A DNA stretch of 34,047 nt from NCBI GenBank assembly GCA_005502775.1, contig SCNI01000035.1, positions 1 to 34,047 of the forward strand, in the 5' to 3' direction. The position numbers were made by a program, and so were the translations under genes. Origin of the DNA: Microbacteriaceae bacterium 3FA27C10 (GTDB taxonomy: Bacteria; Actinomycetota; Actinomycetes; Actinomycetales; Microbacteriaceae). Each line of letters opens with the position of its first letter. Position 1 is the stretch's first letter. Positions 1-34,047 of the stretch are shown here, piece after piece. Under the pieces are notes generated by a model that saw only the letters and a list, made by a program, of their open reading frames with translations, ran no database searches and was not told where the DNA came from.

Positions 1-11
1 ATAATGGGGGG
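1..11 (+). promoter_or_regulatory. partial leaderless-type -10 box of first antiporter
   Basis: The window opens with ATAAT followed by six G residues and then the ATG at 12. If the base just outside the window is T, this would be a TATAAT box with a 6-base spacer, the same geometry seen before many other genes here. The G run also looks like a Shine-Dalgarno sequence but abuts the ATG. The box is cut by the window edge, so confidence is low. Confidence 0.35.
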
Positions 12-1616
12 ATGACCCTCGACCCCGTGGCCACGATCGTGTGGATCGTGTCGTTCGTCGTGGTGACCGTCGCCGTCACGGGGCTCGCCCGCCGCGTCGG
101 CTGGTCGGCGCCGATCGCGCTCGTGATCGTGGGAGCGGCGGTGTCGTTCATCCCCGGCGTGCCGGCGATCGCGGTGCAGCCCGACCTGATCCTCTACGGC
201 CTCCTGCCGCCGCTGCTGTTCGCGGCCGCCATCCGCACCTCCTTCGCCGACGTGCGGGCCCGGCGCGACGGCATCCTTCTGCTGAGCGTGGGGCTCGTGG
301 CCTTCACCGTGGTCACCGTGGGATTCACCGCGTGGTGGGTGGTGCCGGGCATCTCGCTCGCCGCCGCGTTCGCGTTCGGCGCGGTCGTGGCGCCGACGGA
401 TGCGGTGGCCGTCACCGCGATCGCCGGCCGGCTGAAGCTGCCCCGCCGGCTCGTGACGGTGCTCGAGGGCGAGAGCCTGCTGAACGACGCCACCGCGCTC
501 GTGGCCTTGAACGCGGCGATCGCCGGCATCCTGGCCAGCGTCGACCCGGGACCGCCGCAGCTGAACGGGTGGGGCATCCTGCTCGAATTCGTGCTCGCCG
601 TGGGGGTGGGCGTCGGCGTGGGGCTCGTGGTCGGGTTCGTGCTCGGGTTCATCCGCAAACAGCTGAAGGCGCCGGTGCTCGACACGAGTCTCTCGCTCAT
701 CACGCCGTACATCGCGTTCATCCCGGCCCAGTTCCTGCACGGCTCGGGGGTGCTGGCGGTCGTGGTGGCGGGGCTCTACCTCGGGTTCCGGGCGCCGGTC
801 ATCCAGACCGCGGAGTCGCGCATCGCCGAGTCGCTGAACTGGCGCACCATCCAGTTCCTGCTCGAGAACGCCGTGTTCCTGTTCATCGGGCTGAGCCTGG
901 CGACCATCCTTCCGGCGGCGCTGAGCGACGGCCCCGGCGTGTGGGAGACCGTGCTGATCTCGGCGGCGCTGCTCGCCGCCGTCTTCCTCTCGCGCTTCGC
1001 CTGGATGATGATCACGACCTCGGTCTACCGCTTCGGCCCGCAGTGGCTGCGCAACCGCGGCTGGAGCTGGCGCAACGGCATCGCGGTGTCGGTGGCGGGC
1101 ATCCGCGGCGTGGTGACGCTCGCGGCCGTGTTCCTGCTGCCGGTGGAGACGCCGGGGCGGGCGTTCATCCAGTTCCTCGCCTTCGTGATCGTGGTGGGCA
1201 CGCTTCTGGGTGGGGCGCTGCTGCCCTTCGTCATCCGGCGGCTGCGGCTGCCGCCGCCGGACTTCTCGCAGGAGATGACCGAGGTGCACATGCTCATGGC
1301 CGAGGCGCAGAACGTCGGGCTGGCGCGCCTCGACGAAGAGGTGACGGATGCGGTCGACCAGCGGGTGGTCGACCGACTGCGGGTGAACGCCCGGTTTCTC
1401 AGCGACGCTCTCGAGAACCCGCCCGGTGACGGTGTGGAACCGCCGGCCCGTGCTTACAACCGTCTGCGCCGGATCATGATCGCGGCCGAGCGGGATGCGG
1501 TGCTCGCCGCCCGCGCGGAAGGCCGCTACCAGGAGCGCGCCGTGAAGTCGGTGCTTGCCAAGATCGACGTGGAGGAGACCGAGCTCAACCTCGGCAAACC
1601 GCGCTCGGGGGAGTGA
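12..1616 (+). CDS. CPA1 family Na+/H+ (monovalent cation/proton) antiporter
   Basis: This 534-residue polytopic membrane protein should exchange protons for Na+ or K+ across the cytoplasmic membrane. The N-terminal two thirds consist of about a dozen hydrophobic segments. The ion-pathway motif GAVVAPTDAVAVTAIA lies near residues 122-137, and EGESLLNDATALV follows about 30 residues later; both are hallmarks of the NhaP/CPA1 family. A hydrophilic, charged cytoplasmic tail starts near residue 415 and probably regulates activity. The ATG at 12 is used because it is preceded by an ATAAT-G6 element. A second antiporter of the same family lies at 26968-28656, with the equivalent motif GAIVAPPDAVTAVAIG. 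The family call is firm; ion specificity cannot be read from the sequence. Confidence 0.93.
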   Translation: MTLDPVATIVWIVSFVVVTVAVTGLARRVGWSAPIALVIVGAAVSFIPGVPAIAVQPDLILYGLLPPLLFAAAIRTSFADVRARRDGILLLSVGLVAFTVVTVGFTAWWVVPGISLAAAFAFGAVVAPTDAVAVTAIAGRLKLPRRLVTVLEGESLLNDATALVALNAAIAGILASVDPGPPQLNGWGILLEFVLAVGVGVGVGLVVGFVLGFIRKQLKAPVLDTSLSLITPYIAFIPAQFLHGSGVLAVVVAGLYLGFRAPVIQTAESRIAESLNWRTIQFLLENAVFLFIGLSLATILPAALSDGPGVWETVLISAALLAAVFLSRFAWMMITTSVYRFGPQWLRNRGWSWRNGIAVSVAGIRGVVTLAAVFLLPVETPGRAFIQFLAFVIVVGTLLGGALLPFVIRRLRLPPPDFSQEMTEVHMLMAEAQNVGLARLDEEVTDAVDQRVVDRLRVNARFLSDALENPPGDGVEPPARAYNRLRRIMIAAERDAVLAARAEGRYQERAVKSVLAKIDVEETELNLGKPRSGE

Positions 1617-1745
1617 GCCGACCACCGATCCGTCTGCCGCCATTCACCGCCTGTTACGCGTTGGACTCCAGACGTTCGACTGCGGGGAACAGGATCAGGG
1701 CCGCAAGCCTTGCCCACTCCCACCAGCTCAGACGGAGAAGAATCG

Positions 1746-3710
1746 ATGAAGAAACTCGGGCGGCCGACGGTAGCCGCTTTCGCAACCCTGGCACTCGCCG
1801 TGCCTCTGGCCGCGTTCGTCGCGCCGATGGCTGCGTCCGCCACCGCCCTGCCGACCCTCGTCGTGAACGAGGTCGACGCGAGCGGTGTTCCGCAGGACTG
1901 GATCGAGATCAAGAACACGGGTTCGGCTCCCGTGGACGCCTCGGGCCTGATCCTCAAGGACGACAAGGACTCCGACCGTTTCGACATCCCGGCCGGCACC
2001 GTGATCGCCGCCGGCGGCTACGCGACCTTCGACGTCGGATCCACCTTCGGGCTCGGCAAGGGCGGCGACGCCGCGCGGCTGTTCCTGAGCGACAACACCA
2101 CGCTCATCGACGGGTACACCTGGCCGAGCGACTCGGTCTACCCCGCGACCTGGGGTCGCTGCGACGACGGCACCGGTGCCTTCGTGGTGAACACCACGCC
2201 GTCCAAGGGCGCGGCGAACGTCTGCAGCACCACTCCGCCGACGACCCCGCCGACCACCCCTCCGACGGCTCCGCCCACGAGCCCCACCTCGACCCCGTGG
2301 CCGGGCGGTTCCACGGTGGCGGATGCCGCGGTCGCGAACTACGCGCCGTTCTCGTCGAACATGAGTGGCCTCAGCTGGGAGAAGGGCGCCAACGGCGCCT
2401 CCGACACGCTCTGGGCCGTGCGCAACGGCCCGGGCGCGCTCTTCGCGCTGCAGAAGTCGGGTTCGACCTGGGTTCCGGCCGCCGGCTGGGAGCAGGGCAA
2501 GGCCCTCAAGTACACCGACGGGACGGGTGACGTCGACGCCGAGGGCGTGGTGAAGACCGACTCCGGCATCTTCGTCTCCTCCGAGCGCAACAACAGCAAC
2601 AACAGCGTCAGCCGTCCGGCGGTGCTCAAGTACGACGCGTCCGCCACCGGCAGCACGCTCACGGCGACCATGGAGTGGAACCTCGTGTCGGCCCTGCCGA
2701 CCGTCGGCGCCAACCTCGGCCTCGAGGGCATCACCTTCGTGCCCGACTCCTACCTCGTGGCCAAGGGCTTCAAGTCCGACGCCGGTGTGACCTACGACCC
2801 CGCTGCCTTCGCCAACCACGGCAACGGCCTCTACTTCGTGGGCCTCGAGGGCACCGGCTCGGTCTACGCCTTCGCGCTCGACCAGACCGACGGCTCGAAG
2901 TTCACGCTGCTCGCCACCATCTCGACGGGCTTCCCGAACGGAGTCATGGAGGTGCAGTACGACGCCGAGAAGAGCGCGGTGTGGGCCATCTGCGACAACA
3001 CCTGCGGCGGCAAGTTCGGGCTGTGGGATGTCGACGCGCAGGGTCACTTCGCCCAGACGGCGCTGTTCGACCGCCCCACGGGTCTGCCGGACACGAACAA
3101 CGAGGGCTTCACCGTCGCGCCGCAGTCCCTCTGCGCGAACGGCGTGAAGCCGGTGGTCTGGGCCGACGACAACGACCTCAACGGCATCGCGCTGCGCGAG
3201 GGCACGATCGACTGCACTCCCGCACCGGTCGACCCGAACGCGCAGCAGCTGCAGGTGGTCGTGCCCGAGGTGGCCGGCGACTTCATCTGGAGCATCGACG
3301 GCACCAACGGCATCGTCGACCTCGGCACCGCCGTGTCGAAGGGCGACCACTTCGAGGCGGCCGGATCGATCAACCCGATCCGCGTCACCGACACCCGCGC
3401 CGCCGGCCCCACCTGGGCCATCTCGGCCCAGGTGAGCGACTTCGCCTCGGGAACCACCTCGTTCTCGGGCAAGTACCTCGGCTGGACCCCCTCGGTGATC
3501 GAGGCCGGTGCCGGCGCCTCCGCCGGTGCCGCAGTGGCCTCGGGCTACGACAGCGGCAACGGTCTGGCGAGCGCCTCCACGCTCGGCAGTGCCGCGGCCG
3601 GCCACACCAAGGGCTCGGCGAAGCTCGGTGCCGACCTGGCGCTCAAGCTCCCCGCCGACGTCGCCCAGAACACCTACACGGCGACGCTCACCCTCACCGC
3701 GCTGGGCTAG
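1746..3710 (+). CDS. secreted lamin-tail-domain / phytase-like propeller protein with WxL-like C-terminus
   Basis: This is a 654-residue exported protein. Residues 1-34 form a Sec signal peptide (basic MKK, hydrophobic core, ATA before the likely cleavage). Residues about 35-150 resemble a lamin-tail (LTD) domain, with VVNEVDASGVPQDWIEIKN at its start. Residues about 162-187 are a Thr/Pro-rich linker (repeated TTPPTTPP). Residues about 190-500 resemble the esterase-like phytase beta-propeller family (GLEGITF and VWADDNDLNGIALREG stretches). Residues about 499-654 form a beta-rich domain with VTDTRAAGPTWAISAQVSDF and YLGWTPS, resembling WxL-type surface domains. The start at 1746 is preferred over the in-frame ATG at 1710 because GGAG at 1734-1737 sits 8 bases upstream and the signal peptide starts there. 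The domain calls are inference from pattern; substrate is unknown. It ends just before a strong hairpin. Confidence 0.8.
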   Translation: MKKLGRPTVAAFATLALAVPLAAFVAPMAASATALPTLVVNEVDASGVPQDWIEIKNTGSAPVDASGLILKDDKDSDRFDIPAGTVIAAGGYATFDVGSTFGLGKGGDAARLFLSDNTTLIDGYTWPSDSVYPATWGRCDDGTGAFVVNTTPSKGAANVCSTTPPTTPPTTPPTAPPTSPTSTPWPGGSTVADAAVANYAPFSSNMSGLSWEKGANGASDTLWAVRNGPGALFALQKSGSTWVPAAGWEQGKALKYTDGTGDVDAEGVVKTDSGIFVSSERNNSNNSVSRPAVLKYDASATGSTLTATMEWNLVSALPTVGANLGLEGITFVPDSYLVAKGFKSDAGVTYDPAAFANHGNGLYFVGLEGTGSVYAFALDQTDGSKFTLLATISTGFPNGVMEVQYDAEKSAVWAICDNTCGGKFGLWDVDAQGHFAQTALFDRPTGLPDTNNEGFTVAPQSLCANGVKPVVWADDNDLNGIALREGTIDCTPAPVDPNAQQLQVVVPEVAGDFIWSIDGTNGIVDLGTAVSKGDHFEAAGSINPIRVTDTRAAGPTWAISAQVSDFASGTTSFSGKYLGWTPSVIEAGAGASAGAAVASGYDSGNGLASASTLGSAAAGHTKGSAKLGADLALKLPADVAQNTYTATLTLTALG

Positions 3711-3724
3711 CCTCACCGCACGAC

Positions 3725-3773
3725 CCGGAGGCCGGGGTGGACGCACGCAGCGCGCGCCCACCCCGGCCTCCGG
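3725..3773 (+). terminator. hairpin terminator after the lamin-tail gene
   Basis: There is a perfect 16-base inverted repeat (CCGGAGGCCGGGGTGG at 3725-3740 and its complement at 3758-3773) with a 17-base loop, beginning 14 bases after the stop codon. There is no T run, which is common for actinobacterial hairpins. It may also stop transcription arriving from the minus-strand genes. Confidence 0.75.
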
Positions 3774-3779
3774 CGTCTC

Positions 3780-3926
3780 GGGGCGCAACGTGATGCGTCG
3801 GCGACGGCGAGTGGCAGCACTCCAGACCACGCCGTCGTCGAGCAGACCCACTCCTTCGACGAACTCACCGATGAGGGTCGTTGCCGTATGGACGTCCCAC
3901 AGCAGCGCCGACGCTTCAGGCCGCAT
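3780..3926 (-). pseudogene. HepT-like (DUF86/HEPN) toxin remnant, internally deleted
   Basis: Reading the minus strand from the ATG at 3926 gives MRPEASALLWDVHTATTLIG, then GEFVEG, the typical first helix of a DUF86/HepT protein. This is followed directly by LLDDGVVWSAAT, which resembles the C-terminal part of the same family. The central section that should carry the RX4-6H ribonuclease motif is missing, and the reading then degenerates into an Arg run. The start codon overlaps the end of a nucleotidyltransferase-like fragment, the usual MntA-HepT arrangement. Intact HepT proteins are about 110-140 residues; only about 40 residues here look homologous. I infer a dead toxin gene. The family assignment rests on pattern recognition by eye. 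Confidence 0.5.
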
Positions 3927-4032
3927 ACAGTTTTTCGGCGTGGGCGTGGGCGTGGGCGTTGGCGGAGTCTGCGGAATACGGGTTGCGCACAGCGGAGTCC
4001 ATCACGAGGTCGACCGGGCGCTCGACGATGCG
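3916..4032 (-). pseudogene. MntA-like nucleotidyltransferase C-terminal remnant
   Basis: The minus strand encodes RIVERPVDLVMDSAVRNPY followed by a short insert and EKLYAA before a TGA. This matches the C-terminus of the small nucleotidyltransferase antitoxins (MntA) that precede HepT genes: a VDLV strand, an (R/K)NPY segment and a terminal LYAA. The N-terminal half with the GSxxxG and DxD catalytic motifs is absent; the fragment begins about 18 bases beyond the stop of the ASCH gene. The insert encodes an Ala-His repeat (NAHAHAHAE) from tandem GCCCAC hexamers, probably repeat expansion after loss of selection. Its stop overlaps the HepT-like start by 11 bases, as in intact pairs. Confidence 0.5.
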
Positions 4033-4049
4033 TCCTGGTGATTGAAGCG

Positions 4050-4457
4050 TCAGGCGGGTTCTGCCGTGAACCAGATGACGTGCACGAGGGTGTCGGAGGC
4101 GACAGGCATTCCGGCGCCGGCCCAAAAGCGGGCGTAGCCCTCGCGCAGGTGGGCGGCATCGCGGAAGCCCTCGCCGGCCGACGCAGCCACCTCGTCGCCG
4201 AGGGCGCCCGTGAGTTCGTCGAACCGGAGGGTGTCCACACGGGTGACCGTCAGCCATCCGGCCGCCGCACCTGCGCTGTCCAGGAGGGCCAGATGCTCGC
4301 CGACATGTTCGAGGGCCTCGCCTTCGGCCGCGTACTCGGCGGCCTGCCCCATCGTGGAGCGCTTCGCGCCGGAGAGCGCGAGCGCGTTCAATTCCTTCCG
4401 CCAGGCGCCCGGCGTACCCAGCTCCATTGCGCGGAAGGCGCCGTATCGGGGCCACAT
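4050..4457 (-). CDS. ASCH domain-containing protein
   Basis: This 135-residue cytosolic protein opens with MWPRYGAFRAMELGTPGAWR, followed by LNALALSGAKRSTMG, typical of ASCH proteins where a Gly-x-Lys segment follows an early helix. The rest of the fold (AGWLTVTRVDTLRF, then an acidic stretch and a YARFW motif) fits the ASCH/PUA-like beta-barrel family, which is thought to bind RNA or modified nucleotides. It covers the whole domain and nothing more. The start is supported by a TAGGCT box exactly 6 bases upstream (4464-4469); this box overlaps the stop codon of the upstream membrane-protein gene. Its biochemical activity is unknown. It may be co-transcribed from 5159 as well as from its own promoter. 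Confidence 0.8.
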   Translation of the reverse strand: MWPRYGAFRAMELGTPGAWRKELNALALSGAKRSTMGQAAEYAAEGEALEHVGEHLALLDSAGAAAGWLTVTRVDTLRFDELTGALGDEVAASAGEGFRDAAHLREGYARFWAGAGMPVASDTLVHVIWFTAEPA

Positions 4458-4463
4458 GATTCG

Positions 4464-4469
4464 AGCCTA
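4464..4469 (-). promoter_or_regulatory. leaderless -10 box (TAGGCT) of ASCH gene
   Basis: TAGGCT on the minus strand lies 6 bases before the ATG at 4457, and there is no Shine-Dalgarno sequence. The spacing implies that transcription starts at or next to the start codon. The box overlaps the TAG stop of the preceding gene. Confidence 0.6.
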
Positions 4470-5159
4470 GGCGCGCGGCATGATGTCTGTCACTGGCGCG
4501 CGGCGGGCTCGGCGCAGGTGGAGGAAGTACGCGGTGGGCGGAATGATGCCCAGGGCGGCCGAGATCGCACGCCACGCGGTGGGGTTGCTCGGGCCCACCG
4601 TCAGGAGGCTCACGGCCGTGACAGCCGTCAGCAGGATGCCGAGTGCGAGCCAGCCGGCGGCCACGCGCGTTCGACGTGACGGACGCATGGCCGTGGAGGT
4701 CGAACGCGGCTCGGCGGGTCGTGCGCTCGTGGCTGGGCGCGGAAGCTTCCACGCCAGCCAGGCTCCGGCTGCCGCAATCGGTACCAGACACAGCCACCCG
4801 GCTGCGGGGAGCGCTGCGATCGCGGGTGCGGCGAACAGCAGCACGAGAAGTGCGCTGTAGGCACCCGTGGTGGGCCAGCGCGTTGCCTCGGCTCGACAGA
4901 TGCCGGTGCAGACCAGCGCGGTCACGATCGCCGTGGTGATGAAAGCGGACAGTGTTCCGGCGACCGCCACGACGATGGCGATCGCGCACAGCAGGAGGAT
5001 CACGAATCCGAACCACTGGAGGGCGCCGGCCGGATCCATCAGGAAAGTGGCCGCGACGCCGACCGTGGCACCCGCAGCCGCAGCCACGAGTGTCGCGTCG
5101 GCGAGGTGGCGGCCGGTTGCCGGCCACAGCGGATTCGTGCCCATGCCCTCAGCGCTCAT
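4467..5159 (-). CDS. hypothetical multi-pass membrane protein
   Basis: This 230-residue protein has no motif I recognise. It has about six hydrophobic segments: near residues 25-42 (ATLVAAAAGATVGVAATFL), 49-70, 73-88, 100-135 (two segments), 165-190 and 195-213. A hydrophilic Arg/Ser-rich loop lies around residues 140-165. The start at 5159 is supported by a TAGGCT box 6 bases upstream. It lies 10 bases from the ASCH gene and downstream of the exopolysaccharide operon on the same strand, but with its own promoter. GC-rich coding statistics match the neighbours. No function can be assigned. Confidence 0.7.
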   Translation of the reverse strand: MSAEGMGTNPLWPATGRHLADATLVAAAAGATVGVAATFLMDPAGALQWFGFVILLLCAIAIVVAVAGTLSAFITTAIVTALVCTGICRAEATRWPTTGAYSALLVLLFAAPAIAALPAAGWLCLVPIAAAGAWLAWKLPRPATSARPAEPRSTSTAMRPSRRTRVAAGWLALGILLTAVTAVSLLTVGPSNPTAWRAISAALGIIPPTAYFLHLRRARRAPVTDIMPRA

Positions 5160-5165
5160 CCACGC

Positions 5166-5171
5166 AGCCTA
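5166..5171 (-). promoter_or_regulatory. leaderless -10 box (TAGGCT) of membrane protein gene
   Basis: This minus-strand TAGGCT is identical to the box at 4464-4469 and is again exactly 6 bases before the ATG (5159). It sits in the 23-base gap after the lipoprotein gene. Confidence 0.6.
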
Positions 5172-5182
5172 GGGCGTCAGCG

Positions 5183-6151
5183 CTACTGCACTCCACTCGT
5201 CGTGACGATGCGGGTCCAGGGGCCGGCGGGCACGGCGGAGTCGTCGACGAACTGCCAGGTGAGGCCCGCCTGCTCGCCGTTGAGCTCGGAGAAGCCGAGG
5301 CAGCCGACGACCGCCGGGGAGACATCCATGCCCGCGCCGCCGTAGCGGGCGTTGACCGGGCGCACGTCGCCGGCGCCGAAGACGTACTCGGCGTCGTCGT
5401 ACTCGCCGGGGCCGGCATCCTGGTTCTGGGCGTAGCAGGTGCGGCCGTTGAGCGTCAGCGCCACCCAGCGGTTCTTCATGTAGCTGAAGCCCTGGTCGCC
5501 GTGGTGCGAGGCGTAGGGCTCCTGGTTGGCCCAGGGCACCACCTGGTCGCGGCGCGCGAAGGCCGCCGCGTTGTTGATGTCGTCGAAGGGCAGGTCGAGG
5601 TAGAACGGGTTCTCGCGCGGCGTCATCTGCGTGGGGAAGTAGTCGTTGGAGGCCGATCGCGCCTCCGTCTCGCAGCTGCCGCCGGCGGTGGTTCCGTCGC
5701 AGCCGCCGTAGCTCTGGAACCACTGCGAGTCGTAGGTGGAGAACATCTGGCTGCCGTCGGCCGCGTTCGGGTCGAAGATCTCGCCCACCCAGAAGGTGGT
5801 GGCCACGATGCCCGTGTGCACCGGGTAGCTCTGCCCGGGTGCCGGTCCCGGCCCCGGGGCGGGCGCCGGTGGTGCCGGCGCGGCGGTCGCGGTGGGCGTG
5901 ACCGACGGGGTTCCGGATGCGGTCGGCGCGTGTGAGGCCGACGGCGACGCCGAGCCGCTGGCCGAGGGCGAGCCGGTGGCCAGCGTGCCGTCGCACTCCG
6001 AGGAGGTGCAGCCGAACCAGGAGCAGCTCGCGAGGCACGCTGCCGTCAGCCCGAGCACGACGGCTCCCGCGCCGAGCCGTCGAAGGCCGGCGGCCCGGCG
6101 TCCGCGGCTGCGTCCGCCGCCGGAACCGTCACCGCCGCCGTCCGACGTCAT
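5183..6151 (-). CDS. secreted lipoprotein with RlpA/expansin-like double-psi barrel domain (tentative)
   Basis: This 322-residue protein starts with a Gly/Asp/Arg-rich head, then a hydrophobic segment ending in LASC (residues 40-43), a good lipobox, so it is probably membrane-anchored on the outside. Residues about 50-105 are a Ser/Pro/Ala/Thr linker. Residues about 110-322 form a globular domain with several Cys. Its end, GMDVSPAVVGCLGF, LTWQFVD and VPAGPWTRIVTT, resembles the closing strands of RlpA/expansin-type double-psi beta-barrels (Asp-x-Ser-Pro-Ala, then V-x-W-x-F-V). The ATG shares the ATGA with the stop of the deacetylase gene, so the two are translationally coupled. I infer a role in binding or cleaving the exopolysaccharide or cell wall. 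The fold call is tentative; a lytic Asp cannot be assigned. Confidence 0.65.
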   Translation of the reverse strand: MTSDGGGDGSGGGRSRGRRAAGLRRLGAGAVVLGLTAACLASCSWFGCTSSECDGTLATGSPSASGSASPSASHAPTASGTPSVTPTATAAPAPPAPAPGPGPAPGQSYPVHTGIVATTFWVGEIFDPNAADGSQMFSTYDSQWFQSYGGCDGTTAGGSCETEARSASNDYFPTQMTPRENPFYLDLPFDDINNAAAFARRDQVVPWANQEPYASHHGDQGFSYMKNRWVALTLNGRTCYAQNQDAGPGEYDDAEYVFGAGDVRPVNARYGGAGMDVSPAVVGCLGFSELNGEQAGLTWQFVDDSAVPAGPWTRIVTTSGVQ

Positions 6152-7692
6152 TTCGAGTCCCCGGGCGCGACACCGCTGAGATCTTGCGCGGTGCCCGTCG
6201 GCGCATCCGTTCCGCTGTTCATGTGCACCTCGACCGGGCCCTGCACGAGCGGCGCAGCGGCGGCCGGCGCGGGCGACGCCGCGACGACCGTGGGAGCCGG
6301 GGCACCGACGGAGTCGTAGAGCGCGTAGTCGTCGGTCTCGAGCGTGCCGTTGCTGAACACGTTGAGCCCGAAGCTGATGCCCGAGAACCCGGCCGGGATG
6401 GCGGGAGTCGTGAACGCGGCCTCGGAGAAGACCGGGTTCGCCGCGAACCACGGGCTCGAGGTCCAGTACTGCCAGACGCCCGCCGTGGTGCGCAGGTAGA
6501 TGGCGAACTGGGTCACCACGGTCGACGTGTACCAGGCCCGCATCGAATAGGTGTGCCCGGGCACGACCGTCGGCGTGCAGGCGCCGAGGTCGAAGGCGGG
6601 CAGCAGCTTGGCATCGCCGTCGACGTAGTTCGCCACCGAGACGTAGCCGGCCACCGAGCCGGTTCGCGCGGGGGAGGTCCAGGTGATCGTCGGGGTGTTG
6701 TTGCCGTAGCCGCCCGTCATCCAGCAGCTCGGCAGCCCGTTGGCGCCCGCCGTCTCGAGACTCGGGTTGATGACGGCGTTCACGCCGGGGCCGGCCGGCG
6801 CCGTTGCCGGACCGGCCACGGCCGCCTTCGCGGTGCCGCCGATCACCTGGTCGACCGTCTTCACCACCGTGTTGTTGGTGAGCGCGCGCGGCTTCAGCCA
6901 CTGCACGAACTGGGTGAACACGGCGGGCGTCACGTTGAGATCGCACCCGGTGTCGCAGATGTTGTGGAAGGTGAACGGCACCCATCCGCCCGTCTTCTCC
7001 GCGTTCGTCACCGAGGCCTTGAGGTCGGCGAGGGTCCAGGTGTTGTCGACCTGGTCGAGGGCCTTCAGGTAGTAGGGGTTCGCGGGCGGGATCTTCTCGG
7101 TGTAACCGCACCCGGCGCATCCGAAGCGCGATTGCAGGTCGCCGAGCATGCGGGCGCTGTTGTAGCCGCAGGCCTTCGCCGCGGCCTCGTTCGCGGGTGT
7201 CGACGAGGCGAAGGGATACGCGAAGCTCTTCACCGTGAACCCCCAGCTCATGAGGGTGCTGCGGTCGTTGCAGATCTGACGCTTCACCTCGTCGGCCGGC
7301 AGCACGGCGAGGTCGGGATGGTTCACCGTGTGCCCGCCGATCTCGTGCCCCGCGGCCTTGAGGCTGTCGAGGTTCGCCCGCGTGAAGTAGCTGGCCGCGC
7401 CCACGAAGCCCGAGACGATGTAGAACGTTCCCTTCATGCCGTTGGCGTTCAGGATGCTCGCCGCCGTCATCTGGTTCGCGTTGCCGTCGTCGAAGGTGAG
7501 GCTGATGACGGTCTGCTTCAGCACCGCCGCAGGGGCGGCGCCGGGCGTGGCGGCGCTCGCCGCCGCCGAGGCGGGTAGGGTGACGGCGACGGCGACGGCG
7601 AGCGCGATCGTGGAGAGAGCCGCCGCCAGGGGGCGCCAGAGGTTCTTCGGCGGGCGCTTCGTCGACAGGCGGGGGGAGGTGCTTCGTTGCAC
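6148..7692 (-). CDS. secreted polysaccharide deacetylase (NodB/CE4) with carbohydrate-binding module
   Basis: This 514-residue exported enzyme should remove N- or O-acetyl groups from an extracellular polysaccharide. A signal peptide covers about residues 1-45 (basic head, hydrophobic core, ASAAASA). The NodB domain shows motif 1 TFDDG (residues 66-70), motif 2 HTVNH (121-125), motif 3 FAYPFAS, and a later PFTFHNIC. Asp69, His121 and His125 are the expected metal ligands. After about residue 300 there is a jelly-roll-like region (NPSLETAGANGLPSCWMTGG, then YSMRAWY) typical of CBM4/9-type modules, and a low-complexity Ala/Pro tail. The start is GTG at 7692 with a purine-rich GAGAGAG upstream. 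It lies 57 bases after glmS in the operon and overlaps the lipoprotein gene by 4 bases. Substrate is inferred from context to be an amino-sugar polymer. Confidence 0.88.
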   Translation of the reverse strand: MQRSTSPRLSTKRPPKNLWRPLAAALSTIALAVAVAVTLPASAAASAATPGAAPAAVLKQTVISLTFDDGNANQMTAASILNANGMKGTFYIVSGFVGAASYFTRANLDSLKAAGHEIGGHTVNHPDLAVLPADEVKRQICNDRSTLMSWGFTVKSFAYPFASSTPANEAAAKACGYNSARMLGDLQSRFGCAGCGYTEKIPPANPYYLKALDQVDNTWTLADLKASVTNAEKTGGWVPFTFHNICDTGCDLNVTPAVFTQFVQWLKPRALTNNTVVKTVDQVIGGTAKAAVAGPATAPAGPGVNAVINPSLETAGANGLPSCWMTGGYGNNTPTITWTSPARTGSVAGYVSVANYVDGDAKLLPAFDLGACTPTVVPGHTYSMRAWYTSTVVTQFAIYLRTTAGVWQYWTSSPWFAANPVFSEAAFTTPAIPAGFSGISFGLNVFSNGTLETDDYALYDSVGAPAPTVVAASPAPAAAAPLVQGPVEVHMNSGTDAPTGTAQDLSGVAPGDSK

Positions 7693-7749
7693 GATGGGCT
7701 CTCTCTCGATGGTGGGGCGGTGGGACGGTGTACGGAGGCGGTGGCCCGG

Positions 7750-9573
7750 CTACTCGACCGTGACCGACTTGGCCAGGTTGCGGGGCTTGTCGACGTCGCG
7801 CCCGAGGGCGAGCGCGAGTTCGCGGGCCAGGATCTGCAGCGGCACCACCGACTCGAGCGGCCCCCAGCGGTCGATGCCGCCGGGCATCGGCGTGCCGAGG
7901 CTGAGCCCGAGGGCCGGGATGGTGCTGCCGGCCCCGCCGATGCGGATCACGCGGCCGCCGCGTGCCGACACCTCGGCGATGTTGCTCTCGATGCGCCGGT
8001 CGCCCGAGTCGATGACGACCACGGGGGTTCCGGCCTCGACGAGCGCGAGCGGTCCGTGCTTGAGCTCGCCCGCCGGATAGTGCTCGGCCCAGCGGTAGCT
8101 CAGCTCCTTGAGTTTCAGCGCGCCCTCCGCGGCGTAAACGACGCCCGAGCCGCGGCCGAGGAAGAGGTAGCCCTGCGCATCCCGGATCTCGTCGATGAGC
8201 GGCGGGATCGCCTTCTGCGAGGCCGCGATCGCATGAGCGAGCAGATCCGGGATGCGGCGGAGGTCGTCGACCTGACGCCGGGCGTACTCCCGGTCGATCC
8301 TCCGTGTCGCCGCGAGGGCCGACAGCGCCATCGCCACCCCGGTGATCACCTGGGCGACGAAGGTCTTGGTGGCGGCGACACCGATCTCGGGGCCGGCGTT
8401 GCAGTTCAGCATCGAGTCGGCCCGCCGCGCGAGCGTGGAGTGGTCGCTGTTGGTGAGCGCCACGAGCGCCGAGGTGCCGAGGTCGAGATCGTCGATGGCC
8501 CGCAGCACGTCGGCGGTCTCGCCCGACTGGCTGAGGGCGATCACGAGGGTGCGCGGTTCGACGATGGCGCTCTGGCCCTCGCTCGCGATGAGCGAGGAGT
8601 TCGGCACGTCGCCGAGGGAGCCGAAGGCGTTCGCGATGACCCGGCCGGCGTTCAGCGAGGTGCCGCAGCCGAGCACGGCCACCCGCTCGAACGGCGGCAG
8701 CTGCAGCTCGGACCAGAGCGAGCCGTTCGCGATGCGCGGGGCGAGCTCGTCGATGATGCGGGCGGCCGTCTCGGGCTGCTCCTCGATCTCCTTGCCCATG
8801 AAGTCGGCGTGGCCGGCGAGCCCGTGGCTCGTTCCCGACCAGATCGACGAGACGAACGGGGGAGGGGTGACCCCGGTGCCGGCGCGGGTCCAGGCGAACT
8901 GCTCGCCGAGCTCCACCACGTCGCCGTCCCGCATGGCCTGGAACAGGTCGACCCATTGCGCGATCGCGTTGATGTCGCTCGCGGCGAAGACGCCCTTCTC
9001 CGAGCGGGCCACGAGCAAGGGGGAGCGGTGGGCGGCGGCCACGAGCGCGCCGCTCTGCGCGTCGAGGGCCACGACGGCCCAGGAGCCGCGCATCCGTCCC
9101 GTCGCCGCGGTGACGGCGTCGCGCAGCCCGCAGCCCGAACGCAGCTCGTGCTCGATCAGGTGGCTCACCACCTCGCTGTCGACGTCGGAGGCGAAGACGT
9201 GGCGCTCGGCTTCGAGCTGGGCCCGCAGCTCGACGGCGTTCTCGATGATGCCGTTGTGCACGATGCTGACGCGGCCCGTGCAGTCCCGGTGCGGATGCGC
9301 GTTCGCCTCGGTCACGGCCCCGTGCGTGGCCCACCGGGTGTGCCCGATCCCCGTGCCCGAGAGGGCTCCGTCGACGCCGGACTGATCGAGCGCGTCGAGC
9401 TGGCGCTCGAGGGTGTCGACCCGGTGGGTGGTGCGCGAGGACACGGTGGTGCCCGTCGTGGTGAGGATGGCGACGCCGGCCGAGTCGTAGCCGCGGTATT
9501 CGAGCAGCCGCAGCGCGTCGACGAGGAACGGCGCCGCGGCGCCGGGCATCCGGCAGGCGACGATGCCGCACAT
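7750..9573 (-). CDS. glmS: glutamine-fructose-6-phosphate aminotransferase (isomerising)
   Basis: This enzyme converts fructose-6-phosphate and glutamine to glucosamine-6-phosphate, the entry step to UDP-GlcNAc. The 607-residue length fits GlmS. Cys2 (MCGIVACRM) is the N-terminal glutaminase nucleophile. RGYDSAG, HTRWATHG and IVHNGIIENA are the other conserved glutaminase segments. Two SIS domains follow (CGTSLNAGRV, ALSQSGETADVLRAI, and VAATKTFVAQ), and the C-terminus KPRNLAKSVTVE carries the isomerase lysine region. The ATG overlaps the upstream TGA by one base (TGATG), indicating coupled translation with the epimerase. Its position inside a sugar operon suggests a dedicated copy; a housekeeping glmS may exist elsewhere, which cannot be seen here. 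It lacks its own promoter. Confidence 0.96.
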   Translation of the reverse strand: MCGIVACRMPGAAAPFLVDALRLLEYRGYDSAGVAILTTTGTTVSSRTTHRVDTLERQLDALDQSGVDGALSGTGIGHTRWATHGAVTEANAHPHRDCTGRVSIVHNGIIENAVELRAQLEAERHVFASDVDSEVVSHLIEHELRSGCGLRDAVTAATGRMRGSWAVVALDAQSGALVAAAHRSPLLVARSEKGVFAASDINAIAQWVDLFQAMRDGDVVELGEQFAWTRAGTGVTPPPFVSSIWSGTSHGLAGHADFMGKEIEEQPETAARIIDELAPRIANGSLWSELQLPPFERVAVLGCGTSLNAGRVIANAFGSLGDVPNSSLIASEGQSAIVEPRTLVIALSQSGETADVLRAIDDLDLGTSALVALTNSDHSTLARRADSMLNCNAGPEIGVAATKTFVAQVITGVAMALSALAATRRIDREYARRQVDDLRRIPDLLAHAIAASQKAIPPLIDEIRDAQGYLFLGRGSGVVYAAEGALKLKELSYRWAEHYPAGELKHGPLALVEAGTPVVVIDSGDRRIESNIAEVSARGGRVIRIGGAGSTIPALGLSLGTPMPGGIDRWGPLESVVPLQILARELALALGRDVDKPRNLAKSVTVE

Positions 9574-10595
9574 CAGGCACCCCGCGCATCGAGGGCGGCC
9601 GAGCGGGTGCCGGGGCCCTCGTGATCGAGCGAGCGTGAGGTGAGCATCTCCTCGGCCACACGGCGGATGATCTCGTCGAGCGGCGTCGCCGGCACGAAAC
9701 CGACGAGCGCGTAGGCCCGGCTGAAATCCGGCACCCGTCGGCGCATGTCCTCGAAACCGGCCGCATAGGCCTCGCTGTACGAGACGAAGGTGATGGGGCT
9801 CCGGCTGCCGGTGACGTCGAGGATGCGGTGGGCCAGGTTCACGATCGACACCTCTTCGGCGCCCCCGAGGTTGAACGCCTCGCCGTAGGCGGCGGGCTCC
9901 TCCACGAGCCGCACCATGGCCGGCACGACGTCGCCCACGTAGGAGAAGCATCGGGTCTGGTTGCCGTCGCCGTAGACGGTGAGCGGCTCGCCGCGCAGCG
10001 CCTGCCCGACGAGGTTCGGCACCACCATCCCGTATCGCCCGGTCTGGCGCGGCCCGACGGTGTTGAACAGCCGCACGATGGCCACGTCGAGCCCGTACTC
10101 GCTCCAGTAGGCGTGGGCGAAGGCCTCGTCGATGCCCTTCGCGGCCGCGTAGGTCCAGCGCGACTTCAGCGGGGAGCCGAGGATGCGGTCGGAGTCCTCG
10201 GTGAGCCGGTCGGCGGTGTTCTTGCCGTAGATCTCGCTCGTCGACACGAGCAGCAGCGTGGCGCGCGCCTCGACGCAGGCGTCGAGCACGTTCTCGGTGC
10301 CGTGGATGTTCGTACGCAAGCTCGAGAGCGGCTGCTCCACGATGAGCTTCACGCCCACCGCCGCCGCCAGGTGGAACACCCGGTCGGCGCCCGCGATGGT
10401 GGCCATCACGGTGTCGCGGTCGAGGATCGAGCCGTGCACGATCGAGAGCCGGGGATTGGGGAGGGAGTCGATGAGGTTGCGCGGGGCGCCGGTCGACATG
10501 TCGTCGAGCACGACGACCTCGTCTCCCAGGGCGAGGAGGTGTTCGGTGAGGTGGCTGCCGATGAAGCCGGCGCCTCCGGTGATGACTGAGCGCAT
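9573..10595 (-). CDS. NAD-dependent nucleotide-sugar epimerase/dehydratase (extended SDR)
   Basis: This 340-residue cytosolic enzyme acts on a UDP-linked sugar. The N-terminal Rossmann motif is TGGAGFIGSH (residues 6-15). VSTSEIYG carries the active-site Ser/Thr, YAAAK is the YxxxK catalytic pair, and RLFNTVGPRQ and YGDGNQTRCFSYVGDVV bind the nucleotide sugar. These features fit UDP-glucose or UDP-GlcNAc(A) 4-epimerases and UDP-glucuronate decarboxylases; the exact reaction cannot be decided. Context favours epimerisation of the product of the upstream dehydrogenase. The start at 10595 has GAAGGA about 9-10 bases upstream. It is 66 bases after the dehydrogenase gene and overlaps glmS by one base. 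Confidence 0.88.
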   Translation of the reverse strand: MRSVITGGAGFIGSHLTEHLLALGDEVVVLDDMSTGAPRNLIDSLPNPRLSIVHGSILDRDTVMATIAGADRVFHLAAAVGVKLIVEQPLSSLRTNIHGTENVLDACVEARATLLLVSTSEIYGKNTADRLTEDSDRILGSPLKSRWTYAAAKGIDEAFAHAYWSEYGLDVAIVRLFNTVGPRQTGRYGMVVPNLVGQALRGEPLTVYGDGNQTRCFSYVGDVVPAMVRLVEEPAAYGEAFNLGGAEEVSIVNLAHRILDVTGSRSPITFVSYSEAYAAGFEDMRRRVPDFSRAYALVGFVPATPLDEIIRRVAEEMLTSRSLDHEGPGTRSAALDARGA

Positions 10596-10661
10596 GGGTC
10601 TGGTCCTTCAGGTCTGGTCGTGTGCGGGCGGGCGGGTGTGCGGCGGGCTGGCCGGGGTGTG

Positions 10662-12005
10662 TCAGAGGATGACGCGCTGCGGCACGTCGGTGCCGCGGTA
10701 GGTGGTGTCGAGCACGAGCTGGTGCGGGGCGATCCAGCCGAGCGGGGCATCCGCGTGCCGCGTGTGCAGCACCACGAGCTCGGCCTCGAAGGCGGCCGGG
10801 TCGGCGACGCCGGTGAGCAGGATGCCGCTCGGCAGCCGCACGGAGTCGAAGTGCTCGTCGAAGAAGGCCACCGTGGCGCCGCGCTCGATCAGGCCGTCGA
10901 GGATCTCGAGGGCCGGCGACTCGCGCAGGTCGGCGACATCGGGCTTGTAGGCGATGCCCACCACGAGCACGCGGGTGCCGAGCATGCCGCTGCCGGCTCC
11001 CGAGAGCACCTCCTGCACGCGATCGACCACGCGGTTCGGGCGGGCCGCGATCTCCACCATGGCCTGCGTGATCATCGGTGCGGCGACGCGCTGCTTGCGC
11101 AGCTGCCAGAGCAGGTAGTGCGGGTCGCACGGGATGCAGTGGCCACCGACGCCCGGGCCCGGCAGGAAGGGCATGTAGCCGTAGGGCTTGGTGGAGGCCG
11201 CATCGACGACGTCGGCGATGTTCAGATCGAGCGCCTGGCAGATGTCGGCGAACTCGTTGGCGAGAGCGATGTTGACAGCGCGAAACGTGTTCTCCAAGAG
11301 CTTGGTCATCTCGGCCGCCGCGAGCGAGCGCACGCGGTGCACCTTGGTGACGTAGCGGAGGAGCAGCCTCGACGCCTCCTCTTCGCACTGGGCGGTGGCG
11401 CCGCCCACCACGCGGGGCACCTCGTCGTGGTCGAAGGCCGCGTTGCCGGGGTCGATGCGCTCCGCGCTGAAGGCGACGAAGACATCCGTCCCCACCGTGT
11501 AGCCACGCTCCATCAGCGGCTTCACGAGCAGGTCGTCGGTGCAGCCGACGTAGGAGGTGGAGGTGAGCATGAGCACTTGGCCGGGCACCGCGTGGTCGAC
11601 GACCATGGCGCAGGCTGCGCGCAGGATCGACAGATCGGGGATGAGGTGCTCGTCGACCGGGGTGGGCACGCACACGATCACGGCGGCGGCCTTGCGCAGC
11701 TCGCCGGGGTCGGTGCTGAGCACGAAGCCCGGGTGGTCGAGCGCCCGGAGCAGCCGCGCGTGGTCGATCTCGAGGAGATCGGCCTCGTGGGAGCGGATCA
11801 CCTCGAGGCGGCGTTCCGAGGTGTCGAGGGCGAGCACGCGGCTGTCGGCGCCGTGGTAGGCGAGGGCGGTGGGGAGGCCCACGTAGCCCAGGCCGACGAT
11901 GGCAACGTCGTATTCGAAGGCGGTGGCGGTGGTCGCCGCCGGGCGATCCCAGCTCTCGGCCGGCTCACCGATGTCGGTGCGGGTGATGCTCTCGAACGTT
12001 GTCAC
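10662..12005 (-). CDS. UDP-N-acetylhexosamine-type nucleotide-sugar 6-dehydrogenase
   Basis: This 447-residue enzyme oxidises the C6 hydroxyl of a UDP-sugar to a uronic acid using two NAD+. The NAD-binding motif is VAIVGLGYVGLP (about residues 35-45). VCVPTPVD and the long helix ENTFRAVNIALANEFADIC follow, and the catalytic cysteine is Cys290 in GPGVGGHCIPCDPHYL. The C-terminal domain has VVGIAYKPDVADLRESPA. The ENTFRAVNIA and GGHCIPxDP versions of these motifs are typical of WbpA/WecC-type UDP-GlcNAc or UDP-ManNAc dehydrogenases rather than classical UDP-glucose dehydrogenase. I chose the GTG at 12005 because AGGGAG lies about 7 bases upstream. The reading frame stays open further upstream, but that part shows no homology. 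It is the first gene of a five-gene operon running to 5183. Confidence 0.9.
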   Translation of the reverse strand: MTTFESITRTDIGEPAESWDRPAATTATAFEYDVAIVGLGYVGLPTALAYHGADSRVLALDTSERRLEVIRSHEADLLEIDHARLLRALDHPGFVLSTDPGELRKAAAVIVCVPTPVDEHLIPDLSILRAACAMVVDHAVPGQVLMLTSTSYVGCTDDLLVKPLMERGYTVGTDVFVAFSAERIDPGNAAFDHDEVPRVVGGATAQCEEEASRLLLRYVTKVHRVRSLAAAEMTKLLENTFRAVNIALANEFADICQALDLNIADVVDAASTKPYGYMPFLPGPGVGGHCIPCDPHYLLWQLRKQRVAAPMITQAMVEIAARPNRVVDRVQEVLSGAGSGMLGTRVLVVGIAYKPDVADLRESPALEILDGLIERGATVAFFDEHFDSVRLPSGILLTGVADPAAFEAELVVLHTRHADAPLGWIAPHQLVLDTTYRGTDVPQRVIL

Positions 12006-12273
12006 GACTTTCTCCCTTGATCGTCTGGCGCGTGTCAGTTGCTGCGATGACCGCGTCAGCGACGACGGGAGGAGCGAGGGTGTCCCCTGGGTGTGAGGCT
12101 CGTTCATCCCGCCGCCGTGCGACGCAATCGGGTCGGGTGGGGAGATGAAGCGGTGTTCGGCCTCGTGCCCCCGGACACACTGTCTCCGGAGGCCTTCACG
12201 GGAGTCAATCGCTTTCCGGAGGCATGCGGTTTTCCACGCCGGGTTCGCCGGGGACTGCGGTGACAGGGCCTCG

Positions 12274-12291
12274 CGTGCGGGTTTCCGCACG
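12274..12291. repeat. short perfect inverted repeat upstream of synthase
   Basis: CGTGCGG and CCGCACG flank a GTTT loop. The element ends 32 bases before the proposed -10 box of the glycosyltransferase, where an activator or operator would sit. Without a T run it is unlikely to be a terminator. Confidence 0.45.
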
Positions 12292-12323
12292 ATCATGCGG
12301 GTGGGCCGGTGGGCGAGCCGAAC

Positions 12324-12329
12324 TAGGTT
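12324..12329 (+). promoter_or_regulatory. -10 box (TAGGTT) of the synthase gene
   Basis: TAGGTT lies 25 bases before the ATG at 12355, followed by a Shine-Dalgarno GAGGGG at 12341-12346 with 8 bases to the start. This gene therefore looks leadered, unlike many in the window. I see no clear -35 box, compatible with activator dependence. Confidence 0.45.
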
Positions 12330-12354
12330 TGAGCTTCGAAGAGGGGTGGGTGCG

Positions 12355-13641
12355 ATGTTCTCGTTCCTGATCGTCCTCCTCCTCGTGCTCGGGGTGAACA
12401 CGATCATCTGGGGCACGGCGGGCGGGATGCGCGTGCTGGCCGCCCGGTTGCGGCGGCACTCCTCGTCGGCGCGCGCCGGCGCATCCGCAGCCGGCCCCGG
12501 GCGCGACGAGGTCGCCATCCTCATCGCGGCCCACAATGAAGAGGTCGTGATCGGCCGCACCATCGCCGAGCTCGACAAGTTCGGCCCGGAGGTGAGCGTG
12601 TTCGTGGTCTCCGACGGTTCCAGCGACGACACCGCCGTCATCGCCCGCGCGCACGGCGCCACGGTGCTCGAGCTGAACCCGAACCGCGGCAAGGCGGGAG
12701 CCCTCGTGGCCGCGATCGAGCATTTCCGCATCGCCGAGCGCTTCGAGGTGCTTCTCCTGCTCGACGCCGACACCCACCTCAGCGCGGAGTACTTCGACAC
12801 AGGGCTCGGCGAGTTCGCCGATCCGGGGATCGTGGCGGTGGCCGGCCGCGCCTCCACGCTGTTCACCCCGTCGTCGCCCACCTTCTTCGGGCGCCTGCTC
12901 GTGGCCTACCGCGAGCGCGTCTACATCGCGATGCAGTACCTCTTCAAGTTCGGGCAGGCGGGTCGCTATGCGAACGTCGTTCCGATCGTGCCGGGCTTCG
13001 CGAGCATGTACCGCACGAGCATCCTGAAGGACATCGACATCGCCGCCCAGGGCCTCAAGATCGAGGACTACAACATGACCTTCGAGGTGCACGCGAAGCG
13101 CCTCGGCCGCATCGCATTCCACCCGCACGCGGCGATCGCGCTCACGCAGGACCCCGACACCCTGTTCGACTACGTGAAGCAGGTGGAGCGCTGGAATCTC
13201 GGGTTCTGGCAGACCGTGGGCCGCCACCGCTTCCGGATGCGCGTGTTCTGGGTCGCTCTCAGCCTCTTCATCGGCGAACTGCTGCTCGCCAGCGTGGTGC
13301 TCGTGCTGCTGCTGCCGGCGATCACCCTCTCGGTGGGCTCCTCGCTCGCCGAGGCGGCGGGCCTGGACCCCTCCGGCATCGCCGGGGGCGTGGCCGGCGC
13401 TCTGCCGCCGCTCGCTCTGCTCGCCGGGCTCGTGCTGCCCGACTACCTGCTCACGGTGCTCGCCGCCGTCGTGAGCCGCCGCGCGGTCTACCTCGCATAC
13501 GGACTGTTCTTCCCGTTCTTCCGCATCGTGGATGCGGTGCTCTGCCTCTACGCGCTCGGCGAGGCGGTGTTCAGCAGCTCCGGAGGCACCTGGAAGAGCC
13601 CGTCGCGACGGCCGGCCGCCGAGCACTCCGCCGTCAGTTGA
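12355..13641 (+). CDS. processive family 2 membrane glycosyltransferase (polysaccharide synthase)
   Basis: This 428-residue protein should polymerise a UDP-sugar and pass the chain through the membrane, like hyaluronan, PNAG, chitin or cellulose synthases. There is one N-terminal membrane segment (FSFLIVLLLVLGVNTIIWG), then the GT-A domain: AAHNEEVVIGRT, SDGSSDD (Asp87 region), the DxD motif DADT (137-140), the acceptor-site IEDYN (Glu237-Asp238), and the processivity motif QVERW (276-280). Three to four C-terminal membrane segments follow, with a short charged tail. The ATG at 12355 is chosen for GAGGGG 8 bases upstream; the in-frame GTG at 12346 overlaps that site. It is divergent from the nucleotide-sugar operon and its last 8 bases overlap the regulator gene. 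The polymer cannot be identified from sequence alone. Confidence 0.92.
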   Translation: MFSFLIVLLLVLGVNTIIWGTAGGMRVLAARLRRHSSSARAGASAAGPGRDEVAILIAAHNEEVVIGRTIAELDKFGPEVSVFVVSDGSSDDTAVIARAHGATVLELNPNRGKAGALVAAIEHFRIAERFEVLLLLDADTHLSAEYFDTGLGEFADPGIVAVAGRASTLFTPSSPTFFGRLLVAYRERVYIAMQYLFKFGQAGRYANVVPIVPGFASMYRTSILKDIDIAAQGLKIEDYNMTFEVHAKRLGRIAFHPHAAIALTQDPDTLFDYVKQVERWNLGFWQTVGRHRFRMRVFWVALSLFIGELLLASVVLVLLLPAITLSVGSSLAEAAGLDPSGIAGGVAGALPPLALLAGLVLPDYLLTVLAAVVSRRAVYLAYGLFFPFFRIVDAVLCLYALGEAVFSSSGGTWKSPSRRPAAEHSAVS

Positions 13642-16279
13642 GCAGCGACGCCAGGTGCGAGCGCGAGCGCGCGCCCACCTTGCGGTAGATGTGGGTGAGG
13701 CGCAGTTCGACGGTGCGGAGCGAGATGTACAGCTCGGCGGCGATCTCGCGGTTGCGGAAGCCCTTGCGCACCATCTCGGCCACCTCGCGCTCGTCGGAGG
13801 TGAGGAGGCCGAGCACCGTGCTCACTGGTGGAACCTCCGGCACCTCTGCCCGGGCCACGAAGCGGCGCGCCCAGAGCGTGGCTCCGGCGTTCTCGAAGGC
13901 GGCGGCCGCGGCGCTCGCGGCGTGTTCCGCGGCTTCGGCGTGGCCGAGCCGGGCGAGGCGCTGGGCCTGGGCGATGAGGGTGCGCCCCCGGTCGTAGCTG
14001 TATTCGGTGCCGTCGAACGCGGCCACGGCCTCGCGGAACAGCCCCGGTGAGAGCTCGTCGGCCGCGAGCAGCGCTCGAGAGCGGGCCAGGGCATGGTCGA
14101 GCCAGCGCGAGGGGCGCTCGCTGCGCTGCTCGAGCATCCGCCGGTACACCGTCTCGCCCTCGCGGGCCCGGCCGCTCAGCACGCTGGCCTCGACCAGGTC
14201 GGCCGAGTGCCGCAGAAGGGAGGGGTTCTGCAGGTGCGCTCCGGATGCGTCGGCCAGCAGCAGCAGCCGCATGGCGTCGTCGAACCGGTTCTCGAGCAGC
14301 GCCGACTGCCCCTGAAAGGTGAAGAGCCGCGCGATGAGGGCGGGATTGCGCTCGGAGGAGGCGAATTCGAGGCACTCCTCGGCGTAGGCCTGCGACTCGT
14401 CGGGCCGCTCGCGCGAGTAGTGATACCAGGCCAGCACGAGCGCTCGCGCCGCGCGGTGGTTCGCGACCGGAAGCGGGAACGACAGCCACTCCTCCACCGC
14501 GAGCCGGGCGCGGTGGAAGTCGCCGGCGCGCATCTCGTTCGTGCAGCTGAGGCCCCGGGCGCGCTCGAGCGTGAGCGGCTCGCCGTGCGGGCGGTTGAAC
14601 ACCACCGCGCAGACCCGCCGCGCCTGTGCGTAGCGTTCGCGGTAGCTCAGGGTGGTGGCGAAGGCGACCAGCGAGTCCGACGACATCGCCTGCAGCTCCT
14701 CCGCGCTCACCCGCCCGGTGGTGGGCTCCGGGTCGGGGCGGCCGTCCACGGCATCGAGCATCGCGAGCGTCTCGCGGTGGGCCTGCCGGGCGTCGTCGGA
14801 GGCCTCGCCCAGGAATCGCCCGGCGAGCGCCACATCGCGGCGCGCCTCCTCGACGTCCCAGCGCGCGGAGTGGGCGAAGCTCGCCTGAGCGAGCAGCCGC
14901 ACCGCGCCGGAGGGATCGTCGTCGCCGTAGAGGCTGACCGCCGCCTCCACGTCGCTCGTGGGCACCAGGCAGGTCTTCTCGTATTCGACCAGGATGCGCT
15001 CGGTCGCGAGCCGCAGGTTGAGCGCGGCCGACGCCGGGTCGAACCGCACGTGCAGCAGGTAGCGCTCGGCGAGGTCGAGTTCGCCCTGACCGGTGAGTGC
15101 GGTGGCGAAGCGGAACACCAGGGCGTGACGCGACTCGAGGTCGACGGCGGTGAGCAGCCCGCGCTCGGCGAGCTCGACGGCGGAGGCGGTGTCGCCCTCG
15201 AGCGCGAAGCGGGTGGCCGCGAGCAGCAGATCGTCGGTGAGTTCCGCATCCGGCGCCATGAAACTCGCGTGCCAGATGCGCAGCCGGTCGTCGATCTCCT
15301 CGTGCAGCGCGGCCAGCTCCGCGTGGCGCTCGCGCCGCTCGCGCGGCTTCATGTCCCAGTAGAGATAGGAGCGCAGCAGTGGCTCGACCAGGCGCACGTA
15401 CTGCCCGTGGCTGGTGGCGAGACCGGCGTAGAGGATCTCCTCGAGCACGTCGAGGTCGTCGGGGCGTTCGCGGGTGAGGGCGCCGACGTGCGTGAGCGGT
15501 GCGAGGGCGATCGACTCGAGCATGCGGCGCAGCGGTTCGGCCGCATCGCTCAGTTTCTTGCTCGCCACGGCTTTGAGGGACTCACTCGGCCGGGAGGGCA
15601 GCACGAGCGGTTCCCGCCCCGCGAGCTGGTCGGCACTGAGCGCCCGCGCCGACTCCATCATGACGAGCGGGTTGCCGTCGGACTGGCCCGCGACGATGCG
15701 GAGGGTTCCGGGGTCGGCCCCGAGCCCGAACTCGGCCGCGGCGAGATGCACCGACTCGTCGATGTTCAGGCGATGGATCTCGCGCTGCTGGAATCCGGCG
15801 AGTGGACTGTCCTCGGCGAGCTGGTCGGCGGTCGCGACGAAGCGGAGACCGGTGCCTGCGAGGCGGCCCGCCATGAAGCCGATGAGGGTCTGGGTCTCGG
15901 CATCCATGCGGTCGAGATCGTCCACCAGCACGAGCAGCGGCGGCAGGGAGAGGCCGCGCAGCAGCGAGAGCAGGTCGCGGGCGGCGGCGAACATGAACTG
16001 CGGCTCGGTGGAACGCAGGGTGAAGCGACCCCCGAACTCCACCGCACGCGAGTCGTCGATCGAGGCGAAGATGCGGGAGAACCCCGACAGGGGCCAGGCC
16101 GCCTCGGCCGGGTTCGCGTGCAGCAGCACCGCCTGCACCGACGACTCCCGCAGTGCGGCCTCGAGCAGGTGCGAGCGGCCGACTCCCTGTTCGCCGATGA
16201 ATACCACGGCGCTCTCCGAGGGGGCGGTGGCGATCTGCGCGATGAGATCGAGCTCACCGCGATGCGCGATGAACTCCAT
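13634..16279 (-). CDS. LAL-type LuxR family transcriptional regulator with AAA ATPase domain
   Basis: This is an 881-residue cytosolic regulator of the large ATP-binding LuxR (MalT-like) class. The N-terminal NTPase domain has a P-loop-like GEQGVGRS (residues 29-36), in which the usual Lys is Arg, and a Walker B VDDLD (119-123). The middle is a long helical TPR-like region, usual for ligand sensing. The C-terminal LuxR HTH (about 820-881) starts at LTSDEREVAEMV and includes GFRNREIAAELYISLRTVE and HIYRKVGARSRSHLASLL. I use the ATG at 16279 rather than the TTG just before it. It overlaps the synthase gene convergently by 8 bases. Control of the exopolysaccharide locus is inferred from position and a shared upstream 9-mer, not shown. 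The inducer is unknown. Confidence 0.9.
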   Translation of the reverse strand: MEFIAHRGELDLIAQIATAPSESAVVFIGEQGVGRSHLLEAALRESSVQAVLLHANPAEAAWPLSGFSRIFASIDDSRAVEFGGRFTLRSTEPQFMFAAARDLLSLLRGLSLPPLLVLVDDLDRMDAETQTLIGFMAGRLAGTGLRFVATADQLAEDSPLAGFQQREIHRLNIDESVHLAAAEFGLGADPGTLRIVAGQSDGNPLVMMESARALSADQLAGREPLVLPSRPSESLKAVASKKLSDAAEPLRRMLESIALAPLTHVGALTRERPDDLDVLEEILYAGLATSHGQYVRLVEPLLRSYLYWDMKPRERRERHAELAALHEEIDDRLRIWHASFMAPDAELTDDLLLAATRFALEGDTASAVELAERGLLTAVDLESRHALVFRFATALTGQGELDLAERYLLHVRFDPASAALNLRLATERILVEYEKTCLVPTSDVEAAVSLYGDDDPSGAVRLLAQASFAHSARWDVEEARRDVALAGRFLGEASDDARQAHRETLAMLDAVDGRPDPEPTTGRVSAEELQAMSSDSLVAFATTLSYRERYAQARRVCAVVFNRPHGEPLTLERARGLSCTNEMRAGDFHRARLAVEEWLSFPLPVANHRAARALVLAWYHYSRERPDESQAYAEECLEFASSERNPALIARLFTFQGQSALLENRFDDAMRLLLLADASGAHLQNPSLLRHSADLVEASVLSGRAREGETVYRRMLEQRSERPSRWLDHALARSRALLAADELSPGLFREAVAAFDGTEYSYDRGRTLIAQAQRLARLGHAEAAEHAASAAAAAFENAGATLWARRFVARAEVPEVPPVSTVLGLLTSDEREVAEMVRKGFRNREIAAELYISLRTVELRLTHIYRKVGARSRSHLASLLN

Positions 16280-16527
16280 CAAGTGCCCCCGACGTTCGGG
16301 CTGCTATCGCGGGACCACACTGCGGTGCCGGCCCGCACCGTGACGGCGTGCGGAGGATGTCAGTGCGACGCAGGTCGCGAATTGCATAGCACTCGTCATG
16401 AAGACACTGTCTACTCGGCCGCAGTCGGGGGCTACGGGGTGATCTCCCGTGATCGACACCACGGGCGTTGTGGGTACTGGATTTCTACCCTATTCGGCCA
16501 AAGCAAACAAGACGTTGCTTTCCGGGG
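16280..16527. promoter_or_regulatory. regulator upstream region, comparatively AT-rich
   Basis: These 248 bases between the LAL start and the HAD stop hold no gene I can support. On the minus strand, TATGCA (16383-16388) and TAGACA (16408-16413) could be -10 and -35 boxes, but their 19-base spacing is long. The palindrome AGACACTGTCT (16402-16412) covers the -35-like box and contains the 9-mer shared with the synthase spacer. A 7-base inverted repeat AAAGCAA/TTGCTTT (16500-16506, 16515-16521) just past the HAD stop may be a weak terminator. The stretch 16470-16520 is clearly lower in GC than its surroundings. Confidence 0.4.
16402..16412. promoter_or_regulatory. candidate operator AGACACTGTCT
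   Basis: This is a perfect 5-1-5 palindrome upstream of the LAL regulator. Its core ACACTGTCT recurs at 12177-12185 in the divergent exopolysaccharide spacer. It could bind the regulator itself or another dimeric protein. Confidence 0.35.
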
Positions 16528-17289
16528 TCAGGCGTGCCTGGCCGCGAGGAACTCCTCCACGAAGGCCGCCGTGTCGGGCCAACCCTCCACGGCGACCGTG
16601 CGCACGCCGAGCGCTTTCACCGGGTAGTCGTTGCCGCCCTCGTCGAGGCGGTCGCCCACGAAGAGCATCTCGTCGAGCGGGATGCCGGTCAGCTCGGCGA
16701 GGCGGTTCATGCCATAGGCCTTGTCGATGCCGGCGCGGGTGATGTCGACCGAGGTCGACCCGCCCGAGCGCACCTCGAGGTCGGGGAGCAGCTCCGCCAC
16801 GGCGGCGCGGAGGGCCTCCTTCTTGGCGCCCGACGGGTCCCAGGCCGACTTCGCGGGGATGGGGGCCGCCTGGCCCAGGGCGGAGAAGGTGATCTGCGAA
16901 CCGCGGTCCTCCAGGATGGGCCCCCAGGTCTCGGCCTCCCAGAAGCCGAGTCGTTTCGCCTCGGTCTCGACCGCATCCAGGGCCCGTGCCTTCTGGTCGT
17001 CGGTGAGGTTCTCGGCGTAGATCTGCTCCCAGTCGCCGTCGTGACGGTAGTACTGGGTGCCGCAGGTGGGCATGAGGTGCAGGCGGGAGAGGCTCTCGCC
17101 GGCGCTCTCGGGCAGGTTCTCGACGAGCTGCGAGCGGAACTGGCCGAACTGGCCACCGGAGATCACGCAGACCTCCACGGCTCCGAGCAGCTGCACCAGC
17201 AGATCGGCCATGCGGGGGTCGACCGGCGCCTTCGAGGGCGCGAGCGTGTCGTCGAGATCGAAAGCGACCAGGCGGACGTTCGTGGTCAA
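16528..17289 (-). CDS. HAD-IIB family phosphatase / phosphomannomutase-like protein
   Basis: This 253-residue cytosolic HAD enzyme has motif I DLDDTLAPSK (near residue 11, two catalytic Asp), motif II ISGGQ, a C2-type cap between about residues 80 and 185 (ITFSALGQ, WDPSGAKKEALR), then GSTSVDIT, GIDKAYG and motif IV VGDRLDEGGNDYPV. The SVDIT-GIDKAYG and GDxxxxGGND pattern is shared by Cof-type phosphatases and eukaryotic-type phosphomannomutases; I cannot decide between them. A TTG at 17289 is taken as start because AGAGGAG lies about 9 bases upstream and motif I starts right after. It could supply or recycle a sugar phosphate for the nearby polysaccharide locus, which is inference only. Confidence 0.82.
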   Translation of the reverse strand: MTTNVRLVAFDLDDTLAPSKAPVDPRMADLLVQLLGAVEVCVISGGQFGQFRSQLVENLPESAGESLSRLHLMPTCGTQYYRHDGDWEQIYAENLTDDQKARALDAVETEAKRLGFWEAETWGPILEDRGSQITFSALGQAAPIPAKSAWDPSGAKKEALRAAVAELLPDLEVRSGGSTSVDITRAGIDKAYGMNRLAELTGIPLDEMLFVGDRLDEGGNDYPVKALGVRTVAVEGWPDTAAFVEEFLAARHA

Positions 17290-17404
17290 GGCGGAGTTCT
17301 CCTCTGGGTCGAGAGCGTCCCGGTGTTCTTCAGGCGCTCCGGTCTACGGCGGAGTCTCGATTGTCGCAGATGAACGTGTCGGAGGTGTTACCGGGCCGCG
17401 CGCG

Positions 17405-17429
17405 GGAGGCGAGAGGCTGAAGCGCCTCC
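17405..17429 (-). terminator. possible hairpin terminator after carboxylesterase gene
   Basis: GGAGGCG at 17405-17411 pairs with CGCCTCC at 17423-17429 across an 11-base loop, beginning 9 bases beyond the esterase stop on the minus strand. There is no T run and the stem is short, so confidence is moderate. Confidence 0.4.
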
Positions 17430-17438
17430 TCGCCCCGT

Positions 17439-19031
17439 TCAGTCGAAGCCGATCACCTCGTCGCCCCAGGCCTCGCGGATGGCGGCGTCGGGGTCGTCGA
17501 TCACCTGCTCCCCGTGGTCGATCACGAGCGTCGAACGGGCGGCCTCGTCGTAGAGCGGCCAGTCGAGGGCGGAGCCGGCGATGTCGGGCAGCCCGGTGGG
17601 AACGCCGTCGACGGCGAAGCGCAGCCAGCGGTGCTGCAGCGCCGCCGAGACCCGCTCGGCCTGGCGCAGACCGCCGAGATCGAAGGTGAAGTCCTTCTTG
17701 GCCACCCGGAAGTTGCCGAACACGTAGGCGAGTTCGGCGCCATGGGTGGCGCCGATGCCGAGCAGCTTCAGCATGGGCGTGGCGTGGTCGAAGCGGTACA
17801 TCCGAGTGGGCGCCACCCGGCTGTGCGCGGAGGCCAGCCAGATCGAGGGCATGCGGAATCCGGCGTCGCGCGAGATCTCGGCAGGGCTGCTCCGGCGTTT
17901 CGGGTAGGCGGCCGCCACGCGGGCCTCGGCGTCAGTGAGCGCGGGGTTCTCGGCGGCGATCTGCGTGAACATGGCATGCACGGAGCTGGGCGTGATGGGC
18001 ATGAGCGGCGACTTCATCAACCGGAACAGGGAGGCCTCGTCGCGGTTGGTTCCGATGATGAGCGGCACCGGATGCTGGCTGCCGGCTTGGAAGGCCTCGA
18101 TCGGATGCACGGGCACGACGTCGCCGTCGACCACCGGGGCGAGAGCCAGGGTTCCCGGTGCCTCGGCCGAGATCGCGTTCACGAGGTCGAAGGCGGCCTG
18201 GCTCAGCGCCTCGGCCGGCAGCTCGCGGAGGCGCTGCGGCTCGGCGGCCGGCACACCGGCGATCTCGAGGAAGCGGGCCGCGGTCGCCGCCGCCCGCCGG
18301 GCCGAATACACCGAGGTGGCCGGCGAGCTCTCGGCGATCGCGCGCTGGAACAGCCCGGCGGCGTGAGGCGAGGTCAGGAGCGTGGTGACGCATCCGCCGC
18401 CCGCCGACTCGCCGAAGAGCGTGACGTCGCCGGGGTCGCCGCCGAAGGCCGCGATGTTCTGCTGCACCCAGGCGAGGGCGGCGAGCAGGTCGCGGAGGCC
18501 GAGGTTGGTGTCGAAGGGCTGCTCCTCGGTGGCGATGCCGGAGAAGTCGAGAAAGCCGAGGGCGCCGAGGCGGTAGTTGACGCTCACGAACACCACCTCG
18601 CCGTTCTGCACGAGGTGGGTGCCGTCGTAGAGGGGCTGGGCCGCGGTTCCGGCGAAGTAGGCGCCGCCGTGCACCCAGACCATGACCGGTCTCGGGGCCG
18701 AGGGTGCGGCATCCGGGCCCGTGGCCGGCGGGGCCAGCACGTTGAGCACGAGGCAGTCCTCCGACTGGGTGATGCCCTCCGGCAGCGCGAGCGCCTTGTT
18801 CTCGTGCTGCGGCGCGGCGTGGCCGAACTCCACGGTCTCGCGCACCCCCTGCCACGGCTCGGGCGGCTGCGGACGGCGGAAGCGCAGAGCGCCGACCGGA
18901 GCGGCGGCGTAAGGGATGCCACGCCAGCTGCGCAGGCCCTCGCGCAGCGAACCGCGCACAGGGCCGGAGGAGGTGGTGACCAGCAGAGCGTCGTCGCCCG
19001 GGGTCGCGTCGGCGGGGGAGGGTGCGGACAT
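17439..19031 (-). CDS. type B carboxylesterase
   Basis: This 530-residue alpha/beta-hydrolase of the carboxylesterase/para-nitrobenzyl esterase family hydrolyses carboxylic esters. RGIPYAAAPVGALRFRRPQP near residues 37-56 is the family's N-terminal signature, EDCLVLNV (91-98) its second signature, and HGGAYFAG (121-128) forms the oxyanion hole. FGESAGG carries the nucleophile Ser209. GTNRDEASLF has the acidic residue and THGAELAYVFG the catalytic His. No signal peptide is present, so it is probably cytosolic. The ATG at 19031 is preferred over upstream in-frame codons because a TACAGT box lies exactly 6 bases upstream and homology begins soon after. It is divergent from the methyltransferase gene with only 28 bases between starts. 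Natural substrate is unknown. Confidence 0.93.
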   Translation of the reverse strand: MSAPSPADATPGDDALLVTTSSGPVRGSLREGLRSWRGIPYAAAPVGALRFRRPQPPEPWQGVRETVEFGHAAPQHENKALALPEGITQSEDCLVLNVLAPPATGPDAAPSAPRPVMVWVHGGAYFAGTAAQPLYDGTHLVQNGEVVFVSVNYRLGALGFLDFSGIATEEQPFDTNLGLRDLLAALAWVQQNIAAFGGDPGDVTLFGESAGGGCVTTLLTSPHAAGLFQRAIAESSPATSVYSARRAAATAARFLEIAGVPAAEPQRLRELPAEALSQAAFDLVNAISAEAPGTLALAPVVDGDVVPVHPIEAFQAGSQHPVPLIIGTNRDEASLFRLMKSPLMPITPSSVHAMFTQIAAENPALTDAEARVAAAYPKRRSSPAEISRDAGFRMPSIWLASAHSRVAPTRMYRFDHATPMLKLLGIGATHGAELAYVFGNFRVAKKDFTFDLGGLRQAERVSAALQHRWLRFAVDGVPTGLPDIAGSALDWPLYDEAARSTLVIDHGEQVIDDPDAAIREAWGDEVIGFD

Positions 19032-19037
19032 GGGGCC

Positions 19038-19043
19038 ACTGTA
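19038..19043 (-). promoter_or_regulatory. leaderless -10 box (TACAGT) of carboxylesterase gene
   Basis: The minus-strand TACAGT has a 6-base spacer to the ATG at 19031 and no Shine-Dalgarno sequence. The same hexamer precedes the DUF4349 gene. Confidence 0.6.
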
Positions 19044-19047
19044 GCGA

Positions 19048-19053
19048 TTGAAT
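19048..19053 (+). promoter_or_regulatory. possible leaderless -10 box (TTGAAT) of methyltransferase gene
   Basis: TTGAAT ends 6 bases before the GTG at 19060. It does not fit TANNNT at position 2, so support is mainly from the spacing. Its TTG was an alternative start codon. The divergent esterase box is only 4 bases away. Confidence 0.35.
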
Positions 19054-19059
19054 GGTGGC

Positions 19060-20799
19060 GTGCCACATGAATCGATCGACCTCCTGCGCGAAGACCTCAC
19101 CGCCGCCCGCTACCGGGTCGACGTGCTCGACGGGCTCTGGGGTGCGGCGGCCTCCGCGGCGCTGTTCCGGGGCCGACGTCTGCCGGCCGAGCGCGCGCTC
19201 GCGCGGCGGCGTGCCTCCGGAGCCGGACCGCAGGCCGTCGACACCCTCGCGGCGCTGTTCGTGCTCGGCAGCCCCGTGCCGGAGGCCGAGCTCGAGGCGG
19301 CGTTGCCGCGGGTCGGCCTGACGGGCGCGCGCGAGCTCGGGCTGGTCGGGGCCGCGGATGCCGAGGGCGGCTTCGTGCGGGCCCTGCTCGACCTGCGGCC
19401 CTACAGCTTCGTCGACGCGCTCGGAGCCGGCAGCTGGTGGATCGTCTCCGACCTCGGCGAGGCCGTGCTCGGCCACGCGCTCGACGAAGACCACGTGCTC
19501 GGCATCGGTGGGGCGTCGACGACACTGTCGGGGTTGATGATCCCGACCCCCGCCGAATCGGTGCTCGACCTCGGAACCGGATGCGGCATCCAGGCCATGC
19601 ACGCCGCCCGGCACGCCCGCCGCGTGGTGGCCACCGACATCTCCCGGCGCGCGCTGGAGATCGCGGCGCTCAACGCCCGGCTGAACGGCATCGACTCGAT
19701 CGAGTTCCGCTACGGCAGCCTCTTCGAGCCCGTGGCGGGGGAGCGCTTCGACCGCATCGTGTCGAACCCGCCGTTCGTGATCACGCCCCGGGTCGACGGG
19801 GTGCCCCAGTACGAGTACCGCGACGGCGGGCTCGAGGGCGACGCCCTGGTGGAGCAGGTGGTGCGGCAGGCGGGGGAGCACCTGACGCCGGGCGGCATCG
19901 CGCAGCTGCTCGGGAACTGGGAGTACCGCGGGGCGGGCGCCTCGTCACAGGACGGGCTCGAGCGCGTGCGGTCGTGGGTGGAGGGCGCGGCGCGCGGCAC
20001 GACGCCGGGCAGTGCGATGGGTCGAGGCGGAGGCGGAGGCGGTGGCGGTGGAACGGTGGGCGGTGGGGCGACCCTCGACGCCTGGGTCGTGGAGCGGGAG
20101 CGGCAGGATGCGCCGACGTACGCCGAGACGTGGATCCGCGACGGCGGCACCCGGCCGGGCACTCCGGAGTTCGAGCGGCTCTACGTCGCCTGGCTCGACG
20201 ACTTCGAGGCGCGCGGGGTGCGCGAGGTGGGGTTCGGCTACGTGCTGCTGCGGCGGCCGGCCCTGACCGTGAGCGCCCCGAGCGGCGCCGGGAGTGCGCC
20301 CAGAGGCGAGGCCGTTGGCGCTGAGAGCCGGGCGGGCGAGGACGGCGGCGGGCGCGCATCCGGGGTCCGGAGCGGGGTGCCCACGCTCGCGCGTTACGAG
20401 CGGGTCGACTCGGCGCTCGGCGACAATCCCGTGGGGCTCGGCGACCACCTCGCCGTGTGCCTCGCCGGCCACGACTGGCAGGCCGCCCGCGACGACGAGG
20501 CGCTGCTGCGCGAGCGGCTCGTCTACGCCTCCGACGTCACCGAGGAGCGGCACTACTGGCCCGGGCAGGAGGACCCGGTGGTGATGACCCTCCGCCAGGG
20601 CGGCGGCTTCGGCCGCGCGGTCGGGCTCGACACCGGGCTCGCCGCCCTCGTGGGTGCCTGCGACGGCGACCTCAGCCTCGGCGCGCTCTGCTCGGCCATC
20701 GCCGAGGTGCTCGACGTCGACGACGCGGCCCTCCGCGCGGAGCTGGTGCCGCGCATCCGTGCCCTCGTCTCCGACGCCTTCCTCCTCCCGGCCGACTGA
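19060..20799 (+). CDS. class I SAM-dependent methyltransferase with N- and C-terminal accessory domains
   Basis: This protein of about 579 residues belongs to the actinobacterial fused methyltransferases. Residues 1-150 form a helical accessory domain (LREDLTAARYRVDVLDGLWG). The SAM motif LDLGTGCGIQA is near residue 170, and the catalytic-loop motif VSNPPFVI near 235 points to amino-group methylation of a nucleobase or glutamine, as in the RsmC/PrmC group. The C-terminal part (DAWVVERERQDAP, GVREVGFGYVLLRRP, then YWPGQEDPVV) belongs to the same family. Two low-complexity insertions are odd: a nine-Gly run near residues 323-331 and a Gly/Ala/Ser/Arg stretch of about 45 residues near 405-445. 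The GTG at 19060 is preferred; a TTG at 19048 is in frame. The methylated target is unknown. Confidence 0.82.
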   Translation: MPHESIDLLREDLTAARYRVDVLDGLWGAAASAALFRGRRLPAERALARRRASGAGPQAVDTLAALFVLGSPVPEAELEAALPRVGLTGARELGLVGAADAEGGFVRALLDLRPYSFVDALGAGSWWIVSDLGEAVLGHALDEDHVLGIGGASTTLSGLMIPTPAESVLDLGTGCGIQAMHAARHARRVVATDISRRALEIAALNARLNGIDSIEFRYGSLFEPVAGERFDRIVSNPPFVITPRVDGVPQYEYRDGGLEGDALVEQVVRQAGEHLTPGGIAQLLGNWEYRGAGASSQDGLERVRSWVEGAARGTTPGSAMGRGGGGGGGGGTVGGGATLDAWVVERERQDAPTYAETWIRDGGTRPGTPEFERLYVAWLDDFEARGVREVGFGYVLLRRPALTVSAPSGAGSAPRGEAVGAESRAGEDGGGRASGVRSGVPTLARYERVDSALGDNPVGLGDHLAVCLAGHDWQAARDDEALLRERLVYASDVTEERHYWPGQEDPVVMTLRQGGGFGRAVGLDTGLAALVGACDGDLSLGALCSAIAEVLDVDDAALRAELVPRIRALVSDAFLLPAD

Positions 20800-20862
20800 C
20801 GCCGGCTCCTGCGCCCGCGCGATTCTCCTGAGCAGGCTCGGGATGGCGCCGTCGGGGCGGCA

Positions 20863-20868
20863 TAGAGT
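20863..20868 (+). promoter_or_regulatory. leaderless -10 box (TAGAGT) of FAD monooxygenase gene
   Basis: TAGAGT is followed by a 6-base spacer and the ATG at 20875, with no Shine-Dalgarno sequence. The identical hexamer and spacing precede the second antiporter. Confidence 0.65.
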
Positions 20869-20874
20869 GGCCGC

Positions 20875-22098
20875 ATGCGCAGGGTCGAGACCGAGGTCTG
20901 CATCGTGGGCGGCGGGCCCGCCGGTGTGATGCTGGGATACCTGCTGGCACGGGTCGGCGTCGACGTGGTGGTGCTCGAGAAGCACGGCGACTTCCTGCGC
21001 GACTTCCGCGGCGACACCATCCACCCCTCCACGCTCACGCTGCTCGGGCAGCTGGGGCTGCGCGAGGAGTTCCTCGCGCTGCCGCACAACGAGGTGGGTA
21101 CGCTCGACGTCGTGGTGAACGGCACCCGCATCCACGCCGTCGACTTCGGGGCGCTGCCGGCGCCCGACGACTTCCTCGCCTTCATGCCGCAGTGGGACTT
21201 CCTGAACTTCCTCGCCGGGAAGGCCGCGGAGTTCCCCTCTTTCCACCTTCTGATGAGCACGAGCGCCACCGGCGTGCGCCGCGCCGGCGCCGCGGTCACG
21301 GGTGTCACGGCCACGGATGCGCAGGGCGAGCTCGAGGTCGTCGCCCGGCTCACCGTCGCCGCCGACGGCCGCACCTCCACCGTGCGCGCCGCGACCGGAC
21401 TCGAACCGCGGCAGTTCGGCGTGGGCATCGACGTGCTCTGGTTCTCCCTGCCGAAGCCGGCCGCGCCCCCGCCGCCGACCCTCGCCTACCTCGGCGACGG
21501 CGCCCTCGTGCTCACCATCGACCGCGGCGACCACTACCAGGCCGGTTCCGTCATCCCGAAAGGGCGCTTCGAGGCCCTGCGGGAGGCCGGGATCGACGCC
21601 TTTCGCGACTCGCTGACCGCCGCCGCGAAGCCGTTGCGCGGCGTGGCCGGCGCCCTCACCGACTGGGACCAGGTGAAGCTGCTCAGCGTTCAGGTGTCCC
21701 GCCTCGACACCTGGCACCGGCCGGGGCTGCTCTGCATCGGCGACGCGGCGCACGCCATGTCGCCGGCGTTTGGGGTAGGCGTGAACTACGCGATCCAGGA
21801 TGCCGTGGCCACCGCGAACGCCCTCGCCGAGCCCCTGCTCACCGGTGCGGTGTCCGAGCGGCAGCTCGCGGGCATCCAGCACCGCCGCCTGCCGCCCGTG
21901 CGCGCCATGCAGGCCCTGCAGTTGCGGCTGCACGCGGCGATCGGGCGACCACCCGAGAAGCCCGTGCTCGCGAACCCGCCCACGGCCGGGCAGCGCGCCG
22001 CCCTCAACCTGCTCGTGCCCCTCATCCGCGCCGCCGCCCCGCGCCTCGTGGGCCGCGGCTTCCGCCCCGAGTCCGCGAGCCCCCTCTTCACCTCCTGA
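20875..22098 (+). CDS. FAD-dependent monooxygenase (PHBH-type group A)
   Basis: This 407-residue flavoprotein likely hydroxylates an aromatic or similar substrate using NAD(P)H and O2. The dinucleotide-binding motif is CIVGGGPAGVMLGYLL (residues 8-23), followed by an Glu-Lys ribose contact (VVVLEK). VAADGRTSTVR is the DG motif, and LLCIGDAAHAMSP with GVGVNYAIQDAV is the GD motif binding FAD. The substrate region (FLAFMPQWDFLNFL) fits the para-hydroxybenzoate hydroxylase fold. A C-terminal extension of about 60 residues ends RLVGRGFRPE. The start is set by a TAGAGT box 6 bases upstream. It follows the methyltransferase by 75 bases but has its own promoter. A strong inverted repeat lies 19 bases beyond its stop. 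Substrate cannot be predicted. Confidence 0.9.
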   Translation: MRRVETEVCIVGGGPAGVMLGYLLARVGVDVVVLEKHGDFLRDFRGDTIHPSTLTLLGQLGLREEFLALPHNEVGTLDVVVNGTRIHAVDFGALPAPDDFLAFMPQWDFLNFLAGKAAEFPSFHLLMSTSATGVRRAGAAVTGVTATDAQGELEVVARLTVAADGRTSTVRAATGLEPRQFGVGIDVLWFSLPKPAAPPPPTLAYLGDGALVLTIDRGDHYQAGSVIPKGRFEALREAGIDAFRDSLTAAAKPLRGVAGALTDWDQVKLLSVQVSRLDTWHRPGLLCIGDAAHAMSPAFGVGVNYAIQDAVATANALAEPLLTGAVSERQLAGIQHRRLPPVRAMQALQLRLHAAIGRPPEKPVLANPPTAGQRAALNLLVPLIRAAAPRLVGRGFRPESASPLFTS

Positions 22099-22116
22099 CT
22101 CCTCCCGCCACACCCC

Positions 22117-22179
22117 CCCAGACTCGTCACTTTCGGCGCGAAGCACCCGCGTTGTCGCGCCGAAAGTGACGAGTCTGGG
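22117..22179. repeat. 25-base perfect inverted repeat with 13-base loop
   Basis: 22117-22141 and 22155-22179 are perfect inverted copies, beginning with CCCAGACTCGTCACTTTCGG and enclosing the loop 22142-22154. It lies between the monooxygenase stop and the next gene and can act as a strong bidirectional hairpin terminator. There is no T run. Its arm shares CGCGCCGAAA and a GACG(G)AGTCT core with the palindromic region at 29323-29399, so it may belong to a dispersed intergenic repeat family. Confidence 0.85.
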
Positions 22180-22293
22180 AGTTGGAGGGAGAGGGCTGGG
22201 GCGGGGAGCGGCACAGATGGTGCTCAGGGGAGCGGGGGAGGATGGCGGTGAGTGGCGGCGCACGCGGCGCCGTCTGAGATCGGAGCGATCACC

Positions 22294-23022
22294 ATGGGAT
22301 TCCTCGACCGTCTCCTGGGCCGAGAAGAACCACAGCGGCCCGCGGGCGCCGGCGCCGGAACGCCCGCCCCGAACTACGGCGCGCAGAGCGCCCCTTCCGG
22401 CCGCGACGCCGACCAGATCGCGGTGGAGCGCTACCGCTACCTGCTGCGCACCGCGCCGCCCGAGACCATCGAGCAGGTGCACGAAGAGGCCATCGCCAAA
22501 CTCACCCCCGAGCAGCGTCGGCTGCTCTTCACCCAGCTCAGCGAGAACGCCCCGGCCGGCGAGCAGCCCCGAGGCGACGACCCGCGCTCGCTCGCGCAGT
22601 CGGCCACGCGCTCCGAGTTCCGGCAGCCCGGCACCCTCGAGCGCTCGTTCGGCGGCATGGGCGGCGGCGCCGGCGGCGGCGGGATGGGCTTCGGCGGCAT
22701 GGTCGCGAGCTCCCTGCTCGGCACCGTGGCCGGCTACGTCATCGGCTCGGCTCTCGTGAGCGCCTTCCTGCCCTCGCCGGCAGACCTCCAGGCCGGCGAC
22801 CAGAGCGGCGCCGACCAGGGCCAGAACGACCAGGGCGGCGACCAGTCCGGCGGCGACGCCGGGGGCACGGATGCGGGCACCTCGGCCGACAGCGGCGGCG
22901 ACTGGTCGGGCGGCGGCGGCGATTTCACGGCGAGCGGCGGCGGCGACTGGGCCGGCGGCAGCGGTGACTTCGGTGGCGGGGACTTCGGCGGAGGCGACTT
23001 CGGCGGCGGTTTCGACTTCTGA
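22294..23022 (+). CDS. hypothetical protein with Gly-rich membrane segment and Gly/Asp repeat tail
   Basis: This 242-residue protein has no catalytic motif I recognise. It starts MGFLDRLLGR, an amphipathic N-terminal helix. A helical region with RYRYLLRTAPPETIEQVHEE and LTPEQRRLLFTQLSE covers residues 45-85. A Gly-rich patch (116-135) leads into one hydrophobic segment (about 136-160, GMVASSLLGTVAGYVIGSAL). The tail 161-242 is hydrophilic Gly/Asp/Gln/Ser, ending in repeated GGGDFGGGDF units. Similar actinobacterial proteins are sometimes labelled cation-transporting ATPase, which nothing here supports. The ATG at 22294 has CGGAG about 9 bases upstream; the longer in-frame GTG/ATG starts lack this. 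Its role is unknown. Confidence 0.72.
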   Translation: MGFLDRLLGREEPQRPAGAGAGTPAPNYGAQSAPSGRDADQIAVERYRYLLRTAPPETIEQVHEEAIAKLTPEQRRLLFTQLSENAPAGEQPRGDDPRSLAQSATRSEFRQPGTLERSFGGMGGGAGGGGMGFGGMVASSLLGTVAGYVIGSALVSAFLPSPADLQAGDQSGADQGQNDQGGDQSGGDAGGTDAGTSADSGGDWSGGGGDFTASGGGDWAGGSGDFGGGDFGGGDFGGGFDF

Positions 23023-23047
23023 TCGAACCGGCCGCGGGCCGAGTCGC

Positions 23048-23053
23048 TAGTCT
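23048..23053 (+). promoter_or_regulatory. leaderless -10 box (TAGTCT) of small acidic protein gene
   Basis: TAGTCT is followed by 6 bases and the ATG at 23060. It lies 25 bases after the preceding stop. Confidence 0.6.
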
Positions 23054-23059
23054 GACGGT

Positions 23060-23272
23060 ATGACAGACCTGCGCATCGTCGAGCACGAGAACGACGACAT
23101 CGTCACCTACTACGTGGCCACCGATCTCAACCCCGAGGAGTTCCCCGGCGCGCCGACGCTCGGCCCGTTCGACACGCGCGAAGAGGCCGAGGCCGCCATC
23201 GCCGAGTGGGACCAGGAGCTCATCGACGACGCGACGCCCGATGACGACGCTCCGGCGGCATCCGCGGTCTGA
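23060..23272 (+). CDS. small acidic hypothetical protein
   Basis: This 70-residue, strongly acidic soluble protein reads MTDLRIVEHENDDIVTYYVA, then TLGPFDTREEAEAAIAEWDQ, and a disordered Asp/Ala tail. The FDTREEAEAAIAEW segment looks like the strand-helix unit found in small SPOR-like or ferredoxin-like modules (a GPF-T-x-EEA pattern), but no function follows from this. The start is supported by a TAGTCT box 6 bases upstream. It ends 42 bases from the convergent small membrane-protein gene. Confidence 0.7.
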   Translation: MTDLRIVEHENDDIVTYYVATDLNPEEFPGAPTLGPFDTREEAEAAIAEWDQELIDDATPDDDAPAASAV

Positions 23273-23314
23273 CGCCCTTCACGGGAGCAGCGGGCCTCTT
23301 CGCGGTGCTGCGGC

Positions 23315-23467
23315 TCAGGAGTTCTGCAGCACCACGATCACCGAGATCGCCCCGATGCTGAGGGCCACCAGCCCGATGATCACGATCCAGGCGAGCATTC
23401 GGGCGCGCCCGAGGCGGCCGATGAAGCCCGACGGGCGGCCTTCGTAGTCGTCGTCGTCTTTGCTCAT
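23315..23467 (-). CDS. small single-pass membrane protein
   Basis: This 50-residue protein reads MSKDDDDYEGRPSGFIGRLG, then one membrane segment LAWIVIIGLVALSIGAISVI and a short VVLQNS end. The acidic N-terminus followed by basic residues suggests a cytosolic N-terminus. I chose the ATG at 23467 rather than a longer in-frame start because a TATGGT box lies exactly 6 bases upstream and the upstream residues overlap the divergent fadD-like gene. No function is known to me; it may be a small membrane-bound modulator. Confidence 0.65.
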   Translation of the reverse strand: MSKDDDDYEGRPSGFIGRLGRARMLAWIVIIGLVALSIGAISVIVVLQNS

Positions 23468-23473
23468 GCCACG

Positions 23474-23479
23474 ACCATA
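23474..23479 (-). promoter_or_regulatory. leaderless -10 box (TATGGT) of small membrane protein gene
   Basis: The minus-strand TATGGT has a 6-base spacer to the ATG at 23467. It lies 5 bases from the divergent TAGCGT box of the acyl-CoA ligase gene. Confidence 0.6.
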
Positions 23480-23484
23480 GCGGG

Positions 23485-23490
23485 TAGCGT
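23485..23490 (+). promoter_or_regulatory. -10 box (TAGCGT) of acyl-CoA ligase gene
   Basis: TAGCGT lies 38 bases before the ATG at 23529, giving a leader of roughly 30 bases. An AGAAGG purine stretch is just before the start. The leadered layout contrasts with the divergent leaderless gene. Confidence 0.4.
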
Positions 23491-23528
23491 AGGCAGCGGC
23501 CCACTCCCCGTCGACACCGAAGAAGGCG

Positions 23529-25205
23529 ATGAACGAATACGAGAGCCGACCGTGGCTGCGCAGCTTCTCTCCCGAGCTCTCCCCGGTCATCGAGCCGGTG
23601 AGCTATCGGTCGATCGGCGAGCTGGTCGACACGGTCTGCCGGCGCTTCGGAGACCGGACGGCCTTCTCCAACATGGGCGCCGAGATGTCGTTCATCGAGG
23701 TCAACCGGCACTCCGACCACTTCGCCGGATTCCTGCTCGGTGAGCTGGGGCTCAAGAAGGGCGACCGCATTGTGCTGCAGATGCCCAACCTGCTGCAGTA
23801 TCCGGTGGCGGTCTTCGGGGCGCTCAAGGCCGGTCTCGTCGTGGTGAACGCGAACCCCCTCTACACCGCGCACGAGATGCGCAAGGTCTACAAGGACTCG
23901 GGCGCCGTCGCCGTGCTCGTGCTGCAGAACTTCGCCGACAAGCTCGCGGCCATCATCGACGAGACCGAGCTGAAGCACGTCATCCTCACCGACGTGGGCG
24001 ACCTGCTGCCGCCCGTGCAGCGCGTGGTCACGAACTTCGCGGTCAAGTACGTGCGCAAGCTCGTGCCGCGGCACGGCCTCGCGAACACCGTCTCGTTCCG
24101 CGACGCCCTCGCGGCCGGCGCGCGGCACGCCTCCAAGCCCCGCCCCGCGATGGAGCCGGGCGACACGGCCCTGCTGCAGTACACCGGCGGCACAACGGGC
24201 GGCACGAAGGCCGCCGTCATCAGTCACCTCAACCTGCTCTCCAACCAGGCCCAGATGCTCGCACCGATGCGGCTGCGCCTCGACGAGGGAGCCGAGACCG
24301 TGGTGGCCGCTCTGCCGCTCTACCACATCTTCTGCCTCACGGTGAACTGCCTCGCGTTCTTCAATTACGGCGCCCACAACGTGCTGATCACGAACCCGCG
24401 TGAGACCGCGGCGCTCGTGAAGACCATCGAGAAGACCACGCCGAGCGTGCTCATCCTGGTGAGCACCCTCGCGGCCTCCCTGCTCGACAGCGCCGCCTTC
24501 CGCGCCCTCGACTTCACCGGCGTGAAGCTCACGGTGGCGGGCGGGATGGCGCTCCGCGGCGCCACCGCCTCAGCCTGGAAGAAGGCCACCGGCAACGACA
24601 TCCTCGAGGGCTACGGCCTCACCGAGGCCTCGCCCGTGGTGGCCGTGAACCCCACCTGGGACGTTCCCCGCGTCGGCACCATCGGCCTGCCGCTGCCCTC
24701 CACCGACATCGAGATGCGCGACGACGAGGGCAACCCGGTTCCGCTCGGCGTGGCCGGAGAGATGTGCGTGCGCGGCCCGCAGGTGATGAGCGGCTACTGG
24801 CAGCAGCCGGAGGAGACCGCCCAGGTGCTGAAGGACGGCTGGCTGCTCACGGGCGACGTGGCCTCGATGAGCGACGACGGCTACATCACCATCGTCGACC
24901 GCAAGAAGGACATGATCGTGGTCTCGGGCTTCAACGTCTACCCGAGCGAGGTCGAAGAGGTCGCGATGGCCAACGACAAGGTCAAGGACGCCGGCGTCAT
25001 CGGCGTGCCCGACGACCGCTCGGGCGAGACCGTCGTGCTCTTCGTGGTGCCGGCCGACGCCTCGCTCACCGTCGACGAGCTGAAGGCCTACCTCAAGGGC
25101 GAGCTCGCCGGCTACAAGCGCCCCACGAAGATCGTGTTCCGCGACGAACTGCCGAAGTCGAACGTGGGAAAGGTGCTGCGCCGCGAGCTCCGCGAGCTGC
25201 TGTGA
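23529..25205 (+). CDS. fadD: long-chain fatty acid-CoA ligase (AMP-binding)
   Basis: This 558-residue enzyme activates fatty acids with ATP and CoA. Its length matches FadD (about 560). The P-loop motif is YTGGTTGGTKAA (from about residue 218); the usual Pro-Lys-Gly is changed to Thr-Lys-Ala. The adenylate-binding motif is GYGLTEASPVV. LLTGDVASMSDDGY and IVDRKKDMIVVSGFNVYPSE form the hinge and fatty-acid signature. The catalytic Lys is in PKSNVGKVLRRELREL at the C-terminus. It is cytosolic, possibly membrane-associated. The start at 23529 has AGAAGG close by and a TAGCGT -10 box 38 bases upstream. Acyl-chain preference cannot be read. It may connect with the acyl-CoA dehydrogenase at 29457, but the two are not adjacent. 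Confidence 0.93.
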   Translation: MNEYESRPWLRSFSPELSPVIEPVSYRSIGELVDTVCRRFGDRTAFSNMGAEMSFIEVNRHSDHFAGFLLGELGLKKGDRIVLQMPNLLQYPVAVFGALKAGLVVVNANPLYTAHEMRKVYKDSGAVAVLVLQNFADKLAAIIDETELKHVILTDVGDLLPPVQRVVTNFAVKYVRKLVPRHGLANTVSFRDALAAGARHASKPRPAMEPGDTALLQYTGGTTGGTKAAVISHLNLLSNQAQMLAPMRLRLDEGAETVVAALPLYHIFCLTVNCLAFFNYGAHNVLITNPRETAALVKTIEKTTPSVLILVSTLAASLLDSAAFRALDFTGVKLTVAGGMALRGATASAWKKATGNDILEGYGLTEASPVVAVNPTWDVPRVGTIGLPLPSTDIEMRDDEGNPVPLGVAGEMCVRGPQVMSGYWQQPEETAQVLKDGWLLTGDVASMSDDGYITIVDRKKDMIVVSGFNVYPSEVEEVAMANDKVKDAGVIGVPDDRSGETVVLFVVPADASLTVDELKAYLKGELAGYKRPTKIVFRDELPKSNVGKVLRRELRELL

Positions 25206-25229
25206 GGCCTCGGGCATCACGGTGCGGAC

Positions 25230-26444
25230 TCAGGATGCGGTGGGCCGGCGGTAGAGGATGGTGCCCGCGATGACCACGGCAACCGTCAGGGTCGTGACCA
25301 GGACGACCACCGGGAGGGTCAGCGCCTCGGTGAACAGGGGCACGATCAGCACGAGCGCGGCGGCCCCGAGCGAGAGCGCCGGCGGGATCACGGTGGGCCC
25401 GATCAGCGGGCGGTACAGCGCCCACATCGCCATGAGGAACACGGCCACCGGGATGGCCACCGAGTAGGCCACGACGATCATCGGCGTCTCCACATGGTGG
25501 CCGATGGCGTTCACGCTCACCTCGAGCCCCGCGCCGAGCGCCGCGAGCGAGGCGAAGATGACGTAGTGCCCGTAGCCCCAGCCGAAGGAGCGGCCGCGGT
25601 TGCGTTCGAGTCCCTCGTGGGCGGGCTCGAGGTAGTAGACCCACCACAGCCCGAAGAGCAGGGCGAGCCCGGCGGCGGCGAGCAGCACGAAGGGGCCCGA
25701 GGAGGAACCCGCGCCCACGATCCCCTGCACGCCGACGCTCGCAGCGAGCACCGACTCGCCGAGCACGATGATGGTGAACAGCCCGTAGCGCTCGGCCACG
25801 TGGTGCGGATGCCACGCCGTCGACCCCGGGCGTTCGGCCCAGATCGGCACCGCCATCTCCAGCACCGCGAGCACGGCGAAGACGGCGACCTGCGCCTCGA
25901 ACGGGAAGCCTCCGGTGGTGAACAGGCGCACGATCCAGAGCGCCTGCACCACCGAGATGCCGAGGGCGTACCGCAGCGCCGTCGGCCGCCCCTCGGGGTC
26001 CTGGGCCGCGGCCCGCAGCCACTGGGCGACGAGCGCGATGCGCATGATGAAGTAGCCGAGTGTGACGAGCAGGTAGTCGCCGTTCCCGAACGCGCCCGGC
26101 ACGCCCGCGGCCAGCACGAGCACTCCGCCCATCTGCAGCATCGTCAGCAGGCGGTAGGGCACGTCGTCGGTGTCGTAGGCCGAGGCGAACCAGGTGAAGT
26201 TCAGCCACGCCCACCAGATGGCGAAGAACACCATGAGGTAGTTCGGCAGCGCCGTGCCGAGGTGGTCGAGCTCGACGGCGTGGGCGAGCTGGCCCACGAT
26301 CGAGCTGATGGCCACCACGAAGGTGAGGTCGAAGAGCAGCTCGAGCGGGCTCGAGACCCGGCCCGGTTCGGCGATGTCGCGCGAGCGCATCCGCACCACG
26401 GGAACGAGGCCGCTGAGGGCGTGGGGCTTCGCGTCTTCCGGCAT
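25230..26444 (-). CDS. low temperature requirement protein A (LtrA) family membrane protein
   Basis: This 404-residue integral membrane protein has about eleven hydrophobic segments. The family signature is clear: SSPLELLFDLTFVVAISSI near residue 31, WWAWLNFTWFASAYDTDD near 78, and ERYGLFTIIVLGESVLA in the middle. LtrA was named for a Listeria growth-at-low-temperature phenotype; the molecular function of the family is not established. The start is supported by a TAAGCT box 7 bases upstream. It converges with the fadD-like gene with 24 bases between stops. Confidence 0.9.
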   Translation of the reverse strand: MPEDAKPHALSGLVPVVRMRSRDIAEPGRVSSPLELLFDLTFVVAISSIVGQLAHAVELDHLGTALPNYLMVFFAIWWAWLNFTWFASAYDTDDVPYRLLTMLQMGGVLVLAAGVPGAFGNGDYLLVTLGYFIMRIALVAQWLRAAAQDPEGRPTALRYALGISVVQALWIVRLFTTGGFPFEAQVAVFAVLAVLEMAVPIWAERPGSTAWHPHHVAERYGLFTIIVLGESVLAASVGVQGIVGAGSSSGPFVLLAAAGLALLFGLWWVYYLEPAHEGLERNRGRSFGWGYGHYVIFASLAALGAGLEVSVNAIGHHVETPMIVVAYSVAIPVAVFLMAMWALYRPLIGPTVIPPALSLGAAALVLIVPLFTEALTLPVVVLVTTLTVAVVIAGTILYRRPTAS

Positions 26445-26451
26445 GGCAGCC

Positions 26452-26457
26452 AGCTTA
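26452..26457 (-). promoter_or_regulatory. leaderless -10 box (TAAGCT) of LtrA gene
   Basis: The minus-strand TAAGCT has a 7-base spacer before the ATG at 26444 and no Shine-Dalgarno sequence. Confidence 0.55.
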
Positions 26458-26495
26458 GAGGCGCCCGTGCGGAGCCGGGATGCGCGGGCGGGCTC

Positions 26496-26897
26496 TCAGA
26501 CGAACAGCAGCACGAACTGCACCACGACGGCCACCGCGCCGAGGCCGAGCAGGATCCAGCCCGTGGTGCGCAGCGCCCGCCCCTCGTGCTTCGGATCGTC
26601 GATGCGGCCGATCGCAGGATCGCGGGGGTTCACGTAGACCGTCACGTCGTCGCCCGGCTCGAGCACCGGGGCGTCGAGCTCGGTCGAGGGAGCCTCGTAG
26701 AGCATCCCGTCGTCGCCGAGCCAGCGGTAGGCGAGGTCGCCACCGGCGTCGACGACCACGACCCCGAGCGTCTCGCGCCAGCCGCGGAAGAAGGCGCCGC
26801 GCACGAGGCCCACCACGAGCAGCACGAGGCCTGCGGCGAGGCCGATCCAGCTGAACAGCTCGGTGATCAGCGACACGGCGCCGATCGGATCAGTCAT
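26496..26897 (-). CDS. DUF3592-like membrane protein
   Basis: This 133-residue protein has an N-terminal membrane segment (about residues 16-34, WIGLAAGLVLLVVGLVRG), a central soluble beta-rich domain (40-105) and a C-terminal segment (113-131). The pattern of two membrane helices around a domain ending in EPGDDVTVYVNPRDP fits DUF3592-type proteins, where a similar V-x-Y-x-P-x-(N/D)-P segment is typical. Function is unknown. The start has a TAGTGT box exactly 6 bases upstream. It lies 51 bases before LtrA on the same strand, but LtrA has its own box. Confidence 0.75.
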   Translation of the reverse strand: MTDPIGAVSLITELFSWIGLAAGLVLLVVGLVRGAFFRGWRETLGVVVVDAGGDLAYRWLGDDGMLYEAPSTELDAPVLEPGDDVTVYVNPRDPAIGRIDDPKHEGRALRTTGWILLGLGAVAVVVQFVLLFV

Positions 26898-26903
26898 GGT
26901 GCA

Positions 26904-26909
26904 ACACTA
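26904..26909 (-). promoter_or_regulatory. leaderless -10 box (TAGTGT) of DUF3592-like gene
   Basis: The minus-strand TAGTGT is 6 bases before the ATG at 26897. Confidence 0.6.
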
Positions 26910-26955
26910 TTGCAGGCGCCCGAGGAGGCCGTGTGGCGGCCGTGCGGGGCCTGGG

Positions 26956-26961
26956 TAGAGT
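26956..26961 (+). promoter_or_regulatory. leaderless -10 box (TAGAGT) of second antiporter gene
   Basis: TAGAGT is followed by six bases (GGCGGG) and the GTG at 26968. The box supports the GTG as the true start. Confidence 0.65.
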
Positions 26962-26967
26962 GGCGGG

Positions 26968-28656
26968 GTGAACGGCGTCCAGCTCCTCCTCGTGATCGTG
27001 GGTGCGATCGCGGTCAGCGGGCTGGCCCAGCGCCGCGGGCTTCAGCCGGCCCTCGTCATCACGCTCGTGGGCTTCGCCGTGTCGTTCATCCCGGGGCTCA
27101 CCCGCATCGAGCTCGACACCGAGATCGTGCTCGGCATCGTGCTGCCGCCGCTGCTCTACTCGGCGGCCCTGAACTTCTCGTTCGTCTCCTTCGCGCGCAA
27201 CTTCCGGCCGATCGTGGGGCTCGGCGTGGGCCTCGTGGTGGCCACCGCCCTGCTCGTGGGCGTCTTCGCCGCGTGGGTGGTGCCGGCGCTCACCCTCGGC
27301 ACGGCGTTCATCCTCGGGGCCATCGTGGCGCCGCCGGATGCCGTCACCGCGGTGGCCATCGGGCGCAAGCTCGGGCTGCCGAAACGCGTGATGTCGATCC
27401 TCACCGGCGAGAGCCTCGTGAACGACGCGGCGGCCCTGACGCTGTTCTCCATCACGCTCGCCGGCGTCGTGGGCACCCACACGCTCTTCGCCAACCCGGT
27501 GCTGCTCTTCCTCTACAGCGCGATCGTGGGCGTGGGGGTGGGAGTGCTGCTCGCGACGGTGGCGACCGTCATCCGGCGCCTGCTGAAGGACTCGGGACTC
27601 GAGACCGTGCTCGGACTCCTGGTGCCCTTCGCCGCCTACCTCCTCGCCGAGCAGATCGGGGCCTCAGGCGTGCTCGCCGTGGTGGCGGCGGGATTCGCCA
27701 TCGGGTCGAGTTCGAGTCGCTCCGGCTATCAGACCCGCCTGCAGGAACGGCAGGTCTGGAGCTCGCTCGACGTGCTGCTGGAGGCATTCGTGTTCGCCTA
27801 CATGGGCCTGCAGCTGCGCTTCGTGATGGAAGACCTCACGGCCGCGGGCGACTCGGTGTGGGAGATCTTCGGGGTGGGCCTGCTCGTGCTGCTCGTGGTG
27901 CTGCTGATCCGGCCGGTGTGGGTGTTCGTGTCGTTCGGGCGGCACTTCCTGCTCGACCGGGTGATGCGGCGCCGCATCGCGAGTGACGCGCGCGTGCAGG
28001 AGCGCATCCGCCTGGAGAACGAGCGGCGCATCGCGCGCGGGCGGAGACCACGGCAGTTCCCGGTGTTCCTGAACTGGCGGGAGAGCCTCGTGGTGTCGTG
28101 GACCGGGATGCGCGGGGTCGTCACCCTCGCCGCCGCGGCCGGCATCCCGCTCGCGCTGGCCGACGGCACCCCTTTTCCGGGGCGTGCCGAGATCCAGGCC
28201 ATCGCGTTCATCGTGGCCGTGGGCACCCTCCTCGTGCAGGGGCTCACGCTGCCGGCGCTCATCCGCTCGCTGCATCTCAGCGACCCCAAGCAGGAGGACT
28301 TCGACCGCGAGCAGGCGGCGCACGCGCTCGAGGTGGCGCAAGCCGCCTCGAACGACGTCTACAAGAACTTCCTGGCGTCGCCGCCCGAGGGGGTTCCGCC
28401 GGAGCTGCTCCAGCGTCTGACGCAGATGGTCAAGCAGCAGTCGGCCGACGCCGCGCGCGACCCCGATCCCGGCTCGACGAGCGCCTACGGAGAGGCCTTC
28501 GGCACCCTCTACCGCGAGGTGCTGCAGGCGCAGCGCAACGCCGTGGTCGACGAGCGCGACGCGAACCGACTCGACGACGACGCGGCCCGCGAGTTCCTCG
28601 AGCAGCTCGACTACCAGGAGGCGGCGATCGTGTCGCGGCTCGGGTACCGGCTGTGA
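26968..28656 (+). CDS. CPA1 family Na+/H+ antiporter (second copy)
   Basis: This is a 562-residue relative of the protein at 12-1616 and should likewise exchange protons for monovalent cations. It has about twelve membrane segments. The ion-site motif GAIVAPPDAVTAVAIG is near residue 117; the first copy has APTDAV at this point. GESLVNDAAAL follows. A basic cytosolic segment near residues 345-365 (RRRIASDARVQERI) interrupts the membrane domain before TGMRGVVTLAAAAGIP. The tail (about 435-562) is hydrophilic and acidic with coiled-coil character. The GTG start is fixed by a TAGAGT box 6 bases upstream. The Thr-to-Pro difference in the ion-site motif suggests different ion preference, which is inference. 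It may run into the carbonic anhydrase-like gene 79 bases downstream. Confidence 0.93.
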   Translation: MNGVQLLLVIVGAIAVSGLAQRRGLQPALVITLVGFAVSFIPGLTRIELDTEIVLGIVLPPLLYSAALNFSFVSFARNFRPIVGLGVGLVVATALLVGVFAAWVVPALTLGTAFILGAIVAPPDAVTAVAIGRKLGLPKRVMSILTGESLVNDAAALTLFSITLAGVVGTHTLFANPVLLFLYSAIVGVGVGVLLATVATVIRRLLKDSGLETVLGLLVPFAAYLLAEQIGASGVLAVVAAGFAIGSSSSRSGYQTRLQERQVWSSLDVLLEAFVFAYMGLQLRFVMEDLTAAGDSVWEIFGVGLLVLLVVLLIRPVWVFVSFGRHFLLDRVMRRRIASDARVQERIRLENERRIARGRRPRQFPVFLNWRESLVVSWTGMRGVVTLAAAAGIPLALADGTPFPGRAEIQAIAFIVAVGTLLVQGLTLPALIRSLHLSDPKQEDFDREQAAHALEVAQAASNDVYKNFLASPPEGVPPELLQRLTQMVKQQSADAARDPDPGSTSAYGEAFGTLYREVLQAQRNAVVDERDANRLDDDAAREFLEQLDYQEAAIVSRLGYRL

Positions 28657-28735
28657 GCCGGGGCGTCCCGGTGCCCGGTGCCGGCCGCGTCTGCCGCCCC
28701 GCGCATCCGATTCTCCTCTCACCGGAAGGCCAGCC

Positions 28736-29272
28736 ATGATCATCTCCGTCGACGGTCACACCCCCGTGCTCGCCCTCTCGGCCTGGCTCGCGCCGACCGC
28801 GACCGTGATCGGGCGGGTGACCCTCGGTGAGCGGGCGAGCGTGTTCTACGGCGCCGTGCTGCGCGGTGACACGGATGCGATCACGCTCGGCGAGCGCTCC
28901 AACCTGCAGGACAACGTGGTGGTGCACTGCGACGCCGGCAAGCCCACCACGATCGGGGCGGGCGTGAGCGTGGGCCACGGCGCCGTGCTGCACGGCTGCA
29001 CGGTCGAGGACGACTGCCTGATCGGCATGAACGCGACCGTGCTGAACGGTGCCGTCATCGGTACCGGATCGCTCGTGGCCGCGGGCGCCGTGGTGCTCGA
29101 GGGAACGGTCGTGCCCCCGGGATCGCTGGTGGCCGGGGTGCCGGCGAAGGTGCGGCGCGCGCTCGGCGAGGAGGAGCGGGCGCACATCCGCCGTAATGCC
29201 GAGACGTACCTGCGCCTCTCCGCGGCGCACGCGCGGGCCCTCGCCCCCACCCTCGAGGACGACCTCTCCTAG
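28736..29272 (+). CDS. gamma-class carbonic anhydrase-like hexapeptide-repeat protein
   Basis: This 178-residue protein should fold as a left-handed beta-helix trimer. Hexapeptide repeats run from about residue 20 to 125 (PTATVIGRVTLGERASVFYG, IGAGVSVGHGAVLHG, IGTGSLVAAGAVVLEG). His64, His81 and His86 have the 17- and 5-residue spacing of the metal ligands in the gamma carbonic anhydrase family (Cam, YrdA, PaaY). A C-terminal helix (residues 135-170) packs along the prism. The family includes active and inactive members; the sequence alone does not settle which. GGAAGG upstream of ATG 28736 is a good ribosome binding site. It follows an ion antiporter, so proton/bicarbonate handling is a possible link. 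Confidence 0.88.
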   Translation: MIISVDGHTPVLALSAWLAPTATVIGRVTLGERASVFYGAVLRGDTDAITLGERSNLQDNVVVHCDAGKPTTIGAGVSVGHGAVLHGCTVEDDCLIGMNATVLNGAVIGTGSLVAAGAVVLEGTVVPPGSLVAGVPAKVRRALGEEERAHIRRNAETYLRLSAAHARALAPTLEDDLS

Positions 29273-29322
29273 CGCGGTCCCGACCGGCGCATCCCTCCCG
29301 CCGCGCGCATCCCTCCCTCCCT

Positions 29323-29399
29323 CGAACGACGGAGTCTCAGGCGAGCGCGCCGAAACGACGGAGCCTGAGCCCGCATCCGGGCGCCGGCTCCGTCGTTCG
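29323..29399. repeat. nested palindromic repeat region (CGACGGAG copies)
   Basis: CGAACGACGGAG at 29323-29334 is inverted at 29388-29399 (12 of 12). A second direct copy, AACGACGGAGCC at 29354-29365, also pairs perfectly with 29386-29397, and a small GCCCG-CATC-CGGGC hairpin (29369-29382) sits inside. Either the outer or the inner pair can form, so two mutually exclusive hairpins are possible. It probably ends transcription of the carbonic anhydrase-like gene. The middle copy with CGCGCCGAAA upstream resembles the arm of the 22117-22179 repeat. No gene is visible in 29273-29456. Confidence 0.75.
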
Positions 29400-29444
29400 G
29401 GAGGGACCGGCGCGAGACGGGGGGAGGCGTTCAGGGGTGCTCGG

Positions 29445-29450
29445 TAGCAT
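29445..29450 (+). promoter_or_regulatory. leaderless -10 box (TAGCAT) of acyl-CoA dehydrogenase gene
   Basis: TAGCAT is followed by 6 bases and the ATG at 29457. The spacer GGAGGG resembles a Shine-Dalgarno core but touches the ATG, too close to serve as one. Confidence 0.6.
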
Positions 29451-29456
29451 GGAGGG

Positions 29457-30623
29457 ATGGCTGAGACGACGACGGAGTCCGTGATCGACGACGCGCTGCT
29501 GGCGCGCATCCGGTCGCGGGCGGCGCAGCACGACCGTGAGAACACCTTCCCGCACGACGACCTCCGGGAGCTCACCGAGGTGGGCTACCTGCGCATGTTC
29601 ACCCCGGTCGCCGACGGCGGTCTCGGCTTCGGCCTCGCCCGCGTCGCCCGGGAGCAGACCCGCCTCGCCACGGCCGCGCCCGCCACCGCGCTCGCCATCA
29701 ACATGCACCTCGTCTGGACCGGCGTGGCCCGGGTGCTGCTCGAGCGCGGCGACGACTCGCTCGCCTGGGTGCTGCGGGATGCGGCGGCCGGCGAGATCTT
29801 CGCGTTCGGCAACAGCGAGGCCGGCAACGACCTCGTGCTCTTCGGCTCGACCACCGCGGCGGTTCCGGGCGCCGACGGCTCCTACGCCTACACCGGGCGC
29901 AAGATCTTCACCTCGCTCTCGCCGGTGTGGACGCGGCTGGGGGTCTTCGGGCGCGACGACAGCGACCCGGAGCATCCGCTGCTCGTGCACGCCTTTCTCG
30001 ACCGCTCGGCCGACGGCGTCACCACCGTGGAGGACTGGGACACCCTCGGCATGCGCGCGAGCCAGAGCAACACCACTCTGCTCGACGGGGCGGTCGCGCC
30101 GGCCGAGCGGGTGTTCCGAAAGCTCGCTCCGGGGCCGAGCGCCGACCCGCTGATCTTCGGGATCTTCTCCAACTTCGAGATCCTGCTCGCCGCCGTCTAC
30201 ACCGGCATCAGCCAGCGGGCCATCGAGCTCGCCGTCGAGGCCGCGCACCGCCGAACCTCGCTGAAGGCCGGCGGGCGGCCCTACGCCCACGACCCCGACA
30301 TCCGCTGGAAGGTCGCCGAGGCGGGCATCGCGCACGACGGCATCGTTCCGCAGATCGAGGCTCTCGCGGCCGACGTCGATGCGCTCGCCGCGCACGGGGC
30401 TGCGTGGTTCCCGAAGCTCGTGGGCCTCAAGGTGCGCGCCACCGAGAGTGCGCGCTTCGTGGTCGACCAGGCGCTGCGGGTGGCCGGAGGCTCGGCCATC
30501 TACTCCTCGAGCGAACTCGGGCGGCTCTACCGCGACGTGGTGGCGGGCATCTTCCACCCCTCCGACGGGGAGTCGGCGCACTCGACGGTGGCGAACTCGT
30601 TGCTGGGCCCCGTTCCCGAATGA
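29457..30623 (+). CDS. acyl-CoA dehydrogenase family protein
   Basis: This 388-residue flavoenzyme has the three-part acyl-CoA dehydrogenase fold: an N-terminal helical domain (to about residue 115; LTEVGYLRMFTPVADGGLG), a beta domain (NSEAGNDL, YTGRKIFTSLSP, WDTLGMRASQSN) and a C-terminal helical domain (AGISQRAIELA-type helix, ALRVAGGSAIYSSSELGRLYRDV). The last segment holds the Gly-Gly and Tyr/Arg-Asp typical of FAD contacts. The absence of an obvious catalytic Glu and the overall pattern leave open a monooxygenase of the DszC/HpaB-like branch. The ATG at 29457 has a TAGCAT box 6 bases upstream. Its stop overlaps the next start (ATGA), so it is coupled to a NagZ-like lipoprotein, an unusual partner. 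Confidence 0.87.
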   Translation: MAETTTESVIDDALLARIRSRAAQHDRENTFPHDDLRELTEVGYLRMFTPVADGGLGFGLARVAREQTRLATAAPATALAINMHLVWTGVARVLLERGDDSLAWVLRDAAAGEIFAFGNSEAGNDLVLFGSTTAAVPGADGSYAYTGRKIFTSLSPVWTRLGVFGRDDSDPEHPLLVHAFLDRSADGVTTVEDWDTLGMRASQSNTTLLDGAVAPAERVFRKLAPGPSADPLIFGIFSNFEILLAAVYTGISQRAIELAVEAAHRRTSLKAGGRPYAHDPDIRWKVAEAGIAHDGIVPQIEALAADVDALAAHGAAWFPKLVGLKVRATESARFVVDQALRVAGGSAIYSSSELGRLYRDVVAGIFHPSDGESAHSTVANSLLGPVPE

Positions 30624-31939
30624 CGCGCGCGGTTCGGCGCGGCGGCCCCCTCGATTCGCGTCGGCGTGGGCGCGTGGCCGTCGGCTCCGCCGCGATCATC
30701 ACGGTGGGGCTCCTGCTCGGTGGGTGCACGACGGGCGCGCCGGGGGACGGTGCTGCCGTCGGCGGCGGAACCGCGACCGCGACCGGCACCGGCAGCAGCA
30801 CCGGCAGCGGCGACGGCGCGACGGCGGGCGGCGGTGCGATCACGCGCACCCGCGGGGAGTTCCCGACGGCGACGCCGGCCGAGCGCATCCGGATGTACGC
30901 CGAGCAGCGGCTCGCCACGATGACGCTCGAGCAGAAGATCGCCTCGCTGTTCGTGGTGCACGTGGCGGGCGCCGATCCGGGCCCGTTGCAGGCCTATCTC
31001 AGCGCGAACGCGCCGGGCGGCCTGCTGCTGCTCGGCGACAACGTGCCCGGGCCGGCCGCGCAGTCCGCCGCCCTCACCGGGGCCCTGCACGAGAGCGACG
31101 GACTCGGCACCCTGATCGCCATCGACGAGGAGGGCGGCATCGTCGCGCGACTCGGCGACGACTCCTTCGAATCAGCCGCCACCCTCAAGAACGAACCGGT
31201 GGCCGCGACGACCGCGGCCTTCACCGCGCGAGCGGCCCTGCTGAAGTCGACGGGGATGACCGTGAACTTCGGCATCGTCGCCGACGTCACCGCCGACCCC
31301 TCGTCGTTCATCTTCGAGCGGGCGCTGGGAACGGATGCCGCGGCTTCGAGCGAACGCGTCGCCGCCGCGGTCGCCGCCGAGCACGGCAGCGTGTTCAGCA
31401 CCCTCAAGCACTTTCCCGGGCACGGCGCGGCGCCCGGCGACTCGCACTCCTCGCTGCCCACGACCGATCTGCCCGCCGCGCAGTGGCTCACCCAGGACGC
31501 CCCGCCCTTCCAGGCGGGCATCGACGCGGGCGCCTCGCTCGTGATGTTCGGCCATCTCGTCTACAGCGCGGTCGATCCCGCACCGGCCTCGCTCTCGGCG
31601 ACGTGGCACCAGAAGCTGCGCGAGGAGCTCGGCTTCGACGGCGTCGCCGTGACCGACGACATGCTCATGCTCGAGAACACCGGCGTGCCCGCCTACGCCG
31701 ATCGCGTCAACAACGCCGTGCTCGCCCTCAACGCGGGCAACGACCTGCTGCTCTACAACACGCAGCTCGATCTGCCGCCCCTGGTGGCGGCGATCGCCTA
31801 CGCCGTGCGCGCCGGAACCATCGCTCCGGCCACCATCGACCAGGCGGCGCTGCGCGATCTCACTCTTCGCCGGGAGCTCTGGGTGCGGCAGCAGCCGCCG
31901 GTGCCGATGGCGGCCCTCGCCGACCCGGCCGGCGGCTGA
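30620..31939 (+). CDS. glycoside hydrolase family 3 beta-N-acetylhexosaminidase, lipoprotein (NagZ-like)
   Basis: This 439-residue enzyme should release terminal N-acetylglucosamine from muropeptides or glycans. A basic head (RRGGPLDSRRRGR) and hydrophobic core end at LLGGC, a lipobox, so it is an extracytoplasmic lipoprotein; a Gly/Thr/Ala linker follows. The GH3 barrel begins near residue 95. IDEEGGIVARL binds substrate. KHFPGHG (263-269) with DSH (274-276) is the NagZ-specific loop carrying the catalytic His-Asp dyad, and VTDDMLM supplies the nucleophile Asp346. The start shares ATGA with the stop of the acyl-CoA dehydrogenase. The last 80 bases overlap the convergent DUF4349 gene. It may recycle or remodel cell wall, or act on amino-sugar exopolysaccharide. 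Confidence 0.92.
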   Translation: MTRAVRRGGPLDSRRRGRVAVGSAAIITVGLLLGGCTTGAPGDGAAVGGGTATATGTGSSTGSGDGATAGGGAITRTRGEFPTATPAERIRMYAEQRLATMTLEQKIASLFVVHVAGADPGPLQAYLSANAPGGLLLLGDNVPGPAAQSAALTGALHESDGLGTLIAIDEEGGIVARLGDDSFESAATLKNEPVAATTAAFTARAALLKSTGMTVNFGIVADVTADPSSFIFERALGTDAAASSERVAAAVAAEHGSVFSTLKHFPGHGAAPGDSHSSLPTTDLPAAQWLTQDAPPFQAGIDAGASLVMFGHLVYSAVDPAPASLSATWHQKLREELGFDGVAVTDDMLMLENTGVPAYADRVNNAVLALNAGNDLLLYNTQLDLPPLVAAIAYAVRAGTIAPATIDQAALRDLTLRRELWVRQQPPVPMAALADPAGG

Positions 31940-32777
31940 GCCATACGATCAACAGCACGACCACCGCGATGACCGCGAGCGGCAGCAGCCAGGGGATGAG
32001 CACCCCGACCACCACGACGAAGCCCGAGAGCGCCACTCCGAGAGACGCCCAGCCGGTGGCGAGTCCGCTCCAGAAGTCTCCCGGCACGTCGTTCGGCAGC
32101 GCGCCGGCCGGCCGCAGCTCGAGGGTGATGGTGGAGTAGTCCACCTGATCGGCCAGGTACTGCCGCTGTGACTTCAGGCTGTCGAGCTGGCCCTGCCGGT
32201 CGGAGATCGCGGTCTCGAGCTGGATGAGGTCGGCCGTGGTGCTGGCCTGGCCCACCAGGGTGAGCAAGCGGTCGACGGATGCCTGCAGCGCGGTGATCTG
32301 CGCATCCAGGTCTTTCACCTGAAGGGTGACGTCGCTCGAGTCGAGCGACACGGATTCGACGGTGCCGAGCCCCTTGAGGCTCTCGACGGCCTGGTCGAGC
32401 TTCGCGGCTGGGATGCGCACGGTGAGCTGGGCGCTCGCCGGGCGGCCCTCGCCGCCGGCCTGCTGGCTGCGCGAGTCGACGCGGCCGTCGAGTCCGGTGA
32501 CGAGCGCCACCGCCTGCTCGGTGGCCGCGGCCGGGTCGTCGACGGTGAGGGAGATGGTGCCGGTGGTGATGACGCTCTGGCCGGCATCGGCGGCGATGCC
32601 GGAGCTGCTGCCCGAGCCGGCCGCCGTCTCGCTCTTCGCGCCCGAGTCGGGCATCGCGGGAGCAGGAGCGGGGACGGCGAGATCGGCCGGACCCGCGGAG
32701 GAGCTGCCGGAGGCCGAGCAGCCGGCCAGCACGAGCACGGCCGCGACGGCGGCGGAGGTGAGCAGGAGTCGTCTCAT
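31860..32777 (-). CDS. DUF4349 family lipoprotein
   Basis: This 305-residue envelope protein begins MRRLLLTSAAVAAVLVLAGC, a lipoprotein signal with lipobox LAGC. A Ser/Pro/Ala linker follows. The DUF4349 domain (about residues 75-235) shows VITTGTISLTVDDPAAAT, LTVRIPAAKLDQAVESL and VKDLDAQITALQASVDRL, with a central coiled coil between two beta-alpha halves, and ends DYSTITLEL. A pair of hydrophobic segments near residues 250-290 anchors it again, with a short basic and Ala/Pro tail. The family has no established function. The start has a TACAGT box 7 bases upstream. The 3' end overlaps the NagZ-like gene by 80 bases on the opposite strand. Confidence 0.88.
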   Translation of the reverse strand: MRRLLLTSAAVAAVLVLAGCSASGSSSAGPADLAVPAPAPAMPDSGAKSETAAGSGSSSGIAADAGQSVITTGTISLTVDDPAAATEQAVALVTGLDGRVDSRSQQAGGEGRPASAQLTVRIPAAKLDQAVESLKGLGTVESVSLDSSDVTLQVKDLDAQITALQASVDRLLTLVGQASTTADLIQLETAISDRQGQLDSLKSQRQYLADQVDYSTITLELRPAGALPNDVPGDFWSGLATGWASLGVALSGFVVVVGVLIPWLLPLAVIAVVVLLIVWLSRRPGRRGPPSAPAAAAAPRAPGEE

Positions 32778-32784
32778 GCGGCTC

Positions 32785-32790
32785 ACTGTA
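32785..32790 (-). promoter_or_regulatory. leaderless -10 box (TACAGT) of DUF4349 gene
   Basis: The minus-strand TACAGT has a 7-base spacer to the ATG at 32777. Confidence 0.55.
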
Positions 32791-32829
32791 GAGACGGTTC
32801 TCTGCGTGCAGGCTGGCAGGCGGCGGATG

Positions 32830-32848
32830 GTTATCCGGTCGTTATCCG
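32830..32848. repeat. direct repeat GTTATCCG, 11-base period
   Basis: GTTATCCG occurs at 32830-32837 and 32841-32848, spaced by one helical turn, in the 202-base divergent region between the DUF4349 and small charged protein genes. It could be a binding site for a dimeric regulator or part of a promoter. I see no other gene in that region. Confidence 0.4.
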
Positions 32849-32979
32849 GGCGGAGCTCGTCGGCCGCCTGGGAGCTTTCTGCGATGCGCGAGCGGGCAGG
32901 GGAGGAGCGTGCAAGGGTGAGGCCATCAGCACAGTACCTCGCCGCCCTCCCGCGGCGGCGGCAACCGAAGGAGACGCTC

Positions 32980-33195
32980 ATGGGTTTCGTTGACGACGCG
33001 AAAGACGCCGCACAGGCCACCGGCCGCAAGATCGGTGAGGTCGTCGAAGACGCGAAGGATCGCGTCGGCGACAAGATCGACGAGGTGAAGGCCGATGCGG
33101 AGGTCAAGCGCGCCGAGGGCGACGTGAAGCGCGCCGAGGCCGAACGCGATGCCACGCAGGCCAAGAACGAGTACAAGGAGAAGCTGCGCGACTGA
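32980..33195 (+). CDS. small charged helical protein (CsbD/LEA-like)
   Basis: This 71-residue protein is made of Lys/Glu/Asp/Ala repeats with little hydrophobic content: MGFVDDAKDAAQATGRKIGE, then KDRVGDKIDEVKADAE and KRAEGDVKRAEAERDA. Alternating 11-residue-like helical repeats resemble CsbD, LEA-like and other stress-linked proteins that bind membranes or are disordered. A specific function cannot be assigned. The ATG at 32980 is chosen for AAGGAG about 7 bases upstream, the strongest ribosome binding site in this part of the window. A strong hairpin follows 17 bases after the stop, so it is probably a monocistronic transcript. Confidence 0.75.
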   Translation: MGFVDDAKDAAQATGRKIGEVVEDAKDRVGDKIDEVKADAEVKRAEGDVKRAEAERDATQAKNEYKEKLRD

Positions 33196-33211
33196 GCCGC
33201 GCCGCACCGTC

Positions 33212-33250
33212 TCGAGGGGCCCCGGAATCCTGGATTCCGGGGCCCCTCGA
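33212..33250 (+). terminator. 39-base near-perfect palindrome, terminator
   Basis: TCGAGGGGCCCCGGAATCC (33212-33230) and its complement (33232-33250) flank a single base, giving an 18-base stem with a tiny loop. It lies directly after the small charged protein gene and 43 bases before the aldo/keto reductase start. There is no T run. The symmetry means it would stop both strands. Confidence 0.85.
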
Positions 33251-33281
33251 CGGATCTCGGGCCATGCGCGGCGGCCGGGGC

Positions 33282-33287
33282 TAGGCT
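33282..33287 (+). promoter_or_regulatory. leaderless -10 box (TAGGCT) of aldo/keto reductase gene
   Basis: TAGGCT is followed by 6 bases and the ATG at 33294. It is the third TAGGCT in this configuration in the window. Confidence 0.6.
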
Positions 33288-33293
33288 CGGAGC

Positions 33294-34047
33294 ATGCACC
33301 AGCGCATCCTCGGCCGTACCGGCCGCACCGTGTCCATCGTCGGTCTCGGAACCTGGCAGCTCGGTGCCGACTGGGGTGACGTCGACGAGCGCGCCGCGCT
33401 CGAGGTGCTCGGCGCATCCGTCGACGCGGGGGTCACCTTCTTCGACACCGCCGACGTCTACGGCGACGGGCGCAGCGAGTCGGTCATCGGCCGGTTCCGC
33501 GCCGAGAATCCGGATGCTCCGCTCACGGTCGCCACGAAGATGGGCCGCCGAGGCCCTCAGGAGCCGGGGGAGTTCACGCTCGCCAACTTCCGGGCCTGGA
33601 CCGACCGCTCACGTCGCAACCTCGGTGTCGACACCCTCGACCTCGTGCAGCTACACTGCCCGCCGACGCCGGTGTTCTCGAGCGACGCCGTCTACGACGC
33701 GCTCGACACCCTCGTCGAGGACGGCGCCATCGCCAACTACGGAGTGAGCGTGGAGACCTGCGCCGAGGCGCTCGCGGCGATCGCGCGTCCCGGAACGGCG
33801 ACGGTGCAGATCATCCTCAACGCCTTCCGCCTGAAGCCGCTCGACGAGGTGCTGCCGGCCGCGCGCGAAGCGGGCGTGGGAATCATCGCGCGGGTTCCGC
33901 TCGCCTCCGGCCTGCTGAGCGGGCGCTACACGGCGTCGACCGAGTTCGCGGCCGACGACCACCGCAACTACAACCGTGACGGCAGCGCGTTCGACGTGGG
34001 GGAGACCTTCTCGGGCGTCGACTACGCGCAGGGCGTTGCGGCGGCGC
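33294..34047 (+). CDS. aldo/keto reductase (3' end outside window)
   Basis: The open frame runs from 33294 off the window edge (at least 251 residues; family members are about 280-330). The protein reduces carbonyl groups with NADPH in the cytosol. The start reads MHQRILGRTGRTVSIVGLGT. The catalytic tetrad is visible: Asp and Tyr in FFDTADVYGDGRSE, Lys in VATKMG, and His in LVQLHCPP. IIARVPLASGLLSGRY corresponds to the cofactor-binding strand. The start is supported by a TAGGCT box 6 bases upstream and follows a strong terminator. Substrate is unknown. Confidence 0.9.
   Translation, partial: MHQRILGRTGRTVSIVGLGTWQLGADWGDVDERAALEVLGASVDAGVTFFDTADVYGDGRSESVIGRFRAENPDAPLTVATKMGRRGPQEPGEFTLANFRAWTDRSRRNLGVDTLDLVQLHCPPTPVFSSDAVYDALDTLVEDGAIANYGVSVETCAEALAAIARPGTATVQIILNAFRLKPLDEVLPAAREAGVGIIARVPLASGLLSGRYTASTEFAADDHRNYNRDGSAFDVGETFSGVDYAQGVAAA

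Follow-up and report, generated by a model that had tools for sequence, protein, structure and literature searches.

We describe a probable polysaccharide system of Actinomycetota that is conserved and has a patchy distribution. In the window, a stretch of 34,047 nucleotides from Microbacteriaceae bacterium 3FA27C10, it is represented by a seven-gene locus. We see an even chance that this is a dedicated synthase-dependent exopolysaccharide system, in which a chain made by way of UDP-N-acetylxylosamine (UDP-XylNAc) would be exported by a GT2 glycosyltransferase, deacetylated by a CE4 enzyme and trimmed by a lipoprotein. That the product is poly-N-acetylxylosamine or a GlcNAc/XylNAc copolymer, partly deacetylated and with its own double-psi barrel depolymerase borrowed by the hosts' phages, is a narrower proposal that we put forward tentatively.

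Gene content and conservation of the locus

The host of the locus is a soil actinobacterium. Gene calls bore out the arrangement that an earlier note had read at 5183-16279, including its gene overlaps, the divergent GT2 and the LAL-like regulator:

5183-6151, minus strand: lipoprotein (gene call)
6148-7692, minus strand: CE4 polysaccharide deacetylase (gene call)
7750-9573, minus strand: GlmS (gene call)
9573-10595, minus strand: SDR (gene call)
10662-12005, minus strand: NDP-sugar dehydrogenase (gene call)
12006-12354: intergenic, presumed promoter region, 349 bases between the divergent dehydrogenase and GT2 (gene-call spacing)
12355-13641, plus strand: GT2 (gene call)
13634-16279, minus strand: LAL (gene call)

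By these calls, the lipoprotein and CE4 genes overlap by 4 bases, GlmS and the SDR have 1 base in common, and the convergent GT2 and LAL overlap by 8 bases. Third-position GC is 0.92-0.96 across all seven genes. The locus proteins have Pfam matches above cut-off to Polysacc_deac_1, SIS and GATase, Epimerase, UDPG_MGDP_dh and GT2 models. The LAL-like LuxR protein (881 aa) has a LuxR-type HTH over the cut-off (PF00196, 2.9e-12), and its AAA_16 match scores 32.0 against a cut-off of 32.6. We predict that it is an accessory regulator, convergent with the GT2; it lies on the opposite strand to the GT2 and within 600 bp of it in 43 of the 45 loci that have it.

Of 99 related genomes, 14 encode an orthologue of the GT2, and exactly these 14 also have orthologues of the SDR, the dehydrogenase and the lipoprotein. 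GT2, SDR and dehydrogenase accompany the lipoprotein in 75 of 80 named loci, or in 73 with stricter cut-offs, which lose L079 and L133, where the dehydrogenase matches in pieces. The dehydrogenase is immediately upstream of the SDR in 70 of 73 loci. Against the proposed system, the synthase is absent at 5 of the 80 close lipoprotein loci, two of which are at contig ends, and at distant lipoprotein homologues. Because the set recurs across genera, it is more than a chance assembly, and these strong associations run contrary to the outcome that the earlier note had named as fatal to it, namely that the genes would rarely occur together. GlmS and LAL orthologues are each present in about half of the loci (41/80 and 45/80, counted within flanks of at most 10 kb, some contigs ending sooner), and on these counts we do not place either in the core and regard both as accessory. 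In favour of the proposed system, a gene cluster with GH18 identity lies inside 6 loci (one member was checked by Pfam), and a GH18-like-looking gene of 11 Arthrobacter-type loci had no Pfam match.

Predicted synthase and precursor supply

The GT2 is predicted to be a processive membrane enzyme, a polymer synthase similar to hyaluronan synthase. Its structure model (pLDDT 92.5) has the hyaluronan synthase of a Chlorella virus as best Foldseek match (E 9.5e-15, TMq 0.67), and ranks 1-12 are all polymer synthases, hyaluronan and cellulose synthases first. The motifs DxD (D137, D139), ED (E237, D238) and QxxRW (Q276, R279, W280) are invariant in 42 aligned sequences, namely the window, L062 and 40 hand-picked from the 75 named loci having a GT2. 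With these motifs and a polymer-synthase fold in the predicted model, the protein is a strong candidate for the synthase of a synthase-dependent exopolysaccharide system. The best NCBIfam model is PgaC/IcaA at 62.3 bits, far from the 422.3 of the equivalog cut-off for a PNAG synthase. It is highly improbable that the GT2 is instead a lipid or protein glycosyltransferase without a polymer product. Weak NCBIfam matches to AglJ, MftF and a dolichyl-phosphate hexose transferase, and a mannosyltransferase at Foldseek ranks 13-14, point that way; the top twelve structural matches, the invariant motifs, and the conserved deacetylase and barrel protein adjoining the GT2 argue against it. The grouping with lipid or N-glycan enzymes that the earlier note had considered damaging to its processive reading did not come true. 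Co-occurrence and the GT2 model matches likewise favour its broader idea that the polymer depends on a synthase and that the locus brings a deacetylase and an amino-sugar supply of its own.

The dehydrogenase is a predicted nucleotide-sugar 6-dehydrogenase on the WecC/Cap5O/TviB side, with UDP-GlcNAc as its predicted substrate. It exceeds the TIGR03026 cut-off, and its best PDB match is Cap5O. Among NCBIfam models, WecC gives 202 bits, TviB 148 and TuaD 101, none of which reaches its equivalog cut-off; UDP-Glc could also be its substrate. UDP-ManNAc was rejected as substrate, since no PF02350 match, expected of a UDP-GlcNAc 2-epimerase, was found in the 99.88% complete genome (the control was positive in 11 of 14). 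A separate TuaD-like dehydrogenase is encoded elsewhere in the genome (388 of 700 bits), as is a third dehydrogenase (L152) that is nearer ManNAc-type models and counts against the UDP-XylNAc reading. The operon GlmS, at 542 bits against the TIGR01135 cut-off of 418, is the second genomic copy (the other is at G000:C22:48438-50279, with 766 bits). Its predicted role is amino-sugar supply, and the presence of a second GlmS points to amino sugars.

The extended SDR is predicted to be a UXS-like nucleotide-sugar uronate decarboxylase. Its closest solved structure is the human UDP-glucuronate decarboxylase UXS1 (hUXS1), with a profile score of 249 bits, compared with 173 for 6wjb, which we take to be the 4-epimerase PelX, and 140 for the TDP-glucose dehydratase 1r66. 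Eight of ten hUXS1 signature residues (T118, S119, E120, R144, Y147, K151, N176, R277) are matched in the SDR, which marks it as UXS-like; the corresponding T119, S120, E121, R146, Y149, K153, N178 and R287 are invariant in 24 hand-picked aligned orthologues. The two others, A79 and Y84, are replaced by V80 and I85, and may not define UXS, because Mth373, assigned as a UXS, also lacks both. The STSE and R..Y...K motifs are present in all 74 distinct SDR sequences of the 80 named loci (a fuller set of 88 has some genomes twice). Besides these two differing positions, two observations count against a decarboxylase. The residue after GPRQ, presumably equivalent to R185 of BcUGAepi, is R in one of the 74 orthologues, and the best NCBIfam models are the 4,6-dehydratases LegB (170 of 475 bits) and RmlB (149, cut-off 365), ahead of xylose-synthase (139), all below cut-off. 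According to the available part of PMC10107529, BcUGAepi is a 4-epimerase with Ser128, whose R185A/D variants turn into decarboxylases; by our reading, the Glu of decarboxylases corresponds to this Ser128.

Three other assignments would change the sugar. The earlier note had labelled the SDR an epimerase, and a C4-epimerase would give a polymer containing GalNAcA, acidic, Vi-like or hyaluronan-like, and partly deacetylated. The SDR gives scores under the cut-off with the GalE (100 bits) and TviC (86) models, WbpP, WbgU and 6wjb are among its PDB matches, and the lyase neighbours in phage contigs are in favour too, as their uronate-lyase fold would fit a uronic polymer better. However, the profile scores put UXS1 ahead of 6wjb, and Glu121 and Arg146, at decarboxylase signature positions, are kept in 24 of 24 aligned SDRs, so that the epimerase label is probably wrong, the acidic or epimerised polymer is unsupported, and we consider the whole reading unlikely. 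Somewhat less likely still is that the dehydrogenase acts on UDP-Glc and the SDR makes UDP-xylose, from which the GT2 would build a xylose or xylose/GlcNAc polymer, the CE4 being an acetylxylan esterase or acting on GlcNAc. The substrate of hUXS1 is indeed UDP-GlcA, and acetylxylan esterases belong to CE4 (PMC5855634, in the part available), but the dehydrogenase scores favour WecC and TviB over TuaD, a TuaD-like enzyme is present elsewhere, and the second GlmS speaks for amino sugars. A LegB/RmlB-like nucleotide-sugar 4,6-dehydratase, with the dehydrogenase product used separately, is very unlikely: its two models lead the NCBIfam ranking, yet fall far under their cut-offs, UXS1 outscores 1r66 among solved structures, and the SDR has TSE where the dTDP-glucose dehydratase Mth1789 has TDE.

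Predicted deacetylase and barrel lipoprotein

The CE4 protein is predicted to be a secreted polysaccharide deacetylase with a C-terminal domain. It matches PF01522 (1.5e-19) and carries the TFDD and GHTVNHP (HxxxH) motifs, so the CE4 part of its earlier description, a CE4 deacetylase with CBM, stands. Against it, crude patterns recover TFDD in only 78, HxxxH in 70 and the last motif in 49 of 88 best pieces from relatives. The CBM part is weak: the window protein has no Pfam CBM match at E 0.01, and one of six orthologues tested has a lone sub-threshold CBM_4_9 match.

The lipoprotein is predicted to be secreted, with a double-psi beta-barrel domain at residues ~106-322. A loose lipobox pattern is found upstream in 74 of 97 lipoprotein loci, which include repeated genomes and viral contigs. 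The model (pLDDT 87) resembles double-psi beta-barrels, in agreement with its earlier description as barrel-like, with a best PDB E of 2e-3 (none reaching 0.001) and TM over target up to 0.60. Among viral models, Foldseek found phage RlpA-like proteins (best E 7.6e-4). Searches of Pfam (E 0.01) and NCBIfam gave no match, the RlpA, expansin, GH45 and GH75 families included, and a known sequence family was rejected, as nothing matched beyond one chance-level myosin. Annotated phages and plasmids gave no match, and the sole PHROGs match, at 16 bits, does not fall within the barrel domain.

Three viral contigs carry the domain together with an Alginate_lyase2 protein, either as a fusion (L144) or as its neighbour (L145, L146). 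This association with polysaccharide-lyase genes suggests polymer cleavage, and the lipoprotein is probably a polymer-cleaving enzyme. For this protein alone, a non-catalytic binder or expansin-like loosener is a possibility to which we give some weight, though less than to an enzyme. The best PDB matches are kiwellins, barwins and cerato-platanins, with an expansin lower, at rank 19, and GH45 at rank 28; against a binder stand the placement beside lyase genes and five Asp (D81, D86, D140, D148, D171, domain numbering) invariant in 64 hand-picked sequences; D140 and D171 correspond to residues 245 and 276 of the complete lipoprotein.

Proposed pathway and relation to known systems

The analysis shows which genes are present and conserved, the folds predicted for their products, and their catalytic signatures; from these we infer substrates, linkage, polymer, cleavage and regulation. 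UDP-XylNAc is the likeliest precursor, given the UXS-like SDR, the WecC-like dehydrogenase and the lack of a detected UDP-GlcNAc 2-epimerase. GlmS would raise the flux to UDP-GlcNAc, which the dehydrogenase would convert to UDP-GlcNAcA and the SDR would decarboxylate to UDP-XylNAc. The GT2 would then polymerise and export this amino sugar, either by itself or in alternation with GlcNAc, the CE4 enzyme would partly de-N-acetylate the chain outside the cell, the barrel lipoprotein would cleave or trim it, and the LAL, where present, would regulate the process. The SDR is nearer UXS1 and carries E121 and R146, which makes a neutral pentosamine more probable than a uronate, and the polymer would then be non-acidic. 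It would be a chitin analogue without C6, as xylan compares with cellulose. Should the sugar prediction hold, the biopolymer would be new, a nucleotide sugar that is seldom reported would gain a use, and the depolymerase would belong to a new family.

Among the papers listed in the literature searched, which omits most subscription papers, we found no description of the gene set; terms for UDP-XylNAc turned up in two papers. The main text of PMC7112194, as far as available, does not contain 'dehydrogenase' or 'decarboxylase', and the accessible part of PMC13390465 describes other clusters. For the Bacillus cereus pathway, the available part of PMC5078965 gives a UDP-GlcNAc 6-dehydrogenase and UXNAcS (GU784843) pair making UDP-XylNAc, functionally the same two steps as predicted here, and, unlike our proposal, links no polymer system to them.

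Among polymer systems, the locus has several relatives in kind. Both the synthase and the gene set of Pel differ from those of the locus. Pel resembles the system predicted here in that its amino-sugar polymer is deacetylated in part and a deacetylase/hydrolase is present (PMC12022489, available part), and differs in that the locus SDR scores lower to 6wjb than to UXS1. Hyaluronan synthase provides the closest solved fold to the locus GT2. Precursor genes adjoin the synthase in hyaluronan systems, but the locus dehydrogenase is WecC-like rather than UGD-like, and we know of no counterpart there to the SDR, the CE4 or the barrel protein. PNAG systems include a deacetylase. Like the system predicted here, they use a GT2 to make an amino-sugar polymer (pga/ica; Streptomyces MatAB, PMC5972031, available part). 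Beyond these parts, the locus has a dehydrogenase of the kind that forms uronates, an SDR of decarboxylase type, an extra GlmS and the barrel lipoprotein.

Organisation and distribution of the locus

The host genome is 4.0 Mb long and 99.88% complete, and the window corresponds to its C44:1-34047. Gene calling returned seven coding genes at 5183-16279, as the earlier note had described, and the 1- and 4-base overlaps that it gave are exact. On the minus strand, the order of transcription is nucleotide-sugar dehydrogenase, extended SDR, GlmS, CE4 deacetylase, and lipoprotein. The GT2 is divergent from these genes, and a LAL-like regulator converges on it with an 8-base overlap. There is a strong case for predicting a synthase-dependent polymer system. 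The features placed here in the window are:

5183-6151, minus strand: barrel lipoprotein, predicted double-psi beta-barrel
13634-16279, minus strand: LuxR-type (LAL-like) regulator
1710-3710: protein that looks secreted and combines lamin tail and phytase-like domains; the lipoprotein gene lies ~1.5 kb away
12-1616 and 26968-28656: pair of similar membrane proteins, sodium/proton antiporter-like by eye

Among 99 related genomes (own included), GT2, lipoprotein, SDR, and dehydrogenase are found in an identical set of 14. The genus contributes 10 (of 16 genomes), the rest of the family 3 (of 44), and the rest of the order 1 (of 39). The cut-offs (GT2 >400 bits, lipoprotein >170 bits, SDR E <1e-60, dehydrogenase >500 bits) were chosen after the score gaps had been seen, the runners-up being at 64 (GT2), 25 (lipoprotein), and 290 bits (dehydrogenase). 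Weaker dehydrogenase matches (216-290 bits) occur in 13 other genomes, and there are eight weak lipoprotein matches (20-25 bits). The arrangement is kept in 12 of the 13 relatives' loci; CE4 is relocated beyond LAL in four, GlmS is absent from two and LAL from one, and in L062 every locus gene points in one direction.

We then considered the lipoprotein in one genome per species, taking the best 80 of 167 relatives. Dehydrogenase, SDR, and GT2 lie near it in 75 of these 80 loci. With stricter cut-offs the three are present in 73 (70 with CE4 too), GlmS in 41, and LAL in 45. The seven misses comprise fragmented matches (L079, L133), loci close to contig ends (L107, L129), and loci without a synthase inside the flanks (L091, L097, L131). 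Hosts include Microbacteriaceae, Arthrobacter, Aeromicrobium, Prescottella, Pseudonocardia, Amycolatopsis, and Nakamurella, and the closest named loci are those of Herbiconiux. Since only 3 of 396 genomes sampled across the phylum (own included) encode the lipoprotein, its distribution is patchy.

Large ORFs, LAL-type by eye, flank the locus in Arthrobacter (L132:62-4791, L142:16967-19621, and similar loci); they form clusters in 13 and 10 loci and are too far from orthology to count as the window's LAL. Two further genomes of the phylum encode distant lipoprotein homologues (L154-L157, 28-39% identity), in one case three of them, and no synthase genes were found nearby.

The predicted barrel lipoprotein and putative modification genes

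The CE4 protein of the window carries the motifs TFDD and GHTVNHP. Family searches matched the lipoprotein to no sequence family. Its model (pLDDT 87) has kiwellins as top match (E 2e-3, probability 1.0), followed by barwin-like and cerato-platanin folds, a viral chitosanase at rank 17 (probability 0.18), and, lower down, an expansin (rank 19, E 0.12) and GH45 (rank 28, E 0.65); against viral models, RlpA-like proteins are within the top five. Residues D81, D86, D140, D148, and D171 (domain numbering) show no variation across 64 sequences.

Three IMG/VR contigs encode the barrel domain. In L144 (2409-5702) it is fused to an Alginate_lyase2 protein, and a head-decoration protein and a weak match to an endolysin lie nearby. 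Its neighbours in L145 (4770-5726) are an Alginate_lyase2 protein and a GH19 endolysin. In the putatively viral L146 (4290-5771) it adjoins an Alginate_lyase2 protein and is preceded by a stretch resembling CBM_4_9 (23 of 25.9 bits). Because of this fusion and these adjacencies, we favour the lipoprotein as a putative depolymerase.

Tandem lipoprotein copies occur in Aeromicrobium (L093:9166-10645, L121:9169-10633), and several Arthrobacter loci encode one more copy, which is longer and lies on the other strand (L080:17413-18165). Beside the lipoprotein, L080 (10652-11833) and 10 more loci of the Arthrobacter type encode, in divergent orientation, a protein of ~390 aa that looks secreted; it is GH18-like by eye and has no Pfam match. 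In six loci a member of one cluster of related genes sits among the locus genes, and the sole member tested is GH18 by Pfam.

The probable synthase and its predicted sugar

The GT2 would most likely be a processive polymer synthase. Hyaluronan synthases take Foldseek ranks 1-10 for its model (pLDDT 92.5), the best with E 9.5e-15 and a query-based TM of 0.67. They are followed by cellulose synthases (11-12), a mannosyltransferase (13-14), and chitin synthases (from 15), with glucosyl-3-phosphoglycerate synthases also among the later ranks. The top NCBIfam model is PgaC/IcaA, far under its cut-off.

We predict with good confidence that the polymer is built of amino sugar. The locus GlmS is a second genomic copy (the other scores 766 bits), and the locus dehydrogenase leans to the WecC/Cap5O/TviB side. 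Two more full-length dehydrogenases are encoded in the genome. One is TuaD-like, with 388 bits to TuaD against 61 to TviB; the other is closer to ManNAc-type models (175 and 146 bits). All equivalog scores are below cut-off. UDP-GlcNAc 2-epimerase was not found in the genome, in a search whose control was positive in 11 of 14 genomes.

Confidence is fairly good that the SDR is a decarboxylase and not an epimerase or dehydratase. Its best NCBIfam matches, none reaching cut-off, are LegB (170/475 bits), RmlB (149), and bifunctional xylose synthase (139). Among solved structures, a profile built from 24 sequences scores 249 bits with human UXS1, 211 with 8vr2, and 173 with 6wjb, which we take to be PelX. 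The motifs STSE and R..Y...K are present in 74 of 74 distinct sequences. Of the 74, 71 have T, S, or K at the position after GPRQ, which is presumably equivalent to R185 of the 4-epimerase BcUGAepi; one has R, and in two it is unread. Excerpts of PMC10107529 name the BcUGAepi variants T126A, S127A, and S128E; S128E gives trace decarboxylation and R185A/D a decarboxylase. Of the hUXS1 residues tabulated in an excerpt of PMC12820599 (K151, Y147, T118, Y84, E120, R144, R277, N176, A79, S119), eight are matched in our alignment (K153, Y149, T119, E121, R146, R287, N178, S120) and two depart (A79 to V80, Y84 to I85). For EvdS6, an excerpt of PMC10338323 gives T126, E128, Y150, K154, and N179.

Because of the dehydrogenase and SDR comparisons and a known enzyme pair, the route would run from UDP-GlcNAc through UDP-GlcNAcA to UDP-XylNAc, and XylNAc may, with moderate confidence, be the sugar of the polymer. 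That pair, as described in part of PMC5078965, is the UDP-GlcNAc 6-dehydrogenase and UXNAcS of Bacillus cereus, which yield UDP-N-acetylxylosamine.
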